Assembly (NCBI RefSeq): GCF_037892195.1
Contig: NZ_JATACI010000002.1
Location: forward strand, 620,001-684,000
Direction: 5' to 3'
DNA from: Yoonia sp. GPGPB17
GTDB lineage: Bacteria > Pseudomonadota > Alphaproteobacteria > Rhodobacterales > Rhodobacteraceae
Length of the DNA stretch: 64,000 nt
The translations under genes and the position numbers were made by a program. This document shows positions 1 through 64,000 of the stretch, in pieces. The notes beneath the pieces were generated by a model, which was not told the origin of the DNA, searched no databases, and was given only the letters and a program-made list of their open reading frames with translations. How positions within the stretch are numbered: the stretch's first letter is position 1; each line of letters starts with the position of its first letter.

Positions 1-610
1 GCTCAGTCCGTGGCGAAGCCTTGCGCGCAACATGAACTCAAAGTCTTCGCCGCCACTTTCGTTGAGTGACAGGTCGAAGCGCATTCCTAGTCCATTTTGA
101 GGATCAAATACATTCTTGCTTAGCGCGAAATTCGCCGAGGAGAGCACTTTAGAATCTTCACCCGCTTAAGCAGTTGGTACTGTTGAGTACGTTCGATGAA
201 AGGACTGGTCGTTTCTGCATAGATCAGGTGCCTTGCTGCGACGATTATGTCCGCTCCAAGGGTTTCAAACGCCTCTATGAAATGCGCGAGCCAATCACTT
301 TCGACTTGTTCGTCATCGTCAACACCGATGATCCAATCAGCAGAGCTCGCCTCATCCAGAACCCGGTTACGTGCGTTGACAAGGCCTGCCTTTGCCTCAT
401 GGAAAACGCTAACCTTGAATTTGGTGGGGACAGGTATGACATCAGACGTCACGGTCGGGATGTCGTTGTTGTCGACGATGATGATTTCAACGTCATAGTT
501 GGAAGGAATGGGCTGGTTCCAAACACTTTCCAAAGAAGACGCAGCAGCGCATTGCGCTGCCGCGTGCATATTCCGATTGCAATGCGCGGTCTAGTCGAAC
601 TTGAATTCAA
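1..610 (-). CDS. Family 2 glycosyltransferase, partial, frame broken twice
   Basis: GT-A fold glycosyltransferase of family 2, which would transfer a sugar from a nucleotide-sugar to a surface polysaccharide or similar acceptor. The nucleotide-binding strand reads DVEIIIVDNN and the metal site is DDDE (GVDDDEQVE). Further on, SSANFALSKNVFD and GGEDFEFMLR are typical of the acceptor side, with the GGED catalytic region close to the window edge where the gene runs off. The N-terminal strand (PRIAIGICTRQRNALL) is in a different frame from the DXD core, with a shift near 535-545. A second shift lies at 164-171 (GCTTAAGC on the minus strand); replacing that site with GCCGGC gives QLPAGEDSKVLSSANF in one frame. 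The likely start is a TTG at 610. The gene is probably intact in the organism. The sugar and acceptor cannot be told. Confidence 0.7.
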
Positions 611-652
611 ACCTGATCCGACTCTTTCGTGCTTTGCGAAGTGACTAAGTGA

Positions 653-883
653 TTATTCGCAAGTCACTGGGTCATCATCATCGTCGTCGTCAGCCAGAAC
701 TGCCACGCCGATCAGAACCGCGATGATTGCGGCGGGGATCACCCAGCCTGGCACGCTTGATTCTGCCGCAACTGGATCTGCCATTGTTGGCACTGTCTCT
801 GTAATGGCGTCGGCCAAACCGCCCGCGTAGGCGGAAACGCCCGCAACGATCAGTGCACCCAGCACAATCCAAAATTTCTTCAT
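653..883 (-). CDS. Small secreted or membrane protein with poly-Asp tail
   Basis: A 76-residue protein I cannot assign. It has a signal-peptide-like N-terminus (MKKFWIVLGALIVAGVSAYA), a short linker, one hydrophobic segment (VIPAAIIAVLIGVAVLA, about residues 48-64) and an acidic tail of seven consecutive Asp before PVTCE. Small proteins of this plan (signal, Gly/Ala-rich part, one membrane segment, charged tail) are common in Rhodobacteraceae genomes and are often given misleading automatic names. The start ATG at 883 is preceded by a GGGAGAG ribosome-binding site. The acidic tail could bind divalent cations, but that is inference only. Confidence 0.6.
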   Translation of the reverse strand: MKKFWIVLGALIVAGVSAYAGGLADAITETVPTMADPVAAESSVPGWVIPAAIIAVLIGVAVLADDDDDDDPVTCE

Positions 884-1245
884 CTATACTCTCCCAATCT
901 ACTGTTTTATGCGTTCAAGGCACCAAATCGTCGATCGGCCGCCAGCATGCCCTTTCAAAACAATACTCTGAGCATGCAGTCAACAAAAACTGTACAGAAA
1001 AAGGTGACGTGACGTAAGCTTACAACGCGATCATGCAAAACGCAGGTCACCAGTGAAGTCACACAAGGAAGCACAGGTCAATCATTGTACGTCTTGAGGT
1101 ATCGGCTGAACCATTCCGGCTAAGTTTCCGAAGTTGAACGCTTTCTGTTCCATCCTGCCATGGCGACCGTTTGTGGACAACTGTGTGAGTGAATCACCCG
1201 ACACAATCACGGCCCATGACCACAGGCAGGCGTCAACTGAATTAA

Positions 1246-1261
1246 TCCACATTTTGTGTTA
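1246..1261. promoter_or_regulatory. Putative NrdR box 1 upstream of nrdJ
   Basis: The 16-mer TCCACATTTTGTGTTA resembles the palindromic NrdR box found in front of ribonucleotide reductase genes. Its inverted near-copy at 1317-1332 differs at few positions. NrdR boxes usually occur in pairs and NrdR represses RNR genes when dATP is high. Assignment rests on similarity to the consensus and on the target gene. Confidence 0.5.
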
Positions 1262-1316
1262 AAAATCCGTTGACCCACGAGGGCTAGATGCGTCAGGTTG
1301 TGCGGGCCGACGATCA

Positions 1317-1332
1317 CAACACAAGATGTGGT
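1317..1332. promoter_or_regulatory. Putative NrdR box 2 upstream of nrdJ
   Basis: CAACACAAGATGTGGT is the inverted near-repeat of the box at 1246-1261; the shared core is CCACAT-T-TTGTGTT, with one mismatch in 14. A TTGACC at 1270-1275 between the two could be the -35 element of the nrdJ promoter. The rest of 884-1519 shows no gene, and I saw no B12-box riboswitch core in it. Confidence 0.5.
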
Positions 1333-1519
1333 AGCGGCACGGGGACAGTTCAACAGGCGAGTGCACCAAATATGGCGCTCAATCACGTGCCCCCTGATCT
1401 TTGATCGGGGCAGGACATGTGACTTCTAAAATGAACGATGCCCGAGCGTTTTTAGTCGCGCATGCGGCACTGTTGAGAAGAAAGCCGCAACGTCGGCGCA
1501 TATGAGATGGGGCAGACCA

Positions 1520-4500
1520 ATGAAAATTGACCGTAACTTCACCAAAGCAAAGACAGGCGCCTATGGTGAGCTTGAGTTCAAAACGACGACATCCGAGATC
1601 TGCAATCCTGATGGGACGATCGTGTTTAAACTTGACGATTGTGAAATTCCAACTGGTTGGAGCCAGGTGGCCTCTGATGTCATTGCGCAGAAGTATTTCC
1701 GGAAAGCCGGCGTGCCGTCTGAACTGAAACGCGTCAAAGAAAAGGGCGTGCCAGAGTTCCTGTGGCGCTCGGTACCGGCCAAAGATGCGACGTTCGGTGG
1801 TGAAACCTCAGCCAAGCAGGTTTTCGATCGTTTGGCTGGTGCCTGGACCTATTGGGGTTGGAAGGGCGGTTACTTCTCATCCGAAGAAGACGCGCGCGCC
1901 TATTTTGACGAGATGCGATACATGCTGGCGACGCAGCGGGCCGCCCCAAATAGCCCTCAGTGGTTCAACACAGGTCTGCACTGGGCCTACGGCATCGATG
2001 GCCCGGCCCAAGGCCACCACTATGTCGACTATCAGACAGGTGAGCTGACCAAATCCACCTCGTCTTATGAGCACCCGCAGCCACACGCCTGCTTTATTCA
2101 GTCCGTTGACGACGATCTGGTCAACGATGGCGGTATTATGGACCTCTGGGTCCGCGAAGCGCGTCTGTTCAAGTATGGCTCTGGTACGGGCACCAACTTT
2201 TCGTCTTTGCGCGGTGAGGGGGAGCCGTTGTCCGGTGGTGGCAAGTCCTCGGGCCTTATGGGTTTCCTGAAAATTGGTGACCGCGCTGCCGGTGCGATCA
2301 AATCCGGCGGCACGACGCGCCGTGCGGCCAAGATGGTGATCGTGGATGCCGACCACCCTGATATTCAGGAGTTTATCAACTGGAAGGTCATTGAAGAGCA
2401 GAAGGTGGCGTCTATCGTCGCGGGCTCCAAGATGCATGCGCGGTACCTGAACGCGATCTTTGCCGCGATCAAATCATGGGACGGGGAAGAGGTGTCTGCT
2501 TACGACCCCAAGACAAACGACACATTGGCCGCAGCCGTCAAAGACGCCAAAAAATCAGCGATTCCAGAGACTTACATCAAGCGCGTGTTGGACTATGCCA
2601 AGCAAGGTTACTCCAGCATTGAGTTCCCGACGTATGATACGGACTGGGATTCCGAAGCCTATTCCAGCGTTTCTGGTCAAAACTCCAACAACTCGATCCG
2701 TGTCACCGATGCCTTCCTGAAGGCTGTCGAAGATGATGCCGATTGGAAGCTGATCAACCGCAAGAACGGCGAGTGCGCCAAGATCATTAAGGCACGCGAA
2801 TTGTGGGAGCAGGTCGGCCACGCCGCCTGGGCCTGTGCCGATCCGGGCATTCAGTACCATGATACCGTGAACGCATGGCACACATGCCCCGAAGACGGCG
2901 AGATTCGTGGCTCAAACCCTTGTTCTGAATACATGTTCCTCGATGACACGGCCTGTAACCTCGCATCGATGAATCTGCTGACCTTCTACAAGGATGGCGC
3001 GTTTCAGGCCGAAGACTACATGCACGCCACGCGTCTGTGGACCGTGACATTGGAAATCTCGGTCATGATGGCGCAGTTCCCCTCCAAGGAAATCGCGCAG
3101 CGGTCCTATGATTTCCGCACCCTTGGTCTGGGCTATGCCAACATCGGTGGCCTCTTGATGAACATGGGGCTGGGCTATGACAGTGACGAAGGCCGCGCGA
3201 TGGGTGCTGCGTTGACTGCGATCATGTCGGGCGTGTCCTATGCGACCTCCGCTGAAATGGCGGGCGAGTTGGGCGCATTCCCGGGCTACAAGAAAAACAG
3301 CAAACACATGCTGCGTGTGGTCAAGAACCACCGTCAGGCAGCATTGGGCAAGGTCGACGGCTACGACAAGCTGGACGTGAAGCCGGTGCCTCTGGACCAC
3401 GCAAACTGCCCGGATCAACGCTTGATCGCATTGGCCGTGGGCAGCTGGGACGAGGCGCTGAAGCTGGGCAAGAAGCACGGCTATCGCAACGCGCAGGTTT
3501 CTGTCATTGCGCCAACCGGCACCATCGGTCTGGTTATGGACTGCGATACAACAGGGATTGAGCCTGACTTTGCGCTGGTGAAGTTCAAGAAACTCGCCGG
3601 TGGTGGTTACTTCAAGATCATCAACCAGTCGGTGCCAGCAGCCCTTGAAAAGCTGGGTTATGGCTCGGCCCAGATCGAAGAGATCATTGCCTATGCGGTC
3701 GGTCACGGCTCCATCGGGCAGGCACCTGCGATCAACCACACCTCGCTGATCGGCCACGGTTTTGGTCAGGCGGAACTGGACAAGATCGAAGCAGCACTGG
3801 CCTCTGCCTTCGACATCCGCTTTGTCTTCAACCAGTGGACGCTGGGCGAGGATTTCTGCACCAAGACGCTGGGCATCCCAGCCGAAAAGCTGAACGACCC
3901 AACCTTCGATCTGCTGCGCCACCTCGGCTATGCCAAGCAGGACATTGATGCAGCCAACGATCACGTTTGCGGGACGATGACGCTGGAAGGCGCGCCATTC
4001 CTGAAGGAAGAGCACTACAACGTCTTTGACTGCGCCAACCCATGTGGCAAGAAAGGCAAGCGTTATCTGAGCGTGGACAGCCATATCTATATGATGGCCG
4101 CGGCACAGTCTTTCATCTCGGGTGCGATCTCCAAGACGATCAACATGCCGAATGATGCAACCATTGAGGATTGCCAGAAAGCTTACGAACTGAGCTGGTC
4201 CTTGGGTGTGAAGGCGAATGCGCTCTACCGTGACGGCTCCAAACTATCGCAGCCTTTGGCGGCGGCCTTGGTCGAAGATGACGAAGACGCGCAAGAGACG
4301 CTTGAAACCGGCACACCGCAGGAGAAAGCTGCTGTGCTTGCCGAGAAGGTCGTTGAAAAGATCATCGTGCAAGAGATTCGCAACCGCGAGCGTGAAAAGA
4401 TGCCGCAGCGCCGGAAGGGATATACTCAGAAGGCCATCGTTGGCGGCCACAAAGTATATCTGCGCACCGGTGAATATGAAGATGGCTCCTTGGGCGAAAT

Positions 4501-5167
4501 CTTCATCGATATGCACAAAGAGGGCGCTGGTTTCCGCGCCATGATGAACAACTTCGCCATCGCGGTGTCAGTTGGGCTGCAATATGGCGTGCCACTGGAA
4601 GAGTTTGTGGATGCCTTCACATTCACCAAGTTTGAACCTGCGGGCATGGTGCAGGGCAACGACAGCATCAAGAATGCGACGTCGATCCTTGATTACATCT
4701 TCCGCGAATTGGCCGTGTCCTACCTCGACCGCACTGATCTGGCGCATGTGAAGCCAGAGGGCGCATCATTCGACGATGTGGGCCGTGGTGAGGAAGAAGG
4801 CGTGTCAAACGTGCAGGCCCCAACCGAGAATGCGGCAACACGCTCTTTGGAAGTGCTCAAGCAAATCTCGTCCACCGGTTACCTGCGCAAGCGGATGCCG
4901 CAGGATCTGGTTGTTTTGCAGGGCGGTGCCGGTGCGACGGCACTGGCAACAGGTACGGATGCGGCCGCAGCGCTGCAAACACTGGTGCCGGAAGTCAGCG
5001 AGAGCATCGTGGCCACAGGAACCGCCACCACAATCTCGGCCCGCGATAAGGCCAAGATGCAGGGCTATGAGGGCGATCCTTGTGGCGAGTGCGGCAACTA
5101 CACTTTGGTGCGCAATGGCACCTGTATGAAATGCAACACATGTGGTGCGACATCCGGGTGTAGTTAA
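1520..5167 (+). CDS. nrdJ: Adenosylcobalamin-dependent ribonucleotide reductase (class II)
   Basis: Reduces ribonucleotides to deoxyribonucleotides using adenosylcobalamin to generate the thiyl radical, so it works with or without oxygen. The 1215-residue length fits the large single-chain NrdJ of Rhodobacteraceae. Visible landmarks are [16 protein letters not shown] (substrate/phosphate region), the active-site segment [16 protein letters not shown] near residue 467, and [16 protein letters not shown] near residue 663. A C-terminal Cys-rich zinc-ribbon-like tail ([15 protein letters not shown]) probably carries the redox cysteines. An in-frame ATG lies 18 bases upstream, but the ATG at 1520 has the better Shine-Dalgarno (GGGGCAG) and starts with MKIDRNF as in relatives. 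It stands alone as a transcription unit ending in a strong terminator. Its cofactor links it to the cobalamin genes at 25.7-29.7 kb. Confidence 0.95.
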
Positions 5168-5266
5168 AACGAGCTTCGGAGCGGGTGCGCTCGCTCTGAC
5201 GCGGATTGGGCCGCAGGCAAATAAACCGAGCGGTACATAATGAGTGAGCCTGATCAGCGAAACTCA

Positions 5267-5291
5267 GGGAGGGCATTGCCCTCCCTTTTTT
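5267..5291 (+). terminator. Rho-independent terminator of nrdJ
   Basis: A perfect 8-bp stem (GGGAGGGC / GCCCTCCC) with an ATT loop is followed by six T residues, about 100 bases after the nrdJ stop. Confidence 0.9.
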
Positions 5292-5375
5292 ATGTCGGGT
5301 CGTTGCTCTATGTTGTTTCACTCTTTCAATGTTGTCCCTTGCCGTGCATGATTTTCGCAACAAAGGGACCGTACC

Positions 5376-7337
5376 ATGACTGATTTTCTGTTGCTTGCTT
5401 TCATTTTCCTGATTGCAGGCGTTGTTGCGGTACCGATTGCGACACGGTTGGGTCTGGGATCGGTGCTAGGATATCTGATCGCGGGTATTGTGATCAGCCC
5501 CATTCTGGCATTGTTGAATGTCGATGTGATCTCGATCCAGCATTTTGCCGAATTCGGCGTGGTGATGATGCTGTTCCTTGTGGGGCTGGAGCTGGAGCCA
5601 AAGCGGCTTTGGGCGATGCGGGGCAAGTTGCTTGGCCTTGGCGGTGGGCAGATTGGTATCACCGCGGCGGCGGTGATGGCTATTGGCCTGCTGTTTGGGC
5701 TGAGTTGGACGGTCGCGCTTGCTGTGGGGTTGATTGCAGCTTTAAGTTCAACCGCTATTGTTTTGCAAACATTGAATGAAAAAGGCTTAATGAAAAGCGA
5801 CGGCGGCCAATCGAGTTTCTCGGTTCTGCTGGCCCAAGATATTGCCGTCATCCCCATGCTGGCGCTGATGCCGTTGCTGGCCATGCCGGAACTGTTGGAT
5901 ATGGCGGGTGATGTAGCACATGGCGGGGACGCCGGACATGGCGCCGAGGCCGCACATGGTGACAACCATGGCGATGATCACGGCGGCGATGATCATGGGG
6001 CGGGGATGAGCCTTGTTGCAGGTCTGAACGGGTGGCAAACCGCACTGGTCAATATTGTGGCGATTGCGGCTGTTGTGGGGGCGGGCAGCTTTCTGACGCG
6101 TCCGATTTTCCGCTTTATCGCCGGTGCGAACCTGCGTGAACTGTTCACCGCAACGGCGCTGATGATGGTGATCGGCATCGCGCTGTTGATGTCGCTGGTG
6201 GGCTTGTCGCCTGCTTTGGGCACGTTCTTGGCCGGTGTTGTACTAGCCAACAGCGAATACCGGCATGAGTTGGAATCGGATATTGATCCGTTTAAAGGGC
6301 TGCTGTTGGGCTTGTTCTTCATGACAGTCGGTGCTGCGATCAACTTTACGCTGCTCGCTGACAATCTGATGCTCATCCTGGCATTGACGGTGTTGCTGGT
6401 TGCCATAAAGGCGGCGGTTCTGGCGGTTCTTGCCGTGGTTTTCAAACTGCGCGGCGCGGACCGTTGGCTCTTGGCGCTGAGCCTGGCGCAGGCGGGCGAG
6501 TTTGGTTTCGTCCTGCTGTCCTTCTCGGTAACCAACGCGATTTTGCCACAAATGCTGGCGGATCAATTGCTGCTGGTTGTTGCGATTTCCATGATGCTGA
6601 CCCCGCTTTTGTTTATCTTCTACGACCGGGTGATCGTGCCGCGTTATGCCGTAGCGGACGCAGGCGAAGCCGATGAAATAGAAGAGCAGGGTGAGGTGAT
6701 CATCGCAGGCGGGGGGCGGATTGGTGGACTTGTCCGTCGCATTCTCAGTGCGGCGGGCTATAACCTGACGGTCATCGACTACAACGCGCAACACCTTGAA
6801 AACATGCGCCGTTTTGGGGCACGTATCTACTATGGCGACGCCACGCGGCCTGATCTGTTGCATGCCGCAGGCCTGCATGACGCCAAGGTATTTGTCGCGG
6901 CGATCGACGACCGCGAAAAACTGACTGAGCTGGTGCGTTATGTCCATGCGACCGCACCCAATGTCCATATCATCGCCCGTGCTGTTGACCGTCACCATGT
7001 TTATGAACTCTGGGCGGTAGGCTGCCGCGATATCATACGTGAGAACTATGACAGTGCGCTCCGTATGGGGCGGTCATCGCTTGAGGCGCTGAACATACCC
7101 CGTGATCGCGCGCAGATGATGGTTGATGCGTTCAACCGGGCCGACCGTGCTTCGATGATCTCTTTAGCGGATGTCTATGATCCCGCGATACCGGTGATGG
7201 AGAACGAGCCCTACATTGCCCGTGTCCAAGAGATATTGGGACCACGCGAAGCTGCGATGAATGCTGAAATGATGCATATTCTGGAAACCGGTGAGATGCC
7301 GGAGGAAGATCATTTCTATGAAGGGCCCACTGGCTAG
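5376..7337 (+). CDS. CPA2-family cation:proton antiporter with RCK domain (KefB/KefC-like)
   Basis: Inner-membrane monovalent cation:proton antiporter of the CPA2 family, 653 residues. The first ~400 residues are a Na+/H+ exchanger domain of about 12 membrane segments; FLVGLELEP and ALSSTAIVLQTL are typical helices. A Rossmann-type RCK/TrkA-N domain follows (VIIAGGGRIGGLV near residue 440, then GDATRPDLL), which in relatives gates transport through a nucleotide or glutathione adduct. An unusual His/Asp/Gly-rich loop (about residues 185-215, with repeated HG, HGD and DDHG) interrupts the membrane domain. The gene overlaps the convergent cupin gene by four bases. Potassium efflux is the likely role by family, but the ion is not proven by sequence. 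Confidence 0.85.
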   Translation: MTDFLLLAFIFLIAGVVAVPIATRLGLGSVLGYLIAGIVISPILALLNVDVISIQHFAEFGVVMMLFLVGLELEPKRLWAMRGKLLGLGGGQIGITAAAVMAIGLLFGLSWTVALAVGLIAALSSTAIVLQTLNEKGLMKSDGGQSSFSVLLAQDIAVIPMLALMPLLAMPELLDMAGDVAHGGDAGHGAEAAHGDNHGDDHGGDDHGAGMSLVAGLNGWQTALVNIVAIAAVVGAGSFLTRPIFRFIAGANLRELFTATALMMVIGIALLMSLVGLSPALGTFLAGVVLANSEYRHELESDIDPFKGLLLGLFFMTVGAAINFTLLADNLMLILALTVLLVAIKAAVLAVLAVVFKLRGADRWLLALSLAQAGEFGFVLLSFSVTNAILPQMLADQLLLVVAISMMLTPLLFIFYDRVIVPRYAVADAGEADEIEEQGEVIIAGGGRIGGLVRRILSAAGYNLTVIDYNAQHLENMRRFGARIYYGDATRPDLLHAAGLHDAKVFVAAIDDREKLTELVRYVHATAPNVHIIARAVDRHHVYELWAVGCRDIIRENYDSALRMGRSSLEALNIPRDRAQMMVDAFNRADRASMISLADVYDPAIPVMENEPYIARVQEILGPREAAMNAEMMHILETGEMPEEDHFYEGPTG

Positions 7338-7749
7338 CGCGGGATATCTACGCCCGGATCAGCAAGGATGAAGCCTTCAAATTGAAACCCGGGCGAAACC
7401 GTGCAGCCCACTAGTGTCCAATCGCCGGTCGTTGCGGCCTTTTGCCAGTGCCCTTCTGGCACGATCACTTGCGGGGTTTCGCCATTGGCTAGATCGGGAC
7501 CCAACAGAAGATCAGACGCTGGGCCCGCAAGGGTTGGGGCCAGCGACAAGATGAGAGGAGCACCCGCATAGAAATGCCAGATCTCAACCGCGTCAACGGC
7601 GTGCCAATGGCTTTCTTGCCCTGCTTTCAGAAGGAAGTAGATGCAGGTACCCGTGGCGCGGCCGTTGCTTTCCGCCACCCATGTTTGCCGATAGAACCCG
7701 CCCTCCGGATGCGGGGCCAGATCAAGCTGTGCGATGATCTGATCGGCGG

Positions 7750-7762
<13 letters not shown>
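7334..7762 (-). CDS. Cupin domain protein (DUF985 / PF06172 family)
   Basis: A 142-residue single-domain cupin. The N-terminus LDLAPHPEGGFYRQTW is the hallmark of the DUF985 family, and SHWHAVDAVEIWHFY carries the His/Glu residues of the first cupin motif. Members bind sugar-nucleotide-like or acyl ligands in crystal structures, but no physiological substrate is established. The start overlaps the end of the upstream GNAT gene, so the two are probably co-transcribed. Confidence 0.8.
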
Positions 7763-10548
<2,786 letters not shown>

Positions 10549-10551
10549 GGG

Positions 10552-10989
10552 TCAGTTGTCCTTGTCGGTCAGGGGGACGGCGTAAAGTTCTAACCGGTGG
10601 CCCATCAAACGGTAGCCCAGCTTTTCGGCGATCCGTTCTTGTAGCGCTTCAATCTCGGGATCGACGAATTCAATGACTTCGCCAGAATGCAAATCGATCA
10701 GGTGATCATGGTGGTCACGGTCAGCGGCCTCATAGCGCGCACGCCCGTCGCCGAATTCATGCTTTTCCAGAATGCCGGTTTCTTCAAACAACTTCACGGT
10801 GCGATAGACTGTCGCCAGCGAAATCTTCGGGTCGACAGCTGCGGCACGATTGTACAATTCTTCCACATCCGGGTGATCAACCGCGTCCTGTAACACGCCC
10901 GCAATCGTGCGTCTCTGGTCCGTCATCCGCAGCCCGTTTGCCTCGCAGCGTTCAAGAATGGTCGTCGTCATACCGGCCTCGTTTTTCAC
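10552..10989 (-). CDS. Fur/Mur-family metal-responsive regulator
   Basis: A 145-residue winged-helix regulator of the Fur family. The DNA-recognition helix is in ISLATVYRTVKLFEETG, and the metal site region reads YEAADRDHHDHLIDLHSGEVIEF. The Cys pairs that bind structural zinc in enterobacterial Fur are absent (LHSGEVIEF where Fur has LDCGKVIEF). This is typical of the alphaproteobacterial Fur/Mur branch, which often senses manganese. Translation may begin at the ATG 18 bases inside (MTTTILERCE). Mur versus Fur versus Irr needs a tree; the HHH signature of Irr is not present. Confidence 0.85.
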   Translation of the reverse strand: MKNEAGMTTTILERCEANGLRMTDQRRTIAGVLQDAVDHPDVEELYNRAAAVDPKISLATVYRTVKLFEETGILEKHEFGDGRARYEAADRDHHDHLIDLHSGEVIEFVDPEIEALQERIAEKLGYRLMGHRLELYAVPLTDKDN

Positions 10990-11030
10990 TGATCCCCTGA
11001 TAGCCGGGCGGGCAGCTGGTTTCCAGTGGA

Positions 11031-11882
11031 TTAGACCAAAAGCGTGCCTTGCATCACGCGCACGGCCTGACCGCTGATGGTCACCGGAACAGGGTTGGCG
11101 TGTTTTGTCGATGCAGTGATGTAGGAAGGCCGCCCCATCACCTCGCCTTGTAGAATATTCAGGGTCAGATCCTTGCCTAACGCCTCGGTCAGCAATGCGG
11201 CCAACGCGGCAGAGGCGCTGCCGGTCGCTGGGTCTTCGGGGATGTTATCAAGCGGCGCAAACATCCGCGCGTCAATCTGCATACCGTTGCGGGTGTAGGC
11301 GAAGATGGCGAAATCCAATCCTGCCGGATGCTTAAGCGCACCTTCGCGAATGTGATCCATCGACGGCATGCAGGCGGCCAGATGGTCCTTGGTTTGCAAC
11401 TCAACCATAACAAATGGGAGGCCGACGCTGGCCTGTACCGGGGCGTGCGTCTGCACATTGATTGTATCTGCCGACAGGCCCAAAGCTGCCGCCACCAATT
11501 GCGGTTCTGGCGTGGCAGTCCGCTCAAGCGGTGCGGCAATGGTAAAGGCGGCCTTGCCACCCTCAAAAAGGTAGGGGATTGGCCCGACGCCAAGTTCGAG
11601 GATCATCGCCCCGGCATGGCCTTCGTCGCGCAGGGCGATTGCGGTGCCAATAGTGGGATGCCCGGCGAAGGGGATTTCCATGGTTGGTGTGAAGATGCGT
11701 ACTCTGGCAGTATGCGCGGTGTCGTGGGGTGGATAGACAAACGTGACTTCAGAAAAGTTGAATTCGCGTGCGATATTTTGCAGATGATCCTCTGCAATAT
11801 CGGTTGCGTTGGGAAACACGGCCAATTGGTTCCCGCCAAAAGCAGTGTCGGTAAAAACGTCATAGACAAAGTAGGTGGACAT
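11031..11882 (-). CDS. PhzF family phenazine-biosynthesis-like isomerase/epimerase
   Basis: A 283-residue protein with the PhzF fold of two diaminopimelate-epimerase-like halves. Typical motifs are YFVYDVFTDTAFGGNQLAVF at the N-terminus with the family's VFT..FGGN pattern, IPFAGHPTIGTA (the GHPTIG motif), and EDPATGSASAALAALL near residue 230. The catalytic Glu usually sits in the FSEVTFV region, which is present as FNFSEVTFVY. The chosen start has AAAGG seven bases upstream; an ATG 15 bases further upstream is possible. Phenazine genes are absent here, so the substrate is unknown. Confidence 0.85.
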   Translation of the reverse strand: MSTYFVYDVFTDTAFGGNQLAVFPNATDIAEDHLQNIAREFNFSEVTFVYPPHDTAHTARVRIFTPTMEIPFAGHPTIGTAIALRDEGHAGAMILELGVGPIPYLFEGGKAAFTIAAPLERTATPEPQLVAAALGLSADTINVQTHAPVQASVGLPFVMVELQTKDHLAACMPSMDHIREGALKHPAGLDFAIFAYTRNGMQIDARMFAPLDNIPEDPATGSASAALAALLTEALGKDLTLNILQGEVMGRPSYITASTKHANPVPVTISGQAVRVMQGTLLV

Positions 11883-11931
11883 GGTTTGCCTTTTCATGTG
11901 TTGCGCAATGCGCCCTACATTTGAGTAAGCA

Positions 11932-12774
11932 TCAGTTCTGCGCAACCGCCGAAATCCTTTGGCAGCCCGGTATCCGTAACCAGGTTCCGCCCAATGGGCG
12001 TACCTTTGCACCTGTGCCGATCTTGAACCGGGCAAGGCCGGGGCTTGTATCCGTATCGACCAGACCAAGATCCAGCCTGCAATAGCCACGCTCTGCAAGG
12101 TCGTCAGCCGCTTGCATGATCATCCGGTGATGCGCGCAGAGCGCCCGCCCACGCGCATTGGTCCATCCAATGTGATAGGTCGCCACCGGCGCATGCAGCA
12201 GGAACAACATGCCAGCAACGGGTGTGTCACCCTCGTAAGCGATCAGAACCCGTACGGCGCGTGGGGTCGCGACGGCATAAGCGTTGATCAGATCATGCGG
12301 CAGGCCACGAAACCGTTTGCTGCGTTGTTGGGCCAGATCAGCCTGCAAAAGCCAGGCATGCGTGTTGATGTTATAGCGCTGCTCAGCCAGGAAAAGCGGT
12401 GCGGATTGTGCCGCGCGCCAAGCATTGCGCCATTTTGGTTTCAACGCGCGGGAGCGTTCATCCGCGCGGGTGGTTAAATCGAGTTCTGCGACATATGCAT
12501 TCGTCATAACGCGGCGAAACCCGGCAGCGCGCAGCGTTGCATCTTGCGGCGTATCGGCATTGATCATCCGCAGGTCTGTACGGTGCAAGCCGTCCTGGTT
12601 CCGGTTTTCATGCCAGATGGGTCCGCGTGAGGTCATGTGCTGTCCAAACTGCTGAACGGTCAGAACCGGGGCGGCACCGTCAAGATCAACAAATGCGACC
12701 TGCCGCCCCAATCGTGCGAGCGCTGCCGCAAAAAAGGGGTGTTGCTGCAAGGGGAGGGGCACATCAGATCGCAT
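11932..12774 (-). CDS. FemAB-like GNAT acyltransferase
   Basis: About 280 residues with a C-terminal Acetyltransf_6 (FemAB-like/GNAT) domain: TYHIGWTNARGRALCAHHRM and YCRLDLGLVDTDTSPGLARF match the LDLGG..pgi.rFK-like end of this group. Related proteins join amino acids or acyl groups to peptidoglycan precursors, sugars or lipids; the substrate here cannot be named. The frame is open up to 12837. I place the start at 12774 (MRSDVPLP) because the longer form would be antisense to a small gene starting at 12820. Confidence 0.6.
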   Translation of the reverse strand: MRSDVPLPLQQHPFFAAALARLGRQVAFVDLDGAAPVLTVQQFGQHMTSRGPIWHENRNQDGLHRTDLRMINADTPQDATLRAAGFRRVMTNAYVAELDLTTRADERSRALKPKWRNAWRAAQSAPLFLAEQRYNINTHAWLLQADLAQQRSKRFRGLPHDLINAYAVATPRAVRVLIAYEGDTPVAGMLFLLHAPVATYHIGWTNARGRALCAHHRMIMQAADDLAERGYCRLDLGLVDTDTSPGLARFKIGTGAKVRPLGGTWLRIPGCQRISAVAQN

Positions 12775-12819
12775 CGCCCCGTTAAGCCATTTGAAACCTA
12801 AGTCACCGTTAATGGCGCC

Positions 12820-12960
12820 ATGAAAAAACACGCACAATCTGTTTCTGGCGTCGTCGCGCCAGCGCCGCGCCCCACGGTGCTGGGTGCGGCCCTTATCGCC
12901 GTGATCATGACGTTTCCGGTGGCCGTCACGGTCCTGTTCGTGGGGCTGCTTTTGCTTTAG
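12820..12960 (+). CDS. Small single-pass membrane protein, 46 residues
   Basis: The frame starts [18 protein letters not shown], followed by one hydrophobic segment ([20 protein letters not shown]) and ends VGLLLL. Codon use looks coding (GC-rich third positions in most codons). The stop overlaps the convergent tyrS 3' end by four bases. I recognise no family. I call it a probable gene because of the clean signal-anchor plan and the tight fit between two genes. Confidence 0.5.
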
Positions 12961-14207
12961 CCCAGCTGCACCAATGCGTGACGTTTCTTCCCGGCACTCA
13001 GTTTGATGGGCGTGGCAAGGGCTTTGGCATCAATGACCAGACCCGCCTCGGTCAATGGGGCGTCATTCATCTTGGCGCCATTTTCCGCAATCAGGCGTTT
13101 GGCTTCCTTACCGCTTTTGGCAAGGCCGGACTTGACGATCAACTGCACGATGGAAATGCCATCGCCCAGATCATCCGCCGCCAAGGTCAATGTGGGCAGA
13201 TCATCACCAACGCCACCTTTTTCAAAGACTTCGCGCGCCGTCGCTTCCGCCGTTTGCGCGGCTTCTGCTCCGTGCAGCAAGGTTGTGACCTCGTTGGCCA
13301 GAATGATCTTGGCCGCGTTGATCTCGGACCCTTGCAATGCGCCGAGACGGTCGCATTCATCAATCGGCAACTCCGTGTAGAGCTTGAGGAAACGCCCGGT
13401 GTCGGCATCGGTTGTGTTGCGCCAGAACTGCCAGAATTCATAGGGGCTGCACATATCAGCATTCAGCCAGACAGCGCCGGATTGGGATTTGCCCATCTTC
13501 TTGCCGTCACTGGTGGTCAGCAAAGGTGAGGTCAGCCCGTAAATCTCCTGATCCAGCACCCGGCGCGTCAGGTCGATCCCGTTCACGATGTTGCCCCATT
13601 GATCCGAGCCACCCATCTGCAACAGGCACCCATAGCGGCGGTTCAGTTCAAGGAAGTCATAGGCCTGCAAGATCATGTAGTTGAATTCGAGGAACGACAG
13701 TGACTGTTCACGGTCCAACCTTGATTTCACGCTTTCAAACGATAGCATGCGGTTGATCGAGAAATGCCGCCCGATATCGCGCAGAAAGTCGAGGTAGTTC
13801 AGCCCGTCCAGCCATTCGGCATTGTTGATCATCATCGCATCGGTGGGCGCATCACCATAGGTCAGGTAGGCCGAAAACACCTGTTTGATGCCCGCAATAT
13901 TGTCGTCGATCTGATCCGGCCCCAGTAAAGGGCGCTCATCTGCACGGAACGACGGATCGCCCACTTTCGTCGTACCTCCACCCATCAGCGTGATGGGCTT
14001 GTGTCCAGTTTTTTGCAGCCAACGCAGCATCATGATCTGAATCAGTGAACCCACGTGCAGTGACTTGGCCGTTGCATCAAAGCCGATGTAGGCGGGGGTC
14101 ACACCCTTGCTCAGCGCCTCGTCCAGCCCTTGATAATCCGTGCAGTCGGCCAGAAAGCCGCGCGTCATCATGACATTCATGAAATCGGATTTGGGGTGGT
14201 AGGTCAT
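12957..14207 (-). CDS. tyrS: Tyrosyl-tRNA synthetase
   Basis: Class I aminoacyl-tRNA synthetase charging tRNA-Tyr, 416 residues from the ATG at 14207 (MTYHPKSDF), which has AGGAAC upstream; a longer frame begins at 14237. Motifs are the HIGH-equivalent HVGSLIQI after [11 protein letters not shown], the tyrosine-binding [10 protein letters not shown] and GGSDQWGNI, and the KMSKS-equivalent KKMGKS. A C-terminal S4 RNA-binding domain ends the protein ([20 protein letters not shown]). It is divergent from anmK, which starts 63 bases away. Confidence 0.97.
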
Positions 14208-14270
14208 TGGCTTGTTCCTGGCGTTGTCTCGGTGCACTCTATAGTCAGGACGGCAGGCTAGGGAAAGCGG

Positions 14271-15377
14271 ATGTTGCGAACAGGCGTGGTGACGGCTTTG
14301 GGGACGATGTCTGGCACTTCGCTGGATGGCGTTGATGCGGCGATCTTACAGACCGATGGGGAGCAGATTTTTGAGTTTGGCCCCACGTCTTACCGCGCAT
14401 ACACCCAAGAGCAGCAAGCGACTATCAAGGACTACCTCGGTCGGTGGCCAGGCGATGACTTGGGCGTGGTAGCAAGAATTATTGAAGACCATCATCTCAA
14501 GGTGATGGAGCCAATGGGCGTCGTTGATATTGCAGGCTTTCACGGACAGACTTTGGCCCATGATCCCGGCGGGCGCGGGACGCATCAGTGTGGCGACGGT
14601 GCAAGGCTGGCAAAAGTACTGGGATATCCGGTGGCATGGGACTTCCGCACAGCGGACGTCGCAGCAGGCGGGCAGGGTGCGCCATTGGCCCCATTCTATC
14701 ACTTTGCCTTGGCAAAATGGATCAAGGCTGACGCGCCTGTCGCTTTCCTGAACCTAGGCGGTGTCGGTAATATCACCTGGGTTGATCCATCTCGCGATGA
14801 TCCGGCGGACCCGGCGGCCCTGATGGCTTTTGATACGGGGCCAGCCAATGCCCCGATGAACGATCTGATGCGCACACGGCATGATATGGCATATGACGTG
14901 GGCGGCGAACTGGCGGCGCAAGGCCAAGTTGATGCGGCCATTGTCGCAGCTTTCATGGCACATCCTTACTTTCGCAAGGCGATCCCAAAGTCACTTGATC
15001 GCGACGCCTTCGGCGACCTGAGCCGCGCCGTAACGGCCCTGTCTGATGCAGATGCGCTTGCCACATTGGCGCAAGCCGTGATCGAATGTGTCGTCGCAGC
15101 CTGTGCTATTTGTCCTACGAACCCTGAAAAGCTGCTGGTCACAGGCGGTGGGCGGCACAATAAAACGCTGATGTCGGGCCTGGCCGATAGTTTGCCCTGC
15201 GATGTGGCCCCGGTCGAGGCTGTTGGTTTGGACGGTGACATGCTTGAAGCGCAGGCCTTTGCCTATCTGGCCGTCCGAGTCGCACGCGGTTTGCCGACTA
15301 CAAGCCCACAAACCACTGGTGTAGCCCGATCAATGACGGGTGGGCGGATTGCACCGGCTTTCAAGAGCGCGGGCTAA
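14271..15377 (+). CDS. anmK: Anhydro-N-acetylmuramic acid kinase
   Basis: Cell-wall recycling enzyme that cleaves and phosphorylates 1,6-anhydro-MurNAc to MurNAc-6-phosphate. The 368 residues fit the family. [16 protein letters not shown] is the N-terminal phosphate-1 motif, [11 protein letters not shown] and [13 protein letters not shown] are the central family motifs, [13 protein letters not shown] is the family signature, and [14 protein letters not shown] is the adenosine-binding motif. The order tyrS/anmK divergent is common in this group of bacteria. Confidence 0.95.
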
Positions 15378-15590
15378 ATTCCCGAAAACAAGCGCTAAAA
15401 CCTGCCGATCCGTGCACAATCACGCCGATTTGATGTAATTGTGTCAAGCATAGGCAGTGATTGGCCGATATTCAGCAGCGCAATCCGCTCGAACCCGCCG
15501 ATCAGATTCACAGCGTCATGAGACCCGTTGAACCCCTCGCTCAAAGTGTCACCTGTACCGAACACGACAACCGGATTAACGGAGACAAAA

Positions 15591-16220
15591 ATGAATACGA
15601 CATTGAAATTCGCCCGCACGAGCATGTTGGCCGCACCTTTGGCTTTGGCCACAGGTATGGCGTCAGCTGGCGGTATCTCAGAGCCTATTGCGGCACCTGC
15701 GCCAGCCCCAGCGCCCATTGCGGCTGCGCCCGTCGCAGTCGGCAATGACTGGACCGGTTTTTATGCCGGTGGCCAGCTTGGATTTGGACGACTGGATTCT
15801 GATGCCATCCTTGACGATGACGATCCAGAAGGTGCGATCTACGGTGTGCACGCAGGCTACAACTATGATTTCGGTAGCATCGTGCTGGGTGGTGAGATCG
15901 ATTATGATCTGACCAACATCGAAGTCGACGATCCGTCTTCTGAAGTGGATTCAATTGCCCGCGCCAAAGCAAAGCTCGGTTATGATGCGGGCCAGTTTAT
16001 GCCTTACATCACTGCCGGTGTGGCGCGCGTAGAAACGACCGATGCACTTGATGGTGACACAGACGGCAGCTTTGCCGGTCTGGGCGTGTCTTACATGATG
16101 AACGATGCGATCATCCTTGGTGGTGAGGTCCTGCAACATCAGTTTGAGGATTTTGCCGACAGCGATGGTGTCGATGTCGACGCGACAACACTTTCGTTGC
16201 GTGCGTCGTTCAAATTCTAA
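15591..16220 (+). CDS. Outer-membrane beta-barrel protein (opacity/OmpA-like porin family)
   Basis: A 209-residue protein with a cleavable signal (SMLAAPLALATGMASA), an Ala-Pro-rich linker (AAPAPAPAPIAAAP), then NDWTGFYAGGQLGFG, the usual opening of small 8-stranded outer-membrane barrels. It ends with alternating hydrophobic residues and a terminal Phe (LSLRASFKF), the sorting signal for the Bam complex. The extracellular loops are very acidic (DAILDDDDPE, DTDG, ADSDGVDVD), as in marine relatives. The start is fixed by GGAGAC seven bases upstream of ATG 15591. The function is unknown beyond structure. Confidence 0.85.
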   Translation: MNTTLKFARTSMLAAPLALATGMASAGGISEPIAAPAPAPAPIAAAPVAVGNDWTGFYAGGQLGFGRLDSDAILDDDDPEGAIYGVHAGYNYDFGSIVLGGEIDYDLTNIEVDDPSSEVDSIARAKAKLGYDAGQFMPYITAGVARVETTDALDGDTDGSFAGLGVSYMMNDAIILGGEVLQHQFEDFADSDGVDVDATTLSLRASFKF

Positions 16221-16289
16221 ACCCTTTTGGGAATAAGCATCCTACCGCACTGTCCCTTCCCCAAAAAACCGATGCAAGGGATGCTTATT

Positions 16290-16321
16290 GGGGCCTGTCA
16301 CCGCGCTGACAGGCCCCTTTT
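16290..16321. terminator. Bidirectional rho-independent terminator
   Basis: An 11-bp perfect stem GGGGCCTGTCA / TGACAGGCCCC with a CCGCGC loop is followed by T residues. It lies between the convergent barrel gene and the lyase gene and could serve both, its right edge touching the lyase stop codon. An outer 11-base inverted repeat (AATAAGCATCC about 16231-16241 and GGATGCTTATT about 16279-16289) sits just upstream. Confidence 0.8.
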
Positions 16322-17130
16322 CATGTCAGCAGATCGTCAATGATGTCGCTGCTGATCCCATTCTTCAGGACGGAAAAACCACCACCCTCCAGCATTCCTT
16401 GTGCGGCGTCAAAAAGCGCCCGATGGGTAACACGTGCCAAAGCTGACCCGACCGAGAGACGCGCAGCACCAATCCTGGCAAAGGCAGCCTGCGTCTGGGC
16501 CGTGTAGGGGCCTGCCACCAAGGCGTTCACCGGCGCGGTCGTCTTGGCACAAATTTTTGCCAAGGCATCCATATCAGGCGGAAGCGGGGCATAAAGGCAA
16601 TCTGCCCCTGCGACCTCAAAAGCGCGTAAACGGTGGATCGCTTCGTCAGTGTCGTAGACACCCGTCATGATCCCATCAGCACGGGCGGTCAGCACAAAAT
16701 CATGCGGCAAGGCGCGTGCTGTCGCGGCAGCGGCGCGGATTCGTTCCACGGCAAGATCAAAATCATATGCCTCTGGTGAGGGCAGGGCGATATCTTCGAT
16801 GCATACCCCGGCCAGCCCGACTTCGGCAGCCATGCGTACCGTTTCGGCACAGGTGTCCGGGTCATCGCCAAATCCGTTCTCAAAGTCGCCCTGAACCGGA
16901 ACTGACACGACCGATACGATCTCTGCCGCATGCGCGAGGGCTTCATCTCGCGTGACCGTGCCGCCATCAGGCCGCCCCAGTGTAAAGGCATGCGCGGCAG
17001 AAGAGGTCGCCAGCGCCTTGGCCCCCATCGCTGCCATCATTTTGGCCGATCCACGATCCCAGACGTTCACCATCAGGAATGGATCGCCTTTGATGTGGAG
17101 GGCGCGAAAACCTGCAGCAATATCTGTCAT
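16321..17130 (-). CDS. Isocitrate lyase/PEP mutase family protein
   Basis: A 269-residue alpha/beta-barrel lyase of the ICL/PEPM superfamily. VPVQGDFENGFGDDPDTCAE carries the metal-binding Asp/Glu cluster, and GVCIEDIALPSPEAY and FVLTARADGIM are family motifs. The flexible KKCGH-type catalytic loop of true isocitrate lyase is absent, so it is probably an oxaloacetate decarboxylase, 2-methylisocitrate-lyase-like or related carboxyphosphonoenolpyruvate-type enzyme. It lies directly downstream of the aminotransferase gene on the same strand. The substrate is not determined. Confidence 0.85.
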   Translation of the reverse strand: MTDIAAGFRALHIKGDPFLMVNVWDRGSAKMMAAMGAKALATSSAAHAFTLGRPDGGTVTRDEALAHAAEIVSVVSVPVQGDFENGFGDDPDTCAETVRMAAEVGLAGVCIEDIALPSPEAYDFDLAVERIRAAAATARALPHDFVLTARADGIMTGVYDTDEAIHRLRAFEVAGADCLYAPLPPDMDALAKICAKTTAPVNALVAGPYTAQTQAAFARIGAARLSVGSALARVTHRALFDAAQGMLEGGGFSVLKNGISSDIIDDLLT

Positions 17131-17149
17131 GGCCGTTGTCCTTTATGGG

Positions 17150-18333
17150 CTAAGGTGGCGTTTGTCCCGCTTTTGCGCTGGCAAAGGCAATCAGGCGCGA
17201 GCGCGTCGACATATTGATCATCCGCAATAGTCATCGCCACACGCACATGGCCCGCCGCGGCGTGACCAAAGCTTTCACCCGGCATGACGGCGATATGTTC
17301 TGCATCGAGCAGGGCATTGGCGAAGTCTTCTCCGGTCATTCCCGTCGCGCGGAGGTCTAGCATCACGTACATCGCCCCTTGTGCGGGCACTACGCGCACA
17401 ACGTTTTGCCCTTCAAGCGCCTGCATGGTCAGCGCACGCCTACGGCGGAAGGGTTCCGCGACTTCTTTTTCAACCATATCGCCTTGGTTCAACGCAAAGT
17501 CAGCGGCATCCTGAATGAAGCTTAGCCACACCATAGGTCGTATGCGTGGCAAGATTAATTATATGTTCAATTGCGTCAGCGGGCCCGCAGATCCAGCCAA
17601 CCCGGCTGCCGGTCATGGCATGGCTTTTCGACATTGACCCCACAACCAACGTGCGCTCGGCCATGCCCGGCAGGCTGCGAGGGGTGATGTGGCGGCCCTC
17701 CCAGACTTGGGTATCATAGACTTCATCCGAAATCAGCCAAAGGTCATTGGCGGTACATGCATTTGCAATCGCGTGCAACGTCGCCGCCGAATACACCACG
17801 CCCGTGGGGTTGTTGGGCGTGTTGACCAGCAATGATGCGGCACCCGTAGTTGCTTCAATCAACATCTCGGATGTGGGCTGAAACGCGGTGTCTGGTGTCG
17901 TGATGATGGGCTTCGGCACAGCCCCTGCGCCACGGATGGTGCCGGGATAGGTCGCGTAATAGGGGTCTATGTAGACCGCTGTGTCACCGGGATCGCAGAC
18001 GGCTGTATGCGCGGCAAACAGAGCGGCCTGACCGCCGGGTGTGATTAGAATGTTGTCGGCGGTTGTGGGTACACCGGTGCGAGTCGCAATCCGAGCCGCA
18101 ACACTTTTGCGCAACGCGTGTGTGCCCGGGACCATGGCGTAACCCGTGTGTCCGCCAACAGCCGCGGCATGCATGGCGTCCAGAATGTCTGGGCTTGTGC
18201 CAATGTCGTGTTCGCCAATGGTCAGTTCCGTCACCGGAATGCCCTCGGCAACCATGCGTCTTGCCTTGTAAAAGACGTCCCAGCCGTCAGAGCCGCCGCC
18301 AGTGATATGGGTGATACGATGTGAGAGTTTCAT
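17150..18333 (-). CDS. PLP-dependent aminotransferase, class I/II (two frameshifts)
   Basis: Aspartate-aminotransferase-fold PLP enzyme; repaired length about 394 residues. LLVNTPNNPTGVVYSAATL is the N-terminal cofactor region, LISDEVYDTQVW the Asp/Tyr PLP contacts, and VVGSMSKSHAMTGSRVGW contains the Schiff-base Lys. The frame breaks at 17520-17526 (GCTAAGC on the minus strand); substituting GCCGGC restores TYGVAGFIQDAADFAL. A second break near 17194-17198 is best explained by loss of one GC dinucleotide and restores RLIAFASAKAGQTPP and a stop at 17150. The repaired gene therefore does not overlap the lyase gene. The specific amino donor is unknown. Confidence 0.8.
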
Positions 18334-18365
18334 AGGTGCAGAGGAACGGCCTTCGCAAGGTGAAG

Positions 18366-18809
18366 TCAAGTGGTTGTCGCACGCAGATTGCGTGGCCCCG
18401 GACCTTCTGCACCTTTCACGTCTGCCGGGTTGTAAAGCGCACAGGATTTCAGGCTCAGACAGCCACATCCGATACAGCCATCCAGCTTGTCGCGCAGGTC
18501 TTCCAGCGCGGCAATGCGGGTATCAATATCCTGACGAAACGCGCGGCTGATCCGGGTCCAATCCGCCTTTGACGGGGCCCTGTGATCCGGCAAGCGCCGC
18601 AAATGCGGGGCGATTTCGGACAGGCTGAACCCCAGTTTCTGGGCCGCCATCACGAAGGACAGTCTGCGAATGTCAGAGCGCCCGTAACGGCGATGTCCAC
18701 CCTTGTTGCGCAGGGGTTTGACGATGTCATGCGTCTCATAAAACCGGATCGCTGACACGGCCAAACCGGTCCGCGCCGCCAGATCGCCAATGGTCAGTCC
18801 TTGTGACAT
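18366..18809 (-). CDS. soxR: Redox-sensitive transcriptional activator SoxR
   Basis: MerR-family regulator activated by oxidation of a [2Fe-2S] cluster by redox-cycling compounds. The 147 residues contain the MerR helix-turn-helix (LTIGDLAARTGLAVSAIRFY), the dimerisation helix, and the cluster ligands CIGCGCLSLKSC near residues 112-123, the SoxR-specific signature. The divergent promoter region contains a near-ideal SoxR palindrome at 18827-18842. The divergent small gene and VOC gene are likely direct targets, as Rhodobacteraceae lack the SoxS cascade. Confidence 0.95.
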   Translation of the reverse strand: MSQGLTIGDLAARTGLAVSAIRFYETHDIVKPLRNKGGHRRYGRSDIRRLSFVMAAQKLGFSLSEIAPHLRRLPDHRAPSKADWTRISRAFRQDIDTRIAALEDLRDKLDGCIGCGCLSLKSCALYNPADVKGAEGPGPRNLRATTT

Positions 18810-18826
18810 GCAAAATAATCCTTGAT

Positions 18827-18842
18827 CTCAAGTTAACTTGAG
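18827..18842. promoter_or_regulatory. SoxR operator
   Basis: CTCAAGTTAACTTGAG is a perfect 16-base palindrome matching the SoxR box, and lies between soxR and the divergent genes. In SoxR-controlled promoters this palindrome sits in a long spacer between -35 and -10. Confidence 0.9.
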
Positions 18843-18886
18843 GAATGAAAACAGATTCGAACGCTTTTGGACAGAGGAGAAAAGAC

Positions 18887-19063
18887 ATGCCAAAACCTGC
18901 AACATTCCGCTACTGTGCCGATCCGGAGGCATTGATGGCGATGAAACATGACGGACTGGGCTGGGGGCATGATTTGGACTGTGGTTGTTTTCATGATCAG
19001 AACCACAACGTCGGGCCTGGCGGCATTGCCCGTATCATTGCTGCATTTAGAAGGAAGACCTGA
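18887..19063 (+). CDS. Small Cys/His-containing protein under SoxR control
   Basis: A 58-residue protein starting MPKPATFRYCADPEALMAM, with a strong Shine-Dalgarno (GAGGAG nine bases upstream); an ATG at 18845 in the same frame has a poorer context. The segment WGHDLDCGCFHDQNHN contains two Cys and three His/Asp that could bind a metal. I do not recognise a family. It lies two bases before the VOC gene and immediately beyond the SoxR operator, so it is probably part of the redox-stress response. Confidence 0.65.
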   Translation: MPKPATFRYCADPEALMAMKHDGLGWGHDLDCGCFHDQNHNVGPGGIARIIAAFRRKT

Positions 19064-19065
19064 AG

Positions 19066-19452
19066 ATGGCTTATGTGGAGCACGTCAACATCACCGTAGC
19101 CGACCCTCAGCAAACAGCGCAGATGTTGTCGGATCTTTTTGGCTGGCATGTCCGTTGGGAAGGGGCCGCGATCAACGGCGGTTATACTGTCCACGTTGGC
19201 ACTGAGAGCAGCTACATCGCGCTTTATACCGGTCCCGGTGGGGCACCGCATCAGAAGCCTGCCGATAACAGCTATCTGCAACGGGCTGGGTTCAACCATG
19301 TGGGCGTAGTGGTCGATGATGTGGATGCGATGGAAGAGAAAGTGAAAGCGAAGGGGTTAGAAACCCATAGCCACGCGGACTACGAACCGGGCAAGAGGTT
19401 CTACTTTCACGATCTTGATGGCGTCGAATACGAAGTGATCAGCTACCCTTGA
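19066..19452 (+). CDS. VOC superfamily protein (glyoxalase/dioxygenase fold)
   Basis: A 128-residue single-domain VOC protein. The first beta-alpha-beta module begins AYVEHVNITVADPQQTAQML with the metal-ligand His of the first strand. The second module has FNHVGVVVDDVDAMEEKVKA with another His, and the C-terminal RFYFHDLDGVEYEVISY gives the terminal Glu ligand. Substrates in this superfamily range from methylglyoxal adducts to antibiotics; none can be assigned. It follows the small SoxR-associated gene by two bases and overlaps the convergent YjbR gene. Confidence 0.8.
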   Translation: MAYVEHVNITVADPQQTAQMLSDLFGWHVRWEGAAINGGYTVHVGTESSYIALYTGPGGAPHQKPADNSYLQRAGFNHVGVVVDDVDAMEEKVKAKGLETHSHADYEPGKRFYFHDLDGVEYEVISYP

Positions 19453-19777
19453 TCTCTGCCTGCGCCTTCTTGGTCAGCCCGCCCAGGACAATGTCGTAAG
19501 ATACAGCGATCCGGTGGCGCAGCTCGTCTTCGGCGCTGTCGAAACCGACCAACACCCAGCTTTTGTGAAAATAAGGGGCCTTGGTGGCGGCACCGGCATC
19601 AATCAACATGGTGGCGGTGTCCACGCTATCGGTCTTGACACAAACGCCGTCGATGCGGTCGCCAAAGCAGGCAAACATCTTGCCGCCAACCTTCCAGCTG
19701 TCCAGTTCGGTCGTGGGATCGGATGCAGTCGCTCCGGAGTAGGCGGCGCAGATCTGGTTGACGAGGGCACGTGACAT
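19439..19777 (-). CDS. MmcQ/YjbR family DNA-binding-like protein
   Basis: A 112-residue YjbR/CyaY-fold protein. SRALVNQICAAYSGATAS at the start, KVGGKMFACFGDR and KAPYFHKSWVLVGFDSAEDE match the family pattern (GK.FA, YHMNK.HW-like). Members have a DNA-binding-like fold but no established function. It ends convergently into the VOC gene. Confidence 0.75.
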   Translation of the reverse strand: MSRALVNQICAAYSGATASDPTTELDSWKVGGKMFACFGDRIDGVCVKTDSVDTATMLIDAGAATKAPYFHKSWVLVGFDSAEDELRHRIAVSYDIVLGGLTKKAQAEIKGS

Positions 19778-20004
19778 GGCTTTAGGATGACGGATGTACG
19801 GAAGTCTGGCAAGATGACGCGGCTTATGCCGGGCTCACCACTGACATCTATGTCCATTCAAAGCGCCATCTCAATCCGAAGGGGAGCGCAACCGTTTTCA
19901 AGGGCACCACCACAGATCCGGATGGGATAACGGCAGATTTTTATTTGCATATTTACGCCACACTTTGCGTGAATAGCATGATAGCTCTTTGTTCAATGGG
20001 TGCG

Positions 20005-20034
20005 CTGGACAAATGAGGTTGCTCATTTATCCAG
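20005..20034. repeat. Inverted repeat upstream of the cysS leader
   Basis: CTGGACAAATGAG and CTCATTTATCCAG form a 13-bp hairpin with one mismatch and a GTTG loop. It ends 37 bases before the putative leader reading frame. It could be an operator or a terminator-like structure, though there is no T run. The region 19778-20004 holds no convincing gene. Confidence 0.5.
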
Positions 20035-20071
20035 ACTGGACGAAACCACTGCCAACTGCTATCCCACCCCC

Positions 20072-20116
20072 ATGAAGAGCATCTGCATCATTACCTGCTG
20101 CATTATTATCTGCTGA
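20072..20116 (+). CDS. Putative Cys/Ile-rich leader peptide of cysS-cimA
   Basis: A 14-codon frame, MKSICIITCCIIIC, ends 82 bases before the cysS start. Ten of its 14 residues are Cys (4) or Ile (6). It precedes a cysteinyl-tRNA synthetase gene and a citramalate synthase gene, the latter leading to isoleucine. Attenuation leaders are short and dense in codons for the amino acid controlled, and this one matches both genes of the operon. There is no Shine-Dalgarno before the ATG, so it would have to be leaderless, as trpL is in some rhizobia, or is not translated. The two-strand pairing downstream (20122-20194) supports a regulatory role. Inference from sequence only. Confidence 0.45.
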   Translation: MKSICIITCCIIIC

Positions 20117-20121
20117 CATCT

Positions 20122-20194
20122 GTCGCGGGTTGCTCTTTCACGTTTCCAATCAAAACTGAACTTGGTAAGCCCGCGGCGTAACCCTGCGCGAGGC
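20122..20194 (+). promoter_or_regulatory. Putative translational attenuator of cysS
   Basis: Two mutually exclusive stems can be drawn. Stem A pairs GTCGCGGG (20122-20129) with CCCGCGGC (20170-20177; one G-U). Stem B pairs GCCCGCG (20169-20175) with CGCG-A-GGC (20187-20194) and buries the cysS Shine-Dalgarno GAGG (20190-20193). A ribosome at the leader stop (20114-20116) would cover the left arm of A and favour B (cysS off). A ribosome stalled on the early Cys/Ile codons would leave A free and expose the Shine-Dalgarno. The pairing was found by eye; no folding energies were computed. Confidence 0.4.
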
Positions 20195-20198
20195 CCAA

Positions 20199-21632
20199 AT
20201 GACGACCATCCGCCTGAACAACACAAAGACCCGCAAGCGCGAGGAGTTTGTACCGATTGAACCGCAAAACATACGTTTGTACCTCTGCGGGCCAACGGTT
20301 TACGACCGTGCGCATATGGGCAATCTGCGGCCTTCGCTGGTGTTTGACGTGCTGTTTCGCCTGCTGAAAGAAGTCTATGGCGCAGATCATGTGACCTATG
20401 TGCGCAATTTCACGGATGTTGATGACAAGATCAATGCGCGCGCCGCTGAATCGGGCCGGGCGATTGGCGACATCACGGCAGAAACGATCCAGTGGTATCA
20501 CGATGATCTGGATGCCGTAGGCTTGCAGCGCCCCACGCATGAGCCACGCGCGACCGCGCATATTCCGCAAATGATTGCGATGATCGCCGATTTGATCGCG
20601 AAGGGTCATGCCTATGCGGCGGAAGGTCACGTGCTTTTCGCGGTTGATAGCTATGCCGAGTACGGTGCGCTTTCGGGGCGTTCGATCGACGATATGATCG
20701 CCGGCGCGCGCGTCGAAGTGGCCCCCTACAAGCGCAATCCGATGGATTTTGTGCTGTGGAAACCGTCTGGTGATGGTGTGCCGGGATGGGACAGCCCCTG
20801 GGGCTACGGTCGTCCGGGTTGGCACATCGAATGCTCGGCCATGAGCCATGAATTGCTGGGTGAGAGCTTTGACATTCATGGCGGCGGCAATGATCTGCAA
20901 TTCCCGCATCATGAGAATGAGATTGCGCAATCTGCTTGTGCCCATCCCCATGGTGAATTCGCCCGCTACTGGGTGCATAACGAGATGCTGCAAGTCGAAG
21001 GTAAGAAGATGTCCAAGTCCTTGGGCAATTTTTTCACCATCCGCGATCTGCTGGATCAGGGTGTACCGGGTGAGGTGATCCGCTTGGTGATGCTGGGCAC
21101 ACACTATAGCAAGACAATGGATTGGACCGAGGCGCGGCGGGCCGAAGCCGAAGGCACATTGCGCAAATGGTACGGCATTCTGCACGGACATGGCTTTGGG
21201 CCAGAGTTGATTGCGGCCTTGGAGGCGGAGGGCAAATGGCAGCCTGACGCAGAGTTTCTTGGTGTTTTGGCCAATGATCTGAATACCTCCGGCGCTTTGG
21301 CGCGCTTGCATGTTCTTGCCAAGGGAAAGACGCCCGTTGCTTTGGCGGGCTTTGCTTACGGTTTGCAGATGTTGGGATTGGTCAACGATTGGTCCGCGAT
21401 CCCACAGTTTGATGGCGGCGAAGCGGGTGCCGGTGTGGCCACGGCGGTTGCGGAACGCGTGGATGCCTTGCTGGCGGATCGGGCAGCGGCCCGGGCGGCC
21501 AAGGATTGGGCGCGCGCAGATGAGGTGCGCGATATCCTGAATGCGGCAGGTGTGCAGGTCACGGACGTCGGTGGGCAGGCCACTTGGGCGCCCGGGCCCA
21601 ACTTTGATGCTGCGAAATTGGAGGGGGTCTAG
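20199..21632 (+). CDS. cysS: Cysteinyl-tRNA synthetase
   Basis: Class I synthetase charging tRNA-Cys, 477 residues. [19 protein letters not shown] holds the zinc-ligand Cys and the HIGH-type motif, WHIECSAMS the second zinc ligand, [19 protein letters not shown] the family signature, and [10 protein letters not shown] the KMSKS loop. GAGG precedes the start by five bases, in a sequence that can be hidden by a stem (20169-20194). The next gene, cimA, starts two bases after its stop, so the two form an operon. Confidence 0.97.
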
Positions 21633-21633
21633 C

Positions 21634-23253
21634 ATGGGCAAGGAACGCCTCTACCTCTTTGATACCACCCTGCGCGATGGCGCGCAGACCCAAGGGGTGC
21701 AGTTTTCTGCTGGGGAAAAGCAGCAGATCGCGGCTGTGCTGGATGACCTTGGCCTTGATTACATCGAAGGCGGTTGGCCGGGTGCCAACCCGACCGATAC
21801 TGAGTTCTTCGCAAGCCCGCCCAAAACGAAAGCGACCTTCACCGCCTTTGGCATGACCAAGCGCAGCGGCCGCTCGGCTGAGAATGACGATGTACTGGCG
21901 GCGGTGATGAATGCGGACACGCCAGCGGTCTGCTTGGTCGGCAAAGCGCATGATTTTCATGTGACGACTGCGCTTGGGATCAGTCTTGAGGAGAATATTG
22001 AAAACCTCTCTGCCAGCTTTGCCCATATCAAGGCGCAGGGCCGTGAGGGACTTTTTGATGCCGAACATTTCTTCGACGGCTACAAAGCAAACCCTGACTA
22101 CGCTTTGCAGGCGATCCATGCGGCCCATGACGCGGGCGCGCGCTGGATCGTGCTGTGCGATACCAATGGCGGTGTGCTGCCCCATGAGGTGTCCGAAATT
22201 GTCACGGCGGTAATCGCGAGCGGCATTCCTGGTGAGCATCTGGCGATCCATACCCACAATGACACCGAGAGTGCGGTGGCTAATACATTGGCTGCCGTAC
22301 TGGCAGGTGCGCGGCAGGTGCAGGGGACGTTGAACGGGCTGGGTGAGCGGTGCGGCAATGCGAACCTGACGACATTGATCCCGACGCTGCTGTTGAAAGA
22401 ACCCTACGCCAGCATGTTTGAAACGGGTGTGTCACCGAACGCTCTGAAGGGGTTGCGCCGCGCGTCGCGCCTGCTTGATGACATTCTCAACCGGGTGCCT
22501 GCCAAGCAAGCGCCCTATGTCGGCGCCTCGGCCTTTGCGCATAAGTCAGGGCTGCATGCGTCGGCGATTGCGAAAGATCCGGCCACTTACGAACACATTG
22601 ATCCGGCGGCGGTGGGCAATACCCGCATTGTACCGATGTCCAATCAGGCCGGGCAGTCCAACCTGCGTACACGTCTGCTAGAGGCAGGACTGGAGGTCGC
22701 GGCGGATGACCCGGCCTTGCCCCGCATTGTCGAGCGGATCAAGGAACGCGAGGCGCAAGGCTATTCTTATGATACGGCGCAAGCCAGTTTTGAGCTTCTG
22801 GCGCGCGAAGAGCTCGGGACATTGCCGCAGTTTTTTGAAGTGAAACGCTACCGGGTGACGGTTGAGCGGCGCAAGAACAAGCGCAATCAGATGGTGTCAA
22901 TCTCCGAGGCGGTTGTGGTCACGAAGGTCCATGGCAAGAAGATGCTGAATGTCAGCGAAAGTCAGGGGCCGGATGGGTCTGATCAGGGCCCGGTCAACGC
23001 GCTCTCCCGCGCGCTGTCCAAGGATCTTGGACCTTATCAGGAGATCATCGACGATATGCAGTTGGTCGACTTCAAAGTCCGCATCACCAATGGCGGGACC
23101 GAGGCTGTGACCCGCGTGATCATTGATAGCGAAGACGGCAAGGGCCGCCGCTGGTCGACTGTGGGTGTCAGCGCCAACATCGTGGATGCCTCCTTTGATG
23201 CATTGATTGATGCGATCAATTGGAAGCTGATCCGGGATGGGGCGAAGGCATGA
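21634..23253 (+). CDS. cimA: (R)-citramalate synthase
   Basis: Condenses pyruvate and acetyl-CoA to citramalate, the threonine-independent entry to isoleucine. 539 residues from ATG 21634, with GGAGGGGG upstream. YLFDTTLRDGAQTQGVQFS is the HMGL-like catalytic start, AIHTHNDTESAVANTLAAV the HxH metal motif, and GTLNGLGERCGNANL the family signature. From about residue 400 comes the LeuA-type allosteric domain (FEVKRYRVTVERRKN onward), where isoleucine or leucine feedback acts in relatives. The DGAQTQGV stretch and the EGGWPGANPTD segment favour CimA over 2-isopropylmalate synthase. It overlaps the following lipoprotein gene by four bases. Confidence 0.92.
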   Translation: MGKERLYLFDTTLRDGAQTQGVQFSAGEKQQIAAVLDDLGLDYIEGGWPGANPTDTEFFASPPKTKATFTAFGMTKRSGRSAENDDVLAAVMNADTPAVCLVGKAHDFHVTTALGISLEENIENLSASFAHIKAQGREGLFDAEHFFDGYKANPDYALQAIHAAHDAGARWIVLCDTNGGVLPHEVSEIVTAVIASGIPGEHLAIHTHNDTESAVANTLAAVLAGARQVQGTLNGLGERCGNANLTTLIPTLLLKEPYASMFETGVSPNALKGLRRASRLLDDILNRVPAKQAPYVGASAFAHKSGLHASAIAKDPATYEHIDPAAVGNTRIVPMSNQAGQSNLRTRLLEAGLEVAADDPALPRIVERIKEREAQGYSYDTAQASFELLAREELGTLPQFFEVKRYRVTVERRKNKRNQMVSISEAVVVTKVHGKKMLNVSESQGPDGSDQGPVNALSRALSKDLGPYQEIIDDMQLVDFKVRITNGGTEAVTRVIIDSEDGKGRRWSTVGVSANIVDASFDALIDAINWKLIRDGAKA

Positions 23254-23684
23254 TCAGGGCATTTGTTTTATGCCTTGGTTTGCTAACGGCCTGCACGCAG
23301 CAACAACAACCTTTTCTACCCTCCGTTTCGGTTGGATCAGGTGGTTCCATTTGGGGCGGAAGCGCAACCACCTATTTCGCCGATGATACGGTTGTTGTGC
23401 GCAGCTGGGGCGGGACGCCGGATAGCTTGAAAGAAGAGCGCTTTGTTTTACCACAGGGTACTTTTGCTGCCCTACAAAAGGTCGCGCTTCTGCAACTCGA
23501 TAGCATTGTCGTGCCTGACGAAACGCAAGCTTGCTTGGACTATGGTTCTGATTTCATTGCAGTGTCTCTGTCCGAGAACGAGGTTAGCCGTGTCGATGTC
23601 AGTTGCCCATACCCGCCGGTGACTGCGGGTCGGAATGCGATCAGAACTGCCGCATCAAATCCGGGTTTCGCACATGAGCTTTGA
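23250..23684 (+). CDS. Small lipoprotein of unknown function
   Basis: 144 residues. The N-terminus MIRAFVLCLGLLTACTQQ has a signal peptide and lipobox (LTAC), so it is probably a lipid-anchored periplasmic protein. The body has two Cys (QACLDYG and VSCPYP) about 30 residues apart that could form a disulphide. No family recognised. It is translationally coupled to cimA through ATGA and overlaps the next gene by 11 bases. Confidence 0.65.
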   Translation: MIRAFVLCLGLLTACTQQQQPFLPSVSVGSGGSIWGGSATTYFADDTVVVRSWGGTPDSLKEERFVLPQGTFAALQKVALLQLDSIVVPDETQACLDYGSDFIAVSLSENEVSRVDVSCPYPPVTAGRNAIRTAASNPGFAHEL

Positions 23685-24441
23685 GGCTTGCGCTGCTCTG
23701 GTCGAAAAAGCCGATCCGTTGCGTTTTCGCGTCGCTATGGCGGCGCCGGTGGCAGTGCGTCAAATCCTGTTTCCGCTTTATGCGTTCAACGTCGAAGTGG
23801 CGCGCGCGCCTTGGGTGACCCAAGAGGCGATGATTGCCGAGATGCGCCTGCAATGGTGGCGCGATGCGCTGGACGAGATTGCTGCGGGCAAGACATCCCG
23901 TCGTCATGAGGTGGTCGATGCTCTGGCAGGTTGTCTGGATCCAGAGGGCGCGCAGTGCCTAGACGGGTTGGTCGCGGCGCGGCGGTGGGATGTGTATAAA
24001 GACCCATTTGAGGGCCCGGATCATTTTGACGAATACATCAACGCCACATCAGGCCATTTGATGTGGACAGCGGCGCGTTTGCTGGGGGCGGCGGATGAAA
24101 GCACCGTGCGCGATTTTGCTTATGGCGTGGGGATCGCGAATATCTTTCAGGCTGTCCCAGCGCTCACCGCGCAATCGCGCCAGCCGCTGATTGATACCTC
24201 CGACGCCGGAATCAAGGCGCTCGCTGCGCAAGGTTCGGTGCGATTGAACAAAGCCAAGTCGCAACGGCGTACCGTCCCAAAAGCATCGGGCCCAGCTTTG
24301 GTGGCAGGTTACCATGCGCGTCCGGTGTTGCAGATGGTGCAAGAGGCGCCGGGGCGCGTCATGGCCGACGCGCTGGACACAAACCCAGCACGCGACAGTC
24401 TGCGGTTTTTGAACGTCTCTTTACGTGGTTGGTGGCGCTAG
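23674..24441 (+). CDS. Squalene/phytoene synthase-fold protein (NDUFAF6-like)
   Basis: 255 residues of the trans-isoprenyl diphosphate synthase fold: FPLYAFNVEVARAPWVTQEA and MRLQWWRDALDEI in the first half, then YINATSGHLMWTAARLLG and GVGIANIFQAVPAL. The Asp-rich prenyl-diphosphate motifs (DxxxD) of real squalene or phytoene synthases are weak or absent. This resembles the NDUFAF6 group linked to complex I assembly more than a terpenoid enzyme. It overlaps the lipoprotein gene and converges on the MFS gene. Confidence 0.75.
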   Translation: MSFEACAALVEKADPLRFRVAMAAPVAVRQILFPLYAFNVEVARAPWVTQEAMIAEMRLQWWRDALDEIAAGKTSRRHEVVDALAGCLDPEGAQCLDGLVAARRWDVYKDPFEGPDHFDEYINATSGHLMWTAARLLGAADESTVRDFAYGVGIANIFQAVPALTAQSRQPLIDTSDAGIKALAAQGSVRLNKAKSQRRTVPKASGPALVAGYHARPVLQMVQEAPGRVMADALDTNPARDSLRFLNVSLRGWWR

Positions 24442-25652
24442 ACAGCCATTTTGGGCTGGCGCACCAACCAGATCAGCGATCCGCCTGCCAATACCAGGAA
24501 CGGCACCATCGCGAGGTTGACTGCATTCCAGCCCTCTACAGGCGAGCCGCCAGAGCAATTCATCAGCCCGCCAGAGGCCAATGATGCAACGGTCACCATC
24601 CCAAAGACGATCATGTCGTTCATGCCTTGCACGGCGCCGCGTTCCTCGGGTCTGTGTGCGCCCGCAAGCATTGTGGTGGCACCGATGAACCCAAAGTTCC
24701 ACCCAAGGCCCAGCAGGATAAGCGCGATATAGAAGTTCCCCAGTTCCACGCCGGACAATGCGACACCACCGGCCAGCGCGAGAATGATCAGGCCAAGTGA
24801 AACGATCCGCTCAACGCCGAAGCGCGCAATAAGATGTCCGGTAACGAAAGAAGGGGCGAACATGGCCAGCACATGGGCTGAGACGATGTCGTTGGCGTCA
24901 TCCGTGGTAAAGCCGCAGCCAACGACTGCCAGCGGCGTCGAGGTCATCACAAGGTTCATCAGCGAATAGGACACCATCGCACAAATGATCGCGACGAGGA
25001 TACGCGGATCACGCAGCAGCTCCATCCGGGTGCGTCCGGCGACGGGCGCAGCCTCGGGCTCTTTCTTGGAGCCTTTCGGCAGGTCCAGCCAGAGGAAAAG
25101 GAACATACCCACGAGGTTCAACACGATGATGGCCATATAGGTGCCCAGAAAAGGAACGACATAAGCATCTTGCACCAGCTTGTTCAGCTGTGGGCCAACG
25201 ATGGCGGACAATAGCCCACCGGCCATCACGTATGAAATAGCTTTGGGACGGAAGGCATCGGATGCTGTGTCCGTCGCGGCAAAACGGTAAAAACCCTGTG
25301 CGGACATATAGATACCAGTCAAATATGATCCGGCAAGCAGTATCACAAAGGAACTGGTGTAGAGACCATAAGCGGATACCGCGGCCCCGGTTGCCCCGGC
25401 GAATGCACCAAGGAAAAACCCGAAACGCCGCCCATTGCGTTGCATCAGCGGGCTGATCCAGGGTGCGGTTGTCATGGAGCCGAACACGATAAACGAGATG
25501 GGCAGGGTGGCAAGACAAGGGTTGGAGGCGAGTTGCCCACCTGCCAGTCCACCAACCACGAAAATCATGGGGAGCTGCGCGCCAAGGATAGCTTGCGCAA
25601 GCACCAGTACGGCCACATTGCGTTTGGCCCGTGTATCGTCAATGTAAGTCAT
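24438..25652 (-). CDS. MFS transporter
   Basis: A 404-residue inner-membrane protein with 12 predicted membrane segments. RNGRRFGFFLGAFAG corresponds to the loop 2-3 motif of the major facilitator superfamily, and HLIARFGVERIVSLGLIIL to its repeat in the second half. A central cytoplasmic linker is basic and acidic (LPKGSKKEPEAAPVAGRTRM). The chosen start (MTYIDDTRAKRN) is inside a longer frame. Substrate unknown. Confidence 0.85.
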   Translation of the reverse strand: MTYIDDTRAKRNVAVLVLAQAILGAQLPMIFVVGGLAGGQLASNPCLATLPISFIVFGSMTTAPWISPLMQRNGRRFGFFLGAFAGATGAAVSAYGLYTSSFVILLAGSYLTGIYMSAQGFYRFAATDTASDAFRPKAISYVMAGGLLSAIVGPQLNKLVQDAYVVPFLGTYMAIIVLNLVGMFLFLWLDLPKGSKKEPEAAPVAGRTRMELLRDPRILVAIICAMVSYSLMNLVMTSTPLAVVGCGFTTDDANDIVSAHVLAMFAPSFVTGHLIARFGVERIVSLGLIILALAGGVALSGVELGNFYIALILLGLGWNFGFIGATTMLAGAHRPEERGAVQGMNDMIVFGMVTVASLASGGLMNCSGGSPVEGWNAVNLAMVPFLVLAGGSLIWLVRQPKMAV

Positions 25653-25695
25653 GGTGGTATCGGTACGCCCGCTCTGGGAAAGGTGCAAGGACTGC

Positions 25696-26947
25696 TTATA
25701 CCTGATCAATAATATGGGCGAAGCTGCCGCTGACATTGTTCTGGATCAAGCCCATAGGCGGCAGGGTGGTGCCTTCAGCATCGCAGGCATCAAAGAGCGG
25801 TGTCCCTTCGGCGCGCAGGGTGGTGGCATAGTGAAACTCATGCCCTTTCCAAGCACCAGCAAAGGGTCCATCGCGCGCGGATAGATCACGATAGCCAAGG
25901 TGTAGTTTCGGTGCGGCGAATGATGTTTCGAGCGGCAGCAGCCCCGCCATTTTGTGCTGGTGGCCGTCTTTATCGGTCAGCGTTTCACCCAAGGTCATGT
26001 AGCCCCCGCACTCGCCATAAATCTGCGCCCTACTGGTGCGCAGTGACGACAGGAAGGTTGTATTTGCGGCGAGCTTCCCTGCGTGAAGTTCAGGATACCC
26101 CCCGGCAGGTAAATCATTTCGACGTCCGGTGCGGGTTCATCTGCAAGCGGCGAAAAGAAGTGCAGGCTTGCGCTTAAGCGTCTTGCCAATCCCGCAGAAG
26201 ATGGGGGTAGCTAAAGGCAAATGCGGCATCTTGCGCAATGGCAATCGTTTGCGCGGGTGGTTTGGGCTTTCGGTCATACGCGGCCGTCTTCATGGGTTTG
26301 AGCAACAATTTCAGCGCAGGTATATCGCAATGCGCCAGAACCAAATCTGCGGCACCATCCAGAAAGCTATCAAGATCGGGTCTTTCCTGCGCTTGAACGA
26401 GACCAAGGTGCCTTGACGGCTGGGTGAGTTTTTTGCTGCGCGGAATCGCACCAAAAACGGAAATATCCCCAAGCGCCCGGCGCAACATGCCTTCATGACG
26501 CGCAGAACCCACATTGTTGAGGATGACGCCCGCAATCTGCACCTTTGGATCATGTTGAATGAACCCCTGTGCCAGAGGTGCGACTGATCCTGCCATTTTT
26601 CCGGCGTCGATCACCAGAACAACGGGGAGGTCAAGACAGCGTGCAAGATCCGCCGTAGCGCCTTTCCCGTCTGGTGGCGCGCCGTCAAAGAGCCCCATGG
26701 CTCCTTCGATAATCAGGGGGATTGGACCCGCGCTGAGCGCTTTGAGGCGGGCAGGGGCCATCGCCCAGGCGTCAAGATTGAGGCAGGCATGACCGCAGGC
26801 GGCTTCGTGAAACCGCGGATCAATGTAATCTGGGCCCGACTTGGCGGCCCTAACGGGCACTTCGCGTCTTCTGAAGGCGCGTAACAGGCCAAGGGTGAGT
26901 GTGGTTTTGCCGCTGCCAGAGGATGGCGCGGCAATCACAAAGCTCAT
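25696..26947 (-). CDS. cobB: Cobyrinate/hydrogenobyrinate a,c-diamide synthase (two frameshifts)
   Basis: Amidates the a and c side chains of the corrin ring with glutamine and ATP. The N-terminal half has the P-loop APSSGSGKTTLTLGLL, KSGPDYIDPRFH and IIEGAMGLFDG. The C-terminal class I glutamine amidotransferase-like half has FFSPLADEPAPD, YLPGGYPEL (after repair) and IYGECGGYMTLG with the catalytic Cys. The frame breaks at 26172-26179 (GCTTAAGC; GCCGGC gives QDAGASLHFF) and in a G run at 26098-26103 (six read, seven needed). Repaired length is about 416 residues, normal for CobB/CbiA. It lies downstream of cobA on the same strand. Confidence 0.88.
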
Positions 26948-27016
26948 CGCGCTTGGAGGCTGAGGGCAGCCTCAGGCGGACGTCTTGTGGGCAAGATGAT
27001 AGGGTGGTGCATCGGT

Positions 27017-27868
27017 CTAGGCCGATTCTGCAGGGCGTCCGCGTCCCAATGGATCAAGGTTGCGCGGTGCTTGCCCCAAGGCCATGTTTTGCCAGTCAAG
27101 CACTTGCCGCATCAGTACAGATTGTCCGACGCATATGATGGCTGGTGGTGAAAGACCTGCCGCATGGATATCTGCGACAATTGTGCCAAGCGTCGTTTCC
27201 AACACCTGCTGCTCATCGGTTGTGGCTGTTGTCACCACAGCGGCGGGCTCATACGGGCTGCGTCCCGCGTCCATCAACTGCGTTGCGATTTGGGCAATGT
27301 GTTTCATGCCCATATAAATTACGATGACCTGACTGCCCTTCGATATGCTGACCCAGTCAAGCGAGCTGGGCGTATTCCCGGACTGATCATGTCCCGTCAC
27401 GAATGTGACGGATTGGTTCACGTCACGGTGGGTAACAGGGATGCCTGCATAGGCCAGCCCACCAATGCCAGCCGAGATACCGGGGATGATGCGGATGGGG
27501 ATGTCGTGCTGCACCAGCGTTTGCGCTTCTTCGCCGCCGCGTCCGAAGACGAAAGGGTCACCGCCTTTGAGCCGCAGAACACGTTTACCTGCGCGCGCCA
27601 GATCGACCAGCCGCAATGAGATATCGCGTTGCTTGGCGGAGGGTTTGCCGCCGCGCTTGCCTGCATAGATATGTTCGGCTTGCGGTGCCCATGTCAGGAT
27701 TTCTTCCTGTACCAAGGCGTCATAGATCACCACATCAGCCTGTCGCAACGCGTTGACCGCATGCAGCGTCAGCAATCCCGGATCACCCGGACCGGCCCCG
27801 CAAAGCCAAACCCAGCCGGGTTCTAACGTAGGCCACGTGTGGCTGGGGAGGGGGATGTCAGTGCTCAT
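27017..27868 (-). CDS. cobA: Uroporphyrinogen-III C-methyltransferase
   Basis: SAM-dependent methyltransferase converting uroporphyrinogen III to precorrin-2, the entry to cobalamin and sirohaem. 283 residues from ATG 27868 (MSTDIPLPSH). WLCGAGPGDPGLLTLHAV is the N-terminal glycine-rich motif, RLKGGDPFVFGRGGEEA the family signature, and PGISAGIGGLAYAGIPVTHR the substrate region. No CysG-type dehydrogenase domain is fused. It is divergent from cbiD, with about 100 bases between them. Confidence 0.93.
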   Translation of the reverse strand: MSTDIPLPSHTWPTLEPGWVWLCGAGPGDPGLLTLHAVNALRQADVVIYDALVQEEILTWAPQAEHIYAGKRGGKPSAKQRDISLRLVDLARAGKRVLRLKGGDPFVFGRGGEEAQTLVQHDIPIRIIPGISAGIGGLAYAGIPVTHRDVNQSVTFVTGHDQSGNTPSSLDWVSISKGSQVIVIYMGMKHIAQIATQLMDAGRSPYEPAAVVTTATTDEQQVLETTLGTIVADIHAAGLSPPAIICVGQSVLMRQVLDWQNMALGQAPRNLDPLGRGRPAESA

Positions 27869-27966
27869 AGCGTCTTTATGCCGCCGAATGGCGGGCTTGG
27901 AAAGGTGACAAACGACCTTGGATTGGTGATTGCCGTCATGGGCGTGCCTGCCTATCGTCGCGCGCA

Positions 27967-29018
27967 ATGACCGATGAGACCACCACAGAATTGCGCCGCG
28001 GCTGGACCACAGGCGCGTGTGCGACAGCAGCGACAAAAGCGGCGTTGATGCGTCTGTGGGGCGGCGCGTTTCCGCGTGAGGTCGGGATTACGCTGCCAAA
28101 GGGCGAAACGCCGGTGTTTCCACTGGCCGTGGCAGAGGCTTAAGCGACGGCTGGGCGCGTGTGGGGATTACTAAGGATGCCGGGGATGATCCGGATGTGA
28201 CCCATGGCGCCATGATCGTTGTGACGGTGTCGGCGTCCTTGGGTGGCGTGCTATTTGCTGCGGGTGACGGTGTGGGCACTGTGACCAAGGCGGGATTGCC
28301 AATCGGTGTCGGCGAGCCAGCGATCAATCCGGTGCCGCGTCAAATGATGACGGCGGTCGTGCAGGACATGGCCGCGCAGTTCGACCATCCACCCGACGTA
28401 ACCCTAGAAGTGTCCGTGCCGGGTGGGCAGGAGCTTGCCCACAAAACATGGAACCCGCGTTTAGGGATTGAAGGTGGCTTGTCTATTCTCGGGACCACCG
28501 GGGTTGTGCGCCCTTTTAGCTGCGCTGCCTGGATCGCGTCGATCCATCGGGGCATTGATGTCGCGCGCGCCGGCGGCTTGCCGCATGTCGCAGGCTGCAC
28601 GGGGGCGACCTCTGAGAGCGTAGTACAAGCGCTTTATGATCTGCCCGATCACGCGATGCTGGATATGGGTGACTTTGCGGGGGGCATGCTGAAGTATCTC
28701 GTGAAACATCCTGTTGGTCGTGTCACCATTGGCGGCGGCATTGGCAAGATCACCAAACTGGCGCAGGGGGCCATTGATCTGCACTCGGGGCGCAGTCAGG
28801 TGGATTTCGCGCAACTGGCCGAGATGGCGAACGATCAGCGGTTGAGGGATGCCAATACGGCCTTGGAAGCCTATGAGATTGCCGGGCCTGACTTGGCGCA
28901 GGCGGTTGCGGAACAGGCTCTGTTTCAAGTGAAAGATCGGTTCGGAACGCCCGACATCGCGTTCGATATCGTTGTGATTGACCGCAAAGGCACAATTATC
29001 GCGAGGGCGGGCGTATGA
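27967..29018 (+). CDS. cbiD: Cobalt-precorrin-5B C1-methyltransferase (one frameshift)
   Basis: Methylates C1 of the corrin ring. LRRGWTTGACATAATKAALM is the family N-terminus, ITKDAGDDPDVTHG the DDPDVT signature, and HVAGCTGATSESVVQALY and KYLVKHPVGRVTIGGGIGK later motifs. The frame breaks at 28138-28145, where GCTTAAGC stands; GCCGGC there gives AVAEAGDGWARVGITK and a 349-residue protein. The last four bases overlap cobK (ATGA), indicating translational coupling. Confidence 0.9.
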
Positions 29019-29737
29019 CCTTGCTTTTACTGGGGGGTACGGGCGAGGCGCGCCAGATCGCGGCGCGTCTTCAGGGGCAGGATGCCGTGATTTCGCTTGC
29101 CGGTGCCACACGCACCCCCGAGGCGCAGCCCCTGCCGACCCGCATTGGGGGCTTTGGTGGCGTATCTGGTTTCAAGACCTATTTGCAGGATGCCGGGATC
29201 ACAGCGGTTCTGGATGCGACCCATCCTTTTGCGCATCGCATTACGGCGCGGACAGCAGAGGTGTGTCATGCGCGACAGCTGCCTTATGTTCAGTTTCTGC
29301 GTCCCGGATGGCAACCAGAGCCGGGGGACAACTGGATCGAGATCCTGTCCGAGCAGGAGGCTGCCGCTCATATCCCACAGGGATCAATCGTGTTTTTGGG
29401 AACGGGCCGACAGACCTTAGAGCGCTTTGCCAATCTAACAGGGCGCGAAGTGATTTGTCGCCAGATTGATCCGCCGGACGGGCCATTCCCGTTTCCCGGT
29501 GGGCGATATCTTGTGGGACGACCGCCGTTCTCGGTCGCGGATGAGATTGCCCTGTTCCAGAAGCTTGGCGTTGATTTTCTGGTGGTCAAGAATGCCGGTG
29601 GGGCACCAAGTCGCACAAAACTGACTGCGGCCAGACAGTTGGGTATTTCGGTTTTGATGATAGCTCGCCCGCCGCAAGGGGATTGGCCGATAGTGGACAC
29701 CGTTGAGGGTGCGTTGGGGTGGGTACAAGCGCTGTGA
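29015..29737 (+). CDS. cobK: Precorrin-6A/cobalt-precorrin-6A reductase
   Basis: NAD(P)H-dependent reductase of the corrin ring. 240 residues with LLLGGTGEARQIAARL at the start, FGGVSGFKTYL, VLDATHPFAHRIT (the DATHPFA signature) and VVKNAGGAPSRTKLTAARQL near the end, all characteristic of CobK. It is coupled to cbiD and followed without gap by a DNA glycosylase gene. Confidence 0.93.
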   Translation: MTLLLLGGTGEARQIAARLQGQDAVISLAGATRTPEAQPLPTRIGGFGGVSGFKTYLQDAGITAVLDATHPFAHRITARTAEVCHARQLPYVQFLRPGWQPEPGDNWIEILSEQEAAAHIPQGSIVFLGTGRQTLERFANLTGREVICRQIDPPDGPFPFPGGRYLVGRPPFSVADEIALFQKLGVDFLVVKNAGGAPSRTKLTAARQLGISVLMIARPPQGDWPIVDTVEGALGWVQAL

Positions 29738-30363
29738 CCGAACGCGTTATCATGTCAGACGCTTGTGTCTCAGAAGGGGCGGCTTGGCTATGTACCGCAG
29801 AGCCTCGGTTTGCGCAGGCGATGGCTGGGTTGCCGCCCTTGCCATTGCGCTTGAAGCCGGATGGATTTGCCCAGTTGCTGAGCGCGATTGTAAGCCAGCA
29901 GGTCAGTGTCGCGTCTGCCAATGCCATCTGGGGCCGGTTGCAAGAGGCAGGGATGGCTGATCCTGTTCGGGTTTCCGGTGCCACCGAAGAAGACCTTCGG
30001 GCATTGGGTCTAAGCAGGCAAAAGGCAAAATATGCACGTGCTTTGGCTAATGCTCGGATTAACTATGATGAGCTGCATCGGTTGCCCGCGCGCGATGTCA
30101 TCAAGATATTGACCGCAGTGCCAGGGATCGGTGCCTGGACCGCAGAGGTTTATGCCATGTTTTCGCTGGGCCGGGCGGATGTCTTTGCACCGGGAGATCT
30201 GGCGCTGCAAGAAGCGGCGAAACTGATCTTTGCGTTGCCAGAACGGCCCAAAGAAAAGGACTTGCGGGTCATGGCTGACGCTTGGTCCCCTTGGCGGTCG
30301 GTTGCGGCGCGGATCATGTGGGCCTACTACAAGCAGCACAAACAACGGGAAGGCATCAGATGA
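29734..30363 (+). CDS. DNA-3-methyladenine glycosylase II-like (HhH-GPD)
   Basis: A base-excision repair glycosylase of the AlkA type, about 209 residues. The helix-hairpin-helix is LTAVPGIGAWTAEVYAMF and the catalytic Asp follows in FAPGDLALQEA. QLLSAIVSQQVSVASANAIW is the conserved N-terminal helix pair. No Cys-rich iron-sulphur cluster is present, which separates it from Nth/MutY. I chose the GTG at 29734 (reading MTERVIMSDACVSEGAAWL), four bases inside the end of cobK; an ATG at 29752 is the alternative. It is coupled to the next gene by ATGA. Confidence 0.85.
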   Translation: MTERVIMSDACVSEGAAWLCTAEPRFAQAMAGLPPLPLRLKPDGFAQLLSAIVSQQVSVASANAIWGRLQEAGMADPVRVSGATEEDLRALGLSRQKAKYARALANARINYDELHRLPARDVIKILTAVPGIGAWTAEVYAMFSLGRADVFAPGDLALQEAAKLIFALPERPKEKDLRVMADAWSPWRSVAARIMWAYYKQHKQREGIR

Positions 30364-31028
30364 CACGAGCTTTGGACGCCCAGCGGCGCGAACCGGTATC
30401 GGGCGAGATACGGTCTTGCGTGGTGTTTTTACATGGCTACGGGGCCAATGCCGCTGATCTGATTGGTCTGGCTGATCCCTTGGGTGAGCATATGCCCGAT
30501 ACGCTGTTCATTTCCCCCGATGCGCCCGAAGAGTGTCGGGGTGCGCCCATGGGTCGGCAGTGGTTTCCAATCCCTTGGATTGACGGATCGAGTGAAGAAG
30601 AGAGCAAACTTGGCCTTGAGCGCGCCGCCGCTGATCTGGATGCTTTTTTGGATGGTGTGATGGTCGATGAAGATCTTCTGCCCGAACAGGTGATGGTCTT
30701 GGGTTTTTCGCAAGGCACAATGATGGCACTGCATGTGGTCCCGCGCCGCGAGGATCCGATTGCCGGGATCGTCGCTTTTTCGGGTCGTCTGTTGGAACCC
30801 GAATTGCTGGCCGATGAAACCCAAAGCCGCCCGCCGGTTTTGTTGATCCATGGGGATGCGGATGACGTGGTGCCGCCCCAATCGCTGCCACAGGCGGCCG
30901 AAGCTTTGCAGGAAGCTGGCTGGAAAGAGGTTTATGCGCATATCATGAAGGGGACAGGGCATGGGATTGCGCCCGATGGTCTTTCAGTTGCGCTGGCGTT
31001 TATGCGTGATAGGCTGGGATTGAGTTAA
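30360..31028 (+). CDS. Phospholipase/carboxylesterase family alpha/beta hydrolase
   Basis: A 222-residue serine hydrolase similar to bacterial carboxylesterase/acyl-protein thioesterase-type enzymes. VVFLHGYGANAADL is the oxyanion-hole region, MVLGFSQGTMMALH the nucleophile elbow, LLIHGDADDVVPP carries the Asp and KGTGHGIAPDG the His. The substrate is unknown. It is the last gene of the cbiD-cobK-glycosylase-hydrolase run. Confidence 0.88.
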   Translation: MTRALDAQRREPVSGEIRSCVVFLHGYGANAADLIGLADPLGEHMPDTLFISPDAPEECRGAPMGRQWFPIPWIDGSSEEESKLGLERAAADLDAFLDGVMVDEDLLPEQVMVLGFSQGTMMALHVVPRREDPIAGIVAFSGRLLEPELLADETQSRPPVLLIHGDADDVVPPQSLPQAAEALQEAGWKEVYAHIMKGTGHGIAPDGLSVALAFMRDRLGLS

Positions 31029-31129
31029 CGGGAGAGTGTGATGTTTTCTTCTGTTAAGTGTTCCTTACAAACTCCATGTAATTGTGTTCCAAAGGGTCAT
31101 TGGGCCCCTTGGGTAGGACGGGTCTAGAT

Positions 31130-31851
31130 ATGCACAGCCCCATCGTTTCACTTTTGGGCCCAAAGAACCGGCTTGGCTGGTTTATACGCTATACCATTCT
31201 GGCGATGGGGGTGGTTGGCACTGTTTTTGCGCATGATGTAATCACTGACAACGCCTTTCATGGCAATACCGCACAGTACATTGGCGCGATGGTGATGATT
31301 GGTCTGCCGCTCTATGCCGTTGCCACAGGGATCATGGCCGATATGGGTCGTTTGCGCGTCCAATTGATTGAGGCTGCCGAAACAGACCAGATGACAGGTT
31401 TGCTACAACGTCAGGCCTTTCTGCGACGCACCGATCGTAAGTTGCATCAAACCGGTACGCTCTTGATGCTGGATATTGATGGGCTTGGACAGATTAACGC
31501 CAAACATGACCATCACGCAGGCGATCTGTGTCTGATGGCCTTGGCAATACGGCTGCGCGAAGTGACACGCGATACGGATGTGGTCGGGCGGATTGATGGG
31601 GCAACAATTGCGGTCTATCTGCCCGGCACACCGTTGGATCGGGCCGTGCTGCCGCAGAACGCCTTGCGCAGGGCATACAGGTCACAACAGGCAGTACGCG
31701 GTTTGAAGTTACCGTCTCTGTCGGCGTGGCATTGGCCGATGGCGAAACGACATTGGCCAGACTGATGCAGCAAGCCGAAGCGGCTCTGTTGCGCGCAAAG
31801 GCGCGTGGTCGCGCTCAGGTGATGATGTCGGACGGGCAAATCGCCGCCTGA
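31130..31851 (+). CDS. GGDEF-fold protein with degenerate active site (one frameshift)
   Basis: About 240 residues. Two membrane segments (YTILAMGVVGTVFA and IGAMVMIGLPLYAVATGIMA) precede a GGDEF-type domain: TDQMTGLLQRQAFLRR, LLMLDIDGLGQINAKHDHHAG. Where active diguanylate cyclases have RxGGDEF, this has GRIDGATIAVYLPG, so c-di-GMP synthesis is unlikely. The frame breaks near 31638-31645. Adding one C to GGGCC restores DRARAAAERLAQGIQVTTG and VSVGVALADGETTLARL, ending at 31851. It could act as a receptor or be truly decayed. Confidence 0.7.
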
Positions 31852-31989
31852 ACAACACCACAGTAGCGGTTTTTGTCGCATATTCTGGGGGTTGTCACAT
31901 TTCTGACGCGATATATAGTTCATTGTCATAAGAAGAATGCGGGACTGCCGCTTTGACTGCTCCCGCACAGCCTATCTGGGGTGTGACCT

Positions 31990-32577
31990 ATGACGCAGAC
32001 CGAATTCAGAACTGACTTTGTGCGCGAGCCGGGTGCGCTCAAGCATTATCCGGCGTTGGTGCTGAATGCAGACTATCGCCCGTTGTCCTATTACCCTCTG
32101 TCGCTTTGGCCGTGGCAGGAGGCCGTGAAGGCCGCATGGCTGGATCGTGTCGATATCGTCAGCGAATACGACGAGGTGGTGCGCAGCCCCTCCACGGTCA
32201 TAAGAATTCCGTCGGTTGTTGTGCTCAAAGACTATGTTAAACCGCAAAAACAGGTGGCGTTTACGCGCTTCAACCTGTTTCTGCGGGATGAATTCAGTTG
32301 CCAATACTGCGGAGCAAAGGGCGATCTGACCTTTGACCACGTGGTGCCACGCGCCAGCGGCGGCGTCACCAGCTGGGAAAACGTCGTCGCGGCCTGTTCG
32401 CCCTGCAATCTGCGCAAAGGCTCGCGGTCGCTCAAGGAATCTGGCATGAGCCTACAGAAACCGCCGCGCCGCCCCGTGCCAGAGCAATTGCATAACGTAG
32501 GACGCAAGTTTCCACCAAACCACCTGCACGACAGCTGGGTTGATTTCCTCTATTGGGATGCCGAACTCGAGGCCTAA
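31990..32577 (+). CDS. HNH endonuclease
   Basis: 195 residues with a C-terminal HNH nuclease domain. FSCQYCGAKGDLTFDHVVPR gives the first CxxC and the catalytic His, SWENVVAACSPCNLRKGSRS the Asn and the second CxxC. The N-terminus ALVLNADYRPLSYYPLSLWP is conserved in a stand-alone HNH group widespread in Alphaproteobacteria and not tied to restriction systems. Role unknown. Confidence 0.9.
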   Translation: MTQTEFRTDFVREPGALKHYPALVLNADYRPLSYYPLSLWPWQEAVKAAWLDRVDIVSEYDEVVRSPSTVIRIPSVVVLKDYVKPQKQVAFTRFNLFLRDEFSCQYCGAKGDLTFDHVVPRASGGVTSWENVVAACSPCNLRKGSRSLKESGMSLQKPPRRPVPEQLHNVGRKFPPNHLHDSWVDFLYWDAELEA

Positions 32578-32622
32578 GTCACACCGCGCTAGACTTGTGG
32601 ACGTGACCGGGGTAGGAAGGCG

Positions 32623-32638
32623 GCGTTAGCGCTAACGC
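32623..32638. promoter_or_regulatory. LacI-type operator in front of zwf
   Basis: GCGTTAGCGCTAACGC is a perfect 16-base palindrome ending 22 bases before the zwf start. Its core TTAGCGCTAA is the same as the palindrome in front of aglE (49383-49392), so a LacI-family regulator, possibly AglR, probably controls both. Confidence 0.6.
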
Positions 32639-32660
32639 ACCATCCATAGGGGAGTTTGCT

Positions 32661-34116
32661 ATGGTTTCTCGCGTCATTCCGGTCGAAGAGTTCGATTTGG
32701 TGATTTTCGGCGGCACCGGCGATTTGGCCCGGCGCAAAATCCTGCCCGGACTGTTTCGTCGTTTCTTGTCTGGTCAGATCTTAAGCCGGGTCGCGGATCA
32801 TAGGGGCGGCCCGGTCAGATCTGGATAGCGCTGGGTACCGTCACATGATTGCGAACGCCGTTGCCGAATTTGGCGGCGAAGAATCAAGCAATAAGAAGGG
32901 CTTGGAGGCCTTTCTTAAACAGCTAGAATACGTCGCCATTGATGCGCGCGGCGATGGTGGCTGGGCCGAGCTTGCCAAGAACGTGCGTCAGGATGTGGTG
33001 CAGGCATTCTATTTCTCTGTTGCACCGTCGCTTTTTGGTGATTTGGCTGAACGGTTGCACACGCACAAGATTGCCAACAAGAAAAGCCGGATCGTGGTGG
33101 AAAAGCCATTTGGCCGGGATCTGGAAACTGCGCGCGCATTGAATGAAACGCTGGCCGCGCATTTCCACGAACGCCAGATTTATCGGATCGATCACTACCT
33201 TGGCAAAGAGACTGTCCAAAACCTGATGGCCGTGCGCTTTGGCAATGTGTTGTTTGAGCCGCTTTGGAACAACCATTACGTTGATCATATCCAGATAACG
33301 GTGGCCGAGACTGTCGGTGTTGGCGGGCGCGGGGCCTATTATGACAAATCCGGCGCGATGCGTGATATGGTGCAAAACCACTTGATGCAATTGCTTTGCC
33401 TTATCGCCATGGAACCGCCCGGCCAGTTTGATTCCGATGCCGTGCGTGACGAGAAACTCAAGGTCATCAATGCCTTACAGCCCATTGATCATCATCACAT
33501 CGTGCGCGGCCAGTATGACGAAGGCCCCGATGGGCCCAGCTATCGCGAAGATGCAGAGAATCTGCGCAGCTTTACCGAAAGCTTTATCGCCATGCGGTGT
33601 CATATCGCAAATTGGCGGTGGGCAGGTGTGCCGTTTTATTTGCGCACGGGGAAGCGCATGAAGGCCCGGTCGTCCGAGATTGCAGTTGTTTTCAAAGACC
33701 TTGGACACACGATTTTCGAAGGCGACGAAGCGCGCCACCGCAACATTCTGTCCATTCGGCTGCAGCCGAACGAAGGCATGGATTTACAGGTGACGATCAA
33801 GGAGCCCGGGCCCGGTGGCATGCGCCTGATTGACGTGCCGCTTGACATGACCTTTGCCGAGGCACTGGGCGATGACGCACAGGATGTGACCGATGCCTAT
33901 GAGCGCCTGATTATGGATGTGATCCGGGGCAACCAAACACTCTTTATGCGCGGAGATGAGGTTGAGGCGGCCTGGGCCTGGACCGATCCGCTGATTGAAG
34001 GCTGGGAAGCGCGCAATGACGTGCCCAAGCATTATGATGCTGGCTCTGCAGGTCCAGAGGATGCGATGATGCTGTTGCACCGTGATGGGCGCAAATGGCG
34101 CGAGATCAAGGGCTGA
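32661..34116 (+). CDS. zwf: Glucose-6-phosphate dehydrogenase (one frameshift)
   Basis: Oxidises glucose-6-phosphate to 6-phosphogluconolactone, first step of the Entner-Doudoroff and pentose phosphate routes. VIFGGTGDLARRKILPGLFR is the NADP-binding loop, IVVEKPFGRDLETAR and YRIDHYLGKETVQNL hold the active-site Lys/His, and FIAMRCHIANWRWAGVPFYL lies in the second domain. The frame breaks at 32780-32786 (CTTAAGC); GCCGGC at this place gives GQMPAGSRIIGAARSD and a 484-residue protein, the normal length. pgl and pgi follow on the same strand. Confidence 0.93.
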
Positions 34117-34208
34117 CGCTGACTACTAAAGACCTTACATTTATGGGTGCATCTTGGCCCGGGGTTGCCGGTGCGAACATGCCCTGACCAAACAAAAGGA
34201 CTGCTCCC

Positions 34209-34880
34209 ATGAAACTTGTTGAGTATCCCGACGCGGAAATGATGATGATGGATCTGGCCGATACACTGGCCGGTGAGTTGAAGAACTGTTTGTTGGTGCA
34301 TGATCATGCGTCTTTCGCTGTGCCCGGTGGCACGACGCCCGGACCCATCTTTGACAGCCTTTGTGCGGCGGATCTGGATTGGTCCCGTGTGCATGTCATG
34401 CTGACAGACGAGCGCTGGGTGCCGGAAACCTCTGCAAGGTCAAATACGCGGCTGCTGCGCGAGCGGTTGCTGACAAGCCGCGCGGCGACGGCGACATATG
34501 TCCCGCTTTACGCCGATGCTGAAACGCCCGAAGAAAAGCTGCCAGAGCTGGCAAAGGCGTTGGTGCCAGAGCTGCCAATATCGGTGATGCTGTTGGGCAT
34601 GGGCGCGGATATGCACACCGCCTCGATCTTTCCCGGCGCCGATCAGTTAGACCTTGCCCTGAACGGCGATGACCTGCTGGTTGCCATGCGCGCGCCCGGT
34701 GCGCCCGAGCCGCGGATAACCCTGTCAGCCAAGATACTGAAATCCGCCATGAGCCGCCACATGGTGATCATCGGCGGTGAGAAACGCGACGCGCTGGAAC
34801 GGGCCCGCAATTTGCCGCCAGAGGAAGCCCCGGTGGCCGCGATCCTGAGCGGTACAACAGTTCACTGGGCGGAGCGATAG
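34209..34880 (+). CDS. pgl: 6-phosphogluconolactonase
   Basis: Hydrolyses 6-phosphogluconolactone. 223 residues of the NagB/Pgl type: FAVPGGTTPGPIFDSL, VHVMLTDERWVPETSARSN and LLGMGADMHTASIFPGADQL (the catalytic His lies in GADMHTAS). It starts after a 92-base gap from zwf and three bases before pgi. Confidence 0.93.
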   Translation: MKLVEYPDAEMMMMDLADTLAGELKNCLLVHDHASFAVPGGTTPGPIFDSLCAADLDWSRVHVMLTDERWVPETSARSNTRLLRERLLTSRAATATYVPLYADAETPEEKLPELAKALVPELPISVMLLGMGADMHTASIFPGADQLDLALNGDDLLVAMRAPGAPEPRITLSAKILKSAMSRHMVIIGGEKRDALERARNLPPEEAPVAAILSGTTVHWAER

Positions 34881-34883
34881 GTC

Positions 34884-36485
34884 ATGTGGGATAAACTTCG
34901 CGCGCATCACGCGCAGGTCGCGGATCGTCGCTTTGAAACGCTTGTTGATAAGAGACGCGCAGCGGATTTTAGCGCCCAGATGGGTGACATGCGTTTCGAC
35001 TACGCCAAGACGAATATCGACGCAGAAGGCCGCGCGCTGCTGATTGACCTGTTGGCGCAAGCGGGCGTTGCAGCCAAGCGCGACGCCATGTTTGCCGGCG
35101 CCCCGATCAATGAAACGGAAGGGCGTGCAGTGCTGCATACGGCGCTGCGCAACTTGGATGGTGATCCGGTTGTCGTCGATGGAAAGGACGTCATGCCGGA
35201 CGTTCTGGATACGCTTGCGCGTATGGAACGTTTCGCGGCGGATGTCCGCGATGGTCGCTTCGCCGGGCAGGGCGGCAAGATTACGGATGTGGTCAATATC
35301 GGCATTGGTGGCTCCGATCTGGGGCCCGCGATGGCCGTACAGGCCCTGGCGCCTTATCATGACGGTCCACGCTGCCATTTTGTCAGCAATGTTGATCCTG
35401 CCGATATTGCGGGTGTCTTGCGTGCCTGCGATCCGACAACGACACTTGTGATTGTGGCCTCGAAGACATTTACGACAATCGAGACCATGACCAATGCGCG
35501 TACAGCGCAGGCATGGATGCGCCAGCGTGTCGAAGATACGGGCGCGCAGTTTGCCGCCCTTTCAACGGCCGAGGACAAGACTGCTGCCTTTGGCATTGAT
35601 CCCTCGCGCGTCTTTGGGTTCGATGATTGGGTCGGTGGCCGCTATTCGATGTGGGGACCAATTGGTCTGTCCTTGATGATCGCCATCGGGCCGGACGCAT
35701 TTCGCGCTTTTCTGCGCGGCGCGCAGGCGATGGACCGGCATTTCCAGACCGCCCATTGGACGGACAACCTGCCTGCGCTTCTGGCGCTTGTTGGCATTTG
35801 GCACAATCAGATATGCGGCTATGCAACCCGTGCTGTGCTGCCTTATGATAACCTTCTCAGCAGGTTACCGGCCTATCTTCAACAGCTCGAAATGGAAAGC
35901 AACGGCAAGGGCGTCAGCATGGATGGCGCTGATTTGGACGTGCCCAGCGGCCCGGTTGTTTGGGGCGAGCCGGGCACGAACGGGCAGCATGCGTTCTATC
36001 AGTTGATCCATCAGGGGACACGCGTGATCCCATGTGAGTTCTTGGTTGCGGCCCGTGGGCATGAAGATGATCTGCACCATCAGCACCAGCTGCTGGTCGC
36101 AAACTGTCTTGCGCAATCCGAGGCGTTAATGCGCGGGCGTACGTTGGATGAGGCGCGCAGCAAGGTTGCCGATAGATCCGAAGGTGAAGAACTGGAACGG
36201 CAGGCCCGTCACCGTGTGTTTAAGGGCAATCGTCCGTCTGTCACCATCGCTTACCCGCAGATGACGCCCGAAGTGCTCGGCCAGATTGTGGCACTCTATG
36301 AGCACCGGGTGTTTGTCGAAGGTGTGGTGCTGGGCATCAATTCCTTCGACCAATGGGGGGTGGAACTGGGCAAGGAGCTTGCTACGGCGTTGCAGCCTGT
36401 TGTTGAGGGCAAAGAGAGCGCGGCGGGCAAGGATGGCTCAACTGCCGCACTTGTCGACTTTCTACAAATGCATGGGGTGTCTTGA
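34884..36485 (+). CDS. pgi: Glucose-6-phosphate isomerase
   Basis: Interconverts glucose- and fructose-6-phosphate. 533 residues with [15 protein letters not shown] (phosphate loop), [50 protein letters not shown] (the active-site Glu and His) and [14 protein letters not shown], which carries the C-terminal PGI signature. Together with zwf and pgl it lets fructose-6-phosphate re-enter the Entner-Doudoroff pathway. Confidence 0.97.
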
Positions 36486-36533
36486 AACACGCGTTTTGAC
36501 ATAAGTGGCGCTAAACGCTTGAAGGACGAAGAA

Positions 36534-36992
36534 ATGATTGTCGAAATGATACCACTGGCTATGGGTGCCATCCTGGTTGTGGCTATGCTGTTGGAGATAA
36601 AGACGGGCCGTATTCCGAACTGGCTGACTGTCTTGCCATTTGTCCTATTTGCCGTGCTTCTGTTTGTGTCCGATGACCTGACACCGCTCTATTGGCAGCT
36701 GGCACTTGCCCTGGGTGTCTTTGTTTTTGGTATTATCATGTTTGCAATCGGTGGGTCAGGCGCAGGTGCGGTAAAGCTGATGACTGGCACAGCACTATTC
36801 ATCCCTCTGTCGAATGCGCTTCTTGCGGCGGTCATCTTCTTTCTGGTCTTTTTCTTTAGTTCATTTGTCTTTGTTCAGATCCGCAAGGCATTTGGTAGCG
36901 AAGATAGCTCATGGCATCTCATGGCGAACGCCGTCATCCCGCTGAGTTTTTCCATCGGGGTCGCCGGTTTGACGGGCATGTTCTTGCAATAG
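36534..36992 (+). CDS. Prepilin-peptidase-like membrane protein with altered active site
   Basis: A 152-residue hydrophobic protein with about five or six membrane helices, resembling the A24/TadV (CpaA) leader peptidases. MLLEIKTGRIPNWLTVLP corresponds to the D-x-R-xx-IPN motif, and GGSGAGAVKLMTGTALFIP to the GxGD-x-KL motif. Both catalytic Asp positions appear substituted (Glu in the first, Ala in the second), so it may be inactive or a distinct family. The start is set by AAGGAC before ATG 36534. No tad/flp pilus genes are nearby. Confidence 0.65.
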   Translation: MIVEMIPLAMGAILVVAMLLEIKTGRIPNWLTVLPFVLFAVLLFVSDDLTPLYWQLALALGVFVFGIIMFAIGGSGAGAVKLMTGTALFIPLSNALLAAVIFFLVFFFSSFVFVQIRKAFGSEDSSWHLMANAVIPLSFSIGVAGLTGMFLQ

Positions 36993-37129
36993 CGGATTTT
37001 GGAACGAGCAAAAGGAATCGAACCAGCAACTGCATTCTAGAACGTTTTGCGCATGCATAACGAATTGACTTACATGTATTTTATGTGGAATTTCAGCAAA
37101 ATCTTGCGATCGCAGTGTTGAGTAATTGC

Positions 37130-37207
37130 CAGTCAAGGGTTCGAACCAGCGTGGCTTTTACCCAACAGACTTACGGCCCGCTGCATTCGTCTTCTCTGCC
37201 ACCCTTC
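37130..37207 (-). pseudogene. Decayed tRNA-Tyr-like sequence
   Basis: Read on the minus strand, GGGTGGCAGAG, GAATGCAGCGGGCCGTAAG, TCTGTTGGGT and GCTGGTTCGAACCC follow the order of a tRNA-Tyr(GTA) D-arm, anticodon arm, variable arm and T-loop. The anticodon stem has three apparent transitions relative to GCAGACTGTAAGTCTGT, U33 is lost and the T-stem is unpaired. A shorter T-arm-like piece (CTGGTTCGATTCC) is at 37010-37030. The stretch 36993-37534 otherwise holds no gene I can support. Confidence 0.4.
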
Positions 37208-37534
37208 GTGTTGCTCTCTAAGCAGGCCTTGAACCCCAGGCGCAACTGTTAACGGCGGCTGTTCAATCAACTGAACTGCCAGAGTGTAGTGCCTTGAGAT
37301 TGCGCGAGTGACCGAGGCGCAGGTTAACGCCGATCGACCTTCTGAATGGCCGAATTTCTGCTATATTCGAGGTGCCGACAGAATGCCTGGGGATCGGAAC
37401 ATAGTGTCTGATCTGATGGATATGCACTTTGGATAAACAAGCTCGAAGCCGTGCTATGCCAAGGTATTTGATCGCAACCTTGACTCAGCTCGGTCATTTT
37501 ATCGTTTGTTCAGCCATTGGTGACGTGAAAGCTC

Positions 37535-38002
37535 CTAGATACAGAAGATCAAACACTCCAACTCAATACCTATTCCATCGTCGTCGGCGTCGATGATCTG
37601 TGCCCTCGGTGGCTCAGAAGGTGTGGGGCTGACAGTCGTTCGGGGCGTGCCTGCTGCATCCGGGATGCGTTGGCCATTTACCACACTGACAGACTCGACG
37701 CTGCGAACGATCTCCTGACCATCTACTTGAACGCTCACAACAGCACCTTGACGGTTTGTGCCAGACACCCAGCTCCACCGCAAACCGTCTTGATAAGGCC
37801 CGCTGACAATAGCCTGACCGCCGGTTGGTGCGCCCCAGCGCGCGATCAAGTCGCTCTTCGTCGTCGTGCCGACAATTGTGGTATTTACAAATTGCTGTCT
37901 CTGGGCGGGATCAGCAGCAAATGGAGCGTCAAGGGCAACCGGTGTACATTGAATGCAAAAAAGGACGCTCATCAGAGCAGCGAGACGTAAAAACATATTC
38001 AT
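37535..38002 (-). CDS. Putative lipoprotein of unknown function
   Basis: About 155 residues. The N-terminus MNMFLRLAALMSVLFCIQC is a signal peptide ending in a lipobox-like Cys. FVNTTIVGTTTKSDLIARWG resembles the opening of SmpA/BamE-like small lipoprotein domains (GTTK.dv...G.P). The C-terminal part is Pro/Ser/Thr-rich, then acidic (DADDDG), and ends ECLIFCI. Its base composition looks more AT-rich than its neighbours, and the surrounding 1.3 kb is gene-poor. The region 38003-38325 holds nothing I can support. Confidence 0.5.
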   Translation of the reverse strand: MNMFLRLAALMSVLFCIQCTPVALDAPFAADPAQRQQFVNTTIVGTTTKSDLIARWGAPTGGQAIVSGPYQDGLRWSWVSGTNRQGAVVSVQVDGQEIVRSVESVSVVNGQRIPDAAGTPRTTVSPTPSEPPRAQIIDADDDGIGIELECLIFCI

Positions 38003-38325
38003 CGTAGGACTTTCAACTGGATCATTCATGGCAGGGTGCTTACGACTTGATGTCGAGTCAAGGGCGCTTGCTCAGCCAAGAAAGTGGAAACTGTCCGCCA
38101 GTGGTTTCTGGGAGCGGGACCTCAAATGCCGGAGGTGCGGGCAAGAGGATGATTTCTACGGGCACATCATGCGGGCGGCTGTGCCAAGGTAACCTGAGAG
38201 TGCTTGATCTGGTCCGGGTGAAAGTCTGGGACTCATGTTCCCAAAGCGCCGTAGACGTTCCCGTTTTTTTTCCACTTCAAGAATATGGAAAAATGCATAT
38301 TGCCCTGTAAGTACTTGATTATTAT

Positions 38326-38399
38326 TGGAGCGGGTAACGGGAATCGAACCCGTAACTGAAGCTTGGGAAGCTTTCGTGATACCTTTTCACCATACCCGC
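38326..38399 (-). tRNA. tRNA-Gly(CCC)
   Basis: The acceptor stem GCGGGTA pairs with TACCCGC, the T-arm is ACGGGTTCGATTCCCGT, and CCA is encoded at the 3' end. The anticodon loop TTCCCAA places CCC at 38365-38367 (reverse complement), reading GGG codons. The D-arm is GTGA/TCAC. The gene lies on the minus strand, upstream of the gene-poor stretch. Confidence 0.93.
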
Positions 38400-38447
38400 G
38401 CCGATACTTATGGCGTAATTGTGCGGCCCGGTGGCGTCAAGCCGCAA

Positions 38448-40484
38448 TCAGCGGGTGCGCCGCCGTCTCCGCCCGCCCTCTCCACCACCGCCAGTGTTGT
38501 GGTTGACTTGTGGGATCATGACGATGCTTTCAAGGATGGGGAACGGCTCGACCGCGTTGGGGATGTTTGAAGCGTTCACAAAATGCTCTTGGAAACGCGG
38601 CTCAATCGCGGTTTCGATTTTGTGAATATCGTGGACCGTCTGTTCGATTTCAGCACGGGCTTCAGTGTTCAAAAGCGCGATCCGCGCGCCGGTCCCAGCA
38701 GCGTTGCCTGCACTTGTTACCTTGTCTAGCGGTGCGTCGGGTATCATGCCCAGCACCATGGCATGCTTAGGGCTGATGTGTGCGCCAAAGGCACCTGCCA
38801 GTACGACCCGATCCACTTTATCAACGCCGAATTTGTCCATCAGCAACCGTGCGCCCGAATAGAGCGCTGCCTTGGCCATTTGGATTTGTCGGATGTCGGT
38901 GTTTGTGACCGCGATCTTCGGCCCGTCACTGTCGGTGCCATCGTAAAGGAGGTAGGAGTTCGTGCGCCCATCTTTGAAGCAGTTGGGTGAACCTGTCTGT
39001 TCGGCCGATCCAATCAGGCCCGGTCCGTCGACAATGCCAGCCATTCGCATTTCCGCGATCACTTCGATAATGCCAGAGCCGCAGATGCCGGTGATACCGG
39101 TTTGCGCAATCGCGGCATCAAAACCGTCTTCGTCTGACCACAGCTCTGATCCGATGACCTGAAAGCGCGGCAGTTTGGTTTCCGGATCGATTTCAACATG
39201 TTCAATTGCACCAGGGGCCGCGCGTTGCCCGCTGGTGATCTGCGCGCCTTCAAAGGCCGGACCGGTGGGGGAAGAGCAGGCGAGCACTTTTTCCTTGTTC
39301 CCGAGCAGGATTTCCGCGTTGGTCCCCACATCCACGACCAGCACAAGGTCTTCGGACTTATCAGGCGCTTCTGACAGTGCGACAGCCGCAGCATCGGCCC
39401 CCACGTGGCCCGCGATACAGGGCAGCAGATAGACGCGGCTGGCAGGATGCAGGTTGAGGTCCAGCTCTGACGCGCGCAGTGATATGGCCTCAGAAGTTGC
39501 TAGTGCAAAGGGTGCTTGGCCCAGCTCGTAGGCGTCTATGCCGAGGAAAAGGTGGTGCATCACCGGGTTGCAGACGAACACAGCATCCACGATCAGGTCA
39601 CGGTCGATTTCCGCCTCGGTCGCGATTTGCACGAAAAGGGCGTTCATGCCTTCGCGCACGGCGACGGTCATCTCGTCAGATCCGGTGGGGTTCATCATGC
39701 CATAGCTGACCCGGCTCATCAGGTCTTCACCAAAGCGGATCTGCGGGTTCATGATGCCCGATGAGGCGACAACCTCGCCCGATTGCAGGTCGCAAAGATG
39801 GGCGGCAATGGTGGTAGAGCCCAGATCGACGGCGAGGCCGTAAAGCGTGCCTTCGTAAAACCCCGGCCAGATGTGGATAATGCGCGGGCTAAAGACCGCA
39901 TCGCCAAGGTGGACAGCGACGGTGACCTTCCATTCCCCTTTGCGCAATGCACTTTGCAGGGTTTTGAGGGCGCCGAGGTCGGCTTCAAGTTCGGGCAATT
40001 CCCAATCGCGGCGCAGGGCAGAAACGAGCCGTTCCAGATCGCCTGAGGGGTCGTGCATGTCGGGTTCGGCCACTTCGACATAGTAGAGCTTGGTCGAAGG
40101 GTTCATGACGATGTCGCGTGCCTCAGCCCGTTTGCGCACGACTTGCTTGTGGACTTGGCTTTCGGCGGGGACGTCAATGACCACGTCACTTTGGATGGTG
40201 GCTTGGCAACCCAGGCGGCGGCCCTTCTTCAGACCGCGTTTGTCGTCATAGCGTTGCTCGACGCTGTTCCATTCGGAAAGCGCGTTGTCTGCGACGGTGA
40301 CACCATGCTTGGAAAACTCGCCATAAGACGGCGTGATTTGGCATTTCGAACAAATGCCGCGCCCGCCGCAGACGCTGTCCAGATCGACGCCCAATTGCCG
40401 CGCTGCTGTCAGTACAGGCGTACCTACTGCGAAGTGCCCGCGTTTGCCGGATGGGGTAAAGATGACGAGAGGATCGTTGGACAT
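38448..40484 (-). CDS. Corrinoid-protein reductive activator (RACo/RamA-like, DUF4445)
   Basis: A 678-residue ferredoxin-ASKHA protein. Residues ~1-100 are a 2Fe-2S ferredoxin domain (LDSVCGGRGICSKCQITPS and a later LGCQA Cys). The rest is the DUF4445 ATPase of the actin/hexokinase fold: YGLAVDLGSTTIAAHLCDL, LVLVVDVGTNAEILLGNKEK, GICGSGIIEVIAEM and DRVVLAGAFGAHI. Such proteins use ATP to drive electrons onto Co(II) corrinoid proteins that have lost activity. In Rhodobacteraceae a relative supports a split methionine synthase. The methyl-THF methyltransferase at 56846-57901 is the likely partner. The C-terminus is Gly/Arg-rich (GGRRRRRTR). Start at 40484 (MSNDPLVIF). Confidence 0.88.
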   Translation of the reverse strand: MSNDPLVIFTPSGKRGHFAVGTPVLTAARQLGVDLDSVCGGRGICSKCQITPSYGEFSKHGVTVADNALSEWNSVEQRYDDKRGLKKGRRLGCQATIQSDVVIDVPAESQVHKQVVRKRAEARDIVMNPSTKLYYVEVAEPDMHDPSGDLERLVSALRRDWELPELEADLGALKTLQSALRKGEWKVTVAVHLGDAVFSPRIIHIWPGFYEGTLYGLAVDLGSTTIAAHLCDLQSGEVVASSGIMNPQIRFGEDLMSRVSYGMMNPTGSDEMTVAVREGMNALFVQIATEAEIDRDLIVDAVFVCNPVMHHLFLGIDAYELGQAPFALATSEAISLRASELDLNLHPASRVYLLPCIAGHVGADAAAVALSEAPDKSEDLVLVVDVGTNAEILLGNKEKVLACSSPTGPAFEGAQITSGQRAAPGAIEHVEIDPETKLPRFQVIGSELWSDEDGFDAAIAQTGITGICGSGIIEVIAEMRMAGIVDGPGLIGSAEQTGSPNCFKDGRTNSYLLYDGTDSDGPKIAVTNTDIRQIQMAKAALYSGARLLMDKFGVDKVDRVVLAGAFGAHISPKHAMVLGMIPDAPLDKVTSAGNAAGTGARIALLNTEARAEIEQTVHDIHKIETAIEPRFQEHFVNASNIPNAVEPFPILESIVMIPQVNHNTGGGGEGGRRRRRTR

Positions 40485-40570
40485 GATGCGCGCCTGATTT
40501 GACCTGCCCTGAATGTATCTTTTGCGCACCCGATGGGAAGGCCCGTATCCGTCATAATAACTATGAGTAG

Positions 40571-42225
<1,655 letters not shown>

Positions 42226-42258
42226 GGTGGGTACTTAGGGTTTAGCAGGAAGTGAGCG

Positions 42259-43427
42259 ATGACACCGGCCGCACGTATTAGCGCAGCCATCAGCTTGATC
42301 GACCGCATTCAAGCTGGCGCACTTGCAGACCGTGTTCTGACCGATTGGGGACGCAAGAACCGATACGCTTACTCAAAGGACAGAGCCGCCATCGGCGACA
42401 TTGTGTATGACGTGCTGCGCAAGAAGCAAAGCTGCGCATCACTCGGCGGGGGCGAGACGGGAAGAGCGCTCTTGCTGGGTTACATTCGTGACGGCGGGCA
42501 AGATCCGGCGACCGTTTTCGGTGCCGATCAATATGCGCCATCCAAACTGAGTGATGAAGAACTGTCTTTAGTTCAGTCTGCACCAATTCGATCCAACGAG
42601 TCCCGTGACTTTCCCGAATGGCTTTGGCCGGACTTGATGCGGTCTCATCAATACAATGCGCAGGCTATAGCGTTGGCGATGCAGGACAGAGCGCCCGTGC
42701 ATCTTCGCGTGAACCTCATGAAACTGAATCGCGAAGAGGCGATCACTGCACTTGCTGACGAAGGCGTCATTTGTAAGCCGCTCACCCTGTCTCCGTCAGC
42801 TTTGCAAGTCGTTGACGGCGCGCGGAAGATTAGGAATTCGCGGTCCTATCAGAATGGGGCCGTTGAACTGCAAGATGCTTCATCCCAGGCCGTTGCCGAT
42901 ATGGTGCCGCTGAAACAGGGCGAGACCTTGCTCGATTTCTGTGCAGGTGCTGGTGGCAAGGTTCTGGCTGTGGTTACCGCACGGTCGGCATGTTTTTTGC
43001 ATATGACGTCGATCAACGCAGAATGAAAGACTTGCCCGTCAGGGCCGCCCGTGCGGGCGCACGTATCAAGCGAGTTTCGCCCAAAGACATTGAACAAGGT
43101 CGGTGGTTTGATACCGTTCTGGTCGACGCACCGTGTTCGGGCAGTGGATCCTGGCGTCGCGATCCACAGGGTAAGTGGTTGCTTACCCCAGAAAAGCTTG
43201 ATCACGTTCAGAGTTTGCAGAGAGATATCCTTGATCGTGCGGCCAAGCTCGTTAAGCGGCAAGGGCATCTTGTTTATGCGACGTGTTCCTTGCTTGATTG
43301 CGAAAACGAACGGCAAGTCCAGGATTTTCTGACCAGAAATCCTGATTTCTCGATCGGTCTCGAACGGCAGTTTACGCCGCTGTCGGGCAGCGATGGTTTC
43401 TACTGTTGTGTGCTTCGCCGAGATTGA
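42259..43427 (+). CDS. RsmB/NOP-family rRNA m5C methyltransferase (one frameshift)
   Basis: SAM-dependent RNA cytosine-5 methyltransferase, probably for 16S rRNA. The N-terminal ~130 residues are an RNA-binding domain. GAVELQDASSQAVADMVPLK and LDFCAGAGGKVLA form the SAM site, VLVDAPCSGSGSWRRDPQGK contains the PC catalytic Cys, and LVYATCSLLDCENERQV the second Cys. The frame breaks in a T6 tract near 42990-42996 (seven T needed), giving ACFFAYDVDQRRMKDL. Repaired length is about 389 residues. It follows guaB by 33 bases. Confidence 0.88.
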
Positions 43428-43597
43428 CAGCCAAGAAAGAAGCTGAGCGTTCTGCAGCACGGCCAATGATATTCTGCACCTGTGGCATTATGAAACAACG
43501 ATACAACCTAGAATTGATTTGAGCGATTTGCTATTGGTGTTTAAGGGGGCGTTAACCATTCGGAGCTTAACTGGGTGCGCGTAGTGAGGTTTGTTGA

Positions 43598-45938
43598 GTG
43601 CCTTTTGATCAATCGTTTGAGATAAAACCTGCCTTGGTGACCGCCAGAACACCCTCAGTTGTGAGCCTATTGGCTTCGGGGCTTTTGTGTATTGCCGCTG
43701 CTGCCGCAGCGCCGCTGGTTCCGTTGCAATACGGATGTGCCATTTGTGGTGGTATATTGCTGTTTTTGGCTGTTTTCGCGAAATGGTCGGAACGGGGTGC
43801 GCAGGTTGCGAATGCGCGACTGCGCGAAACGGCACGTCGGATCATTGCACATGATGTTGGTGTCGGTTTTGTCACTGATGGGGCCGGGGTCGTACAGTTT
43901 TCAAATGCAGCAGCCATGGATCGCTTTGGCGATAGCCAGGGGCGCAGTCTGGCCAATGTCTTTGAACTGATGCTGGCGAACCCAGGGGGGTGCTTTCTCA
44001 GGTGATCGCACAGGCAAGTCAGACCGGCGCGCAGACAGAAGACATTGTTACGCGCGCCGGGCATTTCCGCTTGCGATTGCTGATCATGAGTGCGCAATGC
44101 CAGATGTGGTGGCTTGATGATGCAAGCCAAGGCGGCCTTGGGCCCAACAAACAAGGCAATCAGCAGACATTCGCCATGATGACCGTGGCTGCTGACGGTC
44201 GTGTGTTGGGTATGAACGACGCTTTTGGCGTGTTGGTGGGGTCGTCGCACGCGCATCTGGACGACATTTTTGAAGATTTGCCGCTACGTAACGGGCAGGT
44301 GCACAGTGTGCGGGGGGTGGATGGTACCCTTCCGGTCGTGGTTGCGATGATCGCGGGCAAGGGGGATACCAGTCACGTCTATTTGCTGCCCGGGGCCAGC
44401 GCAACGCAGATGCCGCCGCAACTAGAGGCGGGATGGGACGCGATTGAGGATTTGCCGGTGCCGCTGTTAAAAGTCGCGCAGGATGGTGCAGTTTTGGGGT
44501 CAAACCGTGAAGCGCGCCAACTTTTGGGGATTGGCAGCACAGCGGGATGCAACCTTGCAGACGTTCTGAATGATCCCGGTCGGCCGATCAATGATTGGCT
44601 GTCCGAGGCATTGACTGGTCATGCCGGAAACGTCTCGCAGTTCCTGCATGGGCGGGGCAAGAAACAAGATACTTTCGTTCAAGTCACGCTCAACACCGCC
44701 GGTGGGCCCGATGACTTGCACCTGATTGCCGTACTAAACGATGTGACAGAGTTGCGGTCGTTAGAGTTGCAGTTTGTGCAAAGCCAGAAGATGCAGGCGA
44801 TTGGGCAACTGGCTGGGGGGTCGCGCATGACTTCAATAATTTGCTGACCGCTATTTCGGGGCACTGTGAGCTTTTGTTGTGCAATCATGATGAGCATGAT
44901 CAGGACTATGGCGATTTGATCCAAATCCATCAAAACACCAATCGTGCCGCCAGTCTTGTTGGACAGCTGCTTGCGTTTTCGCGCAAGCAAAACCTACAAC
45001 TCGAGACGATTGACTTGCGCGATACGCTGTCGGATCTGGCTCATCTGTTGAACCGTCTGGTTGGAGAAAAAGTGACCCTGACTCTCGATCATGATCCCCA
45101 ATTGGCGCATATCAGAGCAGATAAGCGGCAACTCGAACAGGTTCTGATGAACCTTGTGGTCAATGCCCGCGATGCCATGCAGGGCGCAGGCGAAATTCGC
45201 GTTGTTACCAAAAACACAACATTGACCAAGGCAATGCATCGTGACCGGGCGACCGTGCCAGCCGGTGACTATGTGTTGGTTAAGGTGATTGATGAAGGGC
45301 AGGGCATTCTGGCCGAAAAGCTGGGCAAGATTTTTGAACCCTTCTTTACCACCAAACGCCCCGGCGAAGGCACCGGACTGGGCCTATCGACGGCGTATGG
45401 GATCGTCAAGCAGACCGGCGGATACATCTTCGTTGATACGGTTGTCGGGGAAGGAACTACGTTTTCTCTTTTCTTTCCGTGTCACGTTGAAAAGGAAAAA
45501 CCAGCATCAGATGCGCCGCCCGCCGCGCAGCCACGCATTAAGACAAGCGCCGAAGGTGTCGTTCTTTTGGTTGAAGACGAAGCACCTGTCAGAGCCTTTG
45601 CGACGCGCGCGTTGCGCTTGCGCGGCTATACCGTGCTCGAGGCCGACCATGCAGAGGCCGCGCTTGAAATGCTTGAAAATGAAGACCTGCATGTTGATAT
45701 CTTCGTCACGGATGTCATCATGCCCGGCCTTGATGGGCCAACTTGGGTGCGCCAAGCCTTGAAATCACGCCCAGATACCAAGGTTGTTTTCGTCTCGGGG
45801 TACCCTGAGGATGCATTTGACGACGGACAGCCGGAAGTGTTGGGTGCGGCATTCCTGCCTAAACCGTTCTCACTGAAGGATTTGACGGATGCAGTGCAAG
45901 ACCAACTGCGTGGAACTGCGGAACTTGTGGAAGGTTAG
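43598..45938 (+). CDS. cckA: CckA-like hybrid sensor histidine kinase (two frameshifts)
   Basis: Membrane hybrid kinase, about 780 residues after repair, beginning at a GTG. Two transmembrane helices occupy residues ~20-65, then PAS-like domains (VGFVTDGAGVVQFSNAAAM and DLPVPLLKVAQDGAVLGSN). The H-box is [20 protein letters not shown]. ATPase motifs are LEQVLMNLVVNARDAMQGAG, IDEGQGILAEKLGKIFEPFF and GEGTGLGLSTAYGIVKQTGG. A C-terminal receiver domain has VLLVEDEAPVRAF, IFVTDVIMPGLDGPTW (phospho-Asp) and FLPKPFSLKDL. This order and the H-box match CckA, the cell-cycle/gene-transfer-agent kinase of Rhodobacterales. Both breaks are G6 tracts where G7 is needed (43985-43990, giving NPGGVLSQV; 44815-44820, giving LAGGVAHDF). 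Confidence 0.85.
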
Positions 45939-46902
45939 CCCAAGGCGACCAGATGTGCCGCTGATCCGGTGAGTGCAGCATAGTCATCTTCGATAACATG
46001 CACTGAAAAGTTGTTCATAAAACCGGCAAAACGGCCTTTGTCCCGGAATGCCTCGCCAAAGCCAAAGTGGTTGAGATGGGGGGCAAAAGCACGGGCCACG
46101 CCGCCGACAAGATAGACCCCCCGAACGGCAATTGGATCAACGAGAGGTTTCCGCAGACGGTGCCCAGGATGCGGGTGAAGAGCCGTGCCGCGGCATCTGC
46201 ACGCGGATCCGATCCGTCTGCGCATGCGGCCATAATATCTTTGGCAGCACATTCGCGCGGGTCATCTGCCTCTTGCCCCAGGAACGCATAAGCGCGTTCC
46301 AAGCCACGGCCAGACAACACGTCTTCGACGGCGGGAAAACCATGCGCAGTGGATACGAATTGACACAACCGTAGCTCCATCTCATTGCGGATCGGCAAGT
46401 TTGCGTGTCCGCTTTCAGAAGGAGTGACAATGCGCCCATTTGGCAGGTCATAAACCGGCGCCGCGTTAAATCCGGTCCCGACCCCCACCACCAACCTCGC
46501 AGCATTCGGACTGCTTGCAGGCCCGGACAGAATACTGCGGATATTTGCTGCGTCGATGTGCCCCAATGCATGGCCCTGCGCCTGAAGATCATTCAGGATT
46601 GCCACCGTTTCGGCCTTCGTGGCACGTGCCAGCGTCTCTTTGTCGATTGTCCAATCCAGATTGGTCATCGTTGCCCGACCATCGCGCACCGGGCCTGCAA
46701 CCGCGACGCAGGCCGCAATTGGATCAACACCGCCTTCATCGGTGATGTAGCGGGTCAACACTGACTCGAGCCCCTGAAATTCCGCATTGCGATAGCGTCG
46801 GATTGTACGGTCAACAATGCGGCGCCCGTCGGCCAGAGCCACGCGTGTGTTGGTGCCGCCGATATCGGCAACCAAAGAGTATTTATTTTCGGGGTGTCCC
46901 AT
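45935..46902 (-). CDS. glk: Glucokinase (one frameshift)
   Basis: ATP-dependent glucose kinase of the ROK-unrelated proteobacterial Glk family. LVADIGGTNTRVALADGRRI is the phosphate motif, CVAVAGPVRDGRATMTNLDW and VAILNDLQAQGHAL carry the catalytic Asp region, and VVGVGTGFNAAPVYDLPNG follows. The last ~70 residues (GVYLVGGVARAFAPHL onward) are in another frame because a G tract (46117-46122, six read) needs seven. Repaired length is 322 residues. It is downstream of bglA in the aglR-bglA-glk unit, feeding imported glucose units into glycolysis. Confidence 0.9.
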
Positions 46903-46910
46903 GGCCGTCC

Positions 46911-48233
46911 TTACTGCGCGATCGCTGATTTGAGCGCGTGATAAGATCCTTTCGGCGTCCGCTTCAAGGTTTCAAAGTCAACATAGACCATACCAAACCG
47001 CTTTTCATAGCCAAAGGCCCATTCATAGTTATCCAAGAGAGACCAGTAGAAGAAGCCCTGGACATTGGCACCGTCTGCAATCGCCTGCCTCGTTGCCATT
47101 ACGTGATCCGAGATAAATGCCATCCGCTCAGGATCATAGACCGCACCATTCTCAACTTGGTCATCCCACGCCATGCCATTTTCGGTCACATAGACAGGCA
47201 TATCCCCGATGTAGTCGCGCGAAAGGCGCGTCAGGACAGAGCGGAGCCCATCTGGATAAATCTCCCACCCCATTTGGGTCTTGTCGCCGGGGCCGTCTTC
47301 TGCGACGAGGCGCGGCCAGACGTCTGTTTCATCCGCCAAGACTTTATGGCGCGTATAGTAATTCACACCCAGAAAATCGATGGGTTGACTGACCTCGGCC
47401 ATATCGTCTTCCCATCCAGTGGGCATATGCGGGCCCAATCCAGCCAGCGCCTCGGCGGGGTAGGTGCCCTTCGTGATCGCTTCGATGAACCATCGGTTCA
47501 TGATCGCGTCCCATGTTGTGGCCGCCTGTATGGCTTTGGCAGAATTGTCTTGTGGTTCAGTATGATCGAAGTTCAGCACGACCCCACAGTCCTGTATGCC
47601 CTTGGCGCGCAGTCGCGTCATTGCAACCCCATGCGCCAGATTGATGTGGTGCATGGCGCGGGCGGTGGCCCGGATATCCCTCAGCCCCGGCGCATGATGC
47701 CCAAGGAAATGCGATAGATATGAGACGCACCAGGGTTCATTGATCGTGGCAATTGCAGCGACGCGGTCGCCGATCCTGTCAGTGATGATATCGGCAAAGT
47801 CGCCGAAATAGTTGCAGGTATCCCGGTTCATCCATCCGCCATTGTCGGCCAACGCCGCGGGCAGTTCCCAGTGATAAAGTGTTTGAAAGGGCTTGAGCCC
47901 ACGTTCCAGCATTGCATCGACCAGCCGGTCGTAGAAATCCAGCCCGTCAGGGTTCGGCGTCCGACCATCCGGCATCACCCGCGCCCAGGATGTGGAAAAG
48001 CGGTAGGCATCCATCCCCGCGTCCTTGAGCAGATCAAGGTCTTCGGCAAAGCGATGATAATGATCGCAAGCCACGGCACCATCTTCGGCGCGCACGACGT
48101 TGCCCGGGCCCGCCGCGAATGTATCCCAATGGGTGGCCCCAGCGCGCCCAAATTGATGCCCTTCAATCTGATAGGCAGCGGTTGCAGCCCCAAAGAGAAA
48201 ACCTTGGGGGAAATCGGATCGTTTGAAATCCAT
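46911..48233 (-). CDS. Beta-glucosidase (GH1)
   Basis: Glycoside hydrolase family 1 enzyme of 440 residues, cytosolic (no signal peptide). FLFGAATAAYQIEGHQFG is the GH1 N-terminal signature, AIATINEPWCVSYLSHFLGH contains the acid/base Glu in NEP, and VYVTENGMAWDD the nucleophile Glu. The segment QGFFYWSLLDNYEWAFGY is the C-terminal sugar-binding loop. Start 48233 with AAAGGAC upstream. It lies between aglR and glk, so it probably hydrolyses disaccharides taken up by the Agl transporter or another importer. Confidence 0.93.
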   Translation of the reverse strand: MDFKRSDFPQGFLFGAATAAYQIEGHQFGRAGATHWDTFAAGPGNVVRAEDGAVACDHYHRFAEDLDLLKDAGMDAYRFSTSWARVMPDGRTPNPDGLDFYDRLVDAMLERGLKPFQTLYHWELPAALADNGGWMNRDTCNYFGDFADIITDRIGDRVAAIATINEPWCVSYLSHFLGHHAPGLRDIRATARAMHHINLAHGVAMTRLRAKGIQDCGVVLNFDHTEPQDNSAKAIQAATTWDAIMNRWFIEAITKGTYPAEALAGLGPHMPTGWEDDMAEVSQPIDFLGVNYYTRHKVLADETDVWPRLVAEDGPGDKTQMGWEIYPDGLRSVLTRLSRDYIGDMPVYVTENGMAWDDQVENGAVYDPERMAFISDHVMATRQAIADGANVQGFFYWSLLDNYEWAFGYEKRFGMVYVDFETLKRTPKGSYHALKSAIAQ

Positions 48234-48243
48234 GTTCGTCCTT

Positions 48244-49266
48244 TCAGGGGGCAGGGCCGGTTGACGACCCAACCATCAGTTCTGCTTCGAGCAATTGTTG
48301 TTGTGGCGGTTGCAGTGGGTTTGCAATTGCCGTCAGGAGCATTTCTGCCAACTTGCGACCTGCGTCGCGCACGGATGAGCGGGTGGCTGTGAAAATGGGC
48401 ACATCTCCACCGTTCTGTAAATAGGACAGGGCATCGTCATGGGTCACAACCGATACATCCCTGCCCATCACCAATCCTTTTTCTTCGATTGCCCGTCTGA
48501 CACCCAATGCAGAGATCAAAGAAGAACACAGGATTGCCGTAGGTGCGTTTTCCGCGGCCAGCATGTTTCGCGTGCTCTCGTAGCCAAAGACTTCGGTCAT
48601 CTCGCCTGATCGCATCAGATCGGGATCAAGGGCCACGTCATTGGTGCGCAAAGAGGCCGCATACCCATCGCGCCTGCGATGCGCGAAATCCATGACTTCA
48701 AGGCCGTTGATCAGGGCAATACGTCGATGCCCGAGATCAAACAGGAAATTTGTAGCGCGCTCAAAGGCGCTGCGGTTGTTGACGTCAAGCCAGGCGTAAG
48801 GTTGGTCAAAACCCGACGCGCGCCCATGCACCGCGAAAGGTAAAGCCAGTTCCTGCAAAAGCGCGATGCGCGGATCATCCATACGCGGCCCGTGGACGAT
48901 CACCCCATCCACAGCGCGGCGGGATTTCAGCCCTTCGTAGATACGCCGCTCATCCGCGTCATCCACGATCGAGAGGATCATTTCGTATCCATGGCGTGAA
49001 TATGTTTCGCCTGCGCCAGCGATGAAATCTCCAAAGATCGGGTTCACCATCTCATGTTTACTTGAGAGGGGAATCACATGACCGATGGCCAAAGCCTGTC
49101 CTGTGGCCAGCCCTTTGGCACGTGTTGACGGGCTGTAATTGAATGTCTTCGCGGCCTCTTCGACGCGGCGACGCGTAGAGGGGCTTACCTCCGGATAGCC
49201 GTTTAAAGCGCGGCTGACGGTGGTTTGGCTGAGGCCCAGATTCTGCGAAAGTTCTTTTAAATTCAT
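48244..49266 (-). CDS. aglR: LacI-family transcriptional repressor AglR
   Basis: A 340-residue LacI/GalR regulator. MNLKELSQNLGLSQTTVSRA and LNGYPEVSPSTRRRVEEAAK form the helix-turn-helix and hinge helix, and the rest is a periplasmic-binding-protein-like sugar-sensing core ending with DAGRKLAEMLLTAI. It is divergent from aglEFGAK and heads the bglA-glk genes, the usual position of AglR in Alphaproteobacteria. Palindromes at 49284-49295, 49383-49392 and 49441-49452 are likely operators. A matching palindrome is in front of zwf. Confidence 0.9.
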   Translation of the reverse strand: MNLKELSQNLGLSQTTVSRALNGYPEVSPSTRRRVEEAAKTFNYSPSTRAKGLATGQALAIGHVIPLSSKHEMVNPIFGDFIAGAGETYSRHGYEMILSIVDDADERRIYEGLKSRRAVDGVIVHGPRMDDPRIALLQELALPFAVHGRASGFDQPYAWLDVNNRSAFERATNFLFDLGHRRIALINGLEVMDFAHRRRDGYAASLRTNDVALDPDLMRSGEMTEVFGYESTRNMLAAENAPTAILCSSLISALGVRRAIEEKGLVMGRDVSVVTHDDALSYLQNGGDVPIFTATRSSVRDAGRKLAEMLLTAIANPLQPPQQQLLEAELMVGSSTGPAP

Positions 49267-49283
49267 CGGGTCGGTCGAGCTTT

Positions 49284-49295
49284 CAAAGCGCTATT
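49284..49295. promoter_or_regulatory. Imperfect AglR operator-like site
   Basis: CAAAGCGCTATT keeps the AGCGCT core of the two better palindromes but has only a partly symmetric flank. It lies 18 bases upstream of the aglR start, fitting autoregulation. Confidence 0.4.
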
Positions 49296-49382
49296 ATTCA
49301 AGTTTTTCGCAACGCCGTTGCACGGTTTTACACCGGGAGCCTTCGTTGATTAGCATGATTTTAGGGGAATCCAAGAAAATTT

Positions 49383-49392
49383 TTAGCGCTAA
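49383..49392. promoter_or_regulatory. LacI-type operator in front of aglE
   Basis: TTAGCGCTAA is a perfect palindrome of the LacI-family type, about 150 bases before aglE. A potential -35 (TTGACA) follows at 49403-49408, consistent with an operator next to the aglE promoter. The same core occurs in front of zwf at 32623-32638. Confidence 0.7.
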
Positions 49393-49440
49393 CATACCTG
49401 TATTGACAGACGCTTAAACATCGCTGAGTGTAGGTAAATC

Positions 49441-49452
49441 CAAAGCGCTTTG
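49441..49452. promoter_or_regulatory. Second LacI-type operator in front of aglE
   Basis: CAAAGCGCTTTG is a perfect 12-base palindrome, downstream of the candidate promoter and 93 bases before the aglE start, a position suited to repression. Confidence 0.6.
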
Positions 49453-49544
49453 GGCCGATGATTCCAAATGCGTGCCGGGAATGACAGCACGTGAGTGTGC
49501 ACAGAAGTTACGCGCCGGATTGGGCGCGATTGGGAGGAAAATCA

Positions 49545-50903
49545 ATGAAAACGAAACTGTATGCCAGTGTGGCAGCGGTTGCCCTGACAGCGGGTGCCGC
49601 AAGCGCTGATGGCCATCTTCCGTTCACACCGGGTGAGGGCGATTTCAGCTGGGACAGCTATAATGCATGGGCCGAGGGTGCGCCCGATCTGTCCGGTCAG
49701 GACGTCACAATCTTTGGCCCATGGTTGGCGCCCGAAGATGATATCTTCCGTTCCATGATCGCCTACTTCACCGATGCCACTGGTGCGAACGTCACCTATA
49801 CGGGCTCTGACGGCTTTGAGCAGCAGATCGTGATTGACGCCGAAGCAGGCTCTGCACCAAACATTGCTGTGTTCCCGCAGCCCGGCTTGGCTGCAACGAT
49901 GGCGGCGCAGGGGCTTTTGACACCACTTGGCGACGACATGGGGTCCTGGGTTGCTGACAACTACGCCGCAGGTCAATCCTGGGTTGACCTGGGCACATAC
50001 GGTGACGCGAATGGTGACGACCAGTTCTACGGCTTCTTCTACAACGTGAACGTCAAATCGCTTGTCTGGTACTCACCAGAGAACTTTGAAGACGCGGACT
50101 ATGAAGTGCCAGAAACTATGGAAGACCTGATCGCGCTGTCCGAACAGATGATCGCCGACGGGGAAACGCCATGGTGCATTGGTCTGGGGTCTGGTGCTGC
50201 AACAGGTTGGCCCGCGACCGATTGGGTCGAAGACATCATGCTGCGCACGCAAGCACCTGAGGTCTATGATGGCTGGGTCAGCAATGAGATTGCTTTCACC
50301 GATCCACGCGTGATCGAAGCGGTTGAGACATTTGGCATGTTTGCCAAGAACGATGATATGGTGGTAAGCGGTTCCGCTGCGGTTGGCTCCACAGACTTCC
50401 GCGACAGCCCAACCGGTCTCTTCTCATCGCCACCACAGTGCTACATGCACCGTCAGGCATCCTTTGCGACAGCATTCTTCCCGGATGATGTTGTGCCAGG
50501 CGAAGATGCAGACTTCTTCTACTTCCCATCCTTTGCTGAAAAAGACCTCGGCAACCCGGTTCTGGGCGGTGGTACTTTGATGGCTGTTACTGATGCGTCT
50601 GACGCAACAATGGCCTTCATGGAGTTCCTGCAGCAGCCAATCGCGCACGAAGTGATGATGGCGCAGACCGGCTTCCTGACACCACACTCTGGTGTGAACC
50701 TCGCGGCTTATGGTGACGAAATCCTGCGTGGTCAGGGTGAAATCCTGCTGAACGCCACAACATTCCGCTTCGACGCATCAGACCTGATGCCCGGTGCGAT
50801 TGGTGCAGGCACCTTCTGGACAGGAATGGTGGACTACGTCGGCGGCGCATCCGCTGAAGAAGTCACCGGTGCGATCCAGAGCAGCTGGGATGCGTTGAAG
50901 TAA
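49545..50903 (+). CDS. aglE: Alpha-glucoside ABC transporter substrate-binding protein
   Basis: Periplasmic binding protein of 452 residues with a Sec signal (MKTKLYASVAAVALTAGAAS then ADG). DVTIFGPWLAPEDDIFRSMI is the family-1 sugar-binding start, GSDGFEQQIVIDAEAGSAPN, and GATGWPATDWVEDIMLR near the middle fits AglE. GGGTLMAVTDASDATMAFME is the C-terminal lobe return. GGGAGGAAAATCA precedes the ATG. First gene of aglEFGAK. Confidence 0.95.
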   Translation: MKTKLYASVAAVALTAGAASADGHLPFTPGEGDFSWDSYNAWAEGAPDLSGQDVTIFGPWLAPEDDIFRSMIAYFTDATGANVTYTGSDGFEQQIVIDAEAGSAPNIAVFPQPGLAATMAAQGLLTPLGDDMGSWVADNYAAGQSWVDLGTYGDANGDDQFYGFFYNVNVKSLVWYSPENFEDADYEVPETMEDLIALSEQMIADGETPWCIGLGSGAATGWPATDWVEDIMLRTQAPEVYDGWVSNEIAFTDPRVIEAVETFGMFAKNDDMVVSGSAAVGSTDFRDSPTGLFSSPPQCYMHRQASFATAFFPDDVVPGEDADFFYFPSFAEKDLGNPVLGGGTLMAVTDASDATMAFMEFLQQPIAHEVMMAQTGFLTPHSGVNLAAYGDEILRGQGEILLNATTFRFDASDLMPGAIGAGTFWTGMVDYVGGASAEEVTGAIQSSWDALK

Positions 50904-50938
50904 GCGGTGGCTCCGAGAGCTTAGTCTCACAAGAAATC

Positions 50939-50964
50939 GGTTCGGACGGGTTGTCGTCCGAACC
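50939..50964 (+). other. Intercistronic stem-loop between aglE and aglF
   Basis: GGTTCGGACG and CGTCCGAACC form a perfect 10-bp stem with a GGTTGT loop and no T run. Such structures stabilise or partly terminate the binding-protein message so it is made in excess over the permeases. Confidence 0.75.
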
Positions 50965-51018
50965 AGCAAGCGGCTCAAACCAAAGCCGCAAGAGATACAT
51001 CGCGAAGGGGAGGGCGCT

Positions 51019-52026
51019 ATGAATCCGGCACTACAAGGATTGATCACGATCATTATCGGGGTGGGCGGCTGCGTCGGCTACTTCTACGGGGCGAACCTAT
51101 TTCTCGATAAAGTGCTGTTTAAGCCGACCGGGCCGAACGCAGGACGTAACATCAACCGCGCCAATCAGATCCGGCCATGGTTGTTTCTGTTACCCGCCTT
51201 GCTGGCACTGGGGCTGTATCTCGCTTATCCCGTCTTCGCGACATTGCGTTTGAGTTTCCTTGAGCGGCTTCCCGGCAACCAATACGCCTTCGTCGGCTTC
51301 GACAATTATACCCAGATGTTTGCAGAGCCCAAATTCATGGAAGCCCTGCGCAACAACGTCCTTTGGTTGGTCGTTGTGCCTGCCGCTGCTACCGGTTTCG
51401 GCCTGTTGGCGGCGCAGCTGACGGATCGCCTCAGCTGGGGTAACATCGCCAAGTCCATCGTCTTCATGCCGATGGCGATCTCTTTTGTCGGTGCTGCGGT
51501 TATTTTCAAACTGATCTATGAGGCCCGTCCCGAAGACGTGGCGCAGATCGGTATCCTGAACCATCTTTATCTAACCTTCGGTGGCGATGCGCCGGTGCAA
51601 TGGTTGCAAGTCCCGTTCTGGAATAACTTTTTCCTGATGGCGGTGCTGATCTGGATTCAGACCGGTTTCGCCATGGTCATCCTCTCCGCTGCTTTGCGCG
51701 GCATCCCGGAAGAAACGGTTGAGGCGGCCATCATTGATGGCGCGAACCCGTTCCAGATTTTCTTCAAGATCAAGATTCCGCAGATCATGTCGACCATTGT
51801 GGTGGTCTGGACAACGATCACGATTGCCACGCTCAAAGTCTTTGACATCGTCTTTGCGATGACGAACGGCCAGTGGGAAACGCAGGTCTTGGCGAACTAC
51901 ATGTACGACAAACTGTTCCGCGCGAACGATTGGGGGATGGGGTCAGCCTCGGCGATGATCATCATGCTGATGGTGACGCCAATCCTGGTCTGGAACGTCT
52001 ACAACGCCCGTAAGGAGATGCAGTGA
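51019..52026 (+). CDS. aglF: Alpha-glucoside ABC transporter permease AglF
   Basis: A 335-residue inner-membrane permease, MalF type. About eight hydrophobic segments; the first (LQGLITIIIGVGGCVGYFYG) is separated from the transporter core by a basic stretch. The EAA loop contacting the ATPase is EETVEAAIIDGANPFQIFFK followed by IKIPQI. The stop overlaps the start of aglG (ATG at 52026). Confidence 0.94.
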   Translation: MNPALQGLITIIIGVGGCVGYFYGANLFLDKVLFKPTGPNAGRNINRANQIRPWLFLLPALLALGLYLAYPVFATLRLSFLERLPGNQYAFVGFDNYTQMFAEPKFMEALRNNVLWLVVVPAAATGFGLLAAQLTDRLSWGNIAKSIVFMPMAISFVGAAVIFKLIYEARPEDVAQIGILNHLYLTFGGDAPVQWLQVPFWNNFFLMAVLIWIQTGFAMVILSAALRGIPEETVEAAIIDGANPFQIFFKIKIPQIMSTIVVVWTTITIATLKVFDIVFAMTNGQWETQVLANYMYDKLFRANDWGMGSASAMIIMLMVTPILVWNVYNARKEMQ

Positions 52027-53184
52027 TGGATGCGATGGCAGGAAGAAGGCCCGCAGTCGTTTGGGCGCTGAACATTTCCGTGGTGTTGTTGGTGGCACTG
52101 TGGCTTTTCCCGACACTGGGTTTGCTGATTTCATCCTTCCGGACCGGTGATCAGATCACCGCGTCGGGGTGGTGGTCGTCGCTGTTCCCTGCGGAACAGA
52201 CGATGCAAATCCGTGCCGCGGACCCCGATGATAATCGGGTTGATCTAGGCAATGGACGTTTCATGGTCGAAGGCAACATTTTTGAGGGTGCTGGCTTTGA
52301 AGGTGAGTTGAACGCATGGGGCACCTCTAGCTAAGCGATTGGGTGAGTTTGAGACGGGTGCGACCGCCGATCTGGGCGATGGCGAGACATTCACGCTGCA
52401 AGCCGATGGATCTTATGTCTGGGAAGGCGATGATGACCAGATTAGCGGCCGGGCGCAGCGTGTGTTCCTTGATGTGGTCACGCCACCTGACTTCACGCTT
52501 GAGAACTACAATTTCGTCTTGTTCGACGAAAACAACTCCGAAGGTATGGCAAAGGCGTTCTTTAACACGCTGACGGTTGTGATCCCGGCGACGATTATTC
52601 CAATTCTGATCGCGGCCTTTGCGGCCTATGCGCTGGCCTGGATGGACTTTCCCGGCAGGGCGATCCTGATTGCGGTCATCGTTGGATTGTTGGTGGTCCC
52701 GCTCCAACTGGCGTTGATCCCGCTTCTTTCGCTGCACAATGCGATTGGGATCGGAAAGGGCTATCTGGGGGTCTGGCTTGCGCATACCGGCTTTGGCCTG
52801 CCCTTGGCGATCTATTTGCTACGCAACTACATGGTTGGCCTGCCGCGTGACATTATTGAGAATGCCAAAGTGGATGGCGCGACAGATTTCCAGATCTTTA
52901 CCAAGATCATTCTACCGCTCAGCTTTCCTGCGCTTGCATCCTTTGCGATCTTCCAGTTCCTTTGGACATGGAACGACTTGCTGGTGGCACTGGTGTTCCT
53001 GATTGATGCATCTGGTCAGACGACCGTGATGACCAAGCAGATTGTCGAGCTTTTGGGCACTCGCGGCGGTGATTGGGAAATCCTCGCGACGTCGGCCTTT
53101 GTGTCGATTGCGGTGCCTCTGGCAGTGTTTTTTGCGATGCAGAAGTATCTGGTGCGCGGCCTACTGGCCGGTTCCGTTAAGTAA
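52026..53184 (+). CDS. aglG: Alpha-glucoside ABC transporter permease AglG (one frameshift)
   Basis: MalG-type inner-membrane permease, about 385 residues after repair. WALNISVVLLVALWLFPTLG is the first helix, then a large periplasmic loop (about residues 45-150) that is typical of AglG. The EAA loop is RDIIENAKVDGATDFQIFTK and the protein ends VRGLLAGSVK. The frame breaks at 52330-52336 (GCTAAGC); GCCGGC gives WGTSSRRLGEFETGATADLG. The unbroken length matches the family. Confidence 0.92.
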
Positions 53185-53193
53185 ATTTCAAAT

Positions 53194-53220
53194 GCAGTCC
53201 CGGGGTGGGCTCGGGACTGC
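53194..53220 (+). other. Intercistronic stem-loop between aglG and aglA
   Basis: GCAGTCCCG and CGGGACTGC make a perfect 9-bp stem with a 9-base loop, followed by ACAAAAAC with no T run. It is probably an mRNA-stability or attenuation element in the operon. Confidence 0.65.
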
Positions 53221-53242
53221 GACAAAAACAGGATAAACGACG

Positions 53243-54888
53243 ATGACGACGGCGCTCGCCACAAACACTGAGATGGCCATTGATAAGGACTGGTGGCGCG
53301 GTGCAGTAATCTATCAAATCTATCCGCGCAGTTTTCAGGACAGCAATGGTGACGGCATCGGCGATCTGTTGGGAATCGTACAGCGCTTGCCCTATATCGC
53401 CTCGCTTGGTGTGGATGCGATCTGGATTTCACCGTTCTTCATGTCACCGATGAAAGACTTTGGCTATGACGTCAGCGATTACTGCGACGTCGATCCGATG
53501 TTTGGGTCATTGGCAGATTTCGATGCCGTCGTTGAGACAGCGCACCGGTTAGGCATCCGTGTGATGATTGACCTTGTGCTCAGCCATACAAGCGATCAGC
53601 ACGCTTGGTTTGGTGAAAGCCGTGCGAACCGGACCAATGACAAGGCTGACTGGTATGTTTGGGCGGACCCCAAGCCAGATGGCACGCCGCCCAACAACTG
53701 GCTCTCGATCTTTGGTGGGTCGGCGTGGCAATGGGATGCGCGGCGCGAGCAGTACTACATGCACAATTTTCTTGTGTCGCAACCGGATTTGAACTTCCAC
53801 GAACCACAGGTGCAAGACGCGCTGTTGGATGTTGCACGCTTTTGGCTGAACCGGGGCTGCGATGGGTTCCGTCTGGACACCATCAATTTCTATATCCACG
53901 ACGCACAGTTGCGCGATAATCCACCTCTGCCACCAGAAAAGCGGAACGCGACGATTGCACCGTCCGTGAACCCTTATAATCATCAGGAACACCTCTATTC
54001 CAAAAACCAACCCGAGAACCTCGCATTCCTGCGCAAACTGCGTGCGGTGATGGAGCCCTATGGCGCTGCCGCTGTGGGCGAGGTGGGGGATGCCCAACTG
54101 GGGCTTGAGATCATGGGCCAGTATACGGCTGGCGATGATCTGATGCAGATGTGCTATGCCTTTGAATTCCTGGCCAAGGATCAACCGACGGCCAAGCGCA
54201 TTGTCGACGTCATGCACCGTGTCGATGATGTGGCGGGCGATGGCTGGGCTTGTTGGGCGTTCTCAAACCATGATGTGATGCGTCATGCGTCGCGTTGGGA
54301 TTTGCGCCCCGCTGCACAGCGGATGTTTGCGACGCTGATCATGTGCTTGCGCGGATCGGTCTGCCTCTATCAGGGCGAAGAATTGGGCCTGCCCGAGGCT
54401 GATGTGGCGTTTGAGGACCTGCAAGATCCTTACGGCATCGAATTCTGGCCGGAGTTCAAGGGCCGTGATGGTTGCCGTACACCGATGGTGTGGGAACAGA
54501 GCAACCAGAATGGTGGCTTTACGGCAGGCAAGCCTTGGCTGCCCGTCGCAACAGAGCATCTTCATATGTCAGCAGCCGCGCAAGAAGACGAGCCGGGCGC
54601 GCTGTTACATCACTATCGCAAGGCGATTTCGTTCCGTCATACACATCCGGCATTGAGCATTGGCGCACATGATGGCGTCAAAGCCAAAGGCGATGTGGTC
54701 TATTTTACAAGGACAGAAGGTAGTCAGACGATTTTCTGCGCTTTCAATGTCAGCGAAACACCATCTGATTTCGATCTGCCCGGGGGAGCTGGACACCAAT
54801 TGGTGCCGAGTTGGGCAGCGCACATACATCTGCAGACGGAAGACTGCACCTTGGGCCTTGGCAGGTATGCCTCGCGCTCAAGTCATAA
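53243..54888 (+). CDS. aglA: Alpha-glucosidase (GH13), late frameshift
   Basis: Cytosolic GH13 alpha-glucosidase/oligo-1,6-glucosidase type, about 548 residues after repair. WWRGAVIYQIYPRSFQDSNG and GVDAIWISPFFMSPMKDFGY open the barrel; GFRLDTINFYIHDAQL contains the nucleophile Asp, AAVGEVGDAQ the acid/base Glu and AFSNHDVMRH the transition-state Asp. Near 54797-54803 one base seems lost. Restoring it yields GAELGSAHTSADGR and the C-terminus LHLGPWQVCLALKS with a stop at 54888, instead of a tail running into aglK. aglK begins 18 bases later. Confidence 0.92.
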
Positions 54889-54906
54889 TTCTAAGGGGAG
54901 TGAGAC

Positions 54907-55998
54907 ATGGCTGATCTGTTACTAAAGGACGTCGCCAAAACCTATGGGGGAACGGTTGATGTTCTCAAGAACATCAACCTAGACATCAAGCAGGGAGAGT
55001 TGATCGTCTTTGTTGGCCCATCGGGTTGCGGTAAATCCACGCTGTTGCGCATGATTGCGGGCCTGGAAAAGATCACCGGCGGTACATTAGAGATTGATGG
55101 CACGCTGGTGAACGATGTGCCGCCTGCACAGCGAGGCATTGCGATGGTGTTCCAGTCCTATGCGCTTTACCCGCACATGACAGTCCGCGATAACATGTCT
55201 TTTGCCCTGAAGCTGGCCAAGAAAACGCAGGCCGAAATCGACGAAGCTGTGAACCGTGCGGCCAAAATCCTGCAATTGGACGAATACCTTGATCGCCTGC
55301 CAAAGGCGCTGTCTGGTGGTCAACGGCAGCGTGTGGCGATTGGCCGTTCGATTGTGCGTGACCCGAAGGTCTACCTCTTTGATGAGCCGCTTTCCAATCT
55401 GGACGCCGCACTCCGCGTCGCGACCCGGATTGAGATTGCACAGCTGAAGGAATCGATGCCGGAAAGCACGATGATCTACGTGACCCACGATCAGGTTGAG
55501 GCGATGACACTCGCCAGCCGCATCGTTGTCCTCGCCAACAAGGGCATTGCGCAGGTCGGCTCTCCGCTTGAGCTATATGAGCGCCCCGAAAATGAATTTG
55601 TGGCGCAATTCATCGGCTCACCGGCCATGAATCTGCTGTCGGGTGAGATTGTAGAGACGGGTGCGCAGACCACCGTTAAGCTTGACGCGGGCGGTTTGGC
55701 GAAGTCGGCGGTGCCGACCGAGGCGTCTGATATGGGCCTCAAAGTGAACATCGGTATCCGCCCCGAAGACATGATCGAGACTGATGGCGAGGACTACGCC
55801 TTTGAGGGAAAAGTGAACATCACCGAAGCGCTCGGCGAAGTTACCCTGCTTTACTTTGACAAGGTGGGCGATAATGACGCCGTCATCGGCAAGCTCCCCG
55901 GCATTCATGCTGATCTGCGCGGCAAATCCGTCCGCATGGCGGCGGCACCTGAGAAGGTCCAGATTTTCCACAATGGGCAGTCGCTATATTATCGTTAA
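54907..55998 (+). CDS. aglK: Alpha-glucoside ABC transporter ATP-binding protein
   Basis: MalK-type ATPase of 363 residues energising the AglEFG importer. Walker [15 protein letters not shown], signature [20 protein letters not shown], Walker [17 protein letters not shown] and the H-loop VTHDQVEAM. From about residue 235 an OB-fold TOBE regulatory domain ([20 protein letters not shown]). AAGGGGAG precedes the ATG. Last gene of the agl operon; a hairpin follows. Confidence 0.96.
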
Positions 55999-56030
55999 GG
56001 GGTTCCTCCCGAGCTTAACGAGTTGCGTGT

Positions 56031-56060
56031 GTCGCGCCGATGTGTTCGCATCGGCGCGAC
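56031..56060 (+). terminator. Probable terminator after aglK
   Basis: GTCGCGCCGATG and CATCGGCGCGAC form a perfect 12-bp stem with a TGTTCG loop, followed by a short T-rich tract (TTCATTTG). The weak T run leaves room for partial readthrough into the aldolase gene, which starts 22 bases later. Confidence 0.65.
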
Positions 56061-56081
56061 TTCATTTGTTAGGAGGGTGTG

Positions 56082-56849
56082 ATGCAAACGCCGGAAAACA
56101 CACTGAAAAAGGCGCTTCAAGCAGGACAAGTGCAGCACGGCATTTGGCTGACGTCAGGGTCGGGTGTCTTGGCCGAACTGGCGGGCAATGCAGGCTTTGA
56201 CTGGTGTCTGATTGACGGGGAACACGGACCCAACACGGTGTCTGAAATGCTACCCCAATTACAGGCTTTGGCGATCAGCGGTACGTCGCCGGTGATCAGG
56301 ATCGCTAACGCCGAGGCCTGGATGGTCAAACAAGCCCTTGATCTGGGGTGCCAGACTGTTTTGGTGCCAATGGTCGATGACGCAGCAACCGCCCAAAAGA
56401 TGGCACATGCAATGCGCTATCCGCCTGATGGCAATCGTGGCATGGGTGCTGTTTTGGCCCGCGCGACCGGCTGGGGTGCGGTTGGAAACTACCCGCATTC
56501 AGCCAATGAACAGATGTGTTTGTTGGTGCAGGCTGAAAGTGCAAAAGCCGTCGAAAACATCGATGCGATCGCGGCGGTTGACGGCGTTGATGGCGTTTTC
56601 GTTGGGCCCGCGGACCTCTCGGCAGATATGGGTTATCCGGGTCAGCCGGATCATCCGGAGGTCGAAAAAGCCATTGATCATCTGATCGCGCGAACGGTCG
56701 CAGCGGGCAAAATCCCAGGCATCATCACGTTCGATGAAGGCCGGTTCAAAGAATACGCCGAGAAAGGTGTGACCTTCCTCGGCGTTGGTGGTGATATGGC
56801 TGTGCTGAACGGTGCCTTGCGCAGTTTGGCAACGCGTGTGAAAGCCTAG
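56082..56849 (+). CDS. HpcH/HpaI-family class II aldolase
   Basis: A 255-residue 2-keto-3-deoxy-sugar-acid/4-hydroxy-2-oxoheptanedioate aldolase-type enzyme. WCLIDGEHGPNTVSEML is the N-terminal signature with the metal-region Glu, VLVPMVDDAATAQKMAHAM and RGMGAVLARATGWG the family core, and GVFVGPADLSADMGYPG the C-terminal metal and substrate site. AGGAGGG lies upstream of the ATG. The specific aldol substrate is unknown. It converges on the methyltransferase gene with a four-base overlap. Confidence 0.88.
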   Translation: MQTPENTLKKALQAGQVQHGIWLTSGSGVLAELAGNAGFDWCLIDGEHGPNTVSEMLPQLQALAISGTSPVIRIANAEAWMVKQALDLGCQTVLVPMVDDAATAQKMAHAMRYPPDGNRGMGAVLARATGWGAVGNYPHSANEQMCLLVQAESAKAVENIDAIAAVDGVDGVFVGPADLSADMGYPGQPDHPEVEKAIDHLIARTVAAGKIPGIITFDEGRFKEYAEKGVTFLGVGGDMAVLNGALRSLATRVKA

Positions 56850-57901
56850 GCGCGGCGGCGGCGCCCGGTCCGCGCACGCCCTTCGCCCGGTTTGGCAGGG
56901 GCGCGGTTGAACTTGATCCATTCGTTGCCAGAGGCGTCATTGTCGGTCAGGAAGTTGGCGGCGCGGATCGCCTCCATCTCTTTACCTGCGCGGGGCTTGG
57001 TGGAGCCCATACCGAAGAGCTGTACAAAGGTCTCATCGTCCATACCTTCCGGCAGGATCACACCGGCCGCTGTGACCTCGGCCTTCTTTTCTGCGATCTT
57101 CTTTGGGCCAGTGGGCAACGCGACCGGGTTCATGATCGCAGAGGTCATGCCAGCAGTCATCGCCATGGGCAGGAACGCATTGTTAATACCGTGGCGGTTC
57201 GGCAGACCAAAGCTGATGTTTGAAGCGCCACAGGTGGTATTCACACCCAGTTCTTCGCGCAGGCGGCGCACGAGGGTGAAGACCTGCAGACCCGCAGTCC
57301 CCATCGCCCCAATGGGCATCACAAGCGGGTCGACCACGATATCATGGGCGGGAATGCCAAAATCGGCAGCGCGCTCAACGATCTTCTTGGCGACGGCAAA
57401 GCGCACGTCGGGGTCTTCGCTGATCCCGGTGTCGTCGTTAGAGATTGCCACGACGGGCACGTTATACTTCTTGACTAGCGGCAAGACGAGTTCGAGGCGC
57501 TCTTCTTCGCCGGTGACCGAGTTCAGCAGGGGACGACCCTCAGCCGCAGCCAAGCCGTTTTCCAAAGCGCCGGGCACCGAGCTGTCGATGCAGAGCGGAA
57601 TATCGGTGATCGCCTGTACGCGCTCAACCATTTCCTTCATCAGCGGTGGCTCAACAAAGTTGTTATCCGCATAACGTGGATCTTCCGCCATTTTGTTCGA
57701 GAACACAGCGCCGGAATTGATGTCGAGGATATTCGCACCCGCGGCCACCTGCGCCAAAGCATCGGCTTCGACGCGGGAAAAGTCGCCGCGTTCCAGTTCT
57801 TCGGCGAGAATCTTGCGCCCTGTGGGGTTGATCCGTTCACCAATCACGCAAAAGGGTTGATCGAACCCAATAATGGCAGTCTTGGTTTTGGATTCTGACA
57901 A
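56846..57901 (-). CDS. Methyltetrahydrofolate:corrinoid methyltransferase
   Basis: A 351-residue pterin-binding TIM barrel. PFCVIGERINPTGRKILAEE is the usual start, GANILDINSGAVFSNKMAED and CIDSSVPGALENGLAAAEGR the pterin site, and VVAISNDDTGISEDPDVRF and GASNISFGLPNRHGINNAFL follow, as in the methyl-THF domain of MetH and in AcsE. In Rhodobacteraceae a stand-alone copy is one part of a split methionine synthase, working with separate homocysteine and B12 subunits. The C-terminus is Arg-rich (TGRRRRA). MetF-like and PF13769-family genes follow upstream on the same strand, so the trio is one unit. Confidence 0.88.
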   Translation of the reverse strand: MSESKTKTAIIGFDQPFCVIGERINPTGRKILAEELERGDFSRVEADALAQVAAGANILDINSGAVFSNKMAEDPRYADNNFVEPPLMKEMVERVQAITDIPLCIDSSVPGALENGLAAAEGRPLLNSVTGEEERLELVLPLVKKYNVPVVAISNDDTGISEDPDVRFAVAKKIVERAADFGIPAHDIVVDPLVMPIGAMGTAGLQVFTLVRRLREELGVNTTCGASNISFGLPNRHGINNAFLPMAMTAGMTSAIMNPVALPTGPKKIAEKKAEVTAAGVILPEGMDDETFVQLFGMGSTKPRAGKEMEAIRAANFLTDNDASGNEWIKFNRAPAKPGEGRARTGRRRRA

Positions 57902-57926
57902 TCGTGCGTGTCATACGGTGCGGTCC

Positions 57927-58856
57927 TTAGGATTGAGAAGCAGGAACGGCAGAGGTGCCGCCATTTGCGATGGCCCAGTTGGCGTTGGTCTTGATGCCGC
58001 CAAGGGGGAAGAAGTGGACGTTGGTGATGTTGAAATCAGGGTTGGCCGCTTTGTGGGCAGCGAGATCGGTCAGCACCTCGGTGGGTTCGAATGGGAGTAG
58101 CAGTTTGCTGACATCCTTGGCGCGCTTTTGCAGCACTTTCAGCGAGGGGCCCACGCCACAGGCCATGGCGAATTTGATCATGGTTTGCAGCTTGGCTGGA
58201 CCCGCAATGCCGATGTGGATAGGTAGGGTTACACCTGCCTCTTTGATCGCATCGGCCCAAGCGATGATTGGCTTGGCCTCGAATGCGAATTGTGTGGCCA
58301 GTGCCATTTCGGCGTCGGTGGTGTCATTGAAACGCTGTTTCCAATGCAAGGCTTCCATGACCAGCTTGTCGGTGCCGTCTTTATCAATGTCACGGTTGCC
58401 TTCGGGATGGCCTGCGACGTGCAGGTGCTTGAAGCCTGCCTTGTCAAATTGGCCGCTTTCAAGCAGTTGCATGGAAGAGTGATAGTCGCCGTGTGGCTGC
58501 GCTACGCCACCCGCCAGCAAAAGCGCCTGATCGACGCCTGCCTCACCCTGATAGCGGGCAATCCAATCGGCGAGGGTCGCTTCATCTTTGATAATGCGTG
58601 CCGGGAAGTGCGGCATGACCTTATAACCATCAGCCGAAAGGCGTTTGGCCGTCGCAACCATGTCTTCGATCGGTGTGCCTTCGATATGGGCGATGTAGAC
58701 GCGCGTACCGGCGGGCAGCAGATCGCGGAAGTCGTCGACCTTTTCTGCCGTGCGCGGCATCACCTCGATGGAATAGTCTTGCAGGAACGCCTCCAGCTGG
58801 GGGTTCACTGTTGTTTTAGTAGCGTCTTTGGTTTTGCGAAATGAAAGCAAGGACAT
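57927..58856 (-). CDS. Methylenetetrahydrofolate reductase-like protein
   Basis: A 309-residue TIM barrel of the MTHFR (MetF) superfamily. YSIEVMPRTAEKVDDFRDLL resembles the Glu-containing first strand, VYIAHIEGTPIEDMVATAKR and ALLLAGGVAQPHGDYHSSMQ the flavin/folate region, and LPIHIGIAGPAKLQTMIKFA the C-terminal half. It is shorter and more divergent than enterobacterial MetF. It would supply methyl-THF to the neighbouring corrinoid methyltransferase. Start at 58856 (MSLLSFRKTKD) with GGAGGTCGC upstream. Confidence 0.8.
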   Translation of the reverse strand: MSLLSFRKTKDATKTTVNPQLEAFLQDYSIEVMPRTAEKVDDFRDLLPAGTRVYIAHIEGTPIEDMVATAKRLSADGYKVMPHFPARIIKDEATLADWIARYQGEAGVDQALLLAGGVAQPHGDYHSSMQLLESGQFDKAGFKHLHVAGHPEGNRDIDKDGTDKLVMEALHWKQRFNDTTDAEMALATQFAFEAKPIIAWADAIKEAGVTLPIHIGIAGPAKLQTMIKFAMACGVGPSLKVLQKRAKDVSKLLLPFEPTEVLTDLAAHKAANPDFNITNVHFFPLGGIKTNANWAIANGGTSAVPASQS

Positions 58857-58900
58857 AAGCGACCTCCGAAAGGCGTGGAAAGGGGTACGGGGCGGGGTGT

Positions 58901-59197
58901 TCAAGCCCAACCATCATTGGCGATAAGCGTTTTGATCCGCTCCTGGTCATATTCAGCGTCGATGTTGGCCACTGTGACCTCAGCAGCCTCTTGGTCGCTG
59001 CCATCAACAGGAATGGGGTCGGCCTTGCGGAAGCCAGCCATGTAATCATCTGACTCCGCCGCGCCGGATTTCATCGCGGCACGGTCGATGGCTTGCTCAA
59101 ACCGCTCGGGCAAGGGCAGCTTCACACCGCGACGACCACGGCCCACAATAACCTGGGCTGGCATATCGCGCCAATAGACGATGGTAACATCTGCCAT
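58901..59197 (-). CDS. PF13769 'virulence factor' family protein
   Basis: A 98-residue acidic protein starting MADVTIVYWRDMPAQVIVGR, with GRRGVKLPLPERFEQAIDRA in the middle. The family name comes from early annotation. In Rhodobacteraceae the gene travels with the MetF-like and methyl-THF:corrinoid methyltransferase genes, so a role in that one-carbon module is likelier than virulence. AGGGGA precedes the ATG. Confidence 0.75.
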   Translation of the reverse strand: MADVTIVYWRDMPAQVIVGRGRRGVKLPLPERFEQAIDRAAMKSGAAESDDYMAGFRKADPIPVDGSDQEAAEVTVANIDAEYDQERIKTLIANDGWA

Positions 59198-59424
59198 GAG
59201 TGATTCCCCTTGTTCCTCTTGCCTCGTTCTAGCATTCGATTGATTTGCCCAATGTCGGTTTTCGACATTGGGTGTGCTCACAGCGACCGCACCAAATAGC
59301 TAGACCATTCCACGCCCGCAGAATAGCGCGCCGAAACCTCATTATCTGCATAAAGGTTTTGAGCGTGGCCATCACAAGGCTTGTGCAAAGCCATTTCCGC
59401 CCCTAGCTTGAATGTAACACGAAA

Positions 59425-60552
59425 ATGGAGGGCGTAGTGATGGCGCCCAAGCGTCCCAAAGGTGCGGGCGCGTTCCCCAAAGCGGTCGAGACCCCCGCGC
59501 CAAAACAGCCTGATCCGGCGGACCTTTATGCCGCGTTGGATCTAGGTACGAACAGTTGCCGCATGCTGATTGCCCAACCCAAGGGCAGCCAGTTTCATGT
59601 CGTCGATAGTTTCTCAAAGTCCGTGCAACTGGGTGCGGGGTTAGAGAACACGGGCCGGTTGTCGCGCGCGTCGATGAACCGGACGATATCCGCAATGCGC
59701 ATTTGCCGTGAGAAGCTGAAACGCCATAGGGTCGAGCATATGCGCCTTGTGGCGACTGAGGCTTGTCGCCGTGCGCTCAACGGTCAGAACTTCGTAGCAC
59801 AGGTGCGGCGCGAGACCGGATTGAAGCTGGAGATCATCAAACCGGAGGAAGAGGCGCGGCTGGCCGTGATTTCCTGCGCACCATTGGTGAGCGTCAATAC
59901 CGAGCAGTTGCTGGTCGTGGACATTGGGGGTGGGTCGACCGAATTGGTGTGGATCGACCTCACCCATGTCCCGAAACGCGAACGGCCACGGGCGATTATG
60001 CGTCTGCACGCCGGGTTCAAATCGGATCCCGGACCATTTGCCGCCGCCAAGGTGGTAGATTGGATTTCTGTGCCTTTGGGCGTGGCCACCCTGCGCGACC
60101 AGTTTTCGGATGTTGAGGATGATGCGGCGCGGTTCGCCTTGATGAGCTGGTTTTTTGAAGAGAACCTTGAGGAGTTTTCACCCTATGCCGCCGCGCAGGC
60201 GCGCGAGGGCTTTCAGATCATCGGCACGAGCGGAACAGTGACAACAGTGGCGGCCAGCCATCTGGGCCTTAAGCGTTATGACCGGACCAAAGTTGACGGT
60301 CTACGCATGACCTCGGACCAGATTGATACGGTGATCCGCGACTACCTGACGCTGGGGCCCGCAGGCCGCCGCGCTGATCCGCGTATTGGCAAAGACCGGC
60401 AGGCGCTGATCATGTCGGGCTCGGCGATCTTGCAGGCGCTGATGCGGCTTTGGCCAACCGATCGTTTGTCTGTGGCCGACCGTGGCCTGCGTGAAGGCCT
60501 GCTTTATGCGCAAATGTCGGCAGATGGGGTCTTGGAAGACACGCCGTTTTAG
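59425..60552 (+). CDS. Ppx/GppA-family exopolyphosphatase
   Basis: 375 residues of the ASKHA-fold phosphatase family that hydrolyses polyphosphate and/or pppGpp. [20 protein letters not shown] is the first phosphate loop, [17 protein letters not shown] the second, and [18 protein letters not shown] the third. The N-terminal ~35 residues are a basic, Pro-rich extension ([20 protein letters not shown]); translation may begin at the ATG 15 bases inside. rlmE follows after 14 bases. Confidence 0.9.
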
Positions 60553-60566
60553 GGGATAGGCGGGGC

Positions 60567-61283
60567 ATGGCCAAGAAACCAACCAAAAAGAACACCTCCG
60601 GACGCGGACAGCGTGATCTGACCGTCAAGGTGAAAACCGCGCGCGGGCGCAAGCTCAGTTCGACCCAATGGTTGCAGCGGCAGTTGAATGACCCTTACGT
60701 GAAACGCGCGCAGACCGAGGGATATCGCGGGCGGGCGGCCTATAAGATATTGGAACTGGATGATAAATACCGGTTTCTGGTGCCGGGTGCGCGCATCGTT
60801 GATCTGGGCTGTGCCCCGGGTGGCTGGCTGCAGGTAGCCGTAAAACGGGCGAATGCGTTGGGGGAGCGAACCAGCAAGGCACAGGGCTACGTGCTGGGCG
60901 TGGACCTGCAAGAGGTGGAGCCGGTGGCTGGGGCAGAGATTCACCAGCTTGATTTCATGGAAGATGACGCTGATCTGAAAGTGAAGGATTGGCTTGGCGG
61001 CAAGGCCGATGTGGTGATGTCGGATATGGCAGCTTCGGCCTCTGGCCATAAACAGACCGATCACTTGCGGATAATCGCGCTGTGTGAGGCGGCGGCTTAC
61101 TTTGCCTTCGACGTGCTGGAAGAAGGCGGAACCTTCGTTGCCAAGGTTCTGGCGGGCGGGGCCGAGGGTGATCTGCAAAAGCTGCTCAAGGCGCGGTTTA
61201 CGAAGGTGGCGAATGTGAAACCGCCCGCCTCGCGGTCGGATAGTTCAGAAAAGTTTGTGGTTGCGACGGGGTTTAAGGGTTAG
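60567..61283 (+). CDS. rlmE: 23S rRNA 2'-O-methyltransferase RlmE
   Basis: Methylates U2552 of 23S rRNA. 238 residues with an N-terminal basic segment ([15 protein letters not shown]), [20 protein letters not shown], the SAM-binding [37 protein letters not shown] with catalytic Asp, and [20 protein letters not shown] with the catalytic Lys. Order ppx-rlmE is common in Rhodobacteraceae. Confidence 0.95.
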
Positions 61284-61454
61284 CAGCATAGCAGTGTCAA
61301 CCTCGCGGGACATTGGATTGATCCATCGCAAATCATGTGCGTTACGGGCCAGCGTCTGCATGAAAGGTAAAGATTGCTGTTATGATTGGTCACAGCGATC
61401 AGTGCGCCAGACAGTCCTGCCGAAAGACGAGGCTGCCTTGCCCGGGTATCGCTT

Positions 61455-62000
61455 TCACCAACCCAGTCTTGAACGAAGACTTTCTCCCTCCCAGTTGGTG
61501 GTCCAACGGATGGCGATGGACTCGCGGCTTGGGCTGTTATCGAGAAAATCTGCATTTGACATGCTGTCGTAGACGATTGTCAAGTTACTGCCGTTGTCAA
61601 ACGTATAGCCAATACCAAGTGCCGCTCGAAGTTGCAGCGTCCCATCAAGATCGGCGCCATCACCTTGTCGATAAAAACCAGGCATCAGCGAGGTTTCGAT
61701 GAACAATGGGCTGTCGTAAACATATTGGCTGCTCCATTTCCCACCGATCCCGAACCATGCAGCCCCATCGGATGTGAGCGAAAGGCCATAAGTTGGGCGA
61801 GAGGGACCGCGTCGACGATGGCTGTCGTAGCCAAGGTAGAACTCATTCACACTCTGAAATTCATCGGATTGCAGTTGTCCCAGCTGATAAAATATCTGTG
61901 GTTCTTGCTTTTCGGTACGAAGGCAACCGTTGGGGCAATCGTTCAACGCCATATCTGTCAAACTTGTCAGCAGCCAGAGTAGACCAAGTGTACCGTCCAT
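61455..62000 (-). CDS. PagL-like outer-membrane barrel, altered active site
   Basis: 181 residues with an N-terminal hydrophobic segment (LGLLWLLTSLTDMAL) that may be a signal, then beta strands and a C-terminal aromatic Trp. LPGFYRQGDG-like and LTIVYDSMSNADFLD elements resemble lipid A 3-O-deacylases (PagL), whose active site is a His-x-Ser-Asn-Ala segment. Here the His position is occupied by Ser (DSMSNA), so catalysis is doubtful. The start is uncertain. It is monocistronic, convergent to rlmE. Confidence 0.55.
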   Translation of the reverse strand: MDGTLGLLWLLTSLTDMALNDCPNGCLRTEKQEPQIFYQLGQLQSDEFQSVNEFYLGYDSHRRRGPSRPTYGLSLTSDGAAWFGIGGKWSSQYVYDSPLFIETSLMPGFYRQGDGADLDGTLQLRAALGIGYTFDNGSNLTIVYDSMSNADFLDNSPSRESIAIRWTTNWEGESLRSRLGW

Positions 62001-62367
62001 GATGTCATCCTATTTTTGTGGCCCGGTGGAGCCTGCCGAAAGGTATCCTAGTGCCAGAAAAACTAAGGCGCATATCTGTCTGCAACAGCGGAGCTAAACA
62101 AAAAGCCTTGAGCAATCCCTACAAGAAACGGCTTCTGAACTATCAACATACATCTTGTATGACCGCTACTTAAGGGCAGGGTACAGCGCGTCAGCAGCGG
62201 CCACAACACCGGATCAGCCTTATCGCTTGGTACACGAGGCGGTCCGAACGCTATGGACTGGTCCGAGCTTGCATTTTTGCAGTGTCCGCCTTTAGCGCGC
62301 AGCTGCCGTTCAGGCACCACGCAGCATTCAGCACTTTGGGCTCAAATCCGACTTCAAAACTCAAAAC

Positions 62368-63120
62368 CTATACCAATCCCACTCTTGTCCCCCAATCCGC
62401 GCACCGATTGACCAACGCCTCTGACGGCACCCTATCCGTCACAAAGTGATCCATCTGTGCCAGTGATGCGATTTTCACGGGCGCTTTGCGTGTGAACTTC
62501 GTGCTGTCGGCCACGAGGATCGTCGCCCTTGCCGCTTTGATCACCTGCTGGCTGACCCGCACCTCTTCGGGGTCGAAGTCCAGCAGGTCGCCGCTGACGT
62601 CGATGGCCGATGCGCCAATCACAGCGAAATCGACCTTGAACCGGTCGATGGCCAAGGCGGCGAGGTCGCCGACCAGCCCGCCGTCTGATCGCCGCAAGCT
62701 ACCGCCCGCCACCACCACATCACAGCTGGGGTTGCTGGCGAGGATATTGGCGACGTTGAGGTTGTTGGTCACCACCATCAGGTTGCGGTGGGCGTGCAGG
62801 GCGTGGGCCACGGCCTCGGTGGTTGTTCCAATGTTGAGGAACAGCGAGGCGTTGTCGGGGATCAGCTGCGCTGTACGTCGGGCGATCCTGATCTTGATGT
62901 CGCGGTTGAGCGCCCGCCTGTCGCCATATCCGATGTTGCTGACGCCGGAGGGGAGGACGGCGCCGCCGTGAATACGCTCCAACAGCCCTGCCGCGCAAAG
63001 CTGGCGCAGGTCGCGCCGGATGGTTTGCACGGCAACGCCGAGGTCAGCCGAGAGGTCAGTCGCCATAACCTTGCCTTGCGCTTGCGCGCGTGCGGATGTA
63101 AGTGAGGCGGGTTTCTGCAT
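62368..63120 (-). CDS. glpR: DeoR/GlpR-family repressor of glycerol-3-phosphate metabolism
   Basis: About 250 residues. GKVMATDLSADLGVAVQTIR and RDLRQLCAAGLLERIHGGAV form the DeoR helix-turn-helix, and NIGTTTEAVAHALHAHRNLM and GASAIDVSGDLLDFDPEEV are the effector-domain signatures. The first helix of the winged-helix domain is atypical. Upstream codons in another frame (MDAETRLTYIR) look more like the expected start, so a small indel near 63085-63100 is possible. It is divergent from glpD across a palindrome at 63127-63150. 62001-62367 contains no gene I can support. Confidence 0.85.
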   Translation of the reverse strand: MQKPASLTSARAQAQGKVMATDLSADLGVAVQTIRRDLRQLCAAGLLERIHGGAVLPSGVSNIGYGDRRALNRDIKIRIARRTAQLIPDNASLFLNIGTTTEAVAHALHAHRNLMVVTNNLNVANILASNPSCDVVVAGGSLRRSDGGLVGDLAALAIDRFKVDFAVIGASAIDVSGDLLDFDPEEVRVSQQVIKAARATILVADSTKFTRKAPVKIASLAQMDHFVTDRVPSEALVNRCADWGTRVGLV

Positions 63121-63126
63121 CCATAT

Positions 63127-63150
63127 GTTCGTTTATGAAATTAAACGAAC
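63127..63150. promoter_or_regulatory. GlpR-type operator
   Basis: GTTCGTTTA and TAAACGAAC are perfect 9-base inverted arms separated by six bases, in the divergent glpR-glpD promoter region. The TTCG-rich arms fit DeoR-family operators. Confidence 0.7.
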
Positions 63151-63294
63151 ACGATGCAACAAGAATGACATGAAAATATGTCATATCACCTTTTCGTATG
63201 GTCTTCGCTTCCAGAACTGCGAACATCCCGGCAGCTCTGACTTGCACCCATGGGCCACGGGTCTAAACCACCCGCAAACATATGAGGCACGGGT

Positions 63295-64000
63295 ATGCAT
63301 ACGGATTTTGACGTCTTTATTGTCGGTGGTGGCATCAATGGATGCGGTATCGCGCGTGATGCGGCGGGACGCGGTTTGAAGGTTGGCTTGGCTGAGATGA
63401 ATGATCTTGGGTCGGCCACGTCGTCGGCCTCGACCAAACTGTTTCATGGCGGTCTACGCTATCTGGAGTTCTTTGAGTTTGGTCTGGTGAAGAAGGCGCT
63501 GGTTGAGCGGGAGGTCCTGCTCAAAAACATGCCGCATATCTCTTGGCCGATGCGCTTTGTACTGCCGTATCACAAGGACATGCGGTTCGAGAATGACACG
63601 CCGACGTCCAAATTGCTCTCGACGGTGATGCCATGGATGAAGGGCAGGCGGTAAGCGTGGCTGATCCGGCTGGGCCTCTTTATGTATGACAATCTGGGTG
63701 GGCGGAAGATTTTGCCGGGGACGCATGTGGTGGACCTGACCAAGCGTGAAACGGGTACGCCGCTGAAGGGCAAGTTCAAAACGGCCTATGAATACTCCGA
63801 CTGCTGGATAGAGGATTCGCGCCTTGTCGCTCTCAATGCCCGTGATGCCGAAGAACGGGGTGCCAAGATCATGACACGTACCAAGGTCATCAGCGCGACC
63901 CGTGCGGATGGCGTTTGGGAGATCGTCACCGAACATGGCGGCGAACAGCAGACCCAGACGGCGCGCGCGCTGGTCAATGCCGGTGGTCCTTGGGTGGAAA
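63295..64000 (+). CDS. glpD: Glycerol-3-phosphate dehydrogenase, partial, one in-frame stop
   Basis: Membrane-associated FAD enzyme oxidising glycerol-3-phosphate to DHAP; cut by the window end. FDVFIVGGGINGCGIARDAA is the dinucleotide-binding motif, GSATSSASTKLFHGGLRYLE the FAD signature, and LGLFMYDNLGGRKILPG continues downstream. TAA at 63652-63654 interrupts the frame without shifting it. The site reads GTAAGC, and GCCGGC instead gives KGRRPAWLIRLGL, matching the family. The gene is therefore probably intact. Regulated by the divergent glpR. Confidence 0.92.

Follow-up and report, generated by a model that had tools for sequence, protein, structure and literature searches.

A candidate leader read through cysteine and isoleucine codons ahead of cysS-cimA in Rhodobacterales and Hyphomicrobiales

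Why should a very short reading frame, made largely of cysteine and isoleucine codons, stand ahead of an operon for cysteinyl-tRNA synthetase and citramalate synthase? The question was raised by the window, by which we mean the whole 64,000-nucleotide stretch of Yoonia sp. GPGPB17 DNA analyzed here, in which the first-pass annotation had reported a 14-codon frame with four Cys and six Ile codons, placed it 82 bases ahead of cysS-cimA and judged the match between codons and genes to be hard to put down to chance. Reading of the window confirmed the frame, with Cys at codons 5, 9, 10 and 14 and Ile at codons 4, 6, 7, 11, 12 and 13. Its setting was also as reported: the gap of 82 bases from the leader stop to the cysS ATG spans 20117-20198, both genes score above their NCBIfam cut-offs, and a single base separates cysS from cimA (Table 1). 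Citramalate synthase catalyzes the first step of the threonine-independent route to isoleucine. As for chance, the core pattern of the leader is present in a single copy in its own genome, even with up to three mismatches allowed, and the frame recurs in 53 of the 54 same-genus cysS loci, the remaining locus (L089) being N-masked. The genus sample comprised 56 genomes searched, 55 with cysS and 54 loci read, the window's own among them (L081); the exception is G037, at 240 bases from a contig end.

Table 1. Positions of the leader, its predicted control elements and the two downstream genes within the window.
Feature	Position	Strand	Basis
-35-like element CTGGAC	20036..20041	+	coincides with the T-T-G block (-36 to -34) of 216 non-redundant leaders
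-10-like element TATCCC; predicted transcript start 20072	20060..20065	+	-12/-11/-1 pattern of 216 leaders
Leader ORF MKSICIITCCIIIC plus stop, 14 codons, predicted leaderless	20072..20116	+	sequence; genus conservation
P1 5' arm of terminator-like stem (codons 1-4)	20074..20081	+	fold of 20072-20145; cross-locus test
Inner hairpin, Cys5 to Cys10	20084..20102	+	fold only
Tandem Cys codons 9-10; last stall positions removing P1 in simulation	20096..20101	+	simulation
Stop-codon hairpin	20108..20130	+	fold; cross-locus z -9.3 and -6.4
P1 3' arm, itself U-rich; U-rich segment to ~20146	20131..20138	+	fold; U content
Alternative 2:3 hairpin, proposed antiterminator	20124..20175 (20124-20134 with 20164-20175)	+	fold; cross-locus test
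cysS Shine-Dalgarno-like site GCGCGAGG	20186..20193	+	sequence
cysS, cysteine--tRNA ligase	20199..21632	+	NCBIfam TIGR00435, 439.5 bits, cut-off 340
cimA, citramalate synthase	21634..23253	+	NCBIfam TIGR00977, 593.4, cut-off 450; start and stop codons verified

Alternative frames of the leader were set aside, since the Ile and Cys triplets sit in frame 0; a His/Leu-rich third frame is interrupted by a stop in L091. An antisense ORF opposite cysS (20106-21641) was presumed to be a chance occurrence, and no Rfam match at E<=1 was obtained in 19900-20300. Window positions 20084-20113 approximate a tandem repeat of TGCATYATTAYCTGC, and repeats of this kind could be a route by which Cys and Ile codons multiply. 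The same genome carries a second cysS (G000:C2:2198415-2199740, L340:4413-5753; TIGR00435; 53% identity to the window copy), unlinked to the first, and no Cys/Ile leader was seen in the stretch upstream of it. The ORF before this gene is GTPase-like, has both a CLCC motif and a His-rich stretch and, in our view, resembles a COG0523 metal chaperone; the second cysS may be a zinc-starvation paralogue.

Part of the leader is already in print. The annotation had known of no dual-input attenuator described for cysS-cimA, but the cysteine half of the leader has been published as uORFC-8-2, a motif whose 145 examples, according to the section of Brewer et al. 2021 (PMC8632094) that treats it, occur exclusively upstream of cysS in Rhodobacterales. 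The same section lists tandem Cys codons along with two stems and a U run and predicts ribosome-mediated attenuation, as we do for the window leader. The leader lies directly before cysS in a member of Rhodobacterales, its AUG and tandem Cys codons are conserved with UGC dominant, and its fold agrees with the two-stem layout in which the first stem holds the Cys codons, with a modest U run and an empty alignment fold. It is almost certainly a member of uORFC-8-2. The Cys pair is "usually" at codons 14 and 15 in the published section but at codons 9-10 in the window, where the numbering may differ. That section speaks of Cys only, with Ile, cimA, a leaderless start and Hyphomicrobiales all unmentioned; judged from sequence comparison, a likely second input (Ile), a wider range (Hyphomicrobiales), a link to cimA and a leaderless start, with the first codons as the 5' arm of a terminator-like stem, would be new here. 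Among the open PMC papers examined, none besides Brewer 2021 was seen to name uORFC-8-2 or to describe a cysS leader, and in none was a link to Ile or cimA seen; PMC4833913, PMC1273637 and PMC2965389 do not mention cysS.

How widely is the design kept? Leaders of the same design stood before cysS in 168 of 195 Rhodobacterales loci, with Marivivens, Roseovarius, Sulfitobacter and Pseudorhodobacter among the named carriers; the nearest named relatives of the window locus are Rhodobacterales as well, Marivivens for example. For this order, 148 genomes had cysS, of which 30 gave loci and 100 more were added, the rest being omitted except for genus members. Absence of the start codon or of the Cys/Ile codons from close relatives had been set beforehand as the test that could overturn the proposal; start codon, frame and Cys/Ile-rich core proved to be conserved in near and distant relatives alike. 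Two loci (L154 and L155) carry a leader extended to 19 codons (MKSQTTIISSIICCIIISC) with the frame intact, perhaps by repetition of the Ile/Cys block. The final leader list held 244 loci and 216 peptides of 9 to 31 codons, counting ATG starts only. It had been hand-corrected by removing eight spurious picks and setting 33 leaders manually, including some that had escaped the rule; the promoter, codon-change, shuffle, arm-swap and Thr/Ile counts given below include two miscalled genus leaders (L104 and L124).

Outside Rhodobacterales, the same design was found in Hyphomicrobiales. A cimA gene was present in 46 of the 50 genomes searched in this order; the upstream DNA was read in 45 of these (G278 was left out), and cysS leaders were found in 42 of the 45 loci, some of them set by hand, and in none of four loci without cimA. 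Examples from this sample, which was drawn from the order of Ensifer, are MKTVVCIICGKIIR, MTAIRNICICGIIIG and MNGSIILIGIICG. A separate set of 18 named records was assigned to Hyphomicrobiales, by taxonomy look-ups except for the common rhizobial genera; upstream DNA was read for 17 of them, all but L037. A leader was present in 11 of the 17 (Stappia, Bradyrhizobium, Devosia, a Xanthobacteraceae MAG, Ensifer, three Rhizobium, two Mesorhizobium and Phyllobacterium), and none was found at cysS in the other six, namely Rhodomicrobium, Methyloligella, Ancylobacter, Methylobacterium, one Parvibaculaceae and one Rhodobiaceae MAG. In other orders and classes among 80 cysS loci, inspection by eye and both ORF picks gave no convincing leader.

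The annotation had seen a weak point in the missing Shine-Dalgarno sequence and reasoned that the frame must be leaderless or else untranslated. We aligned the upstream sequences of 216 leaders, ungapped, on the leader AUG. No Shine-Dalgarno block was seen before the AUG in this alignment, as had been noted for the window; a promoter pattern appeared instead, with T (56%), T (75%) and G (55%) across -36 to -34, T or A at -12, an A at -11 in 63% and a C at -1 in 81% of the sequences. A strict sigma-70 consensus scan upstream of the window leader returned zero sites. Since the pattern is fixed to the AUG, the transcript is predicted to start at the A of that codon, and the frame should be leaderless, consistent with the first of these options. 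A transcript start downstream of 20072 had been named as evidence against the proposal; the predicted start is 20072 itself.

We then considered how such a transcript might fold. The segment 20072-20145 folds at -20.3 kcal/mol (z -2.29) into a stem, P1, that pairs the first codons (20074-20081) with 20131-20138 and encloses the Cys-codon and stop-codon hairpins, while 20117-20190, with its GCGGG..CCCGC 2:3 hairpin, folds at -24.9 kcal/mol (z -2.88). No consensus pair emerged when RNAalifold was applied to 47 leaders aligned with MAFFT. Because the plain alignment fold came out empty, arms were swapped between loci, and the pairing of each leader with its own arm was compared with its pairing to arms from other loci. 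The start arm paired with its own post-stop arm far better than with foreign ones (z -12.9 in 137 Rhodobacterales, -7.0 in 50 Hyphomicrobiales; 0 of 2000 permutations as good), and the same held for the stop hairpin (z -9.3 and -6.4, respectively); a control arm gave +5.7 and +1.1. The 2:3 hairpin gave a weak signal in Rhodobacterales (z -1.4); that from Hyphomicrobiales was clearer (z -4.7).

Ribosome stalling was simulated by masking a simple assumed footprint and taking minimum-energy folds only. In the window, stalls at codons 2-10 removed P1 and left the 2:3 hairpin formed, whereas P1 formed with stalls at codons 11-15; a stall at the stop codon did not remove it, and Ile11-13 and Cys14 are thus positions where a stall leaves P1 intact. 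In the free minimum-energy fold, P1 was present in 95 of 137 Rhodobacterales and 33 of 50 Hyphomicrobiales leaders and absent in 42 and 17, respectively. Among the Rhodobacterales leaders with P1, it was lost in 73% of the stalls at Cys codons, in 70% of those at Ile codons and in 23% of those at the stop codon; the corresponding values for Hyphomicrobiales were 57%, 51% and 12%. The simulation informs on the position of a stall and not on codon identity, because any early-codon stall removes P1 equally.

Collectively, we favor the likely reading, drawn from sequence comparison, that the leader is a leaderless ribosome-mediated transcription attenuator of cysS-cimA, responding to the charging of tRNA-Cys and tRNA-Ile. 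The dual attenuator proposed by the annotation is supported by the frame, the codon bias, the coupling of the start arm and stop hairpin, the position of the promoter pattern and the association with cimA, all of which emerge from the comparison; from these we infer where the transcript actually starts, that the frame is translated, that transcription terminates and that a shortage of either amino acid evokes a response, as follows. The transcript would begin at the A of the leader AUG, and a ribosome would load without a Shine-Dalgarno sequence. When Cys-tRNA and Ile-tRNA are ample, the ribosome would reach the stop codon, so that the first four codons could pair with the U-rich segment that follows the stop-codon hairpin; P1 would then form and transcription would terminate ahead of cysS. 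When charging of either tRNA is low, the ribosome would stall at codons 4-10 and mask the 5' arm, so that no terminator could form, the GCGGG..CCCGC hairpin would take its place and cysS-cimA would be transcribed.

The same leader with the same inputs could instead act on translation, by hiding the ribosome-binding site of cysS, with no part for termination. In the window's genus and in genus g6 the U tracts are weak, with at most 5-6 T in 9 and a median of 4, respectively, and the U-rich segment overlaps the P1 3' arm. The g6 loci that we inspected have a short distance from leader stop to cysS, with the GCGGG..CCCGC hairpin abutting the ribosome-binding site, and mycobacterial Cys leaders, according to the excerpt of PMC1262725, have no terminator hairpins. 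Against this, the U content in and just behind the 3' arm is raised relative to sequence further down in the window's genus, in other Rhodobacterales and in Hyphomicrobiales, and the two states of the window folds do not differ clearly in whether they expose the site. Given the modest U tracts and the empty consensus fold, translational control is a possible, if unlikely, alternative to the transcription attenuator.

We next asked whether Ile is selected in the leader as well as Cys. In the final leaders, ATT/ATC made up 38.7, 29.9, 21.4 and 25.3% of in-frame triplets in the four groups and 0-1.1% of those in the two remaining frames, and TGC/TGT made up 27.3, 23.3, 11.3 and 11.0% against 0.2-1.7%. 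The picker, however, accepted only leaders with one or more Cys and one or more Ile near the stop, and hence the presence of both in every listed leader is partly built in, by this rule and by the manual setting. For this reason, ORFs were also picked blind to codons, by start-arm pairing alone (282 of 323 loci, all classes; 41 had no candidate), which is a fairer measure than the rule-picked list. In these, Ile accounted for 23.3% of in-frame triplets, compared with 0.7 and 0.9% in the other frames, and Cys for 16.6%, compared with 1.5 and 1.5%; Cys together with at least two Ile was found in 214 of the 282, compared with 97 of 204 unpicked ORFs, many of which are nested in the same frame. 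When bases were shuffled within the Hyphomicrobiales leaders, a mean of 42.5 Ile codons (sd 6.0) was obtained, compared with the 228 of 861 observed.

Single codons told a less tidy story. The annotation had expected synonymous-only changes at Cys and Ile codons, an expectation that failed on the tree of 47 genus leaders, with 9 synonymous versus 39 non-synonymous changes at Ile codons and 3 versus 17 at Cys codons. The well-held codons in the genus are 7 and 10-12: the ratio of synonymous to other changes is 6:4 for Ile7, Ile11 and Ile12 and 1:0 for Cys10, and among the 14-codon genus leaders codon 9 is Cys in 43 of 47 and codon 10 in all 47 (46 TGC, 1 TGT). ATT encodes the Ile behind the tandem Cys in 114 of 117 leaders, which indicates that an RNA or nucleotide constraint acts there. 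The case for selection on amino acids rests on the frame test and the distant leaders, and we read the pattern as apparent selection on a Cys/Ile codon cluster and not on single codons.

Could the leader be a Cys-only attenuator as published, with Ile a mere filler imposed by RNA structure or an A/U-rich context? The section on uORFC-8-2 mentions Cys codons alone; Cys10 is invariant in the 14-codon genus leaders, the ATT behind the Cys pair is nearly so at the level of nucleotides, and Ile codons 4, 6 and 13 vary with no synonymous preference. Yet the confinement of Ile triplets to the frame, also seen with the codon-blind pick, speaks against a filler. The residues one base away from Ile also bear on this point: in 242 leaders with 1004 Ile codons, Val and Phe are rare (40 and 29 codons), Thr, however, being common (404). 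The Hyphomicrobiales leaders moreover average 1.82 Cys versus 4.38 Ile (50 unique peptides), with one Cys and at least five Ile in L308, L319, L325 and L332, and no leader was found where cimA is missing. We therefore hold the Cys-only explanation to be unlikely, and regard the putative Ile input as well supported by comparison. Single-Cys leaders of Hyphomicrobiales may rely more on Ile than on Cys. In five leaders of this order (L313, L315, L326, L334 and L337), the lone Cys codon lies close to the stop, often within ..IICG or ..IICA.

The association with cimA was examined at 195 Rhodobacterales loci, of which 168 had both leader and cimA, eight cimA only, 19 neither and none a leader only; these loci, like those of the other leader/cimA counts, are related and not independent. 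The count omits 24 genus loci (L111-L134), two leader-bearing loci whose cimA state was undecided (L011 and L025), L019 and L067; "no cimA" means none within ~1.3 kb or more behind cysS, and L137 and L144, twins of L111 and L123, carry leaders and are counted among the 168. On the CysS tree we traced four losses of cimA and what looks like one regain (L258); all four losses lack the leader. The largest is a 15-locus clade of genus g6, which includes L258, with cimA and without a leader; seven further loci have lost the leader and retained cimA (L013, L168, L188, L209, L222, L241 and L242). When 11 genomes lacking cimA beside cysS were tested, ten had no cimA match at all and one (G068) had cimA elsewhere. 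No leader was found in the 500 bases upstream of a stand-alone cimA, in the genome of L008, where the gene lies apart from cysS. In Hyphomicrobiales, two of the 45 loci had cimA on a different contig. For the named records with a leader, cimA lay within ~3.2 kb downstream on the same strand in 10 of 11 (in L071 it is split over other contigs), and for the six leaderless ones it lay downstream in two, with none in the downstream stretch read in four. Behind one leader-bearing cysS, cimA contains one in-frame TGA (G305:C18:214480-216075), which may mark a pseudogene or an assembly error.

Such figures invite the thought that isoleucine, through cimA, is the main input and cysteine a minor one: the leader was never found without cimA, and 44 of the 47 unique peptides from Hyphomicrobiales contain more Ile than Cys. 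Every counted leader has at least one Cys, though the picker demanded one, and the tandem Cys is the most constant part of the leader in the window's genus. Leader and cimA may also have been lost through a shared cause: in the largest leaderless g6 clade, the same kind of upstream gene ends just before cysS in the seven loci inspected, and the association could in part be a by-product of rearrangement upstream of cysS. A leader that reads mainly isoleucine is, in our judgment, improbable. That the frame arose by chance within an intergenic stretch can hardly be credited in view of its conservation over two orders, the frame test and the start-arm pairing test.

One leader carrying codons of several amino acids has precedents in E. 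coli thrL (Thr/Ile) and the ilv leaders. These resemble the window leader in that more than one amino acid would be read by one leader, but they differ in serving linked pathways, in being led by a Shine-Dalgarno sequence and in the lack of a tRNA synthetase gene. A leaderless 14-aa leader peptide is known from Sinorhizobium meliloti, where, as the excerpt of PMC10117765 relates, the leaderless ORF of peTrpL/rnTrpL is seen by Ribo-seq to be translated and forms part of a trp attenuator; this alphaproteobacterial peptide has the length of the window's and the leaderless start predicted for it, but senses Trp, with trpE downstream. Polycysteine sORFs of mycobacteria are leaderless and cysteine-responsive by the title of Canestrari 2020. 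According to the excerpt of PMC1262725, the mycobacterial and other Actinobacteria cys leaders are Cys-rich like ours, but they belong to another phylum, precede cys and cbs operons, have no terminator hairpins and are not reported there to contain Ile.

Conservation of the leader over two orders suggests a switch that turns on cysS-cimA when Cys or Ile is short. We think it reasonably probable, if a little less so than the attenuator as such, that this is a leaderless two-input attenuator (Cys and Ile) that links a tRNA synthetase with the citramalate route in both orders, kept only where cimA shares the operon, with its first codons serving as a terminator arm. If so, one short RNA would integrate the charging of two tRNAs from unrelated pathways, and cysteinyl-tRNA synthetase would be coupled to isoleucine supply across two large orders, so that a motif known as a cysteine sensor of Rhodobacterales would gain a wider scope. 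A leaderless start whose first codons double as a terminator arm would be a simple layout, readily tested in roseobacters and Sinorhizobium, and the shared switch would offer a possible reason why cysS and cimA have stayed adjacent.
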